NCBI RefSeq assembly: GCF_001544495.1
Contig: NZ_FCNZ02000005.1
Span: 1 to 64,000 of the forward strand
Length of the DNA stretch: 64,000 nt
Direction: 5' to 3'
Source: Caballeronia telluris
Lineage (GTDB): Bacteria > Pseudomonadota > Gammaproteobacteria > Burkholderiales > Burkholderiaceae
This document shows positions 1 to 64,000 of this stretch, one piece after another (positions within the stretch are counted from its first letter, which is position 1; the number at the start of each line of letters is the position of its first letter). The notes under the pieces are model-generated. The model saw only the letters and a list, made by a program, of their open reading frames with translations, had not been told where the DNA came from and did no database searches. Both the position numbers and the translations under genes were made by a program.

Positions 1-1
1 C

Positions 2-145
2 AGCGACGAGGCGGCCAGCAAACTGCTGTATCTGGCCTTGCGCAACATCGAAAAGGACTGGAAGATGCCGCCTATCACCTGGCGGCAAGCAGTGAATCAG
101 TTCGCCATTCTGTTCGGCGAGCGCTTCACCAGCGCCATCAGCTGA
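2..145 (+). CDS. IS256-family (mutator-type) transposase, C-terminal end, cut by the window edge
   Basis: The reading frame enters from the left edge and ends at a TGA. Its 47 residues include a KLLYLAL stretch, a DWKMPPITW stretch and a closing FAILFGERF, which is the usual C-terminus of IS256-type transposases in Burkholderiales. Transposases of this family insert the element by a DDE mechanism, but the catalytic residues lie outside the window. An inverted-repeat-like end follows within about 40 bases, as expected for the right end of such an element. Whether the complete copy is intact cannot be seen. Confidence 0.75.
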   Translation, partial: SDEAASKLLYLALRNIEKDWKMPPITWRQAVNQFAILFGERFTSAIS

Positions 146-156
146 GATTTCTAACC

Positions 157-187
157 GGCCTCAGCACACAAGATTCCTGACAGGTCC
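157..187. repeat. Probable right terminal inverted repeat of the IS256-type element
   Basis: Twelve bases after the transposase stop lies a segment reading tcagcacacaagattcctga (161-180) followed by caggtcc. Its reverse complement starts with a GGACCTGTCAGGAATC-like end, which resembles ends of IS256-family elements in Burkholderia as I remember them. The partner repeat is outside the window, so the exact boundary is uncertain by a few bases. Confidence 0.45.
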
Positions 188-429
188 CTGTCTGTTGCTG
201 CGGCCGCTTTCGCGTCTTGGGGCATCACTCCCTCTCGGCCAGGAGCCGTCACTCACCGTCTGTTCCTGGCCCCGCACCCGGAACGCCCGGTGCGCCAGTA
301 CCCGCCTCGCTTTGTGGCCGGCGCGCGCCGCAAAGCGCCAGCGGCTCTTCACTCGTGCGGCGAGAAAAGAGTCAGCCCCGTACGTCCGGTCGGCTATCAT
401 GCCTATCCTCTCCGAAGTAGCTCCCCCTT

Positions 430-2109
430 ATGATTTCCGTCCGTAATGTCACACTGCGCCGTGGCGTCAATGTCGTACTCGACCGCGCGTCCGTCACCTT
501 CACCCCCGGCGAAAAGATCGGCCTTGTCGGCCGCAATGGCGCCGGCAAGTCGTCCTTGTTCGGCCTGCTCAACGGCACGCTGCACGAAGATGGCGGCGAA
601 TTCTCGATCCCCGCTGCATACAGGATGGGCCAGGTCGCGCAGGAGATGCCGGAGACCACGCAGAGCGCGACCGACTTCGTCGTCGAGGGTGACACCGTGT
701 TGCTGGCCGCGCAGACCGAAGTAGCCGCCGCCGAAGCTAGCGACGACGGCATGCGCATGGCGCACGCCTACATGAGCCTGCACGACGCCGGTGCACACGA
801 TGCCCCTGCACGCGCTCAGGCGCTGATCCTCGGCCTTGGGTTCAGTGCCGAGCAGCTTAACCAGCCGGTCAACAGCTTCTCCGGCGGCTGGCGCATGCGT
901 CTGCAGCTAGCGCGCGCGCTCATGTGCCCGTCGGACCTGCTGTTGCTCGACGAACCGACCAATCACCTCGACCTCGACGCGCTGGTCTGGCTGGAAACCT
1001 GGCTCAAGCGCTACGAAGGAACCATGGTCGTGATCAGCCACGACCGCGAATTCCTCGACGCGGTGACGCAGGTGACCGTGCACGTCGACAACGCCAAGCT
1101 CGTGCGTTATGGCGGCAACTACAGCAAGTTCGAAGAGATGCGCGCTGAGCAGCTCGTGTTGCAGCAGGCCGCGATGGCCAAGCAGGCGGACAAGATCGCC
1201 CACCTGCAGAAATTCATCGACCGTTTCAAGGCCAAGGCCTCGAAGGCGAAACAGGCGCAGAGCCGGGTCAAGGCACTCGAACGCATGGAGAAGATCGCAC
1301 CGGTGCTTGCCGACGCAGAGTTCAGCTTCGAGTTCAAAGAGCCTCTCAACGTCCCGAATCCGCTGTTGTCGATGCTGGATGCGAGCTTCGGCTACCCCGC
1401 GCCGACTGGCGCACCGCCGGGTACGCCACCCACGGTCATCGTGCGGGGCATCAACCGTTCCGTGCTGGCGGGACAGCGCATTGGCATTCTGGGTGCCAAC
1501 GGCCAGGGCAAGTCCACGCTGGTGAAGACGGTGGCGCACGCGCTGGCGCCGATTGCCGGCGAAATCAGCGAAGGCAAAGGCCTGAACATCGGCTACTTCG
1601 CCCAGCAGGAGCTCGACGTGCTGCGCCCGCTCGACACGCCGATGGAACACATGATCCGCTTGGCCAAGGACACGCCGGCGCACATGCGTGCCCCCGGCCA
1701 GAGCGGCACAGAACAATCGCTTCGAACCTTCCTCGGCACCTTCAACTTCAGTGGTGACATGGTCCATCAGGCAGTCGGTACGATGAGCGGAGGCGAGAAG
1801 GCGCGGCTCGTGTTGTGCATGATCGTGTGGCAGCGTCCTAACCTGCTGCTGCTCGACGAGCCTACTAACCACCTCGACCTGGCCACGCGCGAAGCGCTAG
1901 GCATGGCGCTCAACGAATTCGAAGGCACAGTGATGCTGGTCAGTCACGACCGCTCCCTACTACGCGCGGTTTGTGACGAGTTCTGGCTCGTCACCAAGGG
2001 TGGCGTCGAGCCCTTCGACGGCGATCTGGACGATTACCAGCAGTTCCTGCGTGACGAAGCCCGTCGCATGCGTGAGCAGGCTGCCGGGGAGCAGAAGGTC
2101 AACACTTGA
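430..2109 (+). CDS. ABC-F family ATPase (YheS/Uup type), probably 3'-truncated
   Basis: ABC-F proteins are soluble twin-ATPase proteins that act on ribosomes, not transporters. There are two nucleotide-binding domains: Walker A GRNGAGKS (about residue 34), signature SFSGG and Walker B LLLLDEPTNHLD in the first, then GANGQGKST (about 355), MSGGEKA and a second LLLLDEPTNHLD. A Lys/Gln-rich inter-domain linker lies around residues 240-290. There is no membrane segment. At 559 residues it stops soon after the second ATPase domain, whereas YheS-type proteins run to about 640 with a C-terminal coiled coil. The stop falls 71 bases before an IS1182-type element, so loss of the 3' end by transposition or deletion is likely. 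The ATPase core is intact and could still be made. Confidence 0.85.
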   Translation: MISVRNVTLRRGVNVVLDRASVTFTPGEKIGLVGRNGAGKSSLFGLLNGTLHEDGGEFSIPAAYRMGQVAQEMPETTQSATDFVVEGDTVLLAAQTEVAAAEASDDGMRMAHAYMSLHDAGAHDAPARAQALILGLGFSAEQLNQPVNSFSGGWRMRLQLARALMCPSDLLLLDEPTNHLDLDALVWLETWLKRYEGTMVVISHDREFLDAVTQVTVHVDNAKLVRYGGNYSKFEEMRAEQLVLQQAAMAKQADKIAHLQKFIDRFKAKASKAKQAQSRVKALERMEKIAPVLADAEFSFEFKEPLNVPNPLLSMLDASFGYPAPTGAPPGTPPTVIVRGINRSVLAGQRIGILGANGQGKSTLVKTVAHALAPIAGEISEGKGLNIGYFAQQELDVLRPLDTPMEHMIRLAKDTPAHMRAPGQSGTEQSLRTFLGTFNFSGDMVHQAVGTMSGGEKARLVLCMIVWQRPNLLLLDEPTNHLDLATREALGMALNEFEGTVMLVSHDRSLLRAVCDEFWLVTKGGVEPFDGDLDDYQQFLRDEARRMREQAAGEQKVNT

Positions 2110-2180
2110 ATTAGCTGACCCCCTGGCAGTACCAGATGGAAGCCGGCATAGAGCTCGCAACGGGTCCAAGGGCCGCTTAG

Positions 2181-2200
2181 GGTCAAGGCTGTGTAAAAAC
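2181..2200. repeat. Left inverted repeat of the IS1182-type element
   Basis: The sequence is ggtcaaggctgtgtaaaaac. It pairs with the reverse complement of 3507-3526 (ggtcgaggctgtgtgaaaac) with two mismatches. The transposase C-terminus ends about 120 bases inside this repeat. Confidence 0.75.
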
Positions 2201-2317
2201 AGTCGCAGCATATCGGCGAGTTACCGGCAGACGCGATCAATCGCCGAGCTATCGGCTAATTGCGATCGGCAGGAGCAATTTCGCCCTCTTCCAGTTATCG
2301 CGGCACGCTGCGCGCTT

Positions 2318-3506
2318 TCACGTCCTCATCGCCTCGATCAATGACTGCGTGCCTAGAATGCTCATTGCTCGCTTCAGGTTGTAGGCCAATACGTGAAGGC
2401 TCATCTCGGGTCGCACACGCGGAAGCGTTTTCATCAGGAAGTGTGCGGAGCCCATTCAGAACTTGCGCGTTCCAAACGGGTGCTCGACTGTCTGTCTTCG
2501 CAATCTCGCGGTGTCTGGATTCTGATCGAGTCGACGCTGCATGTCCTCAAGTATCTTCTCGTGTTCCCACCGCGTTACCCTTCGATATGGACTCGGAGTG
2601 CAGTGCGGCTTTAGTTTGCAACTTGGACACGCTGAAGGCTAATACTTGTGAATCTTCAGTCCAGCCTCGATCGTCGTGACGCGCCAATTGGCCCGCTCTC
2701 CTGCTGGACAGCGATACTTATCATCCGACTCAATGTAGACGAAGTCCAGCTTGTCAAAGCGACCGTCTGCCTTGCTGTTCGATGTCAGCGGCTTGGGCAC
2801 CAAGGTCTTAATGCCCTCTTGCTCGCAGCGCAGAATTTCATCGCTCTTGTAGTAGCCGCGATCGGCAAGCGCCGTCAGTTTCTTTTGACCGATAGCATCT
2901 CGCACCATTGTCGCCATCGTGGCCAGTTGAGAACGATCGTGACCAACATTGACGACATCATGAGCAACGATCATGTGATTCTTGAGATCCACCGGTTTGC
3001 ACGTTGTAGCCGACCATTCCCGTGCCACGCCCGCTGGTTGCCATTGAGCGCGCGTGCGGGTCCGTCAGTGAGATCTGGCCATCGGGAGCGGCGCGCATCC
3101 GTGTCTCGATCTCACCGAGCTTTTGCACTTGCGCTTTGAGCTTCTCGATCTTCTCTTTCAGGTGAGGAATTCGTTCATCCGGCAGGCTCGCTGGCTCTCG
3201 ATCAGCCCGGTCCAGTTCATCCATGTAGCGCTTGATGCCATGCTCGAGTTGCTCCATGCGAGCCTGGAGTTTCGATGGATGATATGCCGGTCGACCAATC
3301 AAGGAGGGCGACGCTTGCGCGAAGCCAGGGCTCGCCAGGTCAAGCTCATCGACGAACACATCAGCCACCCGTACCGGGTTCTCTACATCTACGTAATCGT
3401 CGAGACACTCGGTAGCAACGCGACTTGATCTCGCGCCGCGCTTTCGATGAATCGCTTCATGGGCCACCATCTGAAAAGGTGTTGCCCAACTATAGGCGAT
3501 CAACAC
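2318..3506 (-). pseudogene. IS1182-family transposase, broken by deletion, frameshift and two stop codons
   Basis: Reading the minus strand from 3506, the N-terminal part shows a LDDYV..ENPVRV segment and a GRPAYHPSKL segment typical of IS1182 transposases. It then jumps straight to a charged helical segment (MEQLEHGIKRYMDELDRADR), so roughly 80-100 residues including the first catalytic region are missing. After a GYNVQT motif near 3000 the frame shifts and continues as NHMIVAHDVVNVGHDRSQL and LADRGYY. A TAG at 2639-2641 and a TGA at 2456-2458 both stand where tryptophan is plausible. The same frame then runs on through HPFGTRKF, ending LAYNLKRAMSILG at the TGA at 2318-2320. The translation past both stops keeps family character, so the decay is recent. 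Confidence 0.85.
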
Positions 3507-3526
3507 GTTTTCACACAGCCTCGACC
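3507..3526. repeat. Right inverted repeat of the IS1182-type element
   Basis: The sequence is gttttcacacagcctcgacc, the reverse complement of 2181-2200 with two mismatches. It lies directly upstream of the transposase reading frame. Confidence 0.75.
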
Positions 3527-3627
3527 CCGAACGGACGTTCTTTTACGAATGTCAAATATCCCTTCATTCGCCGTTGCGGACCTTGTAGCCGAAAGGAATG
3601 TAGCAGTGATGCCACGTTTCGTCCGGA

Positions 3628-3678
3628 GCATTGATAACGCCTGCACATCAATGCTTCAAAAAAATGCACTTATCGTTT
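3628..3678. promoter_or_regulatory. Copy 1 of a 51-bp shared operator/promoter element, upstream of the ATP-citrate-lyase-like genes
   Basis: This stretch matches 8000-8050 at 41 of 51 positions without gaps. It carries the half-sites ATTGAT (3630-3635) and ATCAAT (3647-3652) with an 11-base spacer, a T-N11-A-like dyad of the kind LysR-type regulators bind, and then a conserved GCACTTATCGTTT block. It sits about 300 bases upstream of the gene starting at 3980. The regulator encoded at 11543-12472 is the natural candidate; this link is inferred. Confidence 0.7.
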
Positions 3679-3979
3679 AACTCCATTTGCATGAATATCT
3701 GTACTCAAGATTCCAGCGAGATTGGAACTAAAGTAAAACGCATCGGAGACAAGGCGATGTACATCGCAAGGCGCACTCAGAACGGCTAACGATCGCCTCC
3801 GTGCCACGTAGTCTCGCGCCCCAACCGGCGCGAGCACGCGCCAATTCAACACGCATCAGACCGCGGTATCCGAGCGCCAACGGCGTATCGGCTGCGCGTC
3901 ACGTCTATCGCTTTCGCCTGACGCCCAATCCGAACAACTGTTCCTTTTTTATCGCAATGCCCATCAGGAGACAAACTTC

Positions 3980-5278
3980 ATGCAAATCACCGGTATGTTG
4001 CACGGCGCGCGCCTGTTGCAATTCGTCGGATTCCCGGCGAGCGAAATCCTCGGCCCGAGCGCCAGCGAAGAGGAGATAAAGACCTTGATCGATCGTCATC
4101 GCCAGATTTTCATCAAGCCCGTCTTCAAGGGCGGCGTCGGAAAGAAGGGCAAAGCGGGCCTGCTCGGCCGCGCCACCGATCTCAAGACGGCACTGATCGA
4201 GAAAGAGCGGTTGTATTTTGCCGAGCACACGGTTGCACACCTGAGGGCGAAAGCGAACGGCGTGACGTTCGAAGCCGGCGTTCCGGCCAAGCATGAAGTC
4301 TATTTCTCGATAACGGATTCCACCCGCTTTCGTGCACCGACAATGACGCTCTCGCACATGGGCGGCATGGATATCGAGGAGGTCGATCCAAAGCATGTGG
4401 CGATGGTGCCTTTCGATGCGTTGACGGGCCTCAAGGCGTTCGTCGTGGCGAACGCGCTGAGCGAGATCGGCGCGCCGAAGGAGATCATTTCGCCGCTCGT
4501 GCAGCAGTTGCCGAAACTCTGGGAGCTCTTTCACGACTTCGGCATGACGACGCTGGAGCTCAACCCGATCCGGATGCGCGAGGACAAGAACGGGCGGCTG
4601 ACACCGGTCGCCTGCGACTTCAAGTGCGGCTTCGATCGCGACGATCCGCGCTGGACGCGTCTTGGACTGCCGCAACACCTGTTCGCGGCCGACTACTCCG
4701 ACTTCGAGCAGGAGATCAATCAGTTGCGCACGCATCAGGGCCAAAGCGATGTGTACGTGATCAACGACAAGGGAACGATCCTCGCGCCGACGTTCGGCGG
4801 CGGCGCCAACTCGCTCGTGACCGAAATGCTCGGCGACGCCGCGATCATCTCGTCGGATTTCGGGGGCAATCCACCCTACGCGAAGATGAAAGAAGTGGCC
4901 CGTATCTGCTTCAAACACTGGCTCAAGCAGTCGAACGTGCTTTTCATTATCGGCGGCAAGTCGAACAACACCGACATCTTCGAGACGCTGCGAGCGATGG
5001 CTGATGCCCTTCGCGAACACTTCAGCGAGCATGGACCGACGCCGCTCTACGTGGTGCTGGGCCGCGGCGGGCCGAACCTCGTGCGCGGCATGGCGGCGTT
5101 GAAAGACACCTGCGACTCGCTCGGCCTGCCCTACAGACTGTTCGGATTCGACTCCGACATCAGCGAAGTCATCCAGTACGCACGAAAGGCGGACGCGTGG
5201 ATGCGAGAGGGTGGCCGGGCCGAGATCGCAGCACGGATCGGCGCGACCGCGATGAAAGCCGAAACGGCTCAGGCTTGA
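3980..5278 (+). CDS. ATP-citrate-lyase-like small subunit (ATP-grasp, citrate-binding; succinyl-CoA synthetase beta-like)
   Basis: The 432-residue protein has the size and order of a two-subunit ATP-citrate lyase small subunit. The N-terminal ATP-grasp part runs to about residue 240 and includes KPVFKGGVGKKGKAGL and the metal/ATP segment TLELNPIRM. A C-terminal Rossmann-type citrate-binding domain follows, with a glycine-rich PTFGGGANSL and SSDFGGNPPY. In the family this subunit binds ATP and citrate and passes phosphate to the partner subunit to form citryl-CoA in the cytoplasm. An AGGAG lies about 12 bases before ATG 3980. The partner gene starts 10 bases after the stop, so the two are cotranscribed. 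The exact acid used (citrate or another tricarboxylate or citramalate-like acid) cannot be read from sequence. Confidence 0.8.
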   Translation: MQITGMLHGARLLQFVGFPASEILGPSASEEEIKTLIDRHRQIFIKPVFKGGVGKKGKAGLLGRATDLKTALIEKERLYFAEHTVAHLRAKANGVTFEAGVPAKHEVYFSITDSTRFRAPTMTLSHMGGMDIEEVDPKHVAMVPFDALTGLKAFVVANALSEIGAPKEIISPLVQQLPKLWELFHDFGMTTLELNPIRMREDKNGRLTPVACDFKCGFDRDDPRWTRLGLPQHLFAADYSDFEQEINQLRTHQGQSDVYVINDKGTILAPTFGGGANSLVTEMLGDAAIISSDFGGNPPYAKMKEVARICFKHWLKQSNVLFIIGGKSNNTDIFETLRAMADALREHFSEHGPTPLYVVLGRGGPNLVRGMAALKDTCDSLGLPYRLFGFDSDISEVIQYARKADAWMREGGRAEIAARIGATAMKAETAQA

Positions 5279-5288
5279 GGAGCACGAC

Positions 5289-7988
5289 ATGCATAAACAA
5301 CACAGCAACCCGTTCAAGTACTTCGTCGGCGTGAACTCGCTGGCGCAGATCGCCACGCGCGACGATCGCGTGTGCGTGCTCAACATCCTGGGCGGTGAGT
5401 CATCGGATGTAACGCCCGTCAGTCACGCCTTCTCGGGCGGTAACATCGTCTTCGGTACGGCACCGGGGAAAGGTGGCCAAACGCTCGCGACATCGGCCGG
5501 CGATATCCCGGTGTATAACAACGTCCGCGAAGGGCTGGAGGCAGGGCACCGCTTCAACTGCGGCGTGGTGTATCTGCCGCCATCGGCTGCCCGTGACGGC
5601 GTCGCCGAGCTTATTCGCGTCAATCCCGACCTCAAGAAGATTTTCATCATCACCGAGAAGATCGCCGTGCACGACGCTCGCGAAATTCGCGCAATGGGGC
5701 AGCAAGCCGGCATCGACATCTTCGGCGCGAATGGGTTGGGCGTCGCGGACTCCTGGAATCGCGTGAGGATCGGCGGAGCGCTCGGGGGCGACAATCCGGA
5801 CGATTCGCTGCGCAAGGGTTCGATCGCTATCTTCTCCAACTCCGGCGGCTTCAGCACGACAATCGCGCAGTACCTGCGCATGAGCGGCTGGGGCACGTCG
5901 ACCGTTATTTCGAGCGGCAAGGACGTCTACATCCACTACGCCGCGCCGGAATTTGCATTCGCGCTCGCCAACGATGCGCGCAGCAAGGCCGCTGTACTCT
6001 ATTGTGAACCGGGCGGCTATTACGAAGCCGATGCGACCTTTACGAAACCGGTGGTTGCCTGCGTCGTGGGCCGGTGGAAAAGCCGGCTGACGCGCGCGGT
6101 CGGGCATGCGGGCGCGATGGCTGGTGGTTCCGACGACGCGCAAGCGAAGGAACGCTGGTTCATGGAGAAGTTCGGCGTTGACCGGCTCTTCAGCCCCGAC
6201 GATCCATGCTGCTCGGCCAAAGGCGCGGTGGTCACGAACATCGCGCATATCCCGGCGGCGCTGACCGCCGTCATGCGCGCAAACGCGACGATGCCGGACT
6301 TCGAGCCCGAAGGCAGCCTCGCGCTGAAGCCGTGGTTCGGCTCCGATCAGGGTATCGAGCTTCCGTCAGGGCTTGCGATTCCCGTGGTCGGCGCGGTCGC
6401 TCCGTATGACGAGCAAGTCTTACGGGTCAATAGCCAGATCGGGGCGATTGCGCCGCGTCAGGCGCTCAAGGACGCATCGGGCGCGTCGCAAATGGATGCG
6501 AAAACGCAAGTCAGCAGCCTGCACGGAACCTCGATGCTGGACGCCGCGACCCGCTCACTCGAAGCGAACGTGAACCTTGCCCTTCTGCACGAACCCGGCG
6601 GCGAGAACGACGAGAAGCTGATCAACGTAGCGATCGCGGCATCGGTCAATCTGCATGGAACGCCGGAACTCGTCGCGGCCCAGGCGGCGCGCGAGGCAGG
6701 CAACGCCCCCAACGCGGTTCTGGCGGCTGCGGCATCGATTGTCGGGCCGAATCGTCAGCGCGCCGCGCGCGATGCCGCCAAATGGCTGATCGATCGCTTC
6801 GCGGCTGCGGGCCTCACGAACGCGCTCGATGAAAGCTTCGACATCGGCCAGATCGACACCGCCGGCTGCGAGCCGCTTTTCGCCGATGCTCGTGATCCGC
6901 GCGCCGAAGCGATGCTCGCGGGACTTGCGAAGCGTGGCGCCAAGTCCGTGCCGATCCGCTGGCTGGCGTCCCAGCCGGCGCACCCGACGGCGGACGCCGT
7001 GCTCGCCGCGATCACGACCACATTGGCGTGGGGTCCGCTCATGCGCAAGCGTGTGTCGCGCGTGACCGCCGAAAGTTTGCCCTGGTGGACCATGCTGTTC
7101 GGACGTTTGATCGGCGCTTCGGCGGATGCATCTCGTCACGCCCCGGAAGGATTCTGCGGCTTCACCACCGAATCGCTCCTGAACGAACGCAGCCTCACCG
7201 AGATTTGCTTTGCGGCACTGCTCGATCTCGAACCCGGCCCCGACGATCTGTTCGCCTTCAAAACGCTCGCCGGACTGCTGCTCACCAACGGACCGGGAGC
7301 CATCTCGGCCCAAGGCGCGAAAGGCGCCGTCTCGGCTGACGGTCCTGAAAGCCCCGAGCGCGTTCAGCTCAACAAGGCGCTCGTCGGCTTCCTTTCGCAT
7401 ACCGGCTTTACGCATGGCGGCAACGGGTACGAGGGAATCGCCTTCCTGATCGAAGCGTTCCGCGATACTTCGCTCGACGATCCGTCGGACGCTGAACACG
7501 GCGTCGATCTGCACTCGTTGGCCGCGCGGTCGGTTGAGCGTTACGCGCAATATAAGGCGCGGCAAAAAAGCGCGGGCAGCCTGGACATCGCGAAGCTGCC
7601 AGGGGTCAATCATCCGGTGTTCAAGGACAGGCCCGTCAACCACGATCCGCGCGAGGTGTTCATCGCAAACCTGTGCGAGCAACGCGGGGAATACAACGCG
7701 TTCCATGCGTTCTACCGCGAGCTCGTGCAGGCGCTGTTCGATGCCGGCGTGTCGCGCAACGTGTACTGCGTGAACGTCGATGCGGTGATCGCGGCGTTGC
7801 TGCTCAAGATGCTGTGGCAACCGTTGCGACGCGGCGATCTGGCTGAGTCCGATCTGGAAACCGCCGCGTTCACGATCTTCCTTTATCCCCGCATGCTCGG
7901 CTGTGCGGCGGAAATCGACGATCACCTGAATCGCGGACGCAACATGGACACGCGCACGCCGGCTTCCCAGTGCCGCTTCGTGGCTTGA
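5289..7988 (+). CDS. ATP-citrate-lyase-like large subunit (CoA-ligase plus citrate-synthase-like lyase), unusually long
   Basis: The N-terminal 330 residues form a CoA-binding/ligase module like succinyl-CoA synthetase alpha, with SNSGGFS and the phospho-histidine motif GHAGAMAGG near residue 275. The C-terminal 200 residues look like citrate synthase/citryl-CoA lyase: FTHGGNGYEG, GVNHPVFKDR and NVDAVIAALL. At 899 residues it is about 290 longer than the usual large subunit of roughly 610. The extra part lies between the two modules (about 400-650) and itself contains a citrate-synthase-like segment with NLHGTPE. Where the family has a catalytic DHGPAVSG, the distal module reads TNGPGAIS, so the histidine looks replaced by asparagine. 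A GAGGAG precedes the ATG. It is very likely catalytic with the small subunit, but the substrate is open. Confidence 0.75.
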   Translation: MHKQHSNPFKYFVGVNSLAQIATRDDRVCVLNILGGESSDVTPVSHAFSGGNIVFGTAPGKGGQTLATSAGDIPVYNNVREGLEAGHRFNCGVVYLPPSAARDGVAELIRVNPDLKKIFIITEKIAVHDAREIRAMGQQAGIDIFGANGLGVADSWNRVRIGGALGGDNPDDSLRKGSIAIFSNSGGFSTTIAQYLRMSGWGTSTVISSGKDVYIHYAAPEFAFALANDARSKAAVLYCEPGGYYEADATFTKPVVACVVGRWKSRLTRAVGHAGAMAGGSDDAQAKERWFMEKFGVDRLFSPDDPCCSAKGAVVTNIAHIPAALTAVMRANATMPDFEPEGSLALKPWFGSDQGIELPSGLAIPVVGAVAPYDEQVLRVNSQIGAIAPRQALKDASGASQMDAKTQVSSLHGTSMLDAATRSLEANVNLALLHEPGGENDEKLINVAIAASVNLHGTPELVAAQAAREAGNAPNAVLAAAASIVGPNRQRAARDAAKWLIDRFAAAGLTNALDESFDIGQIDTAGCEPLFADARDPRAEAMLAGLAKRGAKSVPIRWLASQPAHPTADAVLAAITTTLAWGPLMRKRVSRVTAESLPWWTMLFGRLIGASADASRHAPEGFCGFTTESLLNERSLTEICFAALLDLEPGPDDLFAFKTLAGLLLTNGPGAISAQGAKGAVSADGPESPERVQLNKALVGFLSHTGFTHGGNGYEGIAFLIEAFRDTSLDDPSDAEHGVDLHSLAARSVERYAQYKARQKSAGSLDIAKLPGVNHPVFKDRPVNHDPREVFIANLCEQRGEYNAFHAFYRELVQALFDAGVSRNVYCVNVDAVIAALLLKMLWQPLRRGDLAESDLETAAFTIFLYPRMLGCAAEIDDHLNRGRNMDTRTPASQCRFVA

Positions 7989-7999
7989 ACGCTTCACGG

Positions 8000-8050
8000 G
8001 CATTGATAATTAGCGCACATCAATCGTTCCAAAAATAGCACTTATCGTTT
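8000..8050. promoter_or_regulatory. Copy 2 of the 51-bp shared element, upstream of the CitA-like carrier
   Basis: It starts 11 bases after the stop of the large lyase subunit and about 78 bases before the MFS carrier. The half-sites ATTGAT (8002-8007) and ATCAAT (8019-8024) have the same 11-base spacing as copy 1. It suggests that the carrier has its own promoter under the same regulator as the lyase genes. Confidence 0.7.
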
Positions 8051-8127
8051 CGCACCGTTCGGGCGAGTATTCGACAAACAATAAATCGCCTGAACACCGC
8101 AAGTTCAAAATTTCTGGAGACACCTCG

Positions 8128-9426
8128 ATGCATCCCTCCTCAACCACCCTGGCCCCCGGGCAATCGAAGGCATCCGCTGTACTACGCGTGACGGCGGGTA
8201 ACTTCCTGGAGCAGTTCGACTTCTTTCTGTTTGGCTTCTATGCCACCCAGATTGCTGCGGTTTTCTTCCCGGCGGCGAGCGAGTTTGCTTCGCTGATGAT
8301 GACGTTCGCGGTGTTCGGCGCCGGCTTCCTGATGCGGCCGCTGGGCGCGATCATCCTCGGCGCGTATATCGATGACGTCGGCCGACGCAAGGGCCTGATC
8401 GTCACCTTGTCGATAATGGCGAGCGGCACCATCCTGATCGCGTTCGTCCCCGGTTACGCGTCGATCGGATTCTTTGCGCCGGCGCTGGTCCTGATCGGCC
8501 GTCTGCTGCAGGGCTTCTCGGCGGGTGCGGAACTGGGCGGCGTATCGGTCTATCTCGCCGAGATGGCGACGCCCGGACGCAAGGGGTTCTTCACGAGCTG
8601 GCAATCCGCCAGCCAGCAAGTGGCGATCGTGGTCGCGGCGGCGCTCGGTTTCGCCCTCAATCAATGGCTCGACACGGCGACGATCGCCGCGTGGGGATGG
8701 CGCGTGCCGTTCTTCGTCGGCTGCATGATCGTGCCGTTCATTTTCATCCTGCGGCGCAATCTCCAGGAAACGGAAGAATTTAAGCAGCGCCAGCATCGCC
8801 CGAGCATGAAAGAAGTCTTTACGACGCTCGTGCAGAACTGGACTGTCGTGATCGCCGGCGTCCTGCTTGTCGCGATGACCACCACGAGCTTCTACCTGAT
8901 CACGGTGTATGCGCCAACCTTCGGCAAGACGGTCCTGCATCTGAGCACCGCCGACAGCCTGCTCGTCACGCTGTGCGTGGGTATCTCCAACTTCATCTGG
9001 CTGCCGATCGGCGGCGCGTTGTCGGACCGGATCGGACGCCGCCCGCTCCTCCTCGGGATGACGATTCTGGCGATCGCGACCGCCTATCCCGCACTGTCGC
9101 TGCTTGCCCACGCGCCGAGCTTCGTCAATATGCTGCTCGTGCTGTTGTGGCTCTCGTTCATGTACGGCATGTACAACGGCGCGATGGTCGTCGCGCTCAC
9201 CGAAGTGATGCCGGTCGAAGTGCGAGTCGCCGGATTCTCGCTCGCCTACAGCCTCGCGACGGCGGTCTTCGGTGGATTCACGCCCGTCATCTCGACCGCG
9301 CTGATCCACATGACGGGCGACAAGGCCGCGCCCGGCTATTGGATGAGCTTCGCCGCGGTGTGCGGGCTCGGTGCGACGCTGGCGCTGTATCGGCGCCGTC
9401 CTGTGCCGCTGCACGCGGCGTCCTGA
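8128..9426 (+). CDS. MFS citrate/tricarballylate-type proton symporter (CitA/TcuC-like)
   Basis: The 432-residue protein begins with the family-typical [19 protein letters not shown] and has the inter-helix 2/3 signature [10 protein letters not shown], repeated in the second half as [10 protein letters not shown]. About twelve hydrophobic segments are visible, as in metabolite:H+ symporters of the inner membrane. GGAGA lies 9 bases before the ATG. Its place between lyase genes and a periplasmic binding protein, with its own copy of the shared operator, suggests it imports the acid cleaved by the lyase. CitA and TcuC are close relatives and cannot be separated by eye. Confidence 0.8.
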
Positions 9427-9446
9427 CATATCGCATCCGTTCAATC

Positions 9447-10229
9447 ATGAAATCCATCCTTCTGAAATGCTGCACCGCCGCGCTGCTCGGCAGCGCCGTC
9501 GCCGCGGCAAACGTACAGGCCGCCGATCTGCATGTGATGAGCTCCGGCGGTTTCACTTCGGCGTACAAGTTGCTCGGCCCTAAATTCGCGGCATCGACCG
9601 GCAACACGCTCGATACCGCGCTCGGCCCGTCGATGGGCAAGTCGCCCGAAGCCATTCCGAACCGTCTTCAACGCGGCGAGCCTGCCGATGTCGTGATCAT
9701 GGTCGGCTACGCGCTCGACGACCTGATCAAGCAGGGCAAGGTCATTCCCGATTCGCGCGTCGAACTCGCGGATTCGCGCATCGGCATGGTCGTGCGCGAC
9801 GGGGCGCCCAAGCCCGACATCGGGTCCGAGGCGGCGCTCAGGGACACCTTGCTGCATGCACGGTCGATCGCCTACTCGGATAGTGCGAGCGGCGTCTATA
9901 TCGAGCGCGAGTTGTTCAAGCGGCTCGGCATCGAAGAACAGGTGAAGAGCAAGGCGAAAATGGTCCCCAGGATCCCGGTGGCGTCCGTGGTTGCGACCGG
10001 CGACTATGAAGTGGGCTTTCAGCAGGTGAGCGAGTTGCTGCCGGTGAAGGGGGCGGCGTACGTCGGCAAGATTCCGGAGTCGATGCAGTCGGTCACGCGC
10101 TTTGCAGCGGGCATACCCGTCGGCGCGCAGCATCCGAAGGAGGCGAAAGCGCTGCTCGACTATCTCGCGTCGCCTGCCGTGCAGCCGGAGGTGACATCGA
10201 CGGGCCTCGATTCCGTCGCCACGCAGTGA
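9447..10229 (+). CDS. ModA-like extracellular substrate-binding protein
   Basis: The 260-residue protein has a clear Sec signal peptide ending near residue 27 (VQAADLHVMSSGG) and then the two-lobed fold of molybdate-type binding proteins: SSGGFTSAY near the start, ADVVIMVGYALDDLI, and a late GAQHPKEAKALLDYL. No ABC permease or ATPase gene is adjacent. The only transport partners nearby are the MFS carrier, which ends 20 bases upstream, and DctA. Many ModA-like proteins in catabolic operons are not molybdate binders. A role in binding or sensing the same carboxylate in the periplasm is possible but inferred. Confidence 0.7.
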   Translation: MKSILLKCCTAALLGSAVAAANVQAADLHVMSSGGFTSAYKLLGPKFAASTGNTLDTALGPSMGKSPEAIPNRLQRGEPADVVIMVGYALDDLIKQGKVIPDSRVELADSRIGMVVRDGAPKPDIGSEAALRDTLLHARSIAYSDSASGVYIERELFKRLGIEEQVKSKAKMVPRIPVASVVATGDYEVGFQQVSELLPVKGAAYVGKIPESMQSVTRFAAGIPVGAQHPKEAKALLDYLASPAVQPEVTSTGLDSVATQ

Positions 10230-10244
10230 GACGACCGCAGCGAT

Positions 10245-11546
10245 TCAGCCGGGCAGGTCCGCGGGCTGGTCGAAGGGTTCTTCCGGCTCGTGCGCAAGGC
10301 TCAACGCTTCTTTCAGGCGCGCCCGGTCACAGGCGCGCTCCCACATCGATACGAAGATTACCGCGCAGGTGTTGCTGATCACGCTCGTGAGGGCGCGCGC
10401 CTCGGACATGAAGCGATCGATGCCGACCAGCAGTGCGACGCCCGCCAGCGGCAGATCGGGGATGACAGCGAGCGTGGCGACGAGCGCAACCAGCCCGCTG
10501 CCCGATACGCCCGCCGCACCCTTCGACGTCAGCAGCATGACCGCCAGCATCGTCGCGATCTGGCCGCCGGAGAGGTGTACGTCGCACGCTTGAGCGATGA
10601 ACATCGAAGCGAGCGTCAGGTAGATCGCCGTGCCGTCGAGGTTGAACGAATAGCCGGCGGGCAGCACGAGACCGACGATGCCTTTGTCGCAGCCAAGCGC
10701 TTCCAGCTTGACGATGAGGCGCGGCAACACCGGTTCTGTCGACGAAGTCGCGAGCACGATGATGAGTTCCTCGCGAATGTAACGCAGCAGCCGCCACAAC
10801 GAGAAGCCGTGCAGGCGCGCGAGCGGACCGAGCACGCAGACGACGAACAGCAGGCACGCCGCATAGAACGAAACCATCAGCATGCCAAGCGAGCCAATCG
10901 AGCGGATGCCGAAGCGGCCTACCGTGAACGCCATCGCGCCGAATGCGCCGGCGGGCGCGAGCCGCATGATCAGCGCGAGGATGCGGAACAACACGTGCGC
11001 GATGCCATCGATGAATGCCTGTACCCGCTGCCCGGCGTTTCCACTGGCGTTCAATGCGAAGCCGAACAGCAGGGCGAGCAGCAGGACCGGCAGCACCTCA
11101 CCTTTCTCGAAGGCGCCGACGAGCGTCTCCGGAATCACATGCAGCGCGAATTCGACGAGCCCGTGCGGCTGCGTGCGCGGCGAATACTGCGCGAGAACGG
11201 CCGTGTCGAGAAGATGCGTGTCGATGTGCAGTCCCGCGCCGGGGTGCAGCGCGAATGCGGTCGCGAGGCCCAGGACGAGCGCAACGATGGTGAGAAAGTA
11301 GAACAACGCCAACGCTTTCAGGATGGTCCGGCCGATCTTCGAGCCGCTCGAAAGCGACGTGATACCGGTGACGATCGTGCAGAAAACGATCGGTGCGATC
11401 ATCATGCGCACCAGCGCGACGAACGCATCGCTGAGCGGTTTGAACGACGCACCGGCCTGTGGCCAGAAGTGGCCGATGGTCATCCCGAGCCCCATGCCGA
11501 GCAGGACCTGAACGTACAGCACATTGAAAGGCCTCGGCACGGTCAT
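10245..11546 (-). CDS. C4-dicarboxylate:cation symporter, DctA type (DAACS family)
   Basis: At 433 residues the protein has the DAACS hallmarks: a serine-rich reentrant loop ATSSTEPVLPRL, the transport motif GYSFNLDGTAIYL and a second loop LLTSKGAAGVSGSG, with about eight membrane helices. The family imports succinate, fumarate, malate or aspartate with cations across the inner membrane. The gene is downstream of, and overlaps by four bases (ATGA), the LysR gene, so both are cotranscribed. It converges on the binding-protein gene with only 15 bases between stops. It may bring in C4 acids related to the products of the lyase pathway. Confidence 0.85.
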   Translation of the reverse strand: MTVPRPFNVLYVQVLLGMGLGMTIGHFWPQAGASFKPLSDAFVALVRMMIAPIVFCTIVTGITSLSSGSKIGRTILKALALFYFLTIVALVLGLATAFALHPGAGLHIDTHLLDTAVLAQYSPRTQPHGLVEFALHVIPETLVGAFEKGEVLPVLLLALLFGFALNASGNAGQRVQAFIDGIAHVLFRILALIMRLAPAGAFGAMAFTVGRFGIRSIGSLGMLMVSFYAACLLFVVCVLGPLARLHGFSLWRLLRYIREELIIVLATSSTEPVLPRLIVKLEALGCDKGIVGLVLPAGYSFNLDGTAIYLTLASMFIAQACDVHLSGGQIATMLAVMLLTSKGAAGVSGSGLVALVATLAVIPDLPLAGVALLVGIDRFMSEARALTSVISNTCAVIFVSMWERACDRARLKEALSLAHEPEEPFDQPADLPG

Positions 11547-12472
11547 TTCGGGGTCTTCTTCACCGCACGCGTCATGCCGCCGCGTTTCATGTCGAGAATC
11601 GTCTGATAAAACTGCTGCGCGGCTGGCGCGAGCGGGCGTCCCCGGCGCCTGACGATGCCCACCCGCCTCGTTACGACCGGATCAACAAGTGGCACGCTCG
11701 TCAGGATCGGATGGTCATGCATCGGCATCGCCATCGAAGGCACAGCCGCTACACCCAGTCCCGCTTCGATCAGGCCAAGCATCGTGGTGACATGGCGAGT
11801 CTCGCAGACGCTCGGTACGGCCGGCGCCACGCTGGTCAACGCCTGATCCAGCAACAGGCGGTTGCCGGACGTCTTGTCGACGGAAACGTATTCGTGTTCA
11901 TAAAGCTCGCTCCAGGACACGCGTGTCTTCCGTGCCAGCGGATGATCGCGACGGCACGCGGCGACGAACCGTTCCTGCAGCAGGACCTTGAACTCGACCT
12001 CGGTTTCCTGGCTGCCCATAAAGCTGACGCCGAAATCGGCTGCACCGCTGATGACCGAGCCGAGCACTTCGTTGGCGCTCGAATCGAGCAGCTTGACCCG
12101 GATCCGGGGATAGCGGGTGTGATAGGCGGCCACGACACTCGGCAGAAAATAGTAGGCAACCGACGGCACGCACGCGATGGTCACATGACCGAGGCGGCTG
12201 CTGGATACGTCGCGGATGCCAAGCAATGCGACATCTAGATCGTCGAGCAGTTGTTCCGCGCTTGGAGCGAACACGCGGCCTATAGTGGTGAGCGTTACGC
12301 TGCGAGTGGTCCGCTCGAAGAGCCGCACGCCGAGCGCCGTCTCGAGCTTCTCGATGCGCCGGCTCAGCGCTGGCTGCGAAATATTGACCGCCTCCGCTGC
12401 TTTGCGGAAGCTACCCAACTCCACGACAGCTCGAAACGCCTGTAAATCGTTCAGGTCGAAGTTGACGCCCAC
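11543..12472 (-). CDS. LysR-family transcriptional regulator
   Basis: The 309-residue protein has an N-terminal winged helix (about residues 8-65: LQAFRAVVELGSFRKAAE, SQPALSRRIEKLE, LFERT) and a C-terminal inducer-binding domain. The start is a GTG with AGGA six bases ahead. It is transcribed together with dctA. It is the only regulator gene in the 3.6-12.5 kb locus and so the candidate for binding the two ATTGAT-N11-ATCAAT elements. I see no copy of that element directly upstream of this gene, so autoregulation is not evident. Confidence 0.9.
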   Translation of the reverse strand: MGVNFDLNDLQAFRAVVELGSFRKAAEAVNISQPALSRRIEKLETALGVRLFERTTRSVTLTTIGRVFAPSAEQLLDDLDVALLGIRDVSSSRLGHVTIACVPSVAYYFLPSVVAAYHTRYPRIRVKLLDSSANEVLGSVISGAADFGVSFMGSQETEVEFKVLLQERFVAACRRDHPLARKTRVSWSELYEHEYVSVDKTSGNRLLLDQALTSVAPAVPSVCETRHVTTMLGLIEAGLGVAAVPSMAMPMHDHPILTSVPLVDPVVTRRVGIVRRRGRPLAPAAQQFYQTILDMKRGGMTRAVKKTPK

Positions 12473-13270
12473 GGGCCGTCCTCAGCATTTTATGTGCGGC
12501 TATTTTGCATCATGCGAGGGAAAGAGCCCCATGAGGGTGAGCACGCTCGGAACCCGCGGGGTCGCTCCGAGAGCGGAGCGAGTGGCCGATTCCGTCGTGT
12601 AAGCGGTCATTTATCGCTGAGAGCGGTGTGTTTTTTCATGGCCGAACCCGGAAATACGCAGTGAGTCGGAAGATCACTGGACGCGACCAGCGGCGAACTT
12701 CCAGACCCGATCCGTTGCGGACAATCGAGATGTGACGGGTTCAATGGCCGCTTCCCCCTGTTGACCGGCCACCAGAAGCATACTGGGCCTCGACCTATGA
12801 TACTGACTGTCAATGCCGCCCGTGGTTTCCCCTACTTGACGATAGGAAGTCGCGATGAAGGCGACCTCGCGCTCCTTTTCTTAGGAGAAACGGGACTTAC
12901 GCTACCGAGTTCACAGCGACCGTCGGCTGAGCTAACGGCATTGCTGAGCGGCGCGGTTATCCCCGGCAATCGCAGAACGTCCGAAAGCACGCCGACCATC
13001 AAATGTCTGATCCATTTGGATCGCCCCGCAAAATCGACCCGCGACGGCGATGAAGGTTGAGCGGCAGCGCCAAGTCACGCGTGCTCGAGCAGTGTCAAGC
13101 GATGGCCGAATGCCCTTGCTCGCCGACGTTATCCCATACGAGATTAAGCGGGGCAACGAGGAACCCATTCAACTCGCGTTAGCGACTCGACGGTCGCCTC
13201 GATCCGGCCGACGCTCCGGCGCCGCCAACGGCCGGGCCATCCACGGCATCACAGCCCGACCGATTTGCGC
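12473..13270. other. About 800 bases without a convincing gene
   Basis: Short open frames here show no recognisable protein and no good ribosome binding site. A small hairpin (cgctccg/cggagcg with an agag loop) lies around 12567-12585. The stretch separates the LysR/dctA unit from a converging MFS gene and holds the LysR promoter at its left end. I see no tRNA, IS end or repeat. Confidence 0.5.
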
Positions 13271-14656
13271 TCAGCGCGACAGAGGATGCGGCGAGTGCGC
13301 GCACGCATGCGCATCCAGCGCTGCAGCCGCTTCATCTTCCGGCTCCTCAGACAAATCGCGCTTGAATGTCTCGGCGAGGAAAAACGCGCACACCAGGCTC
13401 AGCAACGCTGTCGCCGCGATATAGATCGAAATGGGCAACGTCTGGCCATACGTAGCGAACAGGTAGGTGGCGATCAATGGCGTCGGTCCTGACGTGATGA
13501 TGCCGGCGATCTGATACGGCAGCGACGCGCCCGTGTAGCGCACCCGCGTACCGAACAGTTCCGCAAACCACGTCGATTGCACGCCGTACACGGACGCCTG
13601 GCTCAACGCGATACCGCAGACGTACGCCACGAAAATCAAGTTCGGATTGCGCGTCTCAAGCAACGGAAAGAACGCGAATCCATATATCGCCACGAACACC
13701 GCGCCGAGCATGAAGACCGTCCGCCGTCCGATCACGTCCGACAGTTTGCCGAACAAGGGCAGCGTGATCAGCGCAAACGCGCAGCCCACAATGATGGCGT
13801 TCAGCAGTAGCCCGCGCGACAAGCCGAGCCGCGTCGTTCCGTATACCAGCACGAACACGTTGATCACGTTAAAGGTGATGTCGACCGCGAAGCGCGTGCC
13901 GATCGTCAGCACAAGGTCTTTCGGATGCCGGCGCAGCAGTTCGATCAACGGCGCCTTCACGACCTGCTTGCTCGCCTTGATCTGTTCGAATACCGGCGAC
14001 TCCATGACACGCAAGCGGATGAACAGGCCAATCGCGATTAGCGCGACGCTCAGCAGGAACGGCAGGCGCCATCCCCATGAATAGAACGCGTCCGACGGCA
14101 TACTCGACACGGCTTTGAACACCGCGGTCGAGAGCATCAGCCCGAGCGGCACGCCCAGTTGCGGGAACGCGCCGAAAAAGCCACGCTTTCTGGCCGGCGC
14201 CGTTTCGACCACCATCAGCACCGCGCCGCCCCATTCGCCGCCGACGCCGAGCCCTTGCAGGAAGCGCATCGCCACCAGCAGGATCGGCGCCCAGACGCCG
14301 ATCGAGGCGTAAGTCGGCAGCAGGCCGATCACGAAGGTACTGACACCCATGATCGTCAGTGTCGCGACGAGCGTCGCCTTACGTCCGATGCGATCGCCAA
14401 AGTGCCCGAAAAACACGGCGCCGAAAGGCCGTGCGAGATAGCCGACCGCAAAACTGCCGAACGCCGCGATGGTGCCGACCACCGGATCGAACGAGGGGAA
14501 GAACAGCTTGGCGAAGACCAGCGCCGAAGCCGTGGCATAGAGAAAAAAGTCGTACCACTCGATGGCGGTTCCGACCACCGAAGCGACCAGCACACGGTTG
14601 ACGGCCGAACGGCTGATAGCCGACGCGCCGCCGGATGAAACGGGCGATGTATTCAT
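13271..14656 (-). CDS. MFS transporter, metabolite:H+ symporter (MHS) family
   Basis: The 461-residue protein has the MHS opening VGTAIEWYDFFLYATASAL, the loop 2/3 signature GHFGDRIGRKATL and its second-half counterpart GKLSDVIGRRTVF, with about twelve membrane helices and a charged, Glu/Ala-rich C-terminal tail. Start ATG 14656 has a strong GGAGGAGA. It is 89 bases downstream of the M24 gene on the same strand and probably shares its LysR-controlled promoter. Its substrate may be a sugar acid or uronate, given the neighbouring uxuA, uxuB and iolB; this is inferred. Confidence 0.85.
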   Translation of the reverse strand: MNTSPVSSGGASAISRSAVNRVLVASVVGTAIEWYDFFLYATASALVFAKLFFPSFDPVVGTIAAFGSFAVGYLARPFGAVFFGHFGDRIGRKATLVATLTIMGVSTFVIGLLPTYASIGVWAPILLVAMRFLQGLGVGGEWGGAVLMVVETAPARKRGFFGAFPQLGVPLGLMLSTAVFKAVSSMPSDAFYSWGWRLPFLLSVALIAIGLFIRLRVMESPVFEQIKASKQVVKAPLIELLRRHPKDLVLTIGTRFAVDITFNVINVFVLVYGTTRLGLSRGLLLNAIIVGCAFALITLPLFGKLSDVIGRRTVFMLGAVFVAIYGFAFFPLLETRNPNLIFVAYVCGIALSQASVYGVQSTWFAELFGTRVRYTGASLPYQIAGIITSGPTPLIATYLFATYGQTLPISIYIAATALLSLVCAFFLAETFKRDLSEEPEDEAAAALDAHACAHSPHPLSR

Positions 14657-14745
14657 GTCTCCTCCCTTCTCTGGGAATCTGTGTTTTGAACTGCTGCGTG
14701 TCGGCGGCGCGGGTCCGCCGGCACGTTACGATAAATACCCTGTGC

Positions 14746-15912
14746 TCACCAGTGCAGTTCCATCGGGAATTGGTCGAGCGTTTCGACGCCGCCCGAGGTC
14801 AACCGCACGATACGTTCGGTGCGCAAGCCGCCGACGTTCGGCACCGTGATCGTCGCCTTCAGGGTAAAGACCATGTTTTCCTGCAGCACGGTCTTGTTGC
14901 CCGGCCCGATCCACGGCGCTTCTTCTTCCGGGTCCATGCCGGTGCCGTGACCGGTGCCATGGCCACGCGCTTCGCTTGAGTATTGCTCGTAGTTTGATTT
15001 CACCAGCGCCTGCTGGATCACCGCGTTCAGTTCCATTGCCGCCATGCCGGGACGCGCGGCGGCCAGGCCCGCTTCAACCGCGCGCGCCGCTGCCGCGACG
15101 ATCGCCATCTTCTCGGGATTCGCCGGACCGTAGGTGAAACCGCGTCCGCCATCGGCCACGTACCCACGATAACGCGCACCGATGTCGGTCATGATCAGGT
15201 CGCCCGGTTGCAGGATGCGGTCGGTGGGGCGCGCCAGGTTGAACGCCGAGCGCGGACCGGATTGCACCATGGAATCGAACGCGGTCCGGTCTGCTCCTCC
15301 CGCGAGCATCGCGCGGTCAGCGATCAGAGCGAGTTCGCGCTCGGTGTAGGGACGGCGGTCGGCGAGCGCGTCGCGGATTGCTGCCATCGCCGAATCGGTC
15401 AAGGCGGCGGCTTTGCGCATCAGCGCCACTTCGGCGTCGCTCTTGACCGCCTTGATTTCGGCCAGCACCATCGTTGGTTCGAGCTTCAGTTCGCCGAGAC
15501 CGGCGTTCAGGCGCTTCAACAGATCGGCGGGAATATAGGCGGCGCCGGCGAGGCCGACCGTGCCGCTACGGTGCCGCGCCGAAAATGCCTGCACGTGTTG
15601 CGTGACTTCACGCAGGCTGCGCACCTCGAAGGCCGTCACGCTCGTCGCGTAGTCGAAGCATTGATCCGACACGAACAGCACGGGGTCGCCGTCCACGGGC
15701 AACAGCAGGATCGCGTTGGCGATGTCCGATACGCCGTCGAGCGGACGGAACTCGGTGAAGTAGCCGATGTTCGCGCCACGCCAGCAATCGCCGAAGGCGA
15801 GCAGGCCGACCAGGCCCGCCTTGTCGAGTGCGCTGCGGACCTTCGCGACGCGGACGAGGAACTCGTCGGTGGTGATGCCTTCCGGCGGCATGTCTGCGGT
15901 ACGGGTGTTCAT
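14746..15912 (-). CDS. M24 family (creatinase/prolidase-like) protein with an altered metal ligand
   Basis: The 388-residue protein has an N-terminal creatinase-type domain and a C-terminal pita-bread domain. Metal-ligand positions are visible as TDIGA, YVADGGR, GHGTGHGTGMD and RTERIV. The fourth ligand position, normally the Glu of FTIEPGI, reads FTLKATI, so a lysine stands there. It may therefore be a one-metal or non-metal enzyme, as creatinase is, rather than a true aminopeptidase. The frame is open further upstream, but ATG 15912 follows an AGGAG and begins the recognisable domain. It is divergent from the LysR gene at 16100, with a shared operator candidate between them, and the MFS gene follows. 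Confidence 0.75.
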   Translation of the reverse strand: MNTRTADMPPEGITTDEFLVRVAKVRSALDKAGLVGLLAFGDCWRGANIGYFTEFRPLDGVSDIANAILLLPVDGDPVLFVSDQCFDYATSVTAFEVRSLREVTQHVQAFSARHRSGTVGLAGAAYIPADLLKRLNAGLGELKLEPTMVLAEIKAVKSDAEVALMRKAAALTDSAMAAIRDALADRRPYTERELALIADRAMLAGGADRTAFDSMVQSGPRSAFNLARPTDRILQPGDLIMTDIGARYRGYVADGGRGFTYGPANPEKMAIVAAAARAVEAGLAAARPGMAAMELNAVIQQALVKSNYEQYSSEARGHGTGHGTGMDPEEEAPWIGPGNKTVLQENMVFTLKATITVPNVGGLRTERIVRLTSGGVETLDQFPMELHW

Positions 15913-16033
15913 TGCTTCTTCGTCTCCTGTGCGACTGCATGCGCGGATGTTGCATGCAGCCGGTCTCGATGCCCATGATGTGAATCGGCCCCGCCTTGGA
16001 ATGCAGGACCTCTTCGGCATAGTAGAATCGTTC

Positions 16034-16087
16034 GATATGCATTTATAATGAAAAATAACACATGATCTATATCGAAACGGAATACAT
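16034..16087. promoter_or_regulatory. Copy 1 of a 54-bp shared element between the M24 gene and its LysR gene
   Basis: The AT-rich stretch matches 20698-20751 without gaps at 40 of 54 positions. Conserved blocks are ATGC-TTT-A-AATGAA, AATAAC, ATCTATA and GGAATACAT. It lies 122 bases upstream of the minus-strand M24 start and 13 bases before the LysR GTG, the usual place for a LysR-type regulator to act on itself and a divergent target. Confidence 0.65.
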
Positions 16088-16099
16088 GGAGACGACGTC

Positions 16100-17095
16100 G
16101 TGACCGCAAGCATTGATCCGGGCAAGGGCGCGGCGGCCATCGCGACGGGCCGCTTCGACCCCACGCGTCTGAAGACACGCCAACTGGCCCTGATCGTTCA
16201 GCTCGACATCCATCGCTCAGTGTTGCGCGCGGCGGACGCCGCGCACATGACGCAGCCCGGCGCGACCAAGTTACTGCGGGAACTGGAAGACACGATGGGT
16301 GTGCCATTGTTCGAACGGCATCCGCGCGGTGTCGAGCCCACCTGGTACGGCGAGGTGCTGATTCGCCATGCACGCAGCGTGCTGGCGGAGTTGCAACACG
16401 CATACGACGAAGTATCCGCGCTCAAAGCCGGCCTGACCGGGCAGGCGATGATCGGCACCGAGGTCACGGCGGCCACCAACGTCGTGCCGCAAGCGGTGGC
16501 GCTGCTCAAGAAGCGCTTTCCGCAGATTCGCGTCAACATCGAGATGGAGTTCAGTGAGGTGCTAGTGCAGCGTCTGCAGGAAGGCAAGCTGGATATGATC
16601 GTCGCGCGAATTCGCAATCCGGACGATCTGGCGGAACTGCACTACGCCCCGCTCGCAGAAGCACAGCACGCGCTGTTCGCGCGCGTTGGCCACCCGCTCG
16701 TCAAGCGCAAGACTCTGAGCTGGGACGAACTGGCGCCGCAAACATGGATCTTGCCGCCGAAAGGCAACGTGATGCGCAATCAGTTCACGCAACTTTTTCT
16801 CGAACGTCAGCTCGCGTTGCCGACGGATGTGGTCGAGAGCTCGTCGCTGCCAGTCATCACCAGTCTGCTGCAGATGAGCGATATGATCGCGCCGCTTGCG
16901 CGCGAGCCGGTGCGGCCGTATTGCATTGCCGGTGCGCTCGAGCCGCTACCGTTCGAACTCGATCTGAAGCTCGGACCGGCGGCCATCGTCACTCGGCGCG
17001 GCCAAAGGCTCTCACCGGGCGCGCGAGCGATGCTGCAAGCGCTGCGCGAGGCGGCCGGATTCGACACTCAAGGCCCCGACGCTGACAGCGATTGA
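16100..17095 (+). CDS. LysR-family regulator (GbpR-like), likely controls the sugar-acid locus
   Basis: This 331-residue protein has an N-terminal helix-turn-helix (about residues 24-85: TRQLALIVQLDIHRSVLRAA, PGATKLLRELED, LFERHPRG) and a substrate-binding domain (about 110-320). The HTH region resembles the GbpR branch that controls sugar or aromatic-acid binding proteins. Translation starts at a GTG with GGAG eight bases upstream. It is divergent from the M24/MFS pair and ends 12 bases before the convergent iolB gene. The duplicated 54-bp element suggests it regulates both the M24/MFS unit and uxuA-uxuB-iolB. Confidence 0.88.
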   Translation: MTASIDPGKGAAAIATGRFDPTRLKTRQLALIVQLDIHRSVLRAADAAHMTQPGATKLLRELEDTMGVPLFERHPRGVEPTWYGEVLIRHARSVLAELQHAYDEVSALKAGLTGQAMIGTEVTAATNVVPQAVALLKKRFPQIRVNIEMEFSEVLVQRLQEGKLDMIVARIRNPDDLAELHYAPLAEAQHALFARVGHPLVKRKTLSWDELAPQTWILPPKGNVMRNQFTQLFLERQLALPTDVVESSSLPVITSLLQMSDMIAPLAREPVRPYCIAGALEPLPFELDLKLGPAAIVTRRGQRLSPGARAMLQALREAAGFDTQGPDADSD

Positions 17096-17107
17096 CTTAC
17101 AGGGAAC

Positions 17108-17938
17108 TCAGCGCGCGCCGTCCGTCGCGACGCTTGCGCCGGATTGCAGTAACCATTCATGAGCCGGCTCGTTGTGTACGTGCCAGGTGCGGCGCGGACC
17201 AGCCATCACATTCAGGTAGTAGAGGTCGTAGCCGTGCGCGGCGGCAACCGGGTGATAGCCGCGCGGCACCAGCACGACATGCTTGTCATACGCCGCGAGC
17301 GTTTCGTCCAGACTGCGGTCGTCGGTATAGACGCGCTGAATCGCGAAGCCCTGCGGCGGCGAGACACGGTGGTAATAAGTTTCCTCGAGATAGGTCTGCT
17401 GCTCGCCATCGTCGGTATCGTGCCGATGCGGCGGGTAGCTCGACCAGTTGCCCGCGGGCGTCACCGATTCCACCACCAGCAAGCTCTCCGCCGGCTCGGT
17501 TTCCGGCAGGATGTGGCGCACGTGACGCAGATTGGCACCGGCGCCGCGGGTTTCCTGCTTGACCTCGTAGGGTGGAATGAAGCGCGGCGGCAGACCGCCC
17601 TTCGCGGGCGCGGAGCAGATGCCGAGTTCGACGTCGCCCGTGGCCACGATCGTGTAGGACGTATGCGGCGGCACGTACACGGACCACGGCGCGCCATCGA
17701 ACGGCGTCATCCGTGCGCCGATCGCGCGGCTCGCGAGCCCTTCGCAACCGACCATCGCGTGCCCCTTGACGAGGACGATCAAGACTTCACGATTGCCCGT
17801 CTCCCGCGTGACCGTGGCGCCGGCCTTCAGGTCGAAAACATCGAAGCCGACGTATTTCCAGCGGGCGCTCGCCGGCGTGATATGGATGATCTGGCCGTCT
17901 TCGGCATGCTTCGACGGTTTGACAAGCAGGTCGCTCAT
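17108..17938 (-). CDS. iolB: 5-deoxy-glucuronate isomerase (IolB family)
   Basis: The protein is a bicupin of about 276 residues. The metal-binding cupin motif reads SSYPPHRHDTDD followed by LEETYYHRVSPPQGF, and the C-terminal part has PRGYHPVAAAHGYDLYYLN, all typical of IolB. IolB isomerises 5-deoxy-D-glucuronate in myo-inositol breakdown, and the related KduI acts on uronates. Start ATG 17938 has a GGAGG six bases upstream. It follows uxuB by 12 bases and is the last gene of an uxuA-uxuB-iolB unit. No other iol genes are here, so it may work on a uronate rather than in a complete inositol pathway. Confidence 0.8.
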   Translation of the reverse strand: MSDLLVKPSKHAEDGQIIHITPASARWKYVGFDVFDLKAGATVTRETGNREVLIVLVKGHAMVGCEGLASRAIGARMTPFDGAPWSVYVPPHTSYTIVATGDVELGICSAPAKGGLPPRFIPPYEVKQETRGAGANLRHVRHILPETEPAESLLVVESVTPAGNWSSYPPHRHDTDDGEQQTYLEETYYHRVSPPQGFAIQRVYTDDRSLDETLAAYDKHVVLVPRGYHPVAAAHGYDLYYLNVMAGPRRTWHVHNEPAHEWLLQSGASVATDGAR

Positions 17939-17950
17939 GTCTTCCTCCAA

Positions 17951-19486
17951 TTATTTAGGACTACTGCTCGGCAAAACGCGGCGGCCGGTGCGGCTGCGCG
18001 CATGTCCTGAGGCGGTACAGGCGTCCATGGCTTTGACGACGCCTTGTGCGCGAATCGCCGACAGATGGCGTGCAACGTGTGCGACGAAGCACGGCTGTGC
18101 GCGCAGATCGCATCCGAAAATCGACTCAATTTCGAACAGTGTTTGTACCGCATCAACGGCATCCGCGTGCAAGGTCGATCGGACCGCCTCGGTCAGTGTA
18201 CCGGCAAGGGGATCAGCGATGGCGTAGGTGCGGCCCGTCTCGTCTTGACCGCTGAGGTACGCGATCCAGCCGGCCAACGCAAAGGCGAGGTGTTCGGTCG
18301 GCTTGCCACTTGTCAGGTTGGCACGCACGCTCTCCAGCCAGCGCTGTGGCAGTTTCTGAGAGCCATCGGTCGCGATCTGTTGCAAGCGGTGATCGAGCGC
18401 GGTGTTGCGAAAACGCGCGAACAGCTCAGCGCGATAGGCGGCCAAAGCGGGTCGCGACAGCGTCGGCTCCACCTCGTCGCGCAACATGCGTTCCACAAAG
18501 TTGAGCACCGCCGGTGCGCCGATCGCCTGATCGACGGTGTCATAGCCGATTAGCGACCCGAGGTACGCGAGCGCCGAGTGTGCGCCGTTCAACATCCGCA
18601 ATTTGGCCTGCTCATAGGGACGCGCGTCACCCACGAGCGTCGCGCCCGCGCGCTCCCACGCCGGCCGCGGTCCCGCGAAGCGGTCCTCGATCACCCATTG
18701 CGAAAACGGCTCGGTCATAACCGGCCACGCATCGTCGGCACCGAGCTGCTTCGCGACGCGCATGCGATCGGCGTCGGTGGTGAGCGGCACGATCCGATCC
18801 ACCATCGTGCTGGGAAATGCGCCCTCTAATTCGATCCAGTCGGCCAGCAGAGGATCCGCTTTGCGCGCGAACGCCAGCGTCAACGCGCGCATCGTGTCGC
18901 CATTGGACGGCAGGTTGTCGCACGACAGCACGGTAAACGGGCCGAGACCGGCCGCGCGGCGCAGCGCCAGCGCGCGCACGACGAAGCCGATCGCGCTTCG
19001 TGGCGCGGCGGCCTCGCGCAGATCATGGGCAATGTCGGGATGATCGAACTGCAATGCGCCGCTGGCCGGATTGCGGCAATAGCCTTTCTCGGTGATCGTC
19101 AGGCTGACGATATGACAGCGCGGATCGGACATCGCATCGAGCACGGCGGTGGGCGACTGCGGCGCGACCAGCGAAGTGATCAGCGCACCGATGACCTGGA
19201 ACGAATCCGTGGCGCCGTCGCGCACATCCACGGCATACAGATGATCTTGCGGAGTGAGCGCCTTCGACGTATCTGCACGCCGCAACGACACGCCGACGAT
19301 GCCCCAGCGGTGATCGCCAGCACGCAACGTGTGCTCGGTGTACACGGCCTGATGCGCGCGATGAAACGCCCCGAGGCCCAGATGGACAATGCCCGGTGCA
19401 AGGCTCGCGCGATCGTAGTCGGGAACGATGACTTCGCCAGCAGTGCGCGCCGCGAGCGCAGCCAGAGCGGCATTACTCAGCCGCAT
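17951..19486 (-). CDS. uxuB: Fructuronate reductase / mannitol dehydrogenase family oxidoreductase
   Basis: The 511-residue NAD-dependent polyol dehydrogenase shows the N-terminal [27 protein letters not shown], the [13 protein letters not shown] motif, and the catalytic-domain [11 protein letters not shown] and [16 protein letters not shown] (Lys-Asn-His region). It reduces fructuronate to mannonate in glucuronate breakdown, or oxidises mannitol or related polyols. ATG 19486 overlaps the 3' end of uxuA by 14 bases, showing translational coupling, and together with uxuA it supports fructuronate reductase over mannitol dehydrogenase. An earlier in-frame ATG at 19525 is less likely. Confidence 0.85.
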
Positions 19487-20531
19487 GATGGGCCGGATGT
19501 TTGGCGAGGCCTTCCCAGAGGCCATTCAGGTAGACCGCACCCAGCGCGCGGTCGAACAGCCCATAGCCGGCGCGGCCCGTTTCGCCCCAGATCATTCGCC
19601 CATGGTCCGGCCTTGCATAGCCTTCAAAGCCGGTTTCGAAATAGGCTCTTACAATCTCGGCCATGTCGAGCGAGCCGTCGGCCGAGCGATGCGAGGTCTC
19701 ATGAAAATCGCCCGCCGCATTGGTTTGCACGTTACGCAGGTGTGCAAAATGAATCCGGCCACGCGCGCCGAACTCGCGCACCAGTGCCGGAATATCGTTC
19801 TGCAGGTCCGCGCCCAGTGACCCCGAACACAGCGTCAGGCCGTTGGCGGGATCGTCTACGATTGCCAGCACGCGCTGCAGGTCAGCGCGATTCTTCACGA
19901 TGCGCGGCAGCCCAAAAATCGGCCGCGGCGGATCGTCGGGGTGGATCGCCATCTTGATGCCGGCTTGTTTAGCCACCGGAATGGTCGCGCGCAGGAAGTA
20001 GTCGAGATTGGCCCAGAGACCGGCTTCGTCAAGCGCTTCGTAGTCGCGCAGCAGGGCTCTCAACTGCTCGGGCCGATAACTCGCGTCCCAGCCGGGCAGA
20101 TGGATACCTTGGCTGACATTGAGCTCGCGGATCGCTTGTGTGTCGAACGCGAGCGTCGTCGATCCATCAGGCAGGCGCATTTCCAGCGAGGTGCGGGTCC
20201 AGTCGAAAACCGGCATGAAGTTGTAGCAGACCACTTTCACGCCGCAGGCGCCAAGGTGACGCAGCGTCTGGCCGTAGTTGGCGATGAGCGTGTCGCGCGT
20301 CGGTTTGCCGAGCTTGATGTCCTCGTGCACCGGCACGCTTTCTATCACTTCCAGTGTCAGGCCGTGAGCCTCTATCCCCTCCTTCAGCGACAGGATCCTG
20401 TCGATCGGCCACACCTCGCCCACGGGCACGTCATAGATCGCCGAGACGACCCCGACCACGCCGGGGATCTGGCGGATATATGCGAGCGGCACGGGGTCCG
20501 TGTCGCCATACCATCGAAAGGTCATTTTCAC
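19473..20531 (-). CDS. uxuA: Mannonate dehydratase
   Basis: The 352-residue TIM-barrel enzyme has the UxuA N-terminus ([30 protein letters not shown]), the central [16 protein letters not shown], and the metal-site segments [17 protein letters not shown] and RIHFAHLRN. It dehydrates D-mannonate to 2-keto-3-deoxygluconate. A GTG at 20531 has GAGGAGGAGA seven to eight bases upstream, better than the ATG two codons later. It is the first gene of uxuA-uxuB-iolB, and the second copy of the 54-bp LysR element lies 167 bases upstream. Confidence 0.92.
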
Positions 20532-20697
20532 GTTCGAGTCTCCTCCTCGCATGCTCGCCTCGCCTTCGACGTAGGCGGCGCATTCATGAATGGTCGGTGC
20601 GGCCCTTTCGCATCAATTAGCGCGGCAAGGCGGCGGAAGGACGCCATGCTGGGTTCGTGCAGGGGCGCAGCCATGAGTCCGCATGCTAGCGGCGGTC

Positions 20698-20751
20698 GAC
20701 ATGCTTTTAAAATGAAGAATAACGCCCCATCTATACGATTATGGAATACAT
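20698..20751. promoter_or_regulatory. Copy 2 of the 54-bp shared element, upstream of uxuA
   Basis: It is ungapped and 40 of 54 positions match 16034-16087, in the same orientation relative to the minus-strand gene it precedes. The surrounding DNA is GC-rich, so a conserved AT-rich block here is unlikely to be chance. It is the likely regulator-binding and promoter region of uxuA-uxuB-iolB. Confidence 0.65.
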
Positions 20752-20904
20752 TCGACCGCAATCGAGCCGTTGCCTCGCATCCCGCATCCGGCGATGCACG
20801 TTCTTCCTGTCACCGCTCGAGGCGCCGGCAGACGTTGCAAGATCATTGCAGACGTTCTCGCGGCAATAGAAAACAAGTCCGTGGTGTGCAACGCCCCAGC
20901 CGAA

Positions 20905-21190
20905 GTCCCGCACGCCTGTGATGCGGCAACGAAGGCCGGCGATCTTGATGCTTTGCTCCGCGTTCACCCAACGACGCCGCGACGCGGATGACAAACGGAG
21001 AGGTGGCACAGCAAAGCCCGGCGAAACTGCGCAGGGCGCTGGCAAAGTTGCTGGCCGTTCGACCGCGAATTCGCAACACGGTGCGTCGCGTGCTGTCGAG
21101 CGACGACATTGCCCTCGTTCTTCTGGACTGGACTCTAAGTGTGACACTGCCAGACGGTCAGCAACATCAGGATCACGGGACCGCCATGTC
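20905..21190 (+). pseudogene. SnoaL/NTF2-like (DUF4440-type) protein, frameshifted and 3'-truncated
   Basis: One frame reads DAATKAGDLDALLRV; a shift near 20970-20990 then gives AKLRRALAKLLAVRPRIRN and SSDDIALVLLDWTLSVTLPDG, the order of a small cone-fold SnoaL/ketosteroid-isomerase-like protein. The coding character ends at about 21190 just after DHGTA, where an IS-end-like segment begins. No function can be assigned to what remains. Confidence 0.45.
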
Positions 21191-21194
21191 GTGC

Positions 21195-21315
21195 TGGCCT
21201 GTTGATGTCCACCCAGAATTGACCCGCACCCCCGCCTGAGCCAGTAGTTTTCATCGAATTTTGACCCACGTGATTGAATGTCCTGCTCAATCTTTGAGCA
21301 GGAGATACAGAGGTG
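21195..21315. mobile_element. Short IS-end-like scar
   Basis: About 120 bases carry two spaced TTGACCC motifs (in agaattgacccgca and gaattttgacccacg) and an 18-base inverted repeat tcctgctcaatctttgagcagga-like hairpin near 21282-21304. Repeated subterminal TTGACCC-type motifs are seen at ends of IS21-like elements. The stretch exactly separates two truncated gene remnants, so it is probably what is left after an IS-mediated deletion. The family assignment is tentative. Confidence 0.35.
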
Positions 21316-21700
21316 ACCACGAACTCGGAGAATTGCGCTGCGTTGGCGTCGCTTCGGATAACGAAGTGAATGGCGGTCTTCTGTTCCCTGTGAGCAATCG
21401 CATCGGTCACGCGTTGGGCATCCGGCAAAGCGGGATCAATCTAATACGGAATCCGTCCGTTGGGCCATCTGAAATTCTTTCCCGTGATGCCGACGGAGAA
21501 AAGCACGGGATTCCCCGCATCGTCGGATTGCATGTCGGCGACGTCGCCGAGCACGACGTCACGCTCGACATCGCCTTGCCGTCGACGTCCGCGTAATGCA
21601 GCCATTTGACGAGCCGCCAGACGCGGCTTCGGTAGGTTTTTTGGTAGCCATCGCAACATACCTTGCGCAAGAGGGCTCAATGAGACGGCGCGCGTCTTCG
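21313..21700 (-). pseudogene. Astacin-like (M12A) zinc metallopeptidase, N-terminal remnant
   Basis: On the minus strand one frame reads DVVLGDVADMQ, NPVLFSVGITGKNFRWPNGRIPY, then a TAG at 21441-21443, then IDPALPDAQRVTDAIAHRE and TAIHFVIRSDANAAQFSEFVV. This matches the start of an astacin-type domain (RWPNGRIPY-IDP, the helix before the zinc site). Parts further upstream are in other frames (HYADVDGKAM). The zinc-binding HExxH region is gone because the sequence changes to the IS-like scar at about 21313. Non-functional. Confidence 0.55.
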
Positions 21701-22047
21701 GCGGACGCACGCAAAGTGACGCAAGTCGCTTCGAATGACCCATGCTTGATAGGGCTCGACCTGCATCGCCAGGCCGAACCCGCCAAAAACCGCGGATCAC
21801 GCGCTCAAAGCGATTTCAAGAAAGAGATCGATGGCGCGAAGAAATACTCCCCTCCGCGCATTTGCACGAAGCCTGAGAAGCTCTCATCGTGCTTGCCGTC
21901 GCTCAGATGTACGCCCCAATCGCTCATCGACTGGCAATTCGAGGTTTCTCCTCCTACTCTATCTTTCATCTCGATTCGAACGGCCGATTGACGATCGGTC
22001 GATCGCCAACGCATTGACGGTGCTCCGGACCGCCAAGGAGAGTCGCG

Positions 22048-23802
22048 ATGTCCGTCTTCCTGCGTGTGTTGCCCGGACTGTGCATGATCGGACTCGTGTG
22101 CGCCGCCGCGCCCGCATCGGCCGTCGACGTATCGACCGTCGGCATCGACAACACGAGGCAAGGATGGAACCGGTCGGAGACGACGCTCACGCCCGCGAAC
22201 GTGCCGCGTCTGCACAAGCTGCGCGAATTCGTTGTCGACGAAAAAATCGATGTGACGCCGCTCATCGTCGGCAAGCGCCTCTATGTGTTCACGATGACGA
22301 ACACGGCCTTCATTTTCGACGTCGACACCGGCGCTCGACTAACGTCGCGTCAGCTCGCACCGCCGTTCGACCCGAGGCCCGATCCGGGACAGATGGACAG
22401 ATGGCGGCTCTATCACAATTGGGGCATTACGGCGACGCCCGTCATCGACACCGCCACGAATACGCTGTACGTCACGACGTTCGGCAAGCCTTCGCCAACG
22501 AGTCCGAACACCGAACGCAACAACATGCTGTGGATTCTGGACGCGACGACGCTAGCCGACAAAAAGCCGCCTGTGCTCATCGCCGGCGACGCGGACAACG
22601 GTGGCGGCGGCATCGCAAACGGCTTCAGTCTGCCCTATCAGAAGATGCGCGCGGGACTGGCTCTGCTTTCCGGCGCCGATGGCAACAAGGCGGTCGTGAT
22701 CTCGTTTTCGATCAACGGCGAGAATCCGCGCGGACCGGGGCACGGCTTCGTCGTTGCTTTCGATGTTCGCGGCCTGAACCGCGATGCTGGTTTTTCGCCG
22801 ACGCCCGCGGTATGGAACGTCACGCCCGGAGGCGGCGCGGGCGGCGTGTGGATGTCGGGCAGCGGGCCGGCCATCGACGGCAACGACATCTACCTCACGA
22901 CAGGAAACGGCATGGACCCCGGCACGATGCCGGGCAACTTCGGCGAGAGCTTTGTGAAGCTACGCTATACGCCGGGTGTTGCCGGCGCGGACAATGGCAA
23001 GCCGAAGCTCGAGCTGGCTGACTACTGGGGTGCGTTCAGCGACTTCGGCCGGGCCGATGAAGATCAGGATCTGGGCGCCGCTGGCGTGTTCATCGTGCCA
23101 GCGGGCGGCAATTTGGTCGGAGGCGGCAAGGACGGCATTCTGTACAACCTCAACATGCGCAATCTGGGCAAGACCCGATGGGATCCGCATTTCAATCTGC
23201 CTTTCGTGGCGAGCTATCTGCCGAACCCGCCGAACGGCGCCGCTGGCTTGCCCACGACGACGGTTCCCGATCCCAACTGGCCGATCGTCGATCGGGACCG
23301 CAATACGACTGCCCGAACGCCGACGGGAAAGAGCTACCATATTCACGGCACGCCGGTGTACATGGAGCGTGGCGACAGCGCGAGCGTCTATGTGTGGGGC
23401 GAGAACGAACGCCTGAAGGCATTTGACATCGACTTGGCGACACGGCGCATCACGACCTTTCGAGGACAGGGAACCCAGTTCGCTTCCGGTGCGATGCAGG
23501 CGCCCGGCGGCATGCCGGGAGGACGGCTCGTCGTGTCGTCAAATGGCACGGCGTCCGGAACCGGCATCATTTGGGGCACGTATCCCGTGTTCGGTAACGC
23601 GAATTCCATGGTGGTTCACGGCGCACTCGTGGCGTACGACGCGACGCAGACGATCAACGGCAATCTCAAGCAGCTCTTTCACAGCGACGCCGATCCCGCT
23701 AACAACCTCGGCAATTTCGCCAAGTATTCGACGCCAGTGGTCGCCAACGGACGCGTGTACGTGGGCACGTTCAGCAACAAAGTGGTTCAGTACGGACTTT
23801 GA
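22048..23802 (+). CDS. Secreted PQQ-like beta-propeller repeat protein of unknown role
   Basis: The 584-residue protein has a signal peptide (cleavage near PASAVD, residue 26) and then repeated blades of the type TPLIVGKRLYVFTMTNTAFIF, TPVIDTATNTLYVTTFG, TPVYMERGDSASVYVWGE and TPVVANGRVYVGTF, the outer-propeller style of PQQ enzymes and outer-membrane assembly scaffolds. I do not see the Cys-Cys pair or Asp-rich active site of quinoprotein alcohol dehydrogenases, so an enzymatic role is unsure. AGGAG lies about 10 bases before the ATG. A small lipoprotein gene follows after 58 bases. Confidence 0.7.
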   Translation: MSVFLRVLPGLCMIGLVCAAAPASAVDVSTVGIDNTRQGWNRSETTLTPANVPRLHKLREFVVDEKIDVTPLIVGKRLYVFTMTNTAFIFDVDTGARLTSRQLAPPFDPRPDPGQMDRWRLYHNWGITATPVIDTATNTLYVTTFGKPSPTSPNTERNNMLWILDATTLADKKPPVLIAGDADNGGGGIANGFSLPYQKMRAGLALLSGADGNKAVVISFSINGENPRGPGHGFVVAFDVRGLNRDAGFSPTPAVWNVTPGGGAGGVWMSGSGPAIDGNDIYLTTGNGMDPGTMPGNFGESFVKLRYTPGVAGADNGKPKLELADYWGAFSDFGRADEDQDLGAAGVFIVPAGGNLVGGGKDGILYNLNMRNLGKTRWDPHFNLPFVASYLPNPPNGAAGLPTTTVPDPNWPIVDRDRNTTARTPTGKSYHIHGTPVYMERGDSASVYVWGENERLKAFDIDLATRRITTFRGQGTQFASGAMQAPGGMPGGRLVVSSNGTASGTGIIWGTYPVFGNANSMVVHGALVAYDATQTINGNLKQLFHSDADPANNLGNFAKYSTPVVANGRVYVGTFSNKVVQYGL

Positions 23803-23860
23803 GCAACCGTGGCGATTGCGCGCTCGAACGACGATCGCCGATGCCCGGAAGGTGAACGCG

Positions 23861-24334
23861 ATGAAAACATTTGTCATGGCCTGCGTTGCGGTGCTGGCTG
23901 CATGCAGCAGCAGTGCGCCGACTCCCGCGACACAGCCGGTAGCAGCAGCGCCAGCGGTGCCGCCGGGATCAGACCTCAACGATCTCGACGCCATGATGCT
24001 TGGCTGCAGCAAGGCGGCACTGAATGCCGCCGCGCGTGCGGCGGCGAAGGCGCCATCGCAAGGCAGCTACCAGTTCTCGTACTTCGCGATCGTCGCGGAC
24101 GCCCATCATGCCGCTTACGAAGTGCATTTCGAGAGCAACTATCAAGGCGAGCCGGAGCTGCGCTATTGCGTGGCGATGTACTGTCAGCAGGGCTGGGATC
24201 CCGCCGCGACCAAAACGACCGTCACACTCATGTCGAACGGTGGCAGGAAGAACGGCAAGGTCACGCCTGCGGGACGCTGTCTCGCCCAGCACGAGACGAG
24301 TCACGCCACGCGCAGCGAAACTCCGGCGCAGTAG
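23861..24334 (+). CDS. Small lipoprotein of unknown function
   Basis: The 157-residue protein starts MKTFVMACVAVLAAC with a lipobox (LAAC) putting the acylated Cys at residue 15, followed by a Pro/Ala/Thr-rich linker and a compact domain (about 35-130) holding three cysteines. I do not recognise the family. It is 58 bases after the beta-propeller gene on the same strand and may be cotranscribed with it, so both may act at the envelope. GGTGA lies just upstream of the ATG. Confidence 0.65.
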   Translation: MKTFVMACVAVLAACSSSAPTPATQPVAAAPAVPPGSDLNDLDAMMLGCSKAALNAAARAAAKAPSQGSYQFSYFAIVADAHHAAYEVHFESNYQGEPELRYCVAMYCQQGWDPAATKTTVTLMSNGGRKNGKVTPAGRCLAQHETSHATRSETPAQ

Positions 24335-24728
24335 GCGCGCATCGCGCCTACCAGCCGATGGTCGCCATCCTTCACTTGCTACGGGCGAAGCGAATCGCAG
24401 CCCGTGGACCATGCTCCCGGCGCTAGAGAGATTCGCGGCGCCTTCATTGGCCCGAATTCTATGTCAGGCGAGTTCGCCGGGCTCAACTGACTTCCTTGTT
24501 TCATCGCTCCTCAGCCCCCAAAAAACAGACGCAAAAGGAAGCACTGCGCTTGGGCTGTGAGTCGCGCGAGAAGCGCCGAGGTGTCCTTGTCAGATCCCGA
24601 AGAACAACGCGCGTCGACACAACGAAACCGATCCAGCCGCCGGTCTGCGAATGTCCGAACGCTTGGACGCGCGCGGCTAAAAGCAGATCGGCCAGCTTCG
24701 ACTCCAACGCTTATCGTCCCGCCGCGTC
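24335..24728. other. About 390 bases without a gene
   Basis: The stretch lies between the lipoprotein gene and a convergent MFS gene. Open frames on both strands are short and lack family character. I see no strong terminator, repeat or RNA gene. Confidence 0.5.
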
Positions 24729-26051
24729 TCACGTACTCACAAGCGTCGCATTTTGCTCGCTACGCGCGCTCTCCTGATGCATCCGTCCGACGAGCATCAG
24801 CGCGCAAACCAGCGTGATCAAAACATGCACCACTCCCAACGCCACCACGGACCAAATACTGCCCGTCGAGCTCAGAAGATATTGCCCGAGAATCGGCGTC
24901 GTGCCAGCGAACAGCATGCCGCAGATCTGATATGACAGCGAGATGCCCGTGTAGCGAACCTGCGCCGGAAACGACTTCGCGAGAATGCCGGCCATCGCCG
25001 CGTAGTACAACGAATGCGGAATCGATGCCAACGCCATGCCGATCATCGCGAGTTTCACCGAGCCGGTCGCGATCAGCGAGAACATCAATGGCAACGCGAC
25101 GATTTCGGGCACCAGCATGAAGGTCACCGCTTTCTTCAAGTCCATCTTCGTTGCGAGCACGGCGCCGAAGGGTTGCACGATCAGTTGCACGACGATCGCT
25201 GCGGTGATCACACCGAGGAACTGCGTGCGGTCGAAGCCGATGCTCGTGACCGCCCATGACAGCGCGAACGTGGTCTTGAAGTACGTCGCGGAAAGCGCGA
25301 TAACGCAGGCGCCCACGCCCATCGCGACGAGGCTCTTGTGATTGCGCAACACCTCGCCGATCGGCAGCTTCGCAATCTGCTTCTTATCCTTGAGTTCCTG
25401 CATCGCAGGCGACTCTTCGACGCTCATCCGGATGAACAATCCCACACCGACCAGCAAGGCCGAGAAGAGGAACGGAACACGCCAGCCCCATGTCATGAAC
25501 TGATGATCGGGAAGCGTCGAGACGATCAGGAACGCAAGCGTTGCAAGCAGATTGCCAGCGGGCGACCCTTGCTGGGCGAACGCCGCGTAGAGGATTTCCT
25601 TGCCCTTTGGCGCATGCTCCGACGACAGCACCACCGCCCCGCCCCACTCGCCACCCATCGCGATGCCTTGTAACAGGCGCAGCACGATCAGCAGCACCGG
25701 CGCGAGGACGCCGATTTGTCCGTAGGTCGGCAAGAGACCCATGCAGGTCGTGCAGCAACCCATGAGCATCAGCGTCGCGATCAGCGTCTTCTTGCGGCCG
25801 ACCTTGTCGCCGAGATGCCCGAAGACGATGCCGCCGATCGGACGCGCGAGAAAGCCGACCCAGAACGAAGCGAACGCGGCGAGCGTGCCGACCAACGCCG
25901 AGGTCGTGGGGAAGAAAACCTTGCCCAGCACGAGCGCCGCCGCGGTGCTGTAAGCGTAGAAGTCGTACCACTCGATCGTCGTTCCGACGAACGATGCAAT
26001 ACCCGCCTTACGGGCCTGGCCTTGTCTGTTTTCGGGCGCGTTAGCTGTCAA
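24729..26051 (-). CDS. MFS transporter, MHS (ShiA-like) family
   Basis: This protein of about 440 residues has VGTTIEWYDFYAYSTAAAL near the N-terminus, GHLGDKVGRKKTL between helices 2 and 3, and GGEWGGAVVLSSEHAP, all usual in MHS carriers. About twelve membrane helices are visible. The frame is open to 26081, but a TTG at 26051 has GGAGA six bases upstream, so I prefer that start. It is divergent from the IclR gene, and repeats of an operator type lie between them. It probably imports the substrate of the enzymes encoded at 27.1-29.9 kb. Confidence 0.85.
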   Translation of the reverse strand: MTANAPENRQGQARKAGIASFVGTTIEWYDFYAYSTAAALVLGKVFFPTTSALVGTLAAFASFWVGFLARPIGGIVFGHLGDKVGRKKTLIATLMLMGCCTTCMGLLPTYGQIGVLAPVLLIVLRLLQGIAMGGEWGGAVVLSSEHAPKGKEILYAAFAQQGSPAGNLLATLAFLIVSTLPDHQFMTWGWRVPFLFSALLVGVGLFIRMSVEESPAMQELKDKKQIAKLPIGEVLRNHKSLVAMGVGACVIALSATYFKTTFALSWAVTSIGFDRTQFLGVITAAIVVQLIVQPFGAVLATKMDLKKAVTFMLVPEIVALPLMFSLIATGSVKLAMIGMALASIPHSLYYAAMAGILAKSFPAQVRYTGISLSYQICGMLFAGTTPILGQYLLSSTGSIWSVVALGVVHVLITLVCALMLVGRMHQESARSEQNATLVST

Positions 26052-26120
26052 GACACATCTCCAAAATCGATTGCAGTTCACACACGGCCGGCTTTTTTAT
26101 AGCCGCCCGGCTGCCGCCAG

Positions 26121-26158
26121 TTGTTCGCTATCCGAACCACATTTCTTTATCCGAACAA
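26121..26158. promoter_or_regulatory. Candidate IclR operator between the MFS and iclR genes
   Basis: TATCCGAAC occurs twice (26129-26137 and 26148-26156), 19 bases apart, and the arms TTGTTCG (26121-26127) and CGAACAA (26152-26158) are inverted repeats. The site lies 70 bases before the MFS start and about 157 bases before the IclR start, which suits a regulator acting on both promoters. Confidence 0.5.
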
Positions 26159-26314
26159 TCGGCGAGGTGGCGGACTATGACCGCTGCGGTCCGTCAGCGT
26201 CAATCAAGGGATTACCCGAGGTGGCGTTAAGGCAAAGAGAGCGCGATCTACCTTTTTTAGGTGTTTACCCTCGGTCTATTGCGCCGAATCTATCGGAATG
26301 TCGATAATGTTCTC

Positions 26315-27058
26315 ATGGATGTGAAAACCGCTGCCCGCGTCTTCGATGTGATCAATCTCTTCGCCGAAGTTCGGCAACCGATGATCTACAGCGAAATTGC
26401 GCGTCGAACCGAAATCCCGCTCTCCAGTTGCCACGCTCTCTTGCAGACGATGGTCGCGAAGGGTTACCTGTACGCGCCCGGCGTCAAAGCGGGCTACTAC
26501 CCGACGCAGCGCTTGCTGCACGTCGCGCGCGACATCTGCAGCGAAGACCCGTTGACGCTCGCATTCCAGCCGCTGCTGAGCGCGCTACGCGATGCGACGG
26601 GAGAGACCGCCGCGCTGGCGACACTGGCGGGCAACCGGGTCGTGTATCTCGACGTGATGGAATCGCGCCAGAAGATTCGTTACAGCGACGAGCCGGGCGG
26701 CTTCATGTATGTGCATGCGAGCGCAGCGGGTAAAGCGCTCGCCGGCGCGCTTTCACTGGCCGCGCGCCGCAAGCTGCTCGATAGTTGTGAACCGCTGCCG
26801 GCATTCACCGACGGTTCGATCGCCGATCGCGCGGTACTCGAACGGGAGATCGAGCAAGGTGTGAAAGACGGCTGGCATCGCTCGACGGGCGAGAACGTCG
26901 AAGATGTCGCCGGACTGGCACGCGGCTTCTTGATTCACGGCGAGGCGTTCGCGCTGGTGATCGGGGCGCCGAAAGCGCGTCTTCTGAAAAACGAGCGACA
27001 CGCGGTTCAGGCGTTGCTCGAGGTCTACGGGCAAATTCCGCCATCGTTGCTGGGTTAG
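26315..27058 (+). CDS. IclR-family transcriptional regulator
   Basis: The protein of about 247 residues has an N-terminal winged helix (about 3-65: AARVFDVINLFAEV, YSEIARRTEIPLSSCHALLQTM) and an IclR effector domain (about 80-245, with YVHASAAGKALAG and the closing GAPKARL). ATG 26315 gives a typical length. The longer frame from 26261 would add 18 residues, and no ribosome binding site decides clearly. It sits between an MFS gene and four catabolic genes, which it probably controls. Confidence 0.88.
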   Translation: MDVKTAARVFDVINLFAEVRQPMIYSEIARRTEIPLSSCHALLQTMVAKGYLYAPGVKAGYYPTQRLLHVARDICSEDPLTLAFQPLLSALRDATGETAALATLAGNRVVYLDVMESRQKIRYSDEPGGFMYVHASAAGKALAGALSLAARRKLLDSCEPLPAFTDGSIADRAVLEREIEQGVKDGWHRSTGENVEDVAGLARGFLIHGEAFALVIGAPKARLLKNERHAVQALLEVYGQIPPSLLG

Positions 27059-27113
27059 GCGGCGTCGACTGCCCTTCCCTGTTTTTGCCCGCGAATAGCA
27101 AAAGGATGTCTTG

Positions 27114-28166
27114 ATGCGTTGGAAAAACCGGCCCGAAGGGTCGAACTGGGGCGATTTCGGCCCCGATGACGAGTTTGGACGACTCAATTTGATCGGCGCC
27201 GAGCAGGTGCTCAAGGGCGCGCGCGAGATTCGCGCGGGAATGAGCTTCCCGCTCTCCCTGCCGCTCGACTTTCCCGGCGACAACAAGCTCAACGTGCGCC
27301 GCCACCCTCCGCGACTGCGCCCCACGTTTCGTGACGGCCTGCCCTACGTGAACTTCCCGTTCGCGCGCAACGAAGAAGGTGCGACGGACGTCGTCAGCGA
27401 CGACCAGGTGTTGCTGTCGCTGCAATACTCGACGCAGTGGGACGCGCTGGCGCACGTCGGTGCCCGCTTCGACGCCGACGGCGATGGCGTCGCGGAGAGC
27501 GTCTATTACAACGGTTTTCGCGCGAACGAGGATGTCATCGGCCCGGTCGATTACCGCCATGACGACGGTTTCGCGCCACACGCATGCGGCGGCGAGCATA
27601 GCTGCGCCGAGGCGCTCGGCATCGAAAACCTGGCGGTCAAGGGCATGCAGGGCCGGGGCGTGCTGATCGATTTGGTCGCGCATTACGGCCGCGAGCACCG
27701 CACGATCGGCTACGACGACCTGATGTCCGTGCTCGATGCCGATGGTATCGAAATCGAAACGGGAGACATGCTGCTGCTGCGCACCGGCTTCGCGGAAATG
27801 ATCCTGGAGATGAACCGCCATCCGGACGAAACGGTGCTGAACAGCCATTGCAGCGCGCTCGACGGACGCGACGAGCGCCTCCTGAAGTGGATCACCGATT
27901 CGGGCATCGCGGCGCTCGCCGCCGACAACTATGCAGTCGAACGCTATCCGGCACGGCCGCCCGCATCGCCCGGCGAACATCCGGCGATGCCGCTGCATCA
28001 CCACTGTCTTTTCAAACTCGGTTTGCCGCTTGGCGAGCTGTGGTATCTGCGCGATCTCGCGGACTGGCTTCGCAAGCACCAGCGCTCGCGCTTCATGCTG
28101 ACCGCACCGCCATTGCGCCTGCCCGGCGCAATGGGTTCGCCGGTCACGCCGGTCGCCACCGTGTGA
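27114..28166 (+). CDS. Cyclase-family metal hydrolase (kynurenine formamidase-like fold)
   Basis: The 350-residue protein belongs to the family with the putative metal-site segment QYSTQWDALAHVG and a later MPLHHHCLFKLGLPLGELWYL, seen in long cyclase-family proteins of soil bacteria. Members hydrolyse cyclic amides, formamides or lactones with a divalent metal. AGGA lies eight bases before ATG 27114. It is 55 bases after iclR and followed by an SDR and a hydroxyacyl-CoA dehydrogenase, so it likely opens or hydrolyses the imported compound. The substrate is unknown. Confidence 0.75.
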   Translation: MRWKNRPEGSNWGDFGPDDEFGRLNLIGAEQVLKGAREIRAGMSFPLSLPLDFPGDNKLNVRRHPPRLRPTFRDGLPYVNFPFARNEEGATDVVSDDQVLLSLQYSTQWDALAHVGARFDADGDGVAESVYYNGFRANEDVIGPVDYRHDDGFAPHACGGEHSCAEALGIENLAVKGMQGRGVLIDLVAHYGREHRTIGYDDLMSVLDADGIEIETGDMLLLRTGFAEMILEMNRHPDETVLNSHCSALDGRDERLLKWITDSGIAALAADNYAVERYPARPPASPGEHPAMPLHHHCLFKLGLPLGELWYLRDLADWLRKHQRSRFMLTAPPLRLPGAMGSPVTPVATV

Positions 28167-28194
28167 CCTTCATTCATCACCCTCGATATCGAAC

Positions 28195-28896
28195 ATGTCC
28201 AGAGAAAGAGTCCTGATTACCGGCGGCGCCGCCGGCATTGGCGCGGCGTGCGCCGCTCGCTGCGCGGCCGACGGTTATGAAGTCGTCGTCATCGACCGGG
28301 TCGGCGACGGCCTGATCGCCGATCTGTCCGACACGCGCGCAACCGCCGACGCGCTCGCCCGCGCGCTGGAGGACGGCCCGATCACGCGGCTCATCAACAA
28401 CGTGGGCGTGGTGGTGCCGGCCGATGCGCAAAGCCAGACGCTCGAAGAACTCGAACGCGCCTGGTCACTGAACGTGCGCTGCGCGCAGCAATGCATGCAG
28501 GCGCTCTTGCCCGGCATGAAGGCCGCGGGCTTCGGGCGGATCGTGAACATGTCCTCGCGGGCGGCGCTCGGCAAGGAACTGCGCACGGCCTACGCGGCGA
28601 CGAAGGCCGCGCTGATCGGCATGACGCGCGTCTGGGCGCTCGAACTCGGCGCGCTAGGCGTGACGGCGAACGCCATCGGTCCGGGCCCGATCCGCACCGA
28701 GCTCTTCGATCGCGCCAATCCGCCCGATGCGCCGCGCACGCGCGCGATCATCGAAAGCGTGCCGGTGAAGCGTGTCGGCACGCCGGACGACGTCGCGCAT
28801 GCGGCGTCCTATCTGCTCGACGCGCGCAGCGGCTTCGTAACCGGCCAGGTGCTGTACGTGTGCGGCGGCATGACCGTCGGCGTCGCGGGAGTCTGA
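28195..28896 (+). CDS. Short-chain dehydrogenase/reductase
   Basis: The 233-residue classical SDR has the nucleotide motif TGGAAGIGAA near residue 9, the structural LINNVGV, catalytic Ser in IVNMSSRAAL, catalytic Tyr-x3-Lys in YAATKAAL and the C-terminal GFVTGQVLYVCGG. NAD(P)-dependent oxidation or reduction of an alcohol or ketone is expected. It starts 28 bases after the cyclase-family gene and ends two bases before the next ATG, so the genes are translationally linked. Confidence 0.85.
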   Translation: MSRERVLITGGAAGIGAACAARCAADGYEVVVIDRVGDGLIADLSDTRATADALARALEDGPITRLINNVGVVVPADAQSQTLEELERAWSLNVRCAQQCMQALLPGMKAAGFGRIVNMSSRAALGKELRTAYAATKAALIGMTRVWALELGALGVTANAIGPGPIRTELFDRANPPDAPRTRAIIESVPVKRVGTPDDVAHAASYLLDARSGFVTGQVLYVCGGMTVGVAGV

Positions 28897-28898
28897 CG

Positions 28899-29858
28899 AT
28901 GAGCAATGAGACGTTGCGGCGCGCGGGGGTCATCGGCGGCGGCAGCATCGGCGTGGCGTTCGCGGTCGTGTTCGCGCGCGCCGGATGGCGCGTGCGCCTG
29001 CACGATCCCGATGCCGCGAGACGCGAGGCCGTGCCGGCGGAAATCGTCGAGCGATTGGAGACGCTCGCGCGCTTCGGTCTGCTCGACGCGGCGGTGCGTC
29101 AGGTGGCCGAGTGCGTGGAGGTCGTCGACACGCTCGAAGGCGCGGTCGCCGACGCCGATCTCGTGCAGGAATGCGCGCCCGAACGCGTGGAGATCAAGCG
29201 CGAGCTGTTCGAGCGATTGAGCCGCGCCGCGCCTGCGCATGCGATTCTCGCGAGCGCGTCGTCGTTTCTGGCGGCGTCGAAGTTCGTCGATGAAACGTTG
29301 TCCGCGCGCGACCGTTGCCTCGTCGCGCATCCGGGCAATCCGCCCTATCTGATTCCCGTCGTCGAGATCGTGCCGGCGCCGTGCACCTCCGCGGCGTCGA
29401 CTGCGCGCGCGGCGGACCTGTTCCGCGACGCGGGTATGAAGCCGGTGCTGGTGTCGAAGGAAACGGAGGGGTTCGTCTTCAACCGGCTGCAGGGCGCCGT
29501 GTTGCGAGAAGCCTATTGCCTCGTTCGCGACGGCGTCGCGTCGGTCGACGACATCGACACCGTGATGCGCGAAGGATTGGGACCGCGCTGGTCGGTGGTC
29601 GGTCCGTTCGAGACGGTCGACTTGAACACACGCGGCGGAATCGCCGCACACGCGCAGAAGATGGGGCCGTCGTATGCCCGCATGGGCGCGGAGCGCGGAC
29701 AGCACGATCCGTGGACGCCCGAGCTCGTCGCGCGCGTCGAGACCGAGCGCCGCCGTGCGCTGCCATTGGAACGCTGGAACGAGCGCGTCGCCTGGCGCGA
29801 TCGAGAGCTGACGAAACTCGTGCGTCACCGGAAGCAATCGGAAGACGCAGACCACTGA
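28899..29858 (+). CDS. 3-hydroxyacyl-CoA dehydrogenase family protein (L-gulonate/carnitine dehydrogenase-like)
   Basis: The 319-residue protein opens with the Rossmann motif GVIGGGSIGVAFAVVFARAG, contains LVQECAPERVEIKRELF and the catalytic region LVAHPGNPPYLIPVVEIV (His-Pro-x-Asn-Pro-Pro), then the C-terminal FVFNRLQGAVLREAY. This is the short two-domain form also used by L-gulonate 3-dehydrogenase and carnitine dehydrogenase, not the large FadB form. It is cotranscribed with the SDR, and likely oxidises a 3-hydroxy acid or its CoA ester. Confidence 0.82.
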   Translation: MSNETLRRAGVIGGGSIGVAFAVVFARAGWRVRLHDPDAARREAVPAEIVERLETLARFGLLDAAVRQVAECVEVVDTLEGAVADADLVQECAPERVEIKRELFERLSRAAPAHAILASASSFLAASKFVDETLSARDRCLVAHPGNPPYLIPVVEIVPAPCTSAASTARAADLFRDAGMKPVLVSKETEGFVFNRLQGAVLREAYCLVRDGVASVDDIDTVMREGLGPRWSVVGPFETVDLNTRGGIAAHAQKMGPSYARMGAERGQHDPWTPELVARVETERRRALPLERWNERVAWRDRELTKLVRHRKQSEDADH

Positions 29859-29915
29859 TCGTCGTTTTGCGTCACATGCAAGGCACGACAACAACGACAA
29901 AGACAGAGACACGCT

Positions 29916-31253
29916 ATGCAGAAAATCACCGCTTTCTTCACCGAGCTGATGCGCCGGTACTTGCCCGATCCATTCGTCTTCGCGATCGGCCTCACCTTGC
30001 TCACGATGGTTCTCGCTGTGCTCGTCCAGGGACAGGCTGTCACCGCGCTCGCGACGAGTTGGGGCAAAGGCTTCTGGGCGCTGCTCGCTTTCACGACGCA
30101 GATGGCGGTGATTCTGGCGATGGGCTACGTGCTCGCCACAGCGCCCCTGACCGAGCGCCTGCTCGATCGTGTCGTCGCGCGTGTGCACGATCCGCGCATT
30201 GCCATCATCGTCGCGACGCTGGTGGGCGGCATCGGCAGCTATCTGAACTGGGGCTTTGGCCTCGTCGTCGGCGGGATCGTCGCGCGCAAACTCGCACTGC
30301 GCGTGCGCGGCGTGCACTATCCGCTGATCATCGCATCGGCTTACAGCGGCTTCACGCTGTACGGGCTGGGATTGTCGGCGAGCATTCCGGTGCTCATCTC
30401 CACCAAGGGCCATCCGCTCGAGGCGCAGATGGGCGTGATCCCGTTGTCCGAGACGATATTCTCGCCGGCTATGCTGATGACGAGCCTGGTCGTGATTGTG
30501 ACGCTGCCGCTGCTCAATGCATGGCTGCATCCGAAGCCGGGCCAGCCGGTGACTGAGATCGACCGCAGTCTGGAGTACTCGGCGAAGGCCGCGTCGCCGG
30601 AATCCGAAGCCGATAAGAGCGACGAGGCCGGCACGCTGGCGAACCGCCTGAACAACAGCCGCGTGCTGAGTTATTTGATCGGCGCGATCGGGATCGTCTA
30701 TGTCGCGATCTACTTTCGCAGCGGCGGCTCGATGGATCTCAACCTGATCAATTTCATCATCCTCTTTCTCGGCATCATCCTGCTCGGCACGCCGATCCTA
30801 TATGTCGAAAAGCTGAATGAAGGCATCCGCACGATCAGCGGCATCATCCTGCAGTACCCGTTCTATGCGGGGATCATGGCGATCATGGCATCGTCGGGTC
30901 TGGTGAACACGTTCTCGCACTTCTTCGTCAAGATCGCGACGCCTGCAACGCTGCCCTTCTGGGGCTTGATCAGTTCGTTTGTGATCAACTTCTTCGCGCC
31001 TTCGGGCGGCGGGCACTGGGTCATTCAGGGGCCGTTCATGATCGAGGCCGCAAAGGCGATCGGCGCCTCGGTCGGTCATACATCGATGGCCGTGATGCTC
31101 GGCAACGCGTGGAACGATCTCGTGCAGCCGTTCTGGATCTTGCCGGCGCTCGCGCTTTCCAAGCTCAAGCTGAAGGACATCATGGGCTACACGGTGATCA
31201 TGATGTTCTGGATCGGCATCGTGTATACGGTGGCGATACTTGCCTGGGGCTGA
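29916..31253 (+). CDS. Short-chain fatty acid transporter (AtoE family)
   Basis: The 445-residue inner-membrane protein has about ten to twelve hydrophobic segments and the AtoE-type N-terminus (FFTELMRRYLPDPFVFAIGL), GGIGSYLNWGFGLVVG and the late FFAPSGGGHWVIQGPFM. AtoE imports acetoacetate and butyrate-like acids. It is last of the iclR-controlled group, 57 bases after the dehydrogenase, and may carry a short hydroxy- or keto-acid intermediate in or out of the cell. Confidence 0.85.
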   Translation: MQKITAFFTELMRRYLPDPFVFAIGLTLLTMVLAVLVQGQAVTALATSWGKGFWALLAFTTQMAVILAMGYVLATAPLTERLLDRVVARVHDPRIAIIVATLVGGIGSYLNWGFGLVVGGIVARKLALRVRGVHYPLIIASAYSGFTLYGLGLSASIPVLISTKGHPLEAQMGVIPLSETIFSPAMLMTSLVVIVTLPLLNAWLHPKPGQPVTEIDRSLEYSAKAASPESEADKSDEAGTLANRLNNSRVLSYLIGAIGIVYVAIYFRSGGSMDLNLINFIILFLGIILLGTPILYVEKLNEGIRTISGIILQYPFYAGIMAIMASSGLVNTFSHFFVKIATPATLPFWGLISSFVINFFAPSGGGHWVIQGPFMIEAAKAIGASVGHTSMAVMLGNAWNDLVQPFWILPALALSKLKLKDIMGYTVIMMFWIGIVYTVAILAWG

Positions 31254-31261
31254 TTGCTTTG

Positions 31262-31693
31262 CTGACGAGGCTGGGTCGAACCAGCATTTGCGTGCGGTCC
31301 TCACCGATAGCGCAATGCCCGGCATCCCTCTGGAAATTGGTGAACAGATGCGCGTGCGGTGGCAGGCAGCCGTCGCCGTGCGACTCGACGATGCGGTCCG
31401 CCTGAAGGCCGATGCAACACAGGCGATCGCCGCGCCGATGCTGAACTGCGCGTCGAATTGCCGCACCAGGAAGTGAGCGGGCTGCGCGCGTTTGTCTCCG
31501 CACGCGATTCCGAACTGTCCGACCTGCGTGCCTAGAACGCGATGCTGCGCGACCGTTGCGGAGGGCTCGACGCCGGCGCGGTGGAGCGCCAGGCGCGACT
31601 CGATTGCGGACGTACAGCACCGTTACGAAGCGTTATCCGAGCAAATGCTGCAAGAAACCCCACACCAGCGCGAATCACTAAAAAAGGAGCATG
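31262..31693 (+). pseudogene. KfrA-like coiled-coil DNA-binding protein, remnant
   Basis: Successive frames give MPGIPLEIGEQMRVRWQ and VRLDDAVRLKADATQAIAA, then AELRVELPHQEVSGLRAF and SARDSELSDLRA before a TAG, then RYEALSEQMLQETPHQRESL, each with the helical, Ala/Glu/Arg-rich style of KfrA-type proteins linked to plasmid maintenance. No single frame covers the whole, and no start or full DNA-binding domain is present. Confidence 0.4.
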
Positions 31694-32133
31694 CGCAGTG
31701 TCACAGCCGAAATTTGCCGAGTGCCGTGTTGGCGCGCATGACACCCCCTACCGTTTTGGCCCGCTGAGCAGTTTCGAGCAACCCGACGAAGCGGCGTGAG
31801 AGCGCTTCAACGTTCTGCATCACGAGTTCAATCTAGGTTTGCACATTCCCGATTGACCACGTGACGCCATTTCGGGCCACCCAGCGATCAAAATCCTCGT
31901 TGGCTTAGGTTAATGCGGGTTCGGCGACCGGTGTTTCCAAGTCGCCGATAGAGTTTGCCTCAGCTTCAGCGTGCGGAAGATAGCTGAGAGGTTCGATCAG
32001 CCAATGGTGATTGAACGAGAGCGATCGCGAAAGTGGTCGACGGGAGCGACGCCTTGAAAAGCGTCGCGTTATGCACACCGAACTCTTGTGCCAAATCACA
32101 GGCGCTTCAGCCGCTTTTGCAAGTGCGCCCTCG
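31694..32133. other. About 440 bases without a gene
   Basis: The stretch joins the KfrA-like remnant and a small minus-strand gene. Open frames have no recognisable content and composition is less GC-rich than the neighbours. It is probably decayed coding DNA. Confidence 0.4.
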
Positions 32134-32265
32134 TCAGGACGCTTCCTTGTCGGCCTGTCCGTCTTCCGGTGGTGATTTCGGCGGGCTCTCCGGCTTTGCG
32201 CGCTCAACCGGTTTTTGGTCGGCGACATCGGTGCCGGGCTCGTTCTGCGGAATAGACGAGGACAT
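32134..32265 (-). CDS. Small Pro/Glu/Lys-rich hydrophilic protein
   Basis: An ATG at 32265 with AGGA about 11 bases upstream opens a 43-residue frame rich in Pro, Glu, Lys and Asp (SSSIPQNEPGTDVADQKPVE at its start). It has no membrane or signal segment and looks disordered. It is 86 bases after the YihY gene on the same strand. The family is not recognised, and it could be a chance frame. Confidence 0.4.
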   Translation of the reverse strand: MSSSIPQNEPGTDVADQKPVERAKPESPPKSPPEDGQADKEAS

Positions 32266-32351
32266 AATCAAGTTTTCCTGGACATGAGTACGCGTTCCTC
32301 GAAGCATTCCACGGGCCTGACACCTCAGGCGCCCTCCGTTCTTCAGAACCA

Positions 32352-33491
32352 TCAGGCCTTACGTGAACGGCTCCTTGCATCCGGGCGGCGCGATGTCTTC
32401 GTGAACAGGAAGAGACTCGCCCCGGCGGCGGCCATTGCCAATCGGCTCGGATGGGCCCTTACCGCGCCGATGATTTTGACCAAAGCGTCCGAGCGCGATT
32501 GCGTACTCGGACCGCGCTGATCAAGCGCGAGAGGCGGCCTTGTTACTGCGCTACCAGTATTATTGGCAAGCGCCGGAGGCGTTCGCGTTGATGACCGTTT
32601 GGGACCTGCGTGTTCCTTCCACTGCGCATCGGCTTTAGGCGCTGCAACTCGGGAAGCCGCCGCTTCCGCGCCCAGCAACAGCACGGCGGCAGCGAAGTAA
32701 AGCCACATCAGCAAGACCGCAAGCGAGCCGGCCGCGCCGAATGCGCTCGCCATTCCCGCATGCGTCAAATAGAGCGCGAAGAGCTTCTTGCCCACCGAGA
32801 AGAGGACTGCGGCAATGGCGCCGCCGATAAACGCTTCGCGCCAGCTGACATCGCCGTCGGGCAAATATTTCAACAGCGCGCCAAAAGCACCCGACAGGAT
32901 CACTAAGCCAAGCACGAATTGAACGATATCGCCGAGAATGAGAAGCGGGGAATTACCGAAGACCCATTTTCCGGCTGCCTGCACCGCGGTATCGAGAACA
33001 AGCGATACGATCAGCAGGAAGGCCACGCCTAGAACCAGACCAAAGGAAATCAGCCGCACCTTGACCAGCGTCGCGACGCTCGACATCGTCTGCCTGGCGG
33101 GCCAGATGATGGACAGCGCGGTGTTCAACGACGAAAACGTGGCCGATGCGCCGACCGCCAGCAGCACGAACGAAATGGTGGCCGCGATGCCGCCGTCGCC
33201 GCTCCGATGCGCGTGTTCGACGATCGTCTGCACGCTTGCGGCGGCGTCCTTTCCGAGCATTCCGCTAATCTGATGAAAGAGCCGCCCACGGGCGGCCTCC
33301 GCGCCGAAAACCAACCCGGCGACGGCGATGACCATGACGAGCGTCGGTGCGAGCGAAAACGCCGAGCAGAACGCGATGCTCGCCGCTAGCGGCGCGCAGC
33401 GGTCTTCACTGAAGCGCTTAAATGTGCGCACGGGCCACGCGAAGGCGCCGCCCGTTCGGCTTTTGACATCGTGCGCGGATGCGTTGTCCAT
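32352..33491 (-). CDS. YihY/BrkB family inner-membrane protein
   Basis: The 379-residue protein has the family opening FSEDRCAPLAASIAFCSAFSL and about six membrane helices to residue 280, with TFSSLNTALSIIW and LKYLPDGDVSWREAFIGG. A hydrophilic, Ser/Arg/Pro-rich tail of about 100 residues, longer than usual, ends the protein. The function of YihY proteins is not settled. It is divergent from the small holin-like pair at 33.7 kb. Confidence 0.85.
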   Translation of the reverse strand: MDNASAHDVKSRTGGAFAWPVRTFKRFSEDRCAPLAASIAFCSAFSLAPTLVMVIAVAGLVFGAEAARGRLFHQISGMLGKDAAASVQTIVEHAHRSGDGGIAATISFVLLAVGASATFSSLNTALSIIWPARQTMSSVATLVKVRLISFGLVLGVAFLLIVSLVLDTAVQAAGKWVFGNSPLLILGDIVQFVLGLVILSGAFGALLKYLPDGDVSWREAFIGGAIAAVLFSVGKKLFALYLTHAGMASAFGAAGSLAVLLMWLYFAAAVLLLGAEAAASRVAAPKADAQWKEHAGPKRSSTRTPPALANNTGSAVTRPPLALDQRGPSTQSRSDALVKIIGAVRAHPSRLAMAAAGASLFLFTKTSRRPDARSRSRKA

Positions 33492-33735
33492 GATTATCTC
33501 CTTTTACGCTGCTGCCCGCTTCTAGCATTGGCGATGCCTGAGGCCGGATGAATCGAAGAATGACGTTCAGCTCATGCCGGTCCTGATCCTTGCTTCGTTG
33601 CTCGGCTGGAAAAGTTTCCGGGCACGAGTACTGCGTCCGACCCTGGCGCTGTTCCGAATTAACGCCAGGCAACCGATCCGCTCGGCGCTCTGCTTGGGGA
33701 ATTTGGATGATCCAGGGAATCAGGGAGGTGGAAGC

Positions 33736-34110
33736 ATGACGTTCCAGTCGAAGATCTCTCAGTGGCGCAATGTCAGCCGCTTCTGCGCACGACGCGTGGC
33801 CGACTATGGCGACCTTTTTCAGATCGAGTTGGCGGAAACTAAAACGCGCGTGCTGCATGAATGCGTCGCACTCGTCGCACTCGCGATCGGTGCGATGTTC
33901 TCACTGTCGTTCATATCGATCGCCGTCATCGTCACGTCCATCACTTCCCCATACTTCGTCGAAGTCGCGTGGGGTGTGGCGGGCGTATGGCTTCTCGTGA
34001 CGATTGCCGCGTGGTTGGTTATGCGCTCAAGGCGTCCTGCGGAGCCTTTCCAACTCTTACGCAGAGAACTCGAGCGCGACATGCAGGCCATTAAGGAGGC
34101 CAGTCAATGA
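33736..34110 (+). CDS. Phage-holin-superfamily (YqjE-like) small membrane protein
   Basis: The 124-residue protein has an N-terminal amphipathic part (RFCARRVADYGDLFQIELAE), two adjacent membrane segments (about 43-65 and 72-92) and a charged tail ending MQAIKEASQ. This is the PF07332-type architecture found in the chromosomal YqjE group, not proof of a phage. GGAGG lies eight bases before the ATG. Its stop overlaps the next start by four bases. Confidence 0.75.
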   Translation: MTFQSKISQWRNVSRFCARRVADYGDLFQIELAETKTRVLHECVALVALAIGAMFSLSFISIAVIVTSITSPYFVEVAWGVAGVWLLVTIAAWLVMRSRRPAEPFQLLRRELERDMQAIKEASQ

Positions 34111-34400
34111 AGCACGCTGAAGCACAATCACGCGTCCTTGCACGCATGGAGCAGACCCGCGACGAGTTCGTCAGGGCGCGACCGCGCGATGTCTCTACGG
34201 CTAGAACTCGGGCATGGAGCGCAGCCGCGAACGTCGGACCGTGGATGTTGCGCACGCCCAATGCGGCGCTGGTGTCGGCGCTGCTGGTTGGCCTCGTCGT
34301 GCTTGGGCCGAGGCGGGCGCTGCAAACCGCGCTGCAAGCTGGCCTGAGCACTTGGACGACCAGAGCCGTCAGCGCGCTTGCGAATTCGACAATGCGCTAA
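34107..34400 (+). CDS. Small protein coupled to the YqjE-like gene (YqjK-like)
   Basis: The 97-residue protein has a charged N-terminal half and one membrane-like segment around 52-70 (AALVSALLVGLVVLGP). The ATGA overlap with the previous gene shows translational coupling. In many proteobacteria YqjE is followed by such a small Arg-rich partner. Its role is unknown, and an envelope or stress function is only a guess from context. Confidence 0.65.
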   Translation: MKHAEAQSRVLARMEQTRDEFVRARPRDVSTARTRAWSAAANVGPWMLRTPNAALVSALLVGLVVLGPRRALQTALQAGLSTWTTRAVSALANSTMR

Positions 34401-34580
34401 ACGCGAATTAGAACAGAGTACGCTTAGTTTCGTGACCGAATCAGGATTGCGTCGTTTGCTTATCGCGCACGTTACCGGGTTTGTCCTCCCCAAAATTGCC
34501 TTGACAGGGTCGGCGCGAGATCGCATATTTGCCCGTCAAACGAGCAGTCGACCATACGTCACGCCCGGGAGTTGAAAGAG

Positions 34581-35309
34581 ATGCCAGGAAAATTGCAGGA
34601 CAAAGTCGCTGTGGTAACCGGTGCAGCTTCCGGCATTGGGCTGGCGACTACCGAGGCCCTTCTTTCAGCCGGCGCCCGTGTGGTGCTGGTCGACCGGGAT
34701 GAGGCTGCACTGACGTCGATTTGCAAGAAATATGGCGAAGCAGCGACTCCGCTCGTCGTAGATTTGCTTGAGCCGACGGCTTGCTCGGCGCTCATACCGC
34801 GCGTGCTGGAAATCACAGGGCAAATCGATACCCTGCATGCCAATGCAGGCACCTATGTCGGTGGAGATTTAGTCGATGCGGATACGGCGGCGATCGACCG
34901 GATGCTGAATCTCAACGTCAATGTCGTGATGAAAAACATCCACGATGTTTTGCCCCACATGATAGCCCGGCGCACCGGCGATATCATCGTGACCAGTTCG
35001 CTGGCTGCTCACTTTCCGACGCCGTGGGAGCCGGTCTATGCGTCGTCCAAATGGGCGATCAACTGCTTTGTGCAGACCGTGCGGCGTCAGGTCTTCAAGC
35101 ATGGAATTCGTGTCGGCTCGGTCTCGCCCGGCCCGGTCATTAGTGCATTGCTCGCCGACTGGCCGGAAGAAAAACTGAAAGAAGCCAAGGCATCGGGCAG
35201 CCTGATCGAGGCGAGTGAGGTAGCTGAAGTCATCATGTTCATGCTGACGCGACAACGCGGCCTAACCATTCGTGACGTAGTGCTGATGCCGACTAACTTC
35301 GACCTTTAG
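34581..35309 (+). CDS. Short-chain dehydrogenase/reductase (ribitol dehydrogenase-like)
   Basis: The 242-residue classical SDR has TGAASGIGLATTEAL near residue 14, LHANAGTY, catalytic Ser in IVTSSLAAHFP, and Tyr-x3-Lys in YASSKWAINCFV, with VSPGPVISAL after it. The sequence resembles the polyol/ribitol branch. GAAAGAG precedes ATG 34581. It stands alone, with no clear partner gene, so its substrate is not indicated. Confidence 0.85.
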   Translation: MPGKLQDKVAVVTGAASGIGLATTEALLSAGARVVLVDRDEAALTSICKKYGEAATPLVVDLLEPTACSALIPRVLEITGQIDTLHANAGTYVGGDLVDADTAAIDRMLNLNVNVVMKNIHDVLPHMIARRTGDIIVTSSLAAHFPTPWEPVYASSKWAINCFVQTVRRQVFKHGIRVGSVSPGPVISALLADWPEEKLKEAKASGSLIEASEVAEVIMFMLTRQRGLTIRDVVLMPTNFDL

Positions 35310-35383
35310 CGCTCAATGCTCTTGGAGCGCCTAGCCTCGTTCCGAACTCTTTACCCGCAACTGCGTCCGTTTTTTCCATCCAG

Positions 35384-35812
35384 TTAGTCGGTGACGAGCG
35401 CTCCTGACTGATATTGCGCGTCGGTCACTGGCTCCATCCATTCGACGTTCTTGCCATCGAGCAATTCGGTTATCGCGAGATGCGACATTGCCGTGGTCGC
35501 GGATGCTCCGTGCCAATGCCGCTTGCCGCAAGAGCACGAGACGATGTCACCCGGGCGGATTTCTGTTCTCGGGCCGCCTTCACATTGGGTCCAGCCGACG
35601 CCATTGAGCACGACAAGCGTCTGCGCGAGCGGATGCGTATGCCAGTTGGTGCGCGCACCGGGTTCAAACGTCACGATGCCGCCGCCGAGGCTTGCCGGCT
35701 GCTCGGCCTGAAAGAGGCTGTCGATACAAACTGAGCCGGTAAACCAGTTCTCGGGTCCCTTGATCGATGGCTTCGTGCCGTTGCGGATGATGGCCTGAGC
35801 TTCTTTGGTCAT
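35384..35812 (-). CDS. Cupin-domain protein (mandelonitrile-lyase/carboxymuconolactone-associated type)
   Basis: The 142-residue single cupin shows the metal motif TNWHTHPLAQTLVVLNGVGW and the second motif CGKRHWHGASATTAMSHLAI. Related small cupins include manganese-dependent hydroxynitrile lyases and enzymes fused or linked to carboxymuconolactone decarboxylases. All metal-binding His and Gln positions look kept. It is followed on the same strand by a broken aldo/keto reductase. Confidence 0.78.
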   Translation of the reverse strand: MTKEAQAIIRNGTKPSIKGPENWFTGSVCIDSLFQAEQPASLGGGIVTFEPGARTNWHTHPLAQTLVVLNGVGWTQCEGGPRTEIRPGDIVSCSCGKRHWHGASATTAMSHLAITELLDGKNVEWMEPVTDAQYQSGALVTD

Positions 35813-35827
35813 GGCTTTAATCTTTAA

Positions 35828-36372
<545 letters not shown>

Positions 36373-36607
36373 TTAGGCTTTTGTAGCTCGCTCAACAATA
36401 TGCCTGAGGCTGCATGAGGTATTGAGAGAAATTCACGTAGTCACGCGTTCCCCGGGCCGGCGTGACGACCGATTCGCGCCTTGTGGCTGCAACTATCTGC
36501 ACGTCGACTGCGCGCGTCGTTCCCCTCGGCAAACTCGACGCGGCAAAGCACCGCGATCGCTGGGAACACGTGTATCTTCAACGCATCGACCCTTAACGGA
36601 GAGAACG

Positions 36608-37033
36608 ATGTCCCAGCACTCGAACCACACTGCCGCGCCGACTGAACGCGGCCAATCCCAGACCATCGATCTGGTCGGCAAGATCGGCCTGATCGACGGT
36701 TACTGGCAACCGCGCGTCGTCGCTGAAATGAACGACTATCAGTTCAAGGTCGTCAAGGTCGAAGGCGAATTCCAGTGGCACCAGCACGCCGATACCGACG
36801 AGACGTTCATCGTGCTCGAAGGCGAGTTGCGTATCGATTTTCGGACGGGGCCTTCGGACGTCAGTTCGATCGTGCTGCGCCCTGGTCAGATGGCCGTGAT
36901 GCCGAAGGGCGTCGAGCACAAGCCCTGTGCGAGCGCAGAAGTAAAGCTGCTGCTGATCGAACCGCGAGGCGTGGTGAACACGGGTGACGGCACGAAGGGA
37001 GAGCGCACGGTCGAAAACGACCAGTGGATTTAA
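36608..37033 (+). CDS. Cupin-domain protein
   Basis: The 141-residue cupin has the first motif FQWHQHADTDETFIVLEGEL and a second motif PKGVEHKPCASAEVKLLLIEP, so the metal-binding His/Glu set is present. It belongs to the small stand-alone cupins whose substrates are mostly unknown. GGAGAGA precedes the ATG. It has its own promoter space and is followed by the adhesin-like gene on the same strand after 168 bases. Confidence 0.78.
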   Translation: MSQHSNHTAAPTERGQSQTIDLVGKIGLIDGYWQPRVVAEMNDYQFKVVKVEGEFQWHQHADTDETFIVLEGELRIDFRTGPSDVSSIVLRPGQMAVMPKGVEHKPCASAEVKLLLIEPRGVVNTGDGTKGERTVENDQWI

Positions 37034-37201
37034 GGCGACTGTCCTGTCCCCGGATCGCGAGCCGTCCGAAACCGACGGTAAAAATCGCTGATAACAATGT
37101 CCGATTTAGCTGGGGTCGCCAAGCCGTGCGCGTTACAACCGTCTGCTATAACTATTAGGGACTTAAGGCCGAATGTAAGAACAAGAAATTTGGAGTGGAA
37201 C

Positions 37202-39583
37202 ATGCCGCACGCCAGAATCGCATTGATCCTCGGAACTTCAGTGTGTGACGCGTTTAAGCCAAGGCATCGACGACTCGCGGCAGGGCATCCCCTTCGTGCG
37301 ATCGCTTCGATGTTGTTCACGATGCAACTCGCCCATGCAGGTCCACTGCCCGAGGCCGGCAACTTCGTTGCGGGCACGGGCGCGATTCGCGCAAATGGTA
37401 GCGCCCTCGACATCACGCAGACCACGACGCGCGGCGTCATCGACTGGCGCAGCTTTTCGATTGGCAGCGGCAACAGGGTCAACGTCGACAATGGATCGGG
37501 CGCAACGCTTAGCCGCGTGACAGGCATCGACCGGTCGATCATCGACGGCAAGTTGAACGCGACAGGCAGCTTCTATCTCATCAATCCGCATGGCGTGCTG
37601 GTCGGGACGAGCGGCATCGTCACGACAGGCGGGCGCTTCGTTGCATCCACGCTCGACATGACCAACGACGCCTTCATGAAAGGCGGCCCGCTCACGCTTA
37701 CCGGCGATAGCTGCGGCGTCGTCGTCAACCTCGGCAAAATCGGTTCGAGCGAGGGCGATGTGTTCCTGATCTCGCACGCGAGCGTCGTGAACGAGGGCAC
37801 GGTAGAGGCGCCGCGCGGAACAGTCGAACTCGCCGCGGGCAGTCAGGTGTTGCTCAAGGATTCGACGAGCGGTTCGCAGGTGTTCGTGCAAGCGGGCAGC
37901 CAGGGCAACGTGACCAACGAGGGTGCGATCCGCGCTGCGCAGATCAATCTGCAAGCCGCCGATGGCAACATCTTCGCGCTCGCGGGCAAGAACAGCGAGT
38001 TGCGCGCGGCCGGCACCGCGACGCGTGACGGTCACGTGTGGCTCGTCGCCGATAGCGGCACTGTGGAAAGTCACGGGTATGTAGGCGCATCGAATGCGAA
38101 CGGCAGCGGTGGCACAGTAGATACCACGGCGCGAACGTTCGATCTCGATTACGTCGTCGTGGATGCCGCGCAATGGAACGTGAGCGCGCCCGCCTACGTG
38201 GCCGGCCCGCGATCCGCTGCAACGTTGGCGAGGAACCTGTCGCGCGGCACGTCGATCACCGTGAACGCGACGGGCACGCAAGACTCGAGCGGCGACATCG
38301 ACGTGCAGTCGGCGTTGCGCTGGAGCGGCGACGCATCGCTCACATTGAACGCGCAGCACTCGGTGAATGTGAGCCCCCTTGCGACAGTCGGGAACACGGG
38401 CGCGGGCAATCTGACCTTGCGCGCGGACGCTGGCGCGATCGACAACGCAGGCAGCGTAACCAACGGCGGCACGATCGACTGGTCGCAAAGCACGGGCACC
38501 GTCGCGGCGCTCTATGACATGAACGGGACCTACACCGCAGGCGCGATACGCAGCAATCCCGCATGGAGCCCAGCGGGCTACAGCGGTCTCAAGACGCAAG
38601 TTACCGCTTACGAACTCGTCAATTCGATCGACGATCTCGCTCGCATTTCGAGCGATCTCGCGGGGACCTATGCGCTCGGCAAGGACATCGACGCAAGCAC
38701 GTCGACCACCCATTTCACTTCGCTCGGCAGCCGCACGAACACGGCGTTCAACGGCCAGTTCGATGGCATGGACCATGTCATCAAGGGCATCAAGATAACG
38801 GGCTACGACGAGACCGATCCTTCGTACCTCGCCTACGTCGGCCTCTTTTCGACGATCGGCAGTGCAGGCGTGGTGCGCAATGTCGGGATCGTCGATTCGT
38901 CAGCGAACTCGTTCGTCGCGGCGGTCGGCCTGCTTGCAGGGACGAACAACGGACTCATCACGCATGCGTATACGTCGGGTGACGTGTCACCGTTCAATGC
39001 CTTTTCCGGTGCGGGCGCGGGCGGCCTCGTGGGCATCAACAACGGCATCATCGAACGCTCGGGCAGCAGCGCAACGGTCACGGGTTCGGGAGAACTGGGC
39101 GGCCTCGTCGCGACGAACAACGGCCTGATCAGGCAGTCCTACGCGAGCGGTTCGGTTAGCGGCACCGCGCTAACCGGAGCAGGCGGTCTCGTCGGCGTGA
39201 ACGAAGGGACGATCCGGCAATCGTATGCGTCGGGCTCGGCTGGCGCGCTCGACACGGGCGGTCTGGTCGACTTCAACACAGGGACGATCACCGAATCGTT
39301 CGCGGCGACGTCGATACCGTCGGGCGTGCCGCCTTCGGCCGGCGGCATCGTGCGCAATAACACCGGCACGATGGGACGCGACGTGTACTGGAACACGCAA
39401 ACGACGGGCCGCACCAACGGTGTCTTCGAGGGCACGGCGGTTCCTTCAGCGAACGGTTTGACGACCGCGCAAATGAGCGTCGTATCGAGCTTCGGCCCGA
39501 CCTGGAATTTCGGGCAGAACGGCGTGTGGGTGATGCCGGCTGGCGCGACTCATCCGGTTCTGAAATGGCAGGTTGAACATTGA
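37202..39583 (+). CDS. TpsA-like filamentous-hemagglutinin-domain exoprotein with GLUG repeats
   Basis: The 793-residue protein has an unusually long, Arg-rich signal region ending QLAHAG (about residue 46). A TPS/hemagglutinin-activity domain follows (about 50-310: RSFSIGSGNRVNVDNGSG, FYLINPHGVLVGTSGI, GSQVLLKDS), then a beta-helix linker, and from about 590 a run of GLUG-type repeats (GGLVGINNGII, GGLVATNNGLI, GGLVGVNEGTI, GGLVDFNTGTI). Such proteins are exported by an outer-membrane TpsB partner and act as adhesins or host-interaction factors. No TpsB gene is in this window. GGAG sits six to seven bases before ATG 37202, which I prefer to an upstream in-frame ATG. Confidence 0.8.
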   Translation: MPHARIALILGTSVCDAFKPRHRRLAAGHPLRAIASMLFTMQLAHAGPLPEAGNFVAGTGAIRANGSALDITQTTTRGVIDWRSFSIGSGNRVNVDNGSGATLSRVTGIDRSIIDGKLNATGSFYLINPHGVLVGTSGIVTTGGRFVASTLDMTNDAFMKGGPLTLTGDSCGVVVNLGKIGSSEGDVFLISHASVVNEGTVEAPRGTVELAAGSQVLLKDSTSGSQVFVQAGSQGNVTNEGAIRAAQINLQAADGNIFALAGKNSELRAAGTATRDGHVWLVADSGTVESHGYVGASNANGSGGTVDTTARTFDLDYVVVDAAQWNVSAPAYVAGPRSAATLARNLSRGTSITVNATGTQDSSGDIDVQSALRWSGDASLTLNAQHSVNVSPLATVGNTGAGNLTLRADAGAIDNAGSVTNGGTIDWSQSTGTVAALYDMNGTYTAGAIRSNPAWSPAGYSGLKTQVTAYELVNSIDDLARISSDLAGTYALGKDIDASTSTTHFTSLGSRTNTAFNGQFDGMDHVIKGIKITGYDETDPSYLAYVGLFSTIGSAGVVRNVGIVDSSANSFVAAVGLLAGTNNGLITHAYTSGDVSPFNAFSGAGAGGLVGINNGIIERSGSSATVTGSGELGGLVATNNGLIRQSYASGSVSGTALTGAGGLVGVNEGTIRQSYASGSAGALDTGGLVDFNTGTITESFAATSIPSGVPPSAGGIVRNNTGTMGRDVYWNTQTTGRTNGVFEGTAVPSANGLTTAQMSVVSSFGPTWNFGQNGVWVMPAGATHPVLKWQVEH

Positions 39584-39590
39584 TAAAAAA

Positions 39591-39623
39591 ATGGCGCCGC
39601 AGGCATACAGCCTGCGGCGCCAT
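39591..39623 (-). terminator. Rho-independent terminator of acnB
   Basis: A perfect 14-bp stem (atggcgccgcaggc at 39591-39604, pairing with 39610-39623) with a 5-base loop is followed on the minus strand by a run of seven T (39584-39590). It is 59 bases past the acnB stop. On the plus strand it directly follows the adhesin stop but lacks a T-run there, so it mainly serves acnB. Confidence 0.9.
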
Positions 39624-39681
39624 GTCATGCCGCTACGACGACGCTGCGACGCCAACGACACGTCGCAGCCCGATAGCATGC

Positions 39682-42267
39682 TTACGTCGTCACGGTATCG
39701 GCCACTTCCTTGAAGTCCTCGATCTGGTCGAAGTTCATGTATTGATAGATCTTGTCGCCGTCGGCGTTGAGCACGCCCATGTCGGCCATGTACTCGTCCT
39801 TGGTCGGGATCTTGCCTAAGCGCGAGCAGATCGCCGCCAGTTCCGCCGAGCCGAGATACACGTTCGTATTCTTGCCGAGACGATTCGGGAAGTTACGCGT
39901 CGAGGTCGACATGACCGTCGCGCCTTCACGCACCTGCGCCTGGTTGCCCATGCACAGCGAGCAGCCCGGCATTTCGGTACGCGCACCGGCTGTGCCGAAG
40001 ACGCCGTAGTGGCCCTCCTCGGTCAACTGCTTCTGGTCCATCTTGGTCGGCGGGGCCACCCACAGCTTGACCGGAATGTCGCGCTTGCCTTCCAGCAGCT
40101 TCGACGCGGCACGGAAATGGCCGATGTTGGTCATGCACGAGCCAATGAACACCTCGTCGATCTTGGCACCGGCCACGTCCGACAGCGTCTTCACGTCGTC
40201 CGGATCATTCGGGCAGGCCACGATCGGCTCGTGGATGTCGGCCAGGTCGATCTCGATGACCGCCGCGTACTCGGCGTCGGCATCCGGCGACAGCAGTTGC
40301 GGATCGGCGAGCCACTGCTCCATCCCCTGGATGCGGCGCTGCAGGCTGCGCGGGTCCTGGTAGCCCTGGGCGATCATCCACTTCAGCAGCGTGACGTTGC
40401 TGCGAAGATATTCGATGATCGGCTCCTTGTTCAGGTGGACCGTGCAACCGGCGGCCGAGCGCTCGGCGGAAGCGTCCGACAATTCGAACGCCTGCTCGAC
40501 CTTCAGTTCGGGCAAGCCCTCGATTTCGAGAATGCGGCCGGAGAAGATGTTCTTCTTGCCTTGCTTGGCAACCGTCAGCATGCCTTGCTTGATCGCGTAC
40601 AGCGGGATCGCGTTGACCAGATCACGCAGCGTCACGCCCGGCTGCATCTTGCCCTTGAAGCGGACCAGCACCGATTCCGGCATGTCGAGCGGCATCGTGC
40701 CGGTGGCGGCCGCGAACGCGACCAGACCCGACCCAGCCGGAAAACTGATGCCGATCGGGAAGCGGGTGTGCGAGTCGCCGCCGGTGCCCACGGTGTCGGG
40801 CAGCAGCATGCGGTTCAGCCACGAGTGGATCACGCCATCGCCCGGACGCAACGAGATGCCCCCACGGTTGCTGATGAAGTTCGGCAGGGTCTGGTGGGTC
40901 TTCACGTCCACCGGCTTCGGATAGGCGGCCGTATGACAGAACGACTGCATGACGAGGTCGGCCGAGAAGCCGAGGCACGCCAGATCCTTCAGTTCGTCGC
41001 GCGTCATGGGGCCAGTGGTGTCCTGCGAGCCGACCGAAGTCATCTTGGGTTCGCAGTACGTGCCCGGACGGACGCCCTGCCCAGCCGGCAAGCCGCAAGC
41101 GCGGCCGACCATCTTCTGGGCCAGCGAGAAACCCTTGCCGCTGTCGGCGGGCTGCTGCGGCAGGCGGAACAAGGTCGACGGCGCCAGACCCAGCGCTTCA
41201 CGTGCCTTGACGGTTAGTCCGCGGCCGATGATCAGGGGAATGCGGCCGCCGGCGCGCACTTCATCGAAGAGCACGTCCGACTTGACCTGAAACTCGGCGA
41301 TCACTTCGCCGTTCTTCAGTGCACGGCCTTCGTACGGGCGCAGTTCGACCACGTCGCCCATTTCCATCTTCGATACGTCGAGTTCGATCGGCAGCGCGCC
41401 GGCGTCTTCCATCGTGTTGTAGAAGATCGGGGCGATCTTGCTGCCCAGGCACACGCCGCCGAAGCGCTTGTTCGGAATAAAGGGGATGTCCTCACCCGTG
41501 AACCACAACACCGAGTTGGTGGCCGACTTGCGCGAAGAGCCGGTGCCGACGACGTCGCCGACGTACGCCACCAGGTGGCCCTTTTCCTTCAACGACTCGA
41601 TGAACTTGATCGGACCACGCTTGCCGTCTTCTTCCGGGGTGAGGCCGGGACGGGCGTTCTTGAGCATCGCCAGCGCGTGCATCGGGATGTCCGGACGGGT
41701 GGTGGCATCCGGAGCCGGCGACAGGTCGTCAGTGTTGGTTTCGCCCGTCACCTTGAAGACGGTAATCGTCAGGCTTTGCGGCACTTCCGGACGGCTCGTG
41801 AACCATTCGGCGTCGGCCCAGCTTTGCATCACGGCACGTGCGTTGGCATTGCCCTTGTCGGCCAGTTCCTTGACGTCGTGGAACTGGTCGAACATCAGCA
41901 GGGTTTTCTTCAGCGCCTCGGCGGCCACGGCCGCCACTTCGGCGTCGGACAGCAGTTCGATCAGCGGCTGGATGTTGTAGCCGCCCAGCATCGTGCCGAG
42001 CAGTTCGGTGGCGCGCGCGCGCGAAATCAGCGCGCAGGCGGTCTCGCCTTTGGCGACGGCGGCCAGAAAGCCCGCCTTCACGCGGGCGGCTTCGTCCACG
42101 CCGGCGGGCACGCGGTGGGTGATCAGGTCGAGCAGGGTCTGCTCGTCACCTTCGGGCGGATTCGCCAGCAACTCGACCAATTCGGCGGTTTGCTGCGCCG
42201 TCAGCGGCAAGGGAGGAATGCCGAGCGCGGCGCGTGCGGCTACGTGAGCACGATAGTTTTCAAGCAT
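39682..42267 (-). CDS. acnB: Aconitate hydratase B
   Basis: The 861-residue protein matches AcnB in length and order: an N-terminal HEAT-like domain ([19 protein letters not shown]), the swivel domain, and the catalytic part with [20 protein letters not shown], the iron-sulfur cysteines in [10 protein letters not shown] and [10 protein letters not shown], and [12 protein letters not shown]. It interconverts citrate and isocitrate in the TCA cycle and, in many bacteria, hydrates 2-methyl-cis-aconitate. Apo-AcnB can bind mRNA. An operator-like repeat array lies 109 bases upstream, and a clear terminator follows. It is a core gene among accessory DNA. Confidence 0.97.
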
Positions 42268-42375
42268 GGGACACCGTTTGTATTGCGTTTCAGGGGAGCC
42301 TTTCCAGACACGCCGAGGCTGTTCCGGGCACTACTTTGGCTGCAATTTTAATTACGATGTGACCGTGTGTCAAAC

Positions 42376-42403
42376 GTCTTATGTCTTATGTCTTATATAA
42401 GAC
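42376..42403. promoter_or_regulatory. Heptad-repeat/palindrome operator candidate upstream of acnB
   Basis: GTCTTAT occurs three times in direct tandem (42376, 42383, 42390), and the third copy forms a perfect 14-bp palindrome with ATAAGAC (42390-42403). The array sits in the only AT-rich stretch between acnB and the next gene. The shape fits a dimeric GntR- or similar-type regulator with cooperative binding. The cognate regulator is not in this window. Confidence 0.65.
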
Positions 42404-42833
42404 TTACAAAAGAAACGTCGAAATCGGAGACCATGAGGGACAGTCGTAGCGTTCGTGCGACATCTGGCGGTTCGCCTGAGCCCTTTGTCCAGCGTGCCTC
42501 GGCGCGAAAATCGCGCGGCGCCGAGCAGGTCCGCAGATGCCGTGCAAATGAACAGGTAGGGCAAGCATTCTTTCAGACTGGGCGTGCCTGCGAACGTGTC
42601 GCGCCGGAATGCTCGGACCGAAGCGGTCGATGGAAGAAAAAATACGCTTGCTCGGCCTGGAGTCGTGGCGTGGTCGAAGCGAGAAGCCTGCGGCTTCCCA
42701 CCCCTCCCAAGAGGCACGTGGATAATCGAGGGCGGATGGCCGTTATCCGGGCAGCTTCCGCCGTCGAATTAATTCGCCCACGACTCGCAGCAGAAGCACG
42801 ACATTTTCCAGCGTTTGCGGTGCAACGCGATGG
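42404..42833. other. About 430 bases without a gene
   Basis: Between the acnB operator and the downstream end of the next minus-strand gene. Short frames on both strands lack family character and ribosome binding sites. I see no hairpin followed by a T-run. Confidence 0.45.
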
Positions 42834-43457
42834 CTAGTTTTCCGTCCGGTCCTGCAACCAATGCGGGGCTGAACTGACCTTCCCGTTTGCCACTTCGCCG
42901 CAGTAGTCGCGCTTCGAGAACTTGTCCTTTGCGCGAGCGGCGGGCACACCAACCCAATGCATGTTGGTGTTTTCTTGAAGCGTTCCGTCCTTGGCGGATG
43001 TCGTTCGCGAGTCGTCACGCTCCGCGAAACCGACGCTGACCGGTCCAGTGATCTTGCGCTGGTCATTGAGCGGCCACGAGCAGACCATCAAATAGCGAGG
43101 GGCCTGTTCGTTCGTCAGCGGTGGCTTGGGCGTAGAGAAGCGGCGCCTGACGGTCGCCAGTGCCTGCGTAGGCTGATATTCGGTTTGCCCCAGCCACGTC
43201 ACGTTTCCCGCATCGTCAACGCCGAATGCTGCCGAAGCTCCAGGGTTTTGCGGCCGACCTGGAACGGGCAGACTGGCGTTGAAGACGTAAGACTGTCTGC
43301 CCTTGTGCTGTCCGCGGTAGACAACCGTACCCATTGCCCAAGCCATTGCCTGCGGCTCGGGCTGCGCCGGGACTTGCGCCAGTGCCGGACTGATCCCGAT
43401 TGCGGCAGCGAGCGCCAGCATGGCTGTACGAAAGCCGATTGGTCGTTGTACGAGCAT
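42834..43457 (-). CDS. Secreted protein of unknown function
   Basis: The 207-residue protein has a signal peptide (cleavage near ISPALAQ, residue 28). The mature part reads as beta-rich with AFGVDDAGNVTWLGQTEY, LMVCSWPLNDQRKITGPVSV and only two cysteines (about residues 130 and 190), which could form a disulfide. GGAAGGG lies just before the ATG. I do not recognise a family, and no operon partner is evident. Confidence 0.65.
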   Translation of the reverse strand: MLVQRPIGFRTAMLALAAAIGISPALAQVPAQPEPQAMAWAMGTVVYRGQHKGRQSYVFNASLPVPGRPQNPGASAAFGVDDAGNVTWLGQTEYQPTQALATVRRRFSTPKPPLTNEQAPRYLMVCSWPLNDQRKITGPVSVGFAERDDSRTTSAKDGTLQENTNMHWVGVPAARAKDKFSKRDYCGEVANGKVSSAPHWLQDRTEN

Positions 43458-43700
43458 ATGCCCTTCCCACCCGTTGATTGACTGACGTTGCCATCGTCAT
43501 GCCGCGTGGATCACGGGATCGTCGCAGCGAATGCATCCAAGGTCGCGCGTTTCCCGCCCTTGGAGGACTGTATGGCATGTAGCAAAAAACGTCTACGCGA
43601 ACTGCGCGATCTTAGAGGGAAGGATAAGTCAGCGCATTGCCGCAGAATGAAACGAGGTCTTGGCAGTTCCGAGCCGGAATCTCTTCGTCGCATCAACACT

Positions 43701-44081
43701 TCACTGATTCGCCACCCACCATGTCGTTCCCGCTGCATCGCGGAAGCCGCCTCTGAAATCGTCATCTGGATGCTTGCGTTCAGGTGGCTGCACCGGCTGC
43801 GCGCCGTGCCGAATCGCGCGGTCATAGACGGCTTGCGCATCCGCGACATAGACGTGGACATGCGGCGCCGCACTTTGCTCTGCGGTTACGCCGCCGCCGA
43901 TCATCACGATGCTGTCGTCGATGCGAACTTCCGCGTGCATCAACGTCCCATCGGATCGATCGACGCGACGCGTCACTGCGCCGTCGAACACGCCCTCCAG
44001 GAAGCGGATGATGTCCTCGGCATTGACGCAGATGAGATACGGACTGACCGACGGATAGCTCGCTGGCTTCCATTCACTCAT
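43701..44081 (-). CDS. VOC-superfamily (PhnB/glyoxalase-like) protein
   Basis: The 126-residue protein has the YLICVNAEDIIRFLEGVFDG start, HAEVRIDDSIVMIGGG, VHVYVADAQAVYDRAIRHGA and the closing FRDAAGTTWWVANQ of PhnB-type VOC proteins. These bind small ligands or metals as dimers; enzymatic and resistance roles both occur in the family. It is preceded on its strand by about 180 bases without a gene. Confidence 0.82.
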   Translation of the reverse strand: MSEWKPASYPSVSPYLICVNAEDIIRFLEGVFDGAVTRRVDRSDGTLMHAEVRIDDSIVMIGGGVTAEQSAAPHVHVYVADAQAVYDRAIRHGAQPVQPPERKHPDDDFRGGFRDAAGTTWWVANQ

Positions 44082-44258
44082 GATCGAATCCTGTCTGAAG
44101 ATGACCCGGGGCGCTCAGCGTAACGTAAAGATTGTCCGTGACCGATATTGGCGCAAGCGGCGATGCTATGCTGCCTGCGACTCTTGAAGACCCCTCGACA
44201 GAGGTTCTTGTTAGTGCGCCCTCGTTCGAGCGCGATCAAACACTCCTCGCGCCGCGCC

Positions 44259-45386
44259 CTAAACAATACTGTCCAACGCCTTGGCGAACCTGGCAACAGC
44301 GCCTTCGACGTCATGCAGTTTGTCCAGTCCGAATAACCCGATGCGGAAGGTCTTGAAGTCGTCAGGCTCGTCGCATTGCAGGGGGACGCCGGGCGCGATC
44401 TGCAAGCCGGCGTCGGCGAACTTCTTCCCGGATCGTATGCCGTCATCGTCCGTGTAGCTGACCACGACGCCCGGAGCCTCAAAACCTTCGGCCGCCACGC
44501 TTTTGAAACCTGCGCCAGTCAAGAGCGAGCGAATGCGCTTGCCGAGTTCAAGCTGCTCCACTCTCACTTTGTCGAAGCCGTAAGACTCGGTTTCCTTTAT
44601 GACGTCACGCAGCGTCGCGAGACTGTCCGTGGGCAGCGTCGCGTGGTACGCGAACCCGCCGTGCTCGTAAGCTTCCATGATCTGCAGCCATTTGCGAAGA
44701 TCGCAGGAGAAACTGGTGCTGGTGGTCAGCTCGATTCTTTCGCGGGCGAGAGGGCTGAGCATGACCAGCGCGCAGCAAGGTGACGCGCTCCATCCTTTTT
44801 GCGGTGCGCTGATGAGGACATCGACGCCGCTCGCCTGCATATCCACCCAGACCGTACCGGAGGCGATGCAATCCAGTACGAACATGCCGCCGACGGCATG
44901 AACGGCGTCGGACACCGCGCGCAAATAGACGTCAGGCAGCATCATTCCGGATGCGGTTTCGACATGCGGCGCAAAGACCAGATCCGGCTTGTTTTCCTTG
45001 ATCGCAGCGACCACTTCTTCGATCGGAGGCGGCGCATAGGCGGCCTGCCTGCCTTGTTGGACCGGTCGCGCCTTCAACACCAACGATTCAGACGGAATGC
45101 CGCCCATGTCGAAAATCTGCGACCAGCGGAAACTGAACCAGCCATTGCGGATGACCAGGCACTTCCTGTTCGTCGCGAACTGCCGGGCAACGGCTTCCAT
45201 GCCGAAGGTCCCGCTGCCCGGAACGACGACGGCCGACTTCGCGTTGTAGACTTTTTTCAGCGCGGCGGAAATATCGCGCATGACGCCCTGAAAGAGCGCC
45301 GACATGTGATTGATCGATCGGTCGGTGTAAACGACGGAATATTCGAGGAGGCCCTCGCGGTCGACATGGGGAAGTAATCCTGGCAC
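44259..45386 (-). CDS. Class V PLP-dependent aminotransferase (alanine/serine-glyoxylate type)
   Basis: The 375-residue fold-type I aminotransferase has GSGTFGMEAVARQF (cofactor phosphate loop), APHVETASGM, the Asp of FVLDCIASG and the PLP lysine in SAPQKGWSASP. Relatives transaminate alanine, serine or aspartate with glyoxylate, or phosphonates. The GTG at 45386 has GGAG six bases upstream. A broken LysR gene is encoded divergently just upstream and may once have regulated it. Confidence 0.85.
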   Translation of the reverse strand: MPGLLPHVDREGLLEYSVVYTDRSINHMSALFQGVMRDISAALKKVYNAKSAVVVPGSGTFGMEAVARQFATNRKCLVIRNGWFSFRWSQIFDMGGIPSESLVLKARPVQQGRQAAYAPPPIEEVVAAIKENKPDLVFAPHVETASGMMLPDVYLRAVSDAVHAVGGMFVLDCIASGTVWVDMQASGVDVLISAPQKGWSASPCCALVMLSPLARERIELTTSTSFSCDLRKWLQIMEAYEHGGFAYHATLPTDSLATLRDVIKETESYGFDKVRVEQLELGKRIRSLLTGAGFKSVAAEGFEAPGVVVSYTDDDGIRSGKKFADAGLQIAPGVPLQCDEPDDFKTFRIGLFGLDKLHDVEGAVARFAKALDSIV

Positions 45387-45484
45387 GGTCGTCTCCGGTG
45401 ATAGACGAATAAACGAATCGAATACAGATTCTAACTAAAGCCACCGGCAACGGCACTCGGCCGAGCAAAACCGCGCTTTCGCCG

Positions 45485-45946
45485 ATGGCGCCGCGCTTCG
45501 CGTCTTCGGGGACGACGGCGTCGAACGGCGCGCTGGATCTCGCGATCGGCTATCTGGGCAAGATGGGAGAGAACCTGCATCAGCAGCCGCTGTTTAGGCG
45601 CTCACTCGTCGGCATCGTCAAAGGCGGCGCGACGCGCAAGAAGGTGTGGATGACGCTCGATGAGTTCGTCGGGCGCAAGCATGTGGTCGCGGGCACGCTC
45701 GCGCTCACGAACCAGTCCTCGTCGCCACGTCCGATTTCATTGCGGCCGTGCCCGATAAACTCGCCGAGTGTTCTCGCGGCTCGCGGATGTCGACGTGTTT
45801 TCGTTGCCGATCAAGCTTCCCGATCTGACGGTCCAGCAGTTCTGCGCGCGCGGCATCACAACGATGCAAGACACAGGTGGTTCAGAGAACTTGTCGCCGA
45901 AACGCTCGGGCAAACGGGTTACCGGCCGCCGCCGCGAAACCCGTAA
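45485..45946 (+). pseudogene. LysR-family regulator, C-terminal remnant
   Basis: Only the inducer-binding half is recognisable: GALDLAIGYLGKMGENLHQQPLF and RSLVGIVKGGATRKKVWMTL in one frame, DVDVFSLPIKLPDLTVQQF in another, then ARHHNDARHRWFRELVAETL in a third. The helix-turn-helix is absent and at least two frameshifts are present. It is placed divergently from the aminotransferase gene. Confidence 0.65.
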
Positions 45947-45996
45947 GCCCGCACGTCAATCGGTGAGCTGCGCGGCAACGCGCAGCCGATGCACAA

Positions 45997-46731
45997 CTAC
46001 GCAATGGCTTCGGCCTGACGCGTACGCGGCAGCATCCGTTCGAACTCACGCTTGACGATGCCGTAGCATTCACACGCGCGCGCCTCGAGCGCAGCGCGAT
46101 CGAGCACCTTGATGCAACCGCGGCTGTGCTGAATCAGCCCCGCGTCATGGAGCTTGCCCGCTGCTTCCGTGACACCCTCGCGACGCACGCCGAGCATGTC
46201 CGCGATCATCTGCTGCGTCACGCGAAACTGGTCGGACGAAGTGCGGTCTGCCTGGATCAACAGCCAGCGGCACAACTGCTTGGCGAGCGCATGATGGCGA
46301 TTGCACGCGGCCGTCTGCGCCACTTGCGTCAGCAGCGCTTGCATATACAGAAGCATCACGCGACGCAGAAAATCGGAGCGGCCGAAGTGTTCGCGCAACG
46401 CACTTGCGCTCATCCGATAAGCGAAACCCGCAGCCTGAACCTGAACGCGAGTGGGCATCGTATCGCCGCCGGTCAGCACGGGCACGCCCGTCATCCCTTC
46501 ACGGCCCACTGCCGCCACTTCGACCGAACCACCGTCTTCCATCGTGTGCAGAAGCGAGACGATGGCCGTGGTCGGAAAATACACGTGATGAATGCGCTGG
46601 CCCGAATCGCACAGCAGTTGCTCGGTGCGCAATTGAACGAGTTCGAGATGAGGTGCGATGGCTTGCCATTCATGCGCCGGAAGCGCGCCCAACAAATGAT
46701 TGCCGTGCAGGTCGGACTGAAGGGTCAACAT
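45997..46731 (-). CDS. Crp/Fnr-family transcriptional regulator
   Basis: The 244-residue protein has a cyclic-nucleotide-binding-type beta barrel (about 25-140: VYFPTTAIVSLLHTM, EVAAVGREGMTGVPVL) and a C-terminal winged helix (about 160-225: VTQQMIADMLGVRREGVTEAAGKL). No Fnr-type cysteine cluster is seen at the N-terminus, and the cAMP site residues are not conserved, so it is a non-classical member of a Burkholderia-common group. ATG 46731 begins the domain; the frame is open further upstream. Confidence 0.87.
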   Translation of the reverse strand: MLTLQSDLHGNHLLGALPAHEWQAIAPHLELVQLRTEQLLCDSGQRIHHVYFPTTAIVSLLHTMEDGGSVEVAAVGREGMTGVPVLTGGDTMPTRVQVQAAGFAYRMSASALREHFGRSDFLRRVMLLYMQALLTQVAQTAACNRHHALAKQLCRWLLIQADRTSSDQFRVTQQMIADMLGVRREGVTEAAGKLHDAGLIQHSRGCIKVLDRAALEARACECYGIVKREFERMLPRTRQAEAIA

Positions 46732-47493
46732 GATTTTCTTTCGCCTGGTCTGTGCGCGATGCGCTGTACTTTTTCCGGTCCGCTTCCGCTTCGTGAACGC
46801 ATCTGCGGCGTTTATCGAAATTTGGCGTGACCGGCCCCGTAGCACTGTTATTGCCGCTCGTTCGACGCGGGTTGGCGGCTGTTCTTGTGCTTTGTCGTAC
46901 ATAAGCGAGAGGCGTGCCAGCGACCGAAAAGCGCCTACCAGTAAGCGGGATCACGGAATGTCCCGCAACGTACGGTAGGCGTTCAGGCGGATTTGATTCA
47001 GTTTTGAACAGACGAAAAGAACATGCCGGTCGCCGAAGGCGGTTTCATGGCCGCATCGGAAACGGGTGTAGCGTTTGCGCGCTTTCATCGACGGGATTCG
47101 TTCGACACCGCGCTCGAATCAAACGCTGGCCCAAAGACGTGCGTCGGAAATGTTGCAAACCTGGTCGTCGCCATGTCAGGAAGCGTGCACCACGAAGGCG
47201 CCCGCCACCTCGGCGCCCAGTGCAGCAGGCCATTGGTTCGTTCACGTCGTTCGCTTAAGCGGCTCAGACGGACATCGCGCAAGCCAAATGAAAACGTTGC
47301 ATTTGCGAGAGTGGCGCAGGCTGCGCTGGCGAGCCGACTTTCGGCATCACGTGCGCCAGCGCGCTCTCGCGGTTTGAAATCGCGCGGCGTTACTCAGCCT
47401 CGCCGGATGGCGCAGCTATCAGGAAGCACGCCACAGCATTCGGGAGCGCAGTCCGATGTAATAGAAGGCCCGCGCGTTTCTCACCGGCTCAAG
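46732..47493. other. About 760 bases without a recognised gene
   Basis: The stretch holds the promoter side of the Crp/Fnr gene and the 3' side of the RNase-like lipoprotein gene. Several open frames cross it on the plus strand but none has family character, a good start or composition like a real gene. It could hide a small RNA or decayed genes, but I see no firm sign. Confidence 0.4.
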
Positions 47494-47964
47494 TCATCCT
47501 GCGATGCGTTTGAAACTGACGTAGTAATCGTCGGTGTAATAGCAGTCGGTGGTCTGCTTGCGCGGTCCGCCACATACGATGCGACGCTGCCCGCGATCCG
47601 TCGAGCCAGGCGTGCGCACCGTATAGGCATGGTAGTAGCCGCGCGGATGCTCCGGCAGCAATGCCGCGCTGTTGCGGAACAAGACACCGTCCTCGCCAAA
47701 AGGGAAAGGGCCGCCCGCTTTGATCAGACGCAGTGTGTCGGCTGCTTCCGCCGGCAACTGCGCCTTGGTGACGGAGGCCGGCGCGCTGCGCTCCTGCGCG
47801 CCTGATGCGGCAGGTGTGCCGCTCGCGGACTGTCCAGGCTGAACCGGCGCCTGACTCGCGGATGCGCCTGATTCCTGAGCCGTGTTTTGCTTCGTGTCCT
47901 TGCCGCATCCGCCAAGGATCGCGCTCAAGGCGAGAATGCAGGAGAACGCCCATGCTCGCTTCAT
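47494..47964 (-). CDS. Barnase/RNase T1-fold lipoprotein lacking catalytic residues
   Basis: The 156-residue protein has a lipobox (ILGGC, Cys near residue 20), a long Ala/Ser/Gln-rich linker and a C-terminal domain (about 70-156) of the microbial guanyl-RNase family: LRLIKAGGPFPFGEDGVLF, GYYHAYTVRTPG, RGQRRIVCGG and CYYTDDYYVSF. Compared with RNase Sa, the general base Glu of YYHEYTV is Ala, and the general acid His of GDHYATF is Tyr, while the RRI arginine is kept. The domain is thus probably not an active RNase and may bind RNA, nucleotides or a barstar-like partner at the envelope. No barstar gene is adjacent. Confidence 0.75.
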   Translation of the reverse strand: MKRAWAFSCILALSAILGGCGKDTKQNTAQESGASASQAPVQPGQSASGTPAASGAQERSAPASVTKAQLPAEAADTLRLIKAGGPFPFGEDGVLFRNSAALLPEHPRGYYHAYTVRTPGSTDRGQRRIVCGGPRKQTTDCYYTDDYYVSFKRIAG

Positions 47965-48028
47965 GAATCGTTTGTCTCCGGGTTGACCAGCATTCGACGA
48001 CCACCAACGATTCGGCGCGATCATAGGC

Positions 48029-48385
48029 AGCCAGCGCGATGGCGTGCACGCGGCACGCTACCAGGGCTTTTGCGCGACATTGCACGACGCAGGGATCACG
48101 CACGACGGCGTTACTGACGGGGCATCGCCTGACCCGACCGCGATTTTCCCGACCAACGATCTCCGCGCGCTCGGCGCGATGCATGCCGCGGCGGACCTTG
48201 TCCCCAACATACCGCGCGACCTCTCGGTTATCGGCATCACGGATATTCAACTGGCACGCGAGTCGCGGCCCGCGCTCTCCACGGTGGCGGTGCCCACGGA
48301 AGTCGCCGCAACGATGGCGATCAAGCTGCTGCACGCATTGATCGACGGCTCGGCTGTGGGCGCGGTGCGCAAGCGCTATCCGTGA
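48029..48385 (+). pseudogene. LacI-family regulator, C-terminal remnant
   Basis: The frame reads YQGFCATLHDAGI, then PTAIFPTNDLRALGAMHAA, IPRDLSVIGITDIQLAR and STVAVPTEVAATMAIKLLHA, which is the last third of a LacI/GalR effector domain (P-T-A-hydrophobic-F-x-x-N-D and the IPxDLSVIGxD motif). The helix-turn-helix and the first two thirds are missing, and there is no start signal. Confidence 0.65.
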
Positions 48386-48408
48386 AGCGCTTCAATACAC
48401 GTCTAGCC

Positions 48409-48567
48409 TCAAGGCCGACGATGCACCCAGTCCTTCATTGGATGCGTGTCGAGCCACCGAAGCTGTCGGTTTCGGCGATGCTCCTGTCTGTAGTGTTCCA
48501 TTACGAGGATTCCTGCAAGCGCAAGAACGACCAGCCCTAAGAGCACGACGGTCATCGACTCGGTCAT
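48409..48567 (-). CDS. Small single-span membrane protein
   Basis: ATG 48567 has a near-ideal AGGAG six bases upstream. The 52-residue product has one membrane helix (about 5-24: MTVVLLGLVVLALAGILVM) and a basic, aromatic cytoplasmic tail (RQLRWLDTHPMKDWVHRRP). The strong ribosome binding site makes a real gene likely. Function unknown. Confidence 0.65.
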   Translation of the reverse strand: MTESMTVVLLGLVVLALAGILVMEHYRQEHRRNRQLRWLDTHPMKDWVHRRP

Positions 48568-48639
48568 GACAGACTCCTCAGGTTCACGAAGTGATTCGAT
48601 TGTACTGCTAGCGGTGCCACACGATGACAACGCGCACAC

Positions 48640-49134
48640 TCAATCGCCAGCGGGGCCGACGAAACAGCGAAGAAGCGGACCAAGCTTCATCGCATCAGTC
48701 GGCTTTGCGCAAAATGCGTCGAAGCCGGACTCCTTTGCGCGCGCCAGATCGGCCTCCGAAGCCAGTGCCGAATGCGCGATCAGCACGGTCTCCGACGTGC
48801 TCTCTGTCGCTCGAAGTCTCGCTGCCACCTCTAGCCCGGACATGTCCGGCATACAGATATCGAGTAACACCGCCTGCGGCTGCCAGCGCGCGGCGGCATC
48901 AACAGCCGCGTCCCCGCGGTAGGCGACTTGCGCATCGAAACCGTCGAGTGACAAAACCATGCTGATTGCGTCAGCGGTGTCGGCGTAGTCATCGACGACA
49001 AGGACGCGCGGAACGCGGCGCCCGCTTCGTTTGCGCGTAGTCCATATCGTGCATTTCAAGGGTATGCCGGACTTGTCGGCGGTCATATCGGCATCCCACG
49101 CGGTCTCGGAGTGATCGACGGCATTGAAGGTCAT
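48640..49134 (-). CDS. Stand-alone response regulator receiver protein
   Basis: The 164-residue protein has one receiver domain (about 42-160): acidic pocket VLVVDDYAD, phosphoacceptor Asp in AVLLDICMPDMSG, the conserved Ser/Thr region LIAHSA and Lys in FCAKPTD. There is no output domain, as in CheY-like regulators attached to hybrid kinases. No histidine kinase gene is adjacent. The first 40 residues are poorly conserved, and a start at 49086 is also possible. Confidence 0.85.
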   Translation of the reverse strand: MTFNAVDHSETAWDADMTADKSGIPLKCTIWTTRKRSGRRVPRVLVVDDYADTADAISMVLSLDGFDAQVAYRGDAAVDAAARWQPQAVLLDICMPDMSGLEVAARLRATESTSETVLIAHSALASEADLARAKESGFDAFCAKPTDAMKLGPLLRCFVGPAGD

Positions 49135-49308
49135 TCATCTGTCCAATGCCAGTATAGGCGCAGACGAATGCAGCGGCGTCGAAGAAAAAACGTTGGGACC
49201 GGCTGCTCAACCCATTTGATTGCGCCGCTCGCTTTCGGGCGCTTGGGCTTGGGTGTAGTCTGAGTTGCCGCGCGCCTACGCTGCGGTGACGATCCCGTCG
49301 TGAGGAAC

Positions 49309-49884
49309 ATGCGCTGCGGCGCGGCAGACTCGATGAAACCTTGGTCCATGATTGGCGTGCGCGATCTACTCGCTGCATTCGTCATCGGTTCGACGCTGCT
49401 CTTCCTGAGTTCTACCGCGACAGGCGAAGAAGAAGCGAGCGCGACGCAAATGCAAGGCAGGCGTATCGACTTCGCCAGCCTGCCGCTCGGCGATGCGATC
49501 AAGACGGTTCAAGGCAACGGAATGCGAAAGCTGGCTGTATTCGCCGACCCGTATTGCCCTTATTGCAGGACGCTTGAGCGAAGGCTAAGCGAGGTGCCCG
49601 ACGTCACGATTTATACGTTTCTATTCCCGATCCTCACAGCCGATTCGAAGCGAATGGCTGCTGCAATCTGGTGCGCATCCGACCGCTCAGCGACCTGGCA
49701 TGCCTGGATGCTCGATGGCCGAACTCCGCTCCGACGCGTGTGCGCCGGCGCGCCGCTTGAACGCAATCTCTCGCTGGCGAAAGGTTTAGGGGTAAGAATC
49801 ACGCCCACGATCATCTTTGCAAACGGCGAGCTGGTCACGGGTGCCATTCCACTCGACGACCTGAAGAGCTTGCTCGCGCCTTAG
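49309..49884 (+). CDS. Periplasmic thioredoxin-fold protein (DsbC/DsbG-like) with CPYC
   Basis: After an N-terminal membrane or signal segment (VRDLLAAFVIGSTLLFLSS) the protein of about 191 residues has the redox motif in VFADPYCPYCRTLER, and the cis-proline segment GVRITPTIIFANG. This is the catalytic domain of disulfide isomerases without the long DsbC dimerisation domain, so a monomeric oxidase or a helper is possible. The start is uncertain among 49300, 49309 and 49333; GAGGA before 49309 favours that one. Confidence 0.75.
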   Translation: MRCGAADSMKPWSMIGVRDLLAAFVIGSTLLFLSSTATGEEEASATQMQGRRIDFASLPLGDAIKTVQGNGMRKLAVFADPYCPYCRTLERRLSEVPDVTIYTFLFPILTADSKRMAAAIWCASDRSATWHAWMLDGRTPLRRVCAGAPLERNLSLAKGLGVRITPTIIFANGELVTGAIPLDDLKSLLAP

Positions 49885-49915
49885 CTATCTCTTTCGCAAA
49901 GCTATCCGGGATTGC

Positions 49916-50182
49916 TCACGAGATCGTGTATCGGTTCTGCGAGCCGCCGGTGTAAAGGTTCTGGGCAAGCCCAAGAATGCGATCGCGGTTGCGGTCGAAT
50001 GCAGCCAGCAGCGCGGGTTCGCCAGTGCCGATATCCGGGTTCAGTTTCTTGAGCATCGCATCGTCGACGAGAAAGGAAATCTCGCGCGCATTGTCATAGC
50101 CCCAGAAGCACACACAGTGTCGCGCTGGGTCGTAGCTGCGGCTCGGATTGGGGAAGCTGAGCGCCACGGACTTTTCTCTCAT
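49916..50182 (-). CDS. DUF1488-family protein
   Basis: The 88-residue protein has the family pattern LSFPNPSRSYD, HCVCFWGYDNAREISFLVD and LLAAFDRNRDRILGLAQNLY. Function is unknown; the family is widespread in Burkholderiales. ATG 50182 overlaps the stop of the upstream gene by four bases (ATGA), so the two are coupled. Confidence 0.8.
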   Translation of the reverse strand: MREKSVALSFPNPSRSYDPARHCVCFWGYDNAREISFLVDDAMLKKLNPDIGTGEPALLAAFDRNRDRILGLAQNLYTGGSQNRYTIS

Positions 50183-50364
50183 TGTGTCGACGTGACATAG
50201 CGCCACTTGCTCGCATTGACATCAATGCGCGCGTAATTGATGCGCCGTTGTTGAGCGCGGTCGGCGTCGGCGCGCTCCAGGGCCGAGGCACGCGACTTCT
50301 GCGCGAGGGCGTGTTCGCTTTGCTTGGCCGGGATGGATGCGTTCGTTTTAATGGGCGATGACAT
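50179..50364 (-). CDS. Small hydrophilic protein coupled to the DUF1488 gene
   Basis: The 61-residue protein is rich in Ala, Ser, Arg and Gln with no membrane segment and ends IDVNASKWRYVTSTQ. GGAA lies about six bases before ATG 50364, and its stop overlaps the DUF1488 start by four bases. The coupling is the main evidence that it is a real gene. Family not recognised. Confidence 0.6.
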   Translation of the reverse strand: MSSPIKTNASIPAKQSEHALAQKSRASALERADADRAQQRRINYARIDVNASKWRYVTSTQ

Positions 50365-50562
50365 GGCTATTCCAATGCAAGAGTGTGAAGTAGAGGGATT
50401 ACGATCCGGAAGATGCGTCCTCCAGGTGTAAGGCACGCAGGTCGCGCGTCACCGTTCACGCCGTGCCTTCGTGCCGGTGTCTGAACCAGTTCGGATAAGG
50501 CCTGAGCCTTCGAGAAAGGGGCCGTCGATGGAGAGAGATTGACCCGCTTTCGCGCGTAACTG

Positions 50563-50703
50563 CTATTTCTTCTTGGTGGGCGCGCTGGCTGCAGTGCTCT
50601 TGGAAGTCGTCGTCCAGGACACGGCTTCCGCGGGAGAAGCGACCTTTTTCGGCTGTTTGGGCTTCTTTACCTCTCGATTACTACGCGCTTGACCCTTTGC
50701 CAT
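50563..50703 (-). CDS. Small Lys-rich basic protein
   Basis: An ATG at 50703 (or 50706, directly before it) has GGAG four to eight bases upstream. The 46-residue product begins MAKGQARSNREVKKPKQPKK and ends in a Lys run (PTKKK). It has no hydrophobic segment and probably binds nucleic acid or is disordered. Short proteins starting in this way are, as I recall, common in Burkholderia and relatives. Confidence 0.6.
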   Translation of the reverse strand: MAKGQARSNREVKKPKQPKKVASPAEAVSWTTTSKSTAASAPTKKK

Positions 50704-50821
50704 CATGTTGCTCCGCTTCGACGGGCGCGAAGGCGCTCGTCACGACTCACAGTGTGGGCGCATTCGATGAGATTGTCGCGATCTATTTTCAAACGGACCA
50801 CATGCAGGAACGCCCCACTCC

Positions 50822-51205
50822 TTATGTCCCGGGCGGCGAAGTTTTTTTGCCACGTCGGCGTGGCTTCGGCTCGACGCCCACGCGCCAGTCGCGCGCAAGC
50901 ACGAGCGACGTCATCCTTTGCGCGATGTCTTCAAACGCCGGATCGGCTTGCGGCACGAAAAGCCATTTCCCAAGCACGGGATGCGGCCGCAAAGCAGGCA
51001 TGTCTTCGATGAGAGCCGCGTGGCGCTCTTGCGATGTGCAAACCAGCAAGCCATTCCAAGGCTCGTCCCGATCGGCTACGACCAGACACAACAGGCCGTC
51101 GATATATGCGGCGTCGCAGCCGAACATCCGTCTGCGAATGTAGGTTGCATCGCGCTCGAATGCTTCGAAGATCCAGACGAGGGAATTTCCTATGGTCGAT
51201 GGCAT
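50822..51205 (-). CDS. TfoX-N-terminal-like small protein
   Basis: The 127-residue protein has MFGCDAAYIDGLLCLVVAD, the WNGLLVCTSQERHAALIED block and HPVLGKWLFVPQADPAFED, a layout close to TfoX N-terminal-domain and YjbR-like proteins. Its tail is basic (PKPRRRGKKTSPPGT). It starts 10 bases after the M81 gene stop on the same strand, so it may be read from the same transcript, though its function looks unrelated. Confidence 0.6.
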   Translation of the reverse strand: MPSTIGNSLVWIFEAFERDATYIRRRMFGCDAAYIDGLLCLVVADRDEPWNGLLVCTSQERHAALIEDMPALRPHPVLGKWLFVPQADPAFEDIAQRMTSLVLARDWRVGVEPKPRRRGKKTSPPGT

Positions 51206-51215
51206 GGATTGGCCG

Positions 51216-52694
51216 CTACCACGAAGCATCCACATCGAGCGGATACACCGGCCGTTTCAATTTCCTGAACTCGAACAGCCCGAAATCGGAACTCGTGACA
51301 CCGCGGCTGTCGCATTCGACGAGACCCTGCGCGATCGGCACGAACACCGGCCGGCAATACATCCGCGACTTGAGGATCAGAAATCGCGCGCCGCGCGGAT
51401 CGATGCCGACGCTCTCGAATACGCCCAGATCCCACGGCTCGTGCGTGCGCTCGGTCACGAGGACGCGCGCCGAGCCGGTATCGAGCACCGCCGCGCGGCC
51501 CATATACGCGCGCTGTCCCGTGTAGGTCGGGCCGCTGATCACGTATTCGCCATCTGTCACCGCGCTCACGACGCCCGTCAGCGTGAGCGGCGGGCGCGGC
51601 TTCGCCGCGTTGCCTGCAAGCTTGTTGCCGACATCGAGCGTGACCGTCGCTCCGACGCCCGCCGCCGTGAGCGTCGCGACTGCTTGCGGATCGCACAACG
51701 GCCCGGTCACGATGCCGTCGAGACCCTGCTTCAGCGCTTCCTCGAAGACATCCATCGTGTCGCACGTTCCCCCCGACATGCAGTTGTCGCCGTGATCGAG
51801 CAGCAGCACCGGCTTGCCGCCGTCGCGGCCGAGCGCGGCGCCCTCGGCCACCGATTCGGCCAGCGGCGCGCTGCGATAGAAGAACTCGTCGCGCACATCC
51901 CAGATCTGCCGCGCGATGCGCTCGGCGGCCCGCGCCGCCGCCTCGCGATCGCCGTCGCCGACAACGACCACGCTGATGCACGGCGCCTCGATATCCGCGA
52001 GCGAAAAGCCCGACAGCACCGACACGGCGAGCATGCCTTCGCGTTCGGCGGCACGTGCCGCCTCGACCGCCCGTTTCATCGCGCCCGCCGCCGTCGTGCT
52101 GCGCAGCGTGTGCGTGAGAAGCGGCGGCTGCGCCCACGCGATAGCCGGCTGCGCGCGGCCATGCACGCGATCGAACATGAGCCGCGCGGCATGCGCGCCG
52201 GACTCGTACATGTCGACGTGCGGATAAGTCTTGAAGCTGACGATCACGTCCGCGTTGTCGATCATCTTCTGCGTGACGTTGGCGTGCAGGTCGAGCGAGA
52301 CGGCGATCGGCGCATCGGGCAGCATGGCGCGCACCCGTTCGAGCAGATCGCCCTCGCCGTCGTCCGAGTTCTCCGCGACCATCGCGCCGTGCAGATCGAG
52401 CATCACGGCATCGCAGCCGCGCGCGGCCTCGACGATGGCGTTGCAGATCGCGTCGTAGGCGGCGGCATGAACCGGCCCGCTCGGATTCGCCGATGCCGAC
52501 ACCGGCGTGACGATCTGCGCGCCCTCGCGCTCGGCTGCGTCGATGAACGCCGCCATCGCAGTCTGCATGCCCTTGTTCTCGCGATACGCGTCCTCGCCAT
52601 AAGCCGGTCCGTTGCGGCCGAACGCCGAAAGCGGCGTCGCGACCGGCGAGAACGTGTTGGTCTCGTGATTCATCCGCGCGATCAGGATTTTCAT
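51216..52694 (-). CDS. M81-family hydrolase (MlrC-like)
   Basis: The 492-residue protein opens with MNHETNTFSP, contains the metal-site segments MLDLHGAM and VSLDLHANVT, the DHGDNCMSGGTCDT loop, and the C-terminal FGLFEFRKLKRPVYPLD typical of this family. MlrC is the zinc peptidase that finishes microcystin breakdown, but most homologues lie in small amide or amino-acid catabolic operons and have no known substrate. The start overlaps the stop of the M20 gene by four bases. It is likely the last catabolic step for a compound imported by the Liv system. Confidence 0.85.
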   Translation of the reverse strand: MKILIARMNHETNTFSPVATPLSAFGRNGPAYGEDAYRENKGMQTAMAAFIDAAEREGAQIVTPVSASANPSGPVHAAAYDAICNAIVEAARGCDAVMLDLHGAMVAENSDDGEGDLLERVRAMLPDAPIAVSLDLHANVTQKMIDNADVIVSFKTYPHVDMYESGAHAARLMFDRVHGRAQPAIAWAQPPLLTHTLRSTTAAGAMKRAVEAARAAEREGMLAVSVLSGFSLADIEAPCISVVVVGDGDREAAARAAERIARQIWDVRDEFFYRSAPLAESVAEGAALGRDGGKPVLLLDHGDNCMSGGTCDTMDVFEEALKQGLDGIVTGPLCDPQAVATLTAAGVGATVTLDVGNKLAGNAAKPRPPLTLTGVVSAVTDGEYVISGPTYTGQRAYMGRAAVLDTGSARVLVTERTHEPWDLGVFESVGIDPRGARFLILKSRMYCRPVFVPIAQGLVECDSRGVTSSDFGLFEFRKLKRPVYPLDVDASW

Positions 52695-53950
52695 GCGGAC
52701 TCCGTTTGCGTCGAACCGGCGGCGCGCAGCATCGCATGCAGCAGCACGTTGCAGCCGGCTTCGAGATGATCGGCGCGCGCGTCCTCGATTTCGTTGTGGC
52801 TAATGCCGTCCTTGCACGGCACGAAGATCATCGCGGCGGGGGCGACGCGGGCGAGATACACGGCATCGTGACCGGCGCCGCTCACGGCGTCCATCGACGA
52901 GAGACCGAGTGCGCCGGCGCCTTCGCGCACCGACTCGACCAGCGCGGCATCGAACGGCTGCGGCGCAAAATACACGACCTCCTTCACGTCGACCGGCAGC
53001 GGCGCGTTCGCGCACGCGGCGCGCAATGCGGCGTCCATCGCCCGGAGCGAGGCGTCGTCGGCGGCGCGCAGGTCGACGGTCAGTGCGACGCGGCCCGGTA
53101 TCACGTTGCGCGAATTCGGATGCACATCGGCGCAGCCGACCGTCCCGCGACCGTGCGGCGCGTGATCGAGCGCAATGCGATTGACCGCGCGAATCAGGTC
53201 GGCGGCGACGAGCAGCGCATCGCGGCGCAGTTCCATCGGCGTGGGGCCGGCGTGCGCTTCCATGCCGTGGATCGTGAGGTCGTACCAGCGCTGGCCGAGC
53301 GCGCCCGTCACGACGCCGATGGTCTTGTCGTTGGCTTCGAGGACCGGCCCCTGTTCGATGTGCGCTTCGAAGTACGCACCGACCGCATGCGGTGCGAGCG
53401 CCGCGCCGTCGTAACCGATGGCGCACAGCGCGTCGCGCACCGAGACGCCTTCGCGGTCGCATTGCGCGAGCGCGTGGTCGAGTGTGAAAGCGCCTGCGAA
53501 CACGCCGGAGCCCATCATGACCGGCACGAAGCGCGATCCTTCCTCGTTGGTCCACACCGCGACTTCGAGCGGCGCGTCCGTCTGCACGTTCGCGTCGGCC
53601 AGCGTGCGCAGGACTTCGAGCCCGGCGAGCACGCCGTAGTTGCCATCGAACTTGCCGCCGGTCGGCTGCGTATCGATATGGCTGCCGGTGGTCACGGGCG
53701 GCAGGTCGTCGCGGCGTCCCGCACGGCGCGCGAAGATGTTGCCGATCGCATCGACGCGCACCGTGCAGCCCGTCTCCTTCGCCCACTCGACGAAGCGATC
53801 GCGCGCTTCGCGGTCGAGTTCGGTCAGCGCGAGACGGCACACGCCGCCTTTCGCGGTCGCGCCGATCTGCGCGAGGTCCATCAGGCTTTTCCAGAGGCGC
53901 GCTCCGTCGACGCGCAAGCCGGCCAGCGCCGGCAAATCGTGAACCTGCAT
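52691..53950 (-). CDS. M20-family amidohydrolase (N-carbamoyl-L-amino acid hydrolase / allantoate amidohydrolase type)
   Basis: The 419-residue enzyme has its di-metal ligands in place: TGSHIDTQP (His), GGKFDGNYGVLAG (Asp), WTNEEGSRF (Glu-Glu), HIEQGPVLE (His) and the late SGAGHDAVY (His). The dimerisation domain lies at about 220-330. Members remove a carbamoyl or ureido group, or hydrolyse a related amide. ATG 53950 has AAGGA six bases upstream. It lies 37 bases after livF and overlaps the M81 gene, so a two-step hydrolysis of an imported amide or ureido compound is likely. Confidence 0.85.
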   Translation of the reverse strand: MQVHDLPALAGLRVDGARLWKSLMDLAQIGATAKGGVCRLALTELDREARDRFVEWAKETGCTVRVDAIGNIFARRAGRRDDLPPVTTGSHIDTQPTGGKFDGNYGVLAGLEVLRTLADANVQTDAPLEVAVWTNEEGSRFVPVMMGSGVFAGAFTLDHALAQCDREGVSVRDALCAIGYDGAALAPHAVGAYFEAHIEQGPVLEANDKTIGVVTGALGQRWYDLTIHGMEAHAGPTPMELRRDALLVAADLIRAVNRIALDHAPHGRGTVGCADVHPNSRNVIPGRVALTVDLRAADDASLRAMDAALRAACANAPLPVDVKEVVYFAPQPFDAALVESVREGAGALGLSSMDAVSGAGHDAVYLARVAPAAMIFVPCKDGISHNEIEDARADHLEAGCNVLLHAMLRAAGSTQTESA

Positions 53951-53987
53951 CGCGTTTCCTTGCAAATGATGGATGATGGGACCGGCC

Positions 53988-54689
53988 TCAGACCACGCCG
54001 ACGCCGAGGTAGCGATCCTTGATGGTGTCGTCGGCGGCGAACGCGGCGTTGCTGCCCTCGTAGACGATCCTTCCCTGCTCGATGATCGTGTGCCGGTCTG
54101 CCAGCTGCGTGCACACTTCGAGATTCTGCTCGACGAGCAGGATCGCGACGCCCGCCTGCTTGATGAGCTTCAGTTGCGCGACGATCTCCTCGACGATCAC
54201 CGGCGCGAGTCCTTCGACCGGTTCGTCGAGCATCAGGAGGCGCGGATGGTTCATCAGCGCGCGGCCGATCGCGAGCATCTGCTGCTCGCCGCCCGACAAC
54301 TGTCCGCCGCCGTTCGCGCGACGTTCCTTGAGGCGCGGGAAGATCCGGTAGATATCGGCGAGCTGCCACGGCGAATCCTTGCGCGCACCGAGGCGCAGGT
54401 TCTCCTCGACGGTGAGCAGCCGGAATATGCCGCGATGCTCCGGCACGAAGCACACGCCGCGCGCGGCGATCTTGTGCGCCGCGAGTTTCGCCGTCGGCTC
54501 GCCCTTGAAGACGATTGTGCCGCGCGCGGCAGGCACGACGCCCGCGATGCTCTTGAGCGTCGTCGACTTGCCCGCGCCGTTGCGCCCGAGCAGCGTGACG
54601 GTCTCGCCGTCGCCCACCGTCAGCGAGACGCCCTGAAGAATGTGGCTCTTGCCATAGAACGCGTGAATGTCCCGCACGTCGAGCATCAT
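53988..54689 (-). CDS. livF: Branched-chain-type ABC transporter ATPase LivF
   Basis: The 233-residue ATPase has Walker A GRNGAGKST, Q-loop region CFVPEHRGIF, signature QLSGGEQQML and Walker B LLMLDEPVEGLAP, the order and length of LivF. It starts four bases inside the end of livG. It energises import with LivG through the LivHM channel. The substrate is set by the binding protein and is not necessarily a branched-chain amino acid. Confidence 0.9.
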   Translation of the reverse strand: MMLDVRDIHAFYGKSHILQGVSLTVGDGETVTLLGRNGAGKSTTLKSIAGVVPAARGTIVFKGEPTAKLAAHKIAARGVCFVPEHRGIFRLLTVEENLRLGARKDSPWQLADIYRIFPRLKERRANGGGQLSGGEQQMLAIGRALMNHPRLLMLDEPVEGLAPVIVEEIVAQLKLIKQAGVAILLVEQNLEVCTQLADRHTIIEQGRIVYEGSNAAFAADDTIKDRYLGVGVV

Positions 54690-55453
54690 GCGCGGCCTCC
54701 GGTGATCATGTTGCCGAGATAGGCACTGCGCACGCGCTCGTCGCCGCGAATGTCGTCGGGGCGGCCTTCGACCAGCACGCGTCCCTGCTGCATCACGGTG
54801 ATGGTGTCCGAAATGTCCATCACGATCCCCATGTTGTGTTCGATCAGCACCACGGTGTAGTCGTCGCGCAGGCCGCAGATCAGTTGCTTCATGTCGTCGA
54901 GGTCGTCGATGCCCATGCCGGATGTCGGCTCGTCGAGAAAGATCGCCTTCGGCTTGGCGGCGAGCGCCATGCCCACTTCCAGCCGCCGCTGTTGTCCGTG
55001 CGACAGCACGCCCGCGGACGACGCCGCGAAGCGCTGCAACGCGAGGCGTTCGAGGATCGCGTCGACCGTTTCCGCGTGTTCGAGCGCCCCGCGCGGCGGC
55101 TTCCACGCGTTGAGCGCGCGTTTCGAATCGACGCCTTGCGCCGCGAGCCGCAGGTTCTCGCGCACGCTGAGGTTCGCGAACAGGCTCGTCACCTGGAACG
55201 ACCGCGCGATGCCGCGCTTCACGCGGCGGTGATCGGGCTCGTGCGTGACATCGTGGCCGTCGAAGACGATGTTGCCCGCCGTGATCGGCACGGTGCCCGT
55301 CAGCACGTGAAAGAGCGTCGTCTTACCCGCGCCGTTCGGACCGATCACGGAGTGGACCGTGCGCGGCTTGATCCGTAGATCGACTTGCGCGAGCGCGGTG
55401 AACTTGCCGTAGCGCTTCACCACGCCCTTCGCCTGAAGAATTGCTTCGCTCAT
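54686..55453 (-). CDS. livG: Branched-chain-type ABC transporter ATPase LivG
   Basis: The 255-residue ATPase has Walker A GPNGAGKTT, RSFQVTSLFANLSVREN, signature LSHGQQRRLEVGMAL and Walker B AIFLDEPTSGMG, and the LivG-type longer helical insertion (about 100-130). Both ends overlap neighbours by four bases (ATGA), so livM, livG and livF are translationally coupled. Confidence 0.9.
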   Translation of the reverse strand: MSEAILQAKGVVKRYGKFTALAQVDLRIKPRTVHSVIGPNGAGKTTLFHVLTGTVPITAGNIVFDGHDVTHEPDHRRVKRGIARSFQVTSLFANLSVRENLRLAAQGVDSKRALNAWKPPRGALEHAETVDAILERLALQRFAASSAGVLSHGQQRRLEVGMALAAKPKAIFLDEPTSGMGIDDLDDMKQLICGLRDDYTVVLIEHNMGIVMDISDTITVMQQGRVLVEGRPDDIRGDERVRSAYLGNMITGGRA

Positions 55454-56457
55454 GCGGCCTCCCCGTTTCGGCGCACCGCCCGCCAGATTCGTTCGCCAAG
55501 ACCCCAGAGGCCGCGCTGCATGAAGAGGCTGACCGCGATCAGTACGAGACCGAGCAGCAGCAGCCAGCGCGGCCACAGTGTCGAGAGCCAGTCGGCGAAG
55601 AGCACATAGAACGCCGCGCCCAGCACCGATGAAAAAAGATTGCCCGTGCCGCCGATCACCGTCATCACGAGGATCATCTCGCTCGTGTGATAGTCGATGT
55701 TCGAGAGCGGCGCGATGCCGGTCATCATCGCGTGGAGCGCGCCCGCGAAACCCGTCACGGCGCCCGACACCACGAACGCCGCCAGCTTGAAGCGCTTGAC
55801 GTCGTAGCCGACAGCCGCCGCGCGCGCTTCGTTTTCGCGGATCGCGAGCAGCGTGCGGCCGAAAACCGAATGCGAGACGCGCATCATCAGCCAGAACGCG
55901 GCCAGGAACAGCACGGCCACGAACGCGTAGTACTGCCACGGCGATGCGATCGGAACGAGCGCGCGGCCAAAGAGCGAGAGCGCGGGACGCGGGATGTCGA
56001 GCAGGCCGTTGTCGCCGCCCGTGAGGTTGGGCGTCGTGTAGGCGAGGAAGTAGAACATCTGCCCGAACGCGAGCGTCAGCATCACGAAGTACGCGCCGCG
56101 CTGCCGGATCGAGAACCAGCCGACGAGCGCAGCGGCCGCAGCGCCGACGACGATCGCCGCCACGAGCGCGGACGGCGCCTGCAAGCCCGTCTTCGTCAGC
56201 ACGAGGCCCGCGCTGTAGCTGCCGAGCCCGAAGAAGATGCCCTGGCCGAACGACAGCAAGCCGGTATGCCCGAGCAGCAGATTGCAACCGAGCGCCGCGA
56301 GCGCGAACACCAGCACTTCGGTCGCGAGCGAGCCGGAGCGCAGCGTCATCGGCAGGATGCAGACGACCAGCACCGCGAGCAGCATGAACCGGTAGCGATT
56401 GAGCGTTGCGCTGAGCGAACGCGGCGGCGCGCCCGCATCGAGTGTCTTGGCGTTCAT
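55450..56457 (-). CDS. livM: Branched-chain-type ABC transporter permease LivM
   Basis: The 335-residue inner-membrane protein has about eight to ten helices and the LivM motifs LLLGHTGLLSFGQGIFFGLGSY and the coupling-helix region AIRENEARAAAVGYDVKRFK. It forms the channel with LivH and overlaps livH and livG by four bases each. Confidence 0.9.
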   Translation of the reverse strand: MNAKTLDAGAPPRSLSATLNRYRFMLLAVLVVCILPMTLRSGSLATEVLVFALAALGCNLLLGHTGLLSFGQGIFFGLGSYSAGLVLTKTGLQAPSALVAAIVVGAAAAALVGWFSIRQRGAYFVMLTLAFGQMFYFLAYTTPNLTGGDNGLLDIPRPALSLFGRALVPIASPWQYYAFVAVLFLAAFWLMMRVSHSVFGRTLLAIRENEARAAAVGYDVKRFKLAAFVVSGAVTGFAGALHAMMTGIAPLSNIDYHTSEMILVMTVIGGTGNLFSSVLGAAFYVLFADWLSTLWPRWLLLLGLVLIAVSLFMQRGLWGLGERIWRAVRRNGEAA

Positions 56458-57314
56458 GCGGCTCTCCCGAGCAGTCCGTTGGGACGAAGCAGCAGCACGG
56501 CCGCCATCGCAACGTAAATCATGAGGCGCGCGCCTTCGGGCCAGAGCGTGCTCATGACGCTTTGCACGATGCCCACCAGCAGCCCGCCGACGAGCGCGCC
56601 GAGAAAATTACCCATCCCGCCGACCACCACGACGACGAATGCCACGCCCAGCGCCTCGATTCCCATGAACGGATCGACGCCGCGAATCGGTGCCGCGAGC
56701 ACGCCCGCCAGCGCCGCCGTGCCCGCTCCGAGCGCGAACACGAGACTGAAGATGCGCGTCACGTTGATGCCGAGCAGCGACACCATCTCGCTCGACTCGC
56801 TGCCGGCGCGCACGGCGCTGCCAAGCCGCGTACCTTCCAGGATCCACCACAGCAGCACGGCGAGCACCGCCGTGAAGCCGATCACGAAGAGACGATACTT
56901 CGGGTAAATGAAGCTGCCCCACATCACGACGCCATTCAGGACGTCAGGCACCGGAACGTTGTCGCCGAGCGGCCCCCAGATCAGGATCGCGCATTCCTGC
57001 AACACGAGTGCAAGGCCCACGGTCGCGAGGATATGAAACTCGTGCTGTTGCGCGTAGACGTGACGCAGGATCGCCTTTTCCACGACCCACGCAAGCGCGC
57101 CCGTCACGACCGGCACGACGGCAAGCGCGACCCAGAAGCTCATCGACCACTGCATCGCCTGATAGCAGAAGTAGGCGCCGAGCAGATAGAACGCACCGTG
57201 CGCGAAGTTCACGAAGCGCAAGAGCCCGAAGACGATCGACAGCCCCACCGCGAGCAGGAAGTACAGCATTCCCACGCCGATGCCGTTCACGACCTGCAAT
57301 AGATAAACGTTCAT
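56454..57314 (-). CDS. livH: Branched-chain-type ABC transporter permease LivH
   Basis: The 286-residue permease has the LivH N-terminus (LLQVVNGIGVGMLYFLLAVGL, FGLLRFVNFAHGAFYLLGAY), about eight helices and GSESSEMVSLLGINVTRIF as coupling helix, with VVVGGMGNFLGALVGG near the end. It is 64 bases after the binding-protein gene, with a hairpin in the gap. Confidence 0.9.
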   Translation of the reverse strand: MNVYLLQVVNGIGVGMLYFLLAVGLSIVFGLLRFVNFAHGAFYLLGAYFCYQAMQWSMSFWVALAVVPVVTGALAWVVEKAILRHVYAQQHEFHILATVGLALVLQECAILIWGPLGDNVPVPDVLNGVVMWGSFIYPKYRLFVIGFTAVLAVLLWWILEGTRLGSAVRAGSESSEMVSLLGINVTRIFSLVFALGAGTAALAGVLAAPIRGVDPFMGIEALGVAFVVVVVGGMGNFLGALVGGLLVGIVQSVMSTLWPEGARLMIYVAMAAVLLLRPNGLLGRAA

Positions 57315-57343
57315 GAGCTTTCGTCCGAAGAGGATCGACGCAA

Positions 57344-57364
57344 ACGGCCGCGCGAGGCGGCCGT
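57344..57364 (-). terminator. Intercistronic hairpin between livJ and livH
   Basis: Arms acggccgc (57344-57351) and gcggccgt (57357-57364) form a perfect 8-bp GC-rich stem with a 5-base loop, 15 bases after the binding-protein stop. On the minus strand it is followed by only three T, so it is a weak terminator or an mRNA 3'-end protector. This is a common way to make more binding protein than membrane components. Confidence 0.6.
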
Positions 57365-57378
57365 CCGCCGGCAGGCGA

Positions 57379-58587
57379 TCACGCCAGCTTGCATTGCGTC
57401 TGGTCGAGCGGCAGGAAGGACTGGCCCGAGCTGACGATATCGGCGTAGTCGTCGGCGTTTTTCATCTTGCTCTTCGCCTTGCCCTTGAGCAGATAGTAGT
57501 TCTTCAGCACCTGATGGTCGCCCGCGCGGATTTCCTCGGCACCGGTCAGCCCGTCGTACTTCATGCCCTGCAACGTCGCGATCACTTTCTTCGGATCGGC
57601 ACTGCCCGCCTTCTGGATGCCGTCGAGCAAGATCTTCGTGCAGATGTACGAACCGGCGAGGCTGTAGTTCGGGTTCGACTTGTAGGTGGCGCTCACGCGC
57701 TTGACGAAATCCTTGTTGAGCGGCGAATCGATCGCGTGCCAGTATTGCGCGCCGAAGTACACGCCGTCGCACAGGTCCGCGCCCAGCGCCTCGAACTGCT
57801 CCAGCCCGGACGCCCACGCGAGCAGGATCGTGCAGTTGTTCTTCATGCCGAAGCTGACCGCCTGGCGCAGCGTGTCCGACGACTGCGAGCCGAAGTTGAG
57901 GATCAGCAGCACGTCCGGCTTCGCCGCCACCGCGTTGGTCAGATAGCCGCTGAATTCCTTTTCGTTGAGCGAGTGGTAGCTGTTGCCCACGTGCTCGATG
58001 CCCTTCTCCTTGAAGATCGCCTTGGCGGCCGAGAGCAGCCCTTCGCCGAACACGTATTGCGGCGTGATCGTGTACCAGCGCTTGGCCTTCGGCATCGACT
58101 GGATGAGCGGACGCACCGTCTGCTCGATCGCACCGAAGGTCGGCACCGACCAGCGGAAGGTCGCGCTGTTGCAGTCCTTGCCGGTGATTTCATCGGCGCC
58201 GGCCGTCGTGATGAAAACGCCGCCGGCCTTCTCCACTTCCTTGCCCATCGCGAGCGATTCCGACGAAAGAATGCCGCCCGCGAAGAAGCGTGCATTCTTC
58301 TGCTGCGCGATTTCCTGCACGCGGCGTACCGCCGTGGCGGGCTTGCCTTCCGTATCGAGCACGGAATAGGCGAGCGGGTCGCCGAGCACCTTGCCATATT
58401 GTTCGATGGCGAGCTTCATGCCGAGATCGGCATACTTGCCGTTGGCCGCGAAAGGTCCCGACATCGGCACCGGGCAGGCGAACTGGATCGGCGCGCCCTG
58501 CGCGAATACGCTCTTCGAAAGCAGCATCTGGGCAGACCCGGGAACGGCCGACAACGCGGCCAGCTTCAACATGTTTCGGCGATTCAA
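57379..58587 (-). CDS. Branched-chain-type ABC transporter substrate-binding protein (LivJ-like)
   Basis: The protein of about 402 residues has an N-terminus NRRNMLKLAALSAVPGSA and an export signal ending near SVFAQG; the twin arginine suggests a possible Tat-type signal. The mature part has the type I periplasmic fold: CPVPMSGPFAANGKYADLGM, EGKPATAVRRVQEIA, TAGADEITGKDCNSATFRW and ALGADLCDGVYFGAQYW. A TTG at 58587 has AGGAG seven bases upstream, better than the upstream in-frame ATG. It is the first gene of the operon, repressed or activated through the palindrome 96 bases upstream. Confidence 0.87.
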   Translation of the reverse strand: MNRRNMLKLAALSAVPGSAQMLLSKSVFAQGAPIQFACPVPMSGPFAANGKYADLGMKLAIEQYGKVLGDPLAYSVLDTEGKPATAVRRVQEIAQQKNARFFAGGILSSESLAMGKEVEKAGGVFITTAGADEITGKDCNSATFRWSVPTFGAIEQTVRPLIQSMPKAKRWYTITPQYVFGEGLLSAAKAIFKEKGIEHVGNSYHSLNEKEFSGYLTNAVAAKPDVLLILNFGSQSSDTLRQAVSFGMKNNCTILLAWASGLEQFEALGADLCDGVYFGAQYWHAIDSPLNKDFVKRVSATYKSNPNYSLAGSYICTKILLDGIQKAGSADPKKVIATLQGMKYDGLTGAEEIRAGDHQVLKNYYLLKGKAKSKMKNADDYADIVSSGQSFLPLDQTQCKLA

Positions 58588-58682
58588 ATTGGTGCTCCTA
58601 GTAAGAAAACCGCATGTGACCGACTGCTGCATCGTTGGCTGAACCGCGTTTGCGATGCGACTATTTTCCCCATTCGCCTCGC

Positions 58683-58704
58683 TCTATTTATCATGATAAA
58701 TAGA
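58683..58704. promoter_or_regulatory. Perfect 22-bp palindrome, probable FadR/GntR operator
   Basis: The half-site tctatttatca (58683-58693) is followed directly by its exact reverse complement (58694-58704). The site lies between the divergent livJ start (96 bases away) and the FadR-type gene start (141 bases away), in an AT-rich island in GC-rich DNA. It fits a dimeric winged-helix repressor acting on both promoters. Confidence 0.75.
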
Positions 58705-58844
58705 ATGAACCTGATGCTAGTTATAATAAATTCGGCTGTCAATCAGGCATTATTCGCGGTCGCCGCTTGTCTGTACGTCTGTCACGCTGCATGACGCAAC
58801 AGGTCGTTTACAGGCACGCCCGGGCGTTCATGAGGAGCATCGAG

Positions 58845-59672
58845 ATGGCGATGGATCGAACGAAGGCCGGCGCCTCGATCGAGATCAAGCAGCAGAAGCG
58901 GCCTGATCTCGTGGCGGAAGAAATCAAGCGGCTGATCACGGAAAAAGACTTGAAGCCCGGCGACCGGCTGCCGCGCGAAGTCGAGTTGCAGCAGATGTTC
59001 TCGGTGAGCAAGAGCACGATTCGCGAGGCGCTCAAGTCGCTGGAGGTGCAAGGCCTCATCAAGGTGACGACCGGGCCGAGCGGCGGCGGCACGATCGTCG
59101 AAGTGCCGCTCGACCGCACGCTGCAGTTGCTGCAAAACTATCTGTTCTTCAAAGACGTCACCATCGACGACATCTATACGGTGCGCCAGTTGCTCGAGCC
59201 CGAGCTTGCGGCGGGCGCGGTGCCGCATCTGACCGAACAGGACTTCGTGGCACTCGATGCGAACATTGCGTGCTGCGACGGCGCCGGGTCGGTCCACGGC
59301 GACAAAGACATCGTGCGCAAGCGTCAGGAAGACGTGAACTTCCACGACATCCTCGCCGCCGCGAATCCCAATCCGTTCTTGCGCTTCAGTTGCGAGCTGA
59401 TCAATGAAATGATCCGGCAACTGATCGAGTTTCGAAACGACACGCCGCAGGCCGAGCATGAACGATTCGGCCAGGCGAACGTCCGGATCCACAAAGCGAT
59501 CGTCAAGGCCGCGCGGGATCGCGACGCGCAGAAAGTGCGCGAACTGATGGTCGTCCACATGACGGAAGCGCCGCGCTACGTAAAGCGGATGAAGGGCAAG
59601 CTGCGCGGCCGTTTGATCCTCGATTCCGAAATCCGTCGGCGCATGAAGATCGAGCCCGCAGCGGGGTCGTGA
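58845..59672 (+). CDS. FadR-subfamily GntR transcriptional regulator
   Basis: The 275-residue protein has a GntR winged helix (about 18-85: LVAEEIKRLITEKDLKPGDRLP, SVSKSTIREALKSLEVQGL, GPSGGGTIV) and a C-terminal all-helical FCD domain (about 105-240: TVRQLLEPELAAGAV, the metal-binding Asp/His region DVNFHDILA, and later NVRIHKAIVKAARDRD). ATG 58845 has GAGGAG seven bases upstream. It is divergent from the liv/M20/M81 operon and its likely regulator. Confidence 0.9.
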   Translation: MAMDRTKAGASIEIKQQKRPDLVAEEIKRLITEKDLKPGDRLPREVELQQMFSVSKSTIREALKSLEVQGLIKVTTGPSGGGTIVEVPLDRTLQLLQNYLFFKDVTIDDIYTVRQLLEPELAAGAVPHLTEQDFVALDANIACCDGAGSVHGDKDIVRKRQEDVNFHDILAAANPNPFLRFSCELINEMIRQLIEFRNDTPQAEHERFGQANVRIHKAIVKAARDRDAQKVRELMVVHMTEAPRYVKRMKGKLRGRLILDSEIRRRMKIEPAAGS

Positions 59673-59801
59673 TGGTCCTCGCCGAAAGGTTCGCATCACA
59701 CTGCCAGTCGCACTGAAGGCGATAGGATCATCACATCCACCGAAAATTGTGTTGCGATCCTCACGGCAATTGCCGGCCGCATGGGGAACAAATGTTATTG
59801 A

Positions 59802-59821
59802 CGCATCATTTGCGTGATGCG
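59802..59821. promoter_or_regulatory. Inverted repeat upstream of the sugar ABC operon
   Basis: The arms cgcatca (59802-59808) and tgatgcg (59815-59821) are perfect inverted repeats with a 6-base spacer, 73 bases before the ATPase start and next to a TTGACG that could be a -35 box. It is an operator candidate for a regulator not encoded in the window. Confidence 0.5.
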
Positions 59822-59893
59822 AAGATCACAAGATAGCGCGCGGCCCGATCGCGCGACATAAGAATTCGTCATATCGACGAAGGAGACATCCGG

Positions 59894-61498
59894 ATGAGTG
59901 CGCCGGTTGCGGTCGCGGCCGTTTCATCGCCCCGATCGCCATTGATCCGCGTAACAGGCGTCACCAAGAAATTCGGTGGCGTGCAGGCGCTGCGCGGCGT
60001 GAATCTGGAGGTTCTGCCGGGCGAAGTGCATGCACTGCTCGGCGAAAACGGCGCGGGCAAATCCACCCTCATCAAGATACTGAGCGGCGTCCACGCGTAC
60101 GACGAAGGCTCGATCGAAATCGACGGCCGCAAGGTCGCGTTCGAATCGCCGGCGAAGTCGCGCGAGGCGGGCGTCGCTGTCGTTTATCAGGACCTGAGTC
60201 TCGTCGAGTCGCTGTCGGTCGGCGCGAACCTGATGCTCGGGCGCGAGCCGCGCACGCGGCTCGGCTTCGTGCGGCAACGCGAACTGATGGCACAGGTCAG
60301 CGCGTTTCTGCGCGCACACAACATTCCGCTCGATCCGCGCGTGCCTGTCGATTCGCTGCCGTTCGCGTACCGGCAGATGACGGAGATCTGCAAGGCGCTG
60401 ATGGGCGACGTGCGCGTCCTGATCCTCGACGAACCCACATCCGCGCTGACGGGCGGCGAGGAACAAATTCTCTTCGACGCGATTCGCACGGTGACGGCGC
60501 GCGGCGTCGGCGTGATCTACGTGACGCACCGGCTGAACGAGGTGTTTCGCATCTCGCAGCGCGTGACCGTGTTCCGCGACGGCGCCAACGCCGGCCAGTT
60601 CGCCACCGCCGAGACCGACATGAAGCAGCTCGTCGCGGCGATCGTCGGACCGCGTCATGCCGCGATGCAGGCCAGACAGGAAACGTCGACGGGCACGGCC
60701 GCGCGAACAACGCAGAACGCACAAGCACAAGCGCATGCGATTGCCCGCGACCCACCCGTGCTGACGCTATCGAAGGTGAGCAACGCGCGTCTTGCCAGCG
60801 TCGATTTCTCCGTGCACCGCGGCGAAGTGCATGGCCTCGCGGGACTGATCGGCAGCGGGCGCACGGAAATCCTGCAGACGATCTTCGGCCTCTTGCCGAT
60901 TCACGAAGGCACGATCGAACTCGACGGCCAGCCGCTCGCCCCGCGCCGCCCCGCCGACGCAATCGCGCGCGGCGTCGCGCTCGTGCCCGAAGACCGGCAT
61001 CTGCAAGGGCTCGTGCTCGATCATTCGATCGAACGCAATCTGACACTGCCGCGCCTGCCGCAGTTTTCGCGCGGCGGCTGGCTGCGCGCGCAAGCCGCCG
61101 CACAACAGGCGCGCATCGCGATGAAGCAGCTTTCCGTGAAGGCGCCCGATGCGTCGACGCCCGCGAAGTTTCTTTCCGGCGGCAACCAGCAGAAGGTGGT
61201 GTTCGCCAAGTGGAATCATCCGCGGCCAACGCTCTTGCTGCTCGATGAACCGACGGTCGGCGTCGATGTCGGCGCGCGGGAAGAAATCTACGGCGTCGTG
61301 CACGACGCGGCGCGTGCGGGCACGGGCGTCGTCGTCGTGTCGTCGGATCTGGACGAACTGTTGCGACTGTGCGACCGCATTTCCATCGTGGTGAACGGCT
61401 CGATCGAACGAACCGTCGAGCGCGCGCAGATTCGTCATGCGGAAGAACTGCACCATCTCATCCAGCTTCCCCGTCCTACCGAAGAGCTTGCGACATGA
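59894..61498 (+). CDS. Sugar ABC transporter ATPase with two nucleotide-binding domains (RbsA-like)
   Basis: The 534-residue protein has two ATPase domains. The first has a full Walker A GENGAGKST and Walker B LILDEPTSAL. The second has the degenerate GLIGSGRTE loop usual in RbsA-type proteins, but a strong signature LSGGNQQKV and LLLLDEPTVGVDVG. It powers import of a pentose, hexose or nucleoside. The stop overlaps the permease start by four bases. AGGAGA lies about eight bases before the ATG. Confidence 0.9.
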   Translation: MSAPVAVAAVSSPRSPLIRVTGVTKKFGGVQALRGVNLEVLPGEVHALLGENGAGKSTLIKILSGVHAYDEGSIEIDGRKVAFESPAKSREAGVAVVYQDLSLVESLSVGANLMLGREPRTRLGFVRQRELMAQVSAFLRAHNIPLDPRVPVDSLPFAYRQMTEICKALMGDVRVLILDEPTSALTGGEEQILFDAIRTVTARGVGVIYVTHRLNEVFRISQRVTVFRDGANAGQFATAETDMKQLVAAIVGPRHAAMQARQETSTGTAARTTQNAQAQAHAIARDPPVLTLSKVSNARLASVDFSVHRGEVHGLAGLIGSGRTEILQTIFGLLPIHEGTIELDGQPLAPRRPADAIARGVALVPEDRHLQGLVLDHSIERNLTLPRLPQFSRGGWLRAQAAAQQARIAMKQLSVKAPDASTPAKFLSGGNQQKVVFAKWNHPRPTLLLLDEPTVGVDVGAREEIYGVVHDAARAGTGVVVVSSDLDELLRLCDRISIVVNGSIERTVERAQIRHAEELHHLIQLPRPTEELAT

Positions 61499-62493
61499 AC
61501 GAGTCCGTTTCGCCCTTGCCCGCCGAGCAACAGACCGCCCAGCGCCACGGACGCGCGCGGCGCCTCGCGCGGCTTCTGTTGCAGGGCGACCGCCCGTACA
61601 TGCTGTATATCGCGTTCGCGATTCTGCTGGTGGTGTTCAGCTTCGCATCCCCGTGGTTCCTCTCGATCGACAACTTCCTCAATATCGGACGGCAAACGGC
61701 GCTCGTGTCGATCATCGCGATCGGCATGACGTTCGTGATCATCGCGCGGCAGATCGATCTTTCGGTGGGATCGGCGCTGGCGCTGTCGGGCATGGCGGCG
61801 GCGCTCGCGATGTCGCACATCACCGATAGCTGGATCGTCGGCGCAATGGCGGGCATCGGGACGGGCGCGATCGTCGGCGCGATCAACGGCTTCGTCACGA
61901 CGCGGCTGAACATCCCGTCGTTTCTCGTCACGCTCGGCGCCTTGAGCGCCGCGCGCGGCCTTGCGCTGATGGTCACGACAACGCGCCCCGAGATCATCAC
62001 GAACGACCGGTTCATCGCGATCTTCGGCGAAGGAAACATCGCGGGCGTGCCCGTGCCGATCCTGTGGACATTGCTCGCGGTGATCGGCGGCATTCTGCTT
62101 CTGCACTACAGCGTGTTCGGCCGGCAGATCTACGCGGCGGGCGGAAACCCGACGGCCGCGCTCTATTCGGGCATCAACATTCGCCGCGTGACGACACTCG
62201 CGTTCGTGCTGACGGGCGTGCTCGCCGGGCTCGCCGCGCTCGTGCTGTCCGCGCGCTCGCATGCGGCGCGGCCGGACGTCGTGCAAGGCATGGAACTCGA
62301 CGTGATCGCCTCCGTCACGCTCGGCGGCTGCAGTCTCTTCGGCGGACGCGGCTTCATTCTCGGCACGCTGCTCGGCAGTCTCATCATCGGCACGCTGAAT
62401 AACGGCCTCGTGCTGCTCGGCGTGAGTTCGTCGCTGCAACTCGTCATCAAGGGCGTCATCATCGTGGCGGCTGTTGCGTTCACCCGCAAATGA
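61495..62493 (+). CDS. Sugar ABC transporter permease (RbsC-like)
   Basis: The 332-residue inner-membrane protein has about eight to ten helices and the family segments GMTFVIIARQIDLSVGSAL, FLVTLGALSAARGLAL, VFGRQIYAAGGNPTAALYSGI and SVTLGGCSLFGGRG. It pairs with the upstream two-domain ATPase and the downstream binding protein. The four-base overlap with the ATPase gene shows coupling. Confidence 0.9.
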   Translation: MNESVSPLPAEQQTAQRHGRARRLARLLLQGDRPYMLYIAFAILLVVFSFASPWFLSIDNFLNIGRQTALVSIIAIGMTFVIIARQIDLSVGSALALSGMAAALAMSHITDSWIVGAMAGIGTGAIVGAINGFVTTRLNIPSFLVTLGALSAARGLALMVTTTRPEIITNDRFIAIFGEGNIAGVPVPILWTLLAVIGGILLLHYSVFGRQIYAAGGNPTAALYSGINIRRVTTLAFVLTGVLAGLAALVLSARSHAARPDVVQGMELDVIASVTLGGCSLFGGRGFILGTLLGSLIIGTLNNGLVLLGVSSSLQLVIKGVIIVAAVAFTRK

Positions 62494-62570
62494 CGACGCG
62501 TGACGGGTCATGAAGGGCAATGCAAAAAACGGCAGGAGACGCAGTACATCACGACCAACGGAGGAAAGTC

Positions 62571-63713
62571 ATGAACTATCGTCGTGGATCAGGAGTGAAG
62601 CTGGCGAGTGTCGCGGCGGCGACTGCGATGGCCCTGTGCTGCTCGCAGGCATTTGCACAGGCGTGCGAGAAGCTCGCTGCCGGGTCGATCGGACCATCGG
62701 GTATCGTCGGGCAGGGACCGAACGGCGAGAAGGCGGCGGCGGTCGATGCCGTCAAGCTGACGGACGCCGAGGCCACGAAGGTCAAGGCCGGCAAGTTCAA
62801 GGTCGGCATTTCGATGCAGACGATGAACCTCGACTGGTCGCAGTTGCAGGTGCAGGGCATCACCGACACGCTGAAGAAATACGGCGTGGAAGTGATCGGC
62901 ACGGCGTCGGCCGAGTATCAGGTCGACAAGCAGATCGCCGACATCGAAAACACGATCCAGCGCCATCCGGACGGCATCATCTCGATTCCGGTCGACGGCA
63001 CGGCAACGGCTGCGACCTACAAGAAAGTTTCGCAGGCGGGCATCAAACTCGTGTTCATGGATAACGTGCCGACGGGCCTGAAGCATCCGGAGCAGTACGC
63101 GGCGATGGTCTCGGCGGACAGCGAGGGCAACGGCCAGATCGCGGCGAAGGTGCTCGCCTCGTGCGTGCCGAAGGGCGGCACGGTCGGGCTCGTGAACTTT
63201 GGCGTCGACTATTTCAGCACGACGGAGCGCACGAAGGCCGTCAACGACTGGATGAAGAAAAATCGTCCCGACATCAAGATCAAGCAGGTCGCTTTCACGG
63301 ACCCGTCGAAGGTCGGCCAGATCGCGGGTGACTTCCTCACCGCCAATCCGGACGTCAAGGGTGTGTTCGCCGTGTGGGACCAGCCCGCGCTCGACACGCT
63401 GACGTCGATGCGCGCACAGGGCCTCAATACGCCGATGACGACGGTCGACCTCGGGCTCGAATCGGCCATCGAAATTGCTAAGGGCGGACCGCTCAAGGCG
63501 ACGGGTTCGCAGCGTCCGTACGATCAGGGCGTCGCAGAAGCGATGGCGATGATGAAGGCGCTGATCGGCCAGACGCCGCCGGCGTGGATCGGCGTGCAAT
63601 CGCTGCCGGTCGTGCAGTCGAACGTGCTCGAATCGTACAAGACCGTGTTCAAGAAAGATCCGCCGCCTCAACTCGCGGATGCCTGCAAGAAGGCCGCGCC
63701 CGCTTGCGGTTGA
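62571..63713 (+). CDS. Sugar ABC transporter periplasmic binding protein
   Basis: The 380-residue protein has a signal peptide (cleavage near SQAFAQA, residue 30) and a type I two-lobe periplasmic domain: KVGISMQTMNLDWSQLQVQG, IENTIQRHPDGIISIPVDG, LVFMDNVPTG, ADSEGNGQIAAKVLAS and GVFAVWDQPALDTLTSM. A GGAGGAAAGTC directly precedes ATG 62571. The extra roughly 50 residues before the domain, with several acidic and Gly residues, are longer than in RbsB. A purine nucleoside or ribose-like ligand is suggested by the nucleoside hydrolase gene that follows. Confidence 0.88.
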   Translation: MNYRRGSGVKLASVAAATAMALCCSQAFAQACEKLAAGSIGPSGIVGQGPNGEKAAAVDAVKLTDAEATKVKAGKFKVGISMQTMNLDWSQLQVQGITDTLKKYGVEVIGTASAEYQVDKQIADIENTIQRHPDGIISIPVDGTATAATYKKVSQAGIKLVFMDNVPTGLKHPEQYAAMVSADSEGNGQIAAKVLASCVPKGGTVGLVNFGVDYFSTTERTKAVNDWMKKNRPDIKIKQVAFTDPSKVGQIAGDFLTANPDVKGVFAVWDQPALDTLTSMRAQGLNTPMTTVDLGLESAIEIAKGGPLKATGSQRPYDQGVAEAMAMMKALIGQTPPAWIGVQSLPVVQSNVLESYKTVFKKDPPPQLADACKKAAPACG

Positions 63714-63746
63714 TGGTCCGAAGACGCTTTAGCACGTCAGCGTGAA

Positions 63747-63768
63747 CGCGAAGCCTTCGGGCTTCGCG
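63747..63768 (+). terminator. Stable UUCG-loop hairpin after the sugar ABC operon
   Basis: A 9-bp stem (cgcgaagcc pairing with ggcttcgcg) closed by a ttcg tetraloop lies 34 bases after the binding-protein stop. There is no T-run, so it may be a weak terminator or an mRNA-stabilising end that partly separates the transporter from the next gene. Confidence 0.55.
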
Positions 63769-63841
63769 CAAATGATCGTAGAATGGCTCACGCCCTCGTC
63801 GAAGGCGCGATCATCGACATAACGGTTCGGGAGACGGCATC

Positions 63842-64000
63842 ATGCGGCGTCGCCATGCAGCAGGACTGATCTTGGCTCTTTGCGTTGCCGCCTCGCTCGT
63901 CGGATGCGGTGGCTCCGACCATCACGATGCCTACACGGGCGCGCCTAAGATCGTCATCGATTCCGACTTCAACACGATGGGCGACGACGGCCAGCTCTTC
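63842..64000 (+). CDS. Nucleoside hydrolase-like lipoprotein, N-terminal part, cut by the window edge
   Basis: The 53 visible residues start with a basic stretch and a lipobox (SLVGC, Cys near residue 22), then KIVIDSDFNTMGDDGQLF, the calcium-binding Asp cluster that opens inosine-uridine-type nucleoside hydrolases (DxDxxxxDD). An exported nucleoside hydrolase would release ribose and base outside the cytoplasm, which suits the ribose-type ABC transporter just upstream. The rest of the gene is outside the window. Confidence 0.75.
   Translation, partial: MRRRHAAGLILALCVAASLVGCGGSDHHDAYTGAPKIVIDSDFNTMGDDGQLF

Follow-up and report, generated by a model that had tools for sequence, protein, structure and literature searches.

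The window, by which we mean the whole stretch of 64,000 nucleotides of Caballeronia telluris that was analysed, carries two adjacent genes which we read as the subunits of an ATP-citrate lyase (ACL). The genes and the parts of the larger product are as follows:

3980 to 5278, forward strand: small subunit (432 amino acids), with ATP-grasp and citrate-binding domains; 10 bases separate its end from the start of the large subunit
5289 to 7988, forward strand: large subunit (899 amino acids), an open reading frame of 899 codons
5289 to 6308, forward strand: CoA-binding/succinyl-CoA-ligase-alpha part, residues 1-340 (Pfam CoA_binding 30.5 bits, Succ_CoA_lig 38.9 bits)
6102 to 6116, forward strand: GHAGA phospho-His loop with H273, which all 83 rows share
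6309 to 6473, forward strand: low-confidence linker, residues 341-395 (pLDDT 42-51 across blocks 341-400 of the predicted model)
6474 to 7163, forward strand: inner, degenerate citryl-CoA-lyase (CCL) module, residues 396-625, recognised by profile-profile comparison, fold comparison and conservation
7164 to 7985, forward strand: distal, intact CCL module, residues 626-899 (P 97.2 to the CCL profile)

A genome scan using one genome per species found 103 stretches encoding a relative, of which 80 were kept. Length was counted at the 89 loci with a large-subunit relative scoring above 900 bits, including the window's own locus and six duplicates. In 87 of the 89 the large subunit was 899-920 amino acids long, with fused synthetase and lyase parts; the exceptions were L077 (764 amino acids, at a contig edge) and L040 (851 amino acids, with a divergent end). 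A chimera or assembly error was ruled out by this agreement in length, and no version of ordinary ACL length was found among the 89. The small-subunit gene adjoined the large-subunit gene in 78 of the 80 loci, the remaining two (L077 and L091) lying on contigs that start only at or within that gene.

The relatives were found across Beta-, Alpha- and Gammaproteobacteria and Magnetococcales, with hosts including Caballeronia, Paraburkholderia, Variovorax, Methylobacterium, Rhodoplanes, Denitromonas, Sedimenticola and Chromatiaceae. The closest named relatives were from Caballeronia humi (98%) and C. glebae (97%). Distribution was patchy: counting the window's own genome, a full-length copy was present in 9 of the 25 genomes sampled from the genus and in 2 of 300 from the order. 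Nineteen plasmid records also contain the gene, each covering 80% or more of it. One related genome contains a partial second large-subunit copy (G007:C295:6159-7190, residues 556-899, 87%) and another a short match to residues 1-46 (G005:C2:28440-28577), both of which we take as signs of gene turnover. A relative in a MAG (L080:8001-10703, 63%) has a large-subunit gene with one in-frame stop. PF16114, searched for in order to find type I ACL for comparison, was found in 37 of 398 genomes of the phylum; of the 20 that were examined at length (the other 17, including G000, were left out), 19 carried the type II form and one carried separate CCS/CCL genes.

The small subunit matched the Pfam families ATP-grasp_2 (54.2 bits) and Citrate_bind of ATP-citrate lyase (55.3 bits; cut-off 26.8). 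Its best match among solved structures was the large subunit of citryl-CoA synthetase (6hxq_B, E 3.3e-32), and that of residues 1-340 of the large subunit was the small subunit of the same enzyme (6hxq_A, E 8.6e-36). When compared to solved chains, the large subunit scored 126.6 bits with citryl-CoA synthetase and 49.4 bits with type I ACL, and the small subunit 115.3 bits and 77.6 bits or less, respectively. Both lyase modules matched the CCL profile in profile-profile comparison, and CCL was the nearest solved relative of the inner module by fold, using the predicted model. A profile search with the distal module gave no matches among solved structures up to E 1, and this module was compared further by profile-profile alignment and by fold. 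Citrate synthase (PF00285) matched the large subunit below threshold (19.2 bits at residues 708-876; cut-off 27), and the citrate synthase profile gave P 1.1 to 34.0 with the lyase modules, which is not significant. A preliminary description of this DNA had called the large subunit ATP-citrate-lyase-like with an extra internal citrate-synthase-like module. Both points are supported.

We counted residues at the active-site positions in an alignment of 80 family rows:

7287 to 7289, forward strand: N667, at the ACLY H900 (DHG) position and aligned with the DHG His of CCL; Asn in 80 of 80 rows
7413 to 7415, forward strand: H709 in HGGNG, at the position of the catalytic His of citrate synthase (H274 in pig); His in 80 of 80 rows
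7611 to 7613, forward strand: H775 in NHPVFK, at the ACLY H975 position; 80 of 80 rows
7779 to 7781, forward strand: D831 in NVDA, at the ACLY D1026 position; 80 of 80 rows
6654 to 6656, forward strand: H456 of the inner module, not conserved; three alignments disagree here, placing it on the ACLY H900 column or up to two columns away

All four distal residues paired with CCL residues in the profile alignment, and the H709/H775/D831-type set comprises the residues used by citrate synthase. Elsewhere, the DHG position holds His in human ACLY, in CCL 6hxp and in all 19 further CCL-like proteins that were examined (of 36 further matches), while the HGG position holds His in 6hxp, in the CCL of locus L159 and in 18 of these 19 proteins, and Phe in human ACLY (RFGG). 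The L159 protein (L159:5653-6453), a separate CCL beside citryl-CoA synthetase genes in Pseudomonadota, has Ala (DAG) at the DHG His and keeps HGG, representing a second natural loss of this residue. In the inner copy the second position, equivalent to HGG, is mostly Arg (R489, 57 of 80 rows) and the third, equivalent to H775, is variable (P529 here), with His outside the five commonest residues of either column in the 80 rows; the fourth position, equivalent to D831, holds Asp (D569) in 64 of 80. As judged from these alignments, the distal copy has lost the ACLY-type His yet keeps the citrate-synthase-type triad intact, and the inner copy has no conserved replacement His. The His to Asn change and the retained phospho-His and later motifs, all read earlier from the single sequence, are supported, N667, H273, H775 and D831 being invariant in the rows counted.

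We consider it likely that the pair is a type II ACL used for tricarboxylates, in which the inner lyase copy is a scaffold and the distal copy is catalytic. The citryl-CoA synthetase half would consist of the small subunit together with residues 1-340 of the large one; in it, phosphate from ATP would pass through H273 to citrate, and CoA would then be added to give citryl-CoA. The large subunit would then bear two tandem CCL modules: the first, having lost its catalytic residues, may serve as a built-in partner and scaffold, and the second would cleave citryl-CoA to acetyl-CoA and oxaloacetate using H709, H775 and D831, with N667 replacing the ACLY-type His. The predicted assembly would be a dimer of the large subunit, with two large and two small subunits, as compared to four of each in type I ACL. 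The mechanism proposed here is drawn from residue conservation and the predicted folds.

Whether the lyase module of ACL cleaves citryl-CoA or only signals is disputed, and in the accessible parts of PMC10115795 cleavage by the synthetase half is argued for human ACLY and H900 is named as a CoA contact. By extension, the synthetase half of our pair would perform the cleavage, and both CCL modules would bind CoA and relay a conformational change. The replacement of the H900 residue by Asn throughout this family is in keeping with such a role. However, the full citrate-synthase-type set is present in all rows of the distal copy and absent from the inner copy, as would be expected if one copy is catalytic and the other is not, and we regard cleavage by the synthetase half as unlikely here. 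Because it occurs naturally with one lyase copy dead and the other intact, and with the H900 His replaced and the citrate-synthase His kept, this enzyme makes both models testable by ordinary mutants.

The surrounding genes, of which the last three are conserved neighbours, are as follows:

2639 to 3506, reverse strand: two overlapping open reading frames in different frames, upstream of the pair, resembling pieces of an insertion-sequence transposase (from sequence reading only)
8128 to 9426, forward strand: TcuC-type tricarballylate/citrate:H+ symporter, the next gene after the pair (NCBIfam NF011656, 764.1 bits; cut-off 445); relative present in 35 of 80 loci
9447 to 10229, forward strand: periplasmic substrate-binding-like protein, a name taken from the sequence and from how a relative is annotated; 30 of 80 loci have a relative, in three cases at no more than 52-54%
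10245 to 11546, reverse strand: DctA-type dicarboxylate transporter (NF002461, 545.6 bits; cut-off 513); 25 of 80 loci have a relative, in one case at just 36%
11543 to 12472, reverse strand: LysR-type regulator (Pfam HTH_1 and LysR_substrate); 26 of 80 loci have a relative, in three cases at just 29-30%

In 19 loci the neighbours were examined by clustering only. Among the 99 clustered loci, with one member per family named, TcuA and TcuB genes were found in L025, L042 and L047. In Gemmobacter (L214) the pair is followed by a thioesterase, TcuB and TcuA, and a tripartite tricarboxylate permease lies two genes further along; the thioesterase gene (9702-10088), encoding a small acyl-CoA thioesterase, overlaps the end of the large-subunit gene. 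Microvirga (L213) carries a two-component system and a thioesterase upstream of the pair, together with TctB and a tripartite tricarboxylate permease, and here too the thioesterase (2911-3288) is a small acyl-CoA thioesterase. A TctD-like regulator is encoded in Denitromonas (L069), its 278.8 bits falling short of the model cut-off of 337, and in L083 an aconitase and a monomeric isocitrate dehydrogenase lie directly downstream of the pair. Polymorphobacter has a two-component system alone beside the pair, with a 2-hydroxycarboxylate transporter some 7 kb away. No tricarboxylate genes were annotated within 18.7 kb on Aminobacter pUSP3, for which the gene table is incomplete. This plasmid (L212) is 97 kb long and typed as conjugative, and the pair lies near an annotated CBASS-type phospholipase and nucleotidyltransferase.

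The preliminary description had also raised a substrate other than citrate, and a different hydroxy-tricarboxylate such as 2-methylcitrate or homocitrate would suit both the Asn at an active-site position that is normally conserved and the thioesterase genes beside the pair in Gemmobacter and nearby in Microvirga. Against this stand the citrate-binding domain of the small subunit, the nearest relative being citryl-CoA synthetase, the TcuC, TcuAB and tripartite tricarboxylate neighbours at many loci, and the aconitase and isocitrate dehydrogenase genes in L083. Such a substrate is unsupported so far and we consider it improbable.

The window's genome contains five further PF00285 matches, which we read as one citrate synthase, two methylcitrate synthases and two further relatives, and the pair is therefore not the citrate synthase of its host. 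The two copies read as methylcitrate synthases, on contigs C16 and C67 of G000, have an equal score of 408.7 bits; this genome is estimated to be 4.37% contaminated. PF01855 (2-oxoacid:ferredoxin oxidoreductase) gave only two partial matches in the window's genome (31.2 and 30.5 bits; cut-off 27). The role of the pair in its host is probably the uptake and breakdown of tricarboxylates, and not CO2 fixation.

The inner module is the less conserved lyase copy, yet it is under purifying selection. Invariant columns number 119 of 340 in residues 1-340, 18 of 230 in the inner module and 64 of 274 in the distal module, while dN/dS in the inner module was 0.06-0.36 in 13 of 13 pairs. The column counts bear on the earlier suggestion that the active site is rebuilt from both modules, with inner H456 standing in for the missing distal His. 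H456 lies on the equivalent column of the inner copy or within two of it, and is His in 62 of 80 rows, but 11 rows have Tyr there and 7 have Ser, Ala, Phe or some other residue, whereas N667, H709, H775 and D831 are fixed, and the module around it is less conserved than the distal one. A composite site through H456 was rejected on conservation and is very improbable. It is hardly credible that the extra stretch is a functionless remnant in decay: the few invariant columns and lost catalytic residues would fit, but the dN/dS values and the absence of an ordinary-length relative among 89 loci from Beta-, Alpha- and Gammaproteobacteria and Magnetococcales argue against it. The interpretation in the preliminary description is partly supported, and its observation is confirmed.

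The preferred reading, a type II ACL with one scaffold and one catalytic lyase copy, can be compared to several known systems. The name "type II ATP citrate lyase" is used for tubeworm symbionts and magnetotactic cocci and is credited to Huegler and Sievert 2011 in the accessible text of PMC6315080, PMC3522073, PMC6783814 and PMC5459899. This form (Riftia/tubeworm symbionts, Magnetococcus MC-1, Thioflavicoccus) is a two-gene pair, as here. The primers for its large subunit, as given in the part of PMC3522073 available to us, encode VAKEEWF and NGFEAIA; our large subunit has QAKERWF (285-291) and NGYEGIA (712-718) in the same order, each identical at 5 of 7 residues, while a degenerate DNA pattern from the forward primer had no matches in 210 loci. 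Relatives in Magnetococcales and Chromatiaceae share 55-56% identity, and the pair is present at 56 and 65% in Magnetococcales WMHbin3 (L095), which belongs to a family credited with type II ACL (PMC6783814). Judged from the gene pair, the primer peptides and WMHbin3, our family fits type II ACL. We found no description of a doubled lyase or of Asn at the H900 position in the type II ACL literature, including the accessible parts of PMC3136470, PMC9560492, PMC9802188 and PMC10892978; an earlier account may exist in Huegler and Sievert 2011 or in Verschueren et al. 2019. The pair is a real, conserved and enzymatically plausible ACL variant of a kind already named in autotrophs; its arrangement of one dead and one live lyase module in tandem is, within the reach of our searches, apparently undescribed. 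Here the pair stands in soil and root heterotrophs next to tricarboxylate uptake genes, and finding the genes should not in itself be taken to mean that CO2 is fixed through the reverse TCA cycle. It should also be noted that in all five annotated plasmid records examined the large subunit was labelled "CoA-binding protein" or "hypothetical protein", so that the citrate-cleaving capacity of soil and root bacteria can be overlooked.

Type I ACL (human ACLY, Chlorobium AclAB) shares the synthetase-then-lyase order, the phospho-His and the counterparts of H975 and D1026, here the invariant H273, H775 and D831. It has one lyase module whereas our pair has two, and human ACLY has the DHG His and RFGG where our pair has Asn and the His of HGG. 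The citryl-CoA synthetase and lyase system provides the nearest solved relatives of both subunits and of the inner-module fold, but its lyase is a separate protein, here fused and doubled, and CCL 6hxp keeps both the DHG and the HGG His, of which our distal module has only the latter. The closer match of both subunits to citryl-CoA synthetase than to type I ACL among solved chains agrees with the placement of Planctomycetes citrate-cleaving genes between CCS/CCL and type II in the accessible text of PMC5459899.

This little-studied form of ACL is a useful test case for the mechanism of ACL and the origin of citrate synthase, and may be a second example of tandem CCL modules, an architecture which citrate synthase appears to share. 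We tentatively suggest, as a possibility somewhat short of likely, that type II ACL parallels the origin of citrate synthase: a CCL gene may have been duplicated head to tail, the first copy dying to become a permanent dimer partner and the second keeping the triad and losing the ACL-type His. This would give an assembly of two large and two small subunits round a citrate-synthase-like dimer, and citryl-CoA would be cleaved by the lyase module, in contrast to the allosteric model proposed for human ACLY. The predicted model matches the fold of a whole citrate synthase subunit; unlike citrate synthase, the lyase modules here are fused to a synthetase half.
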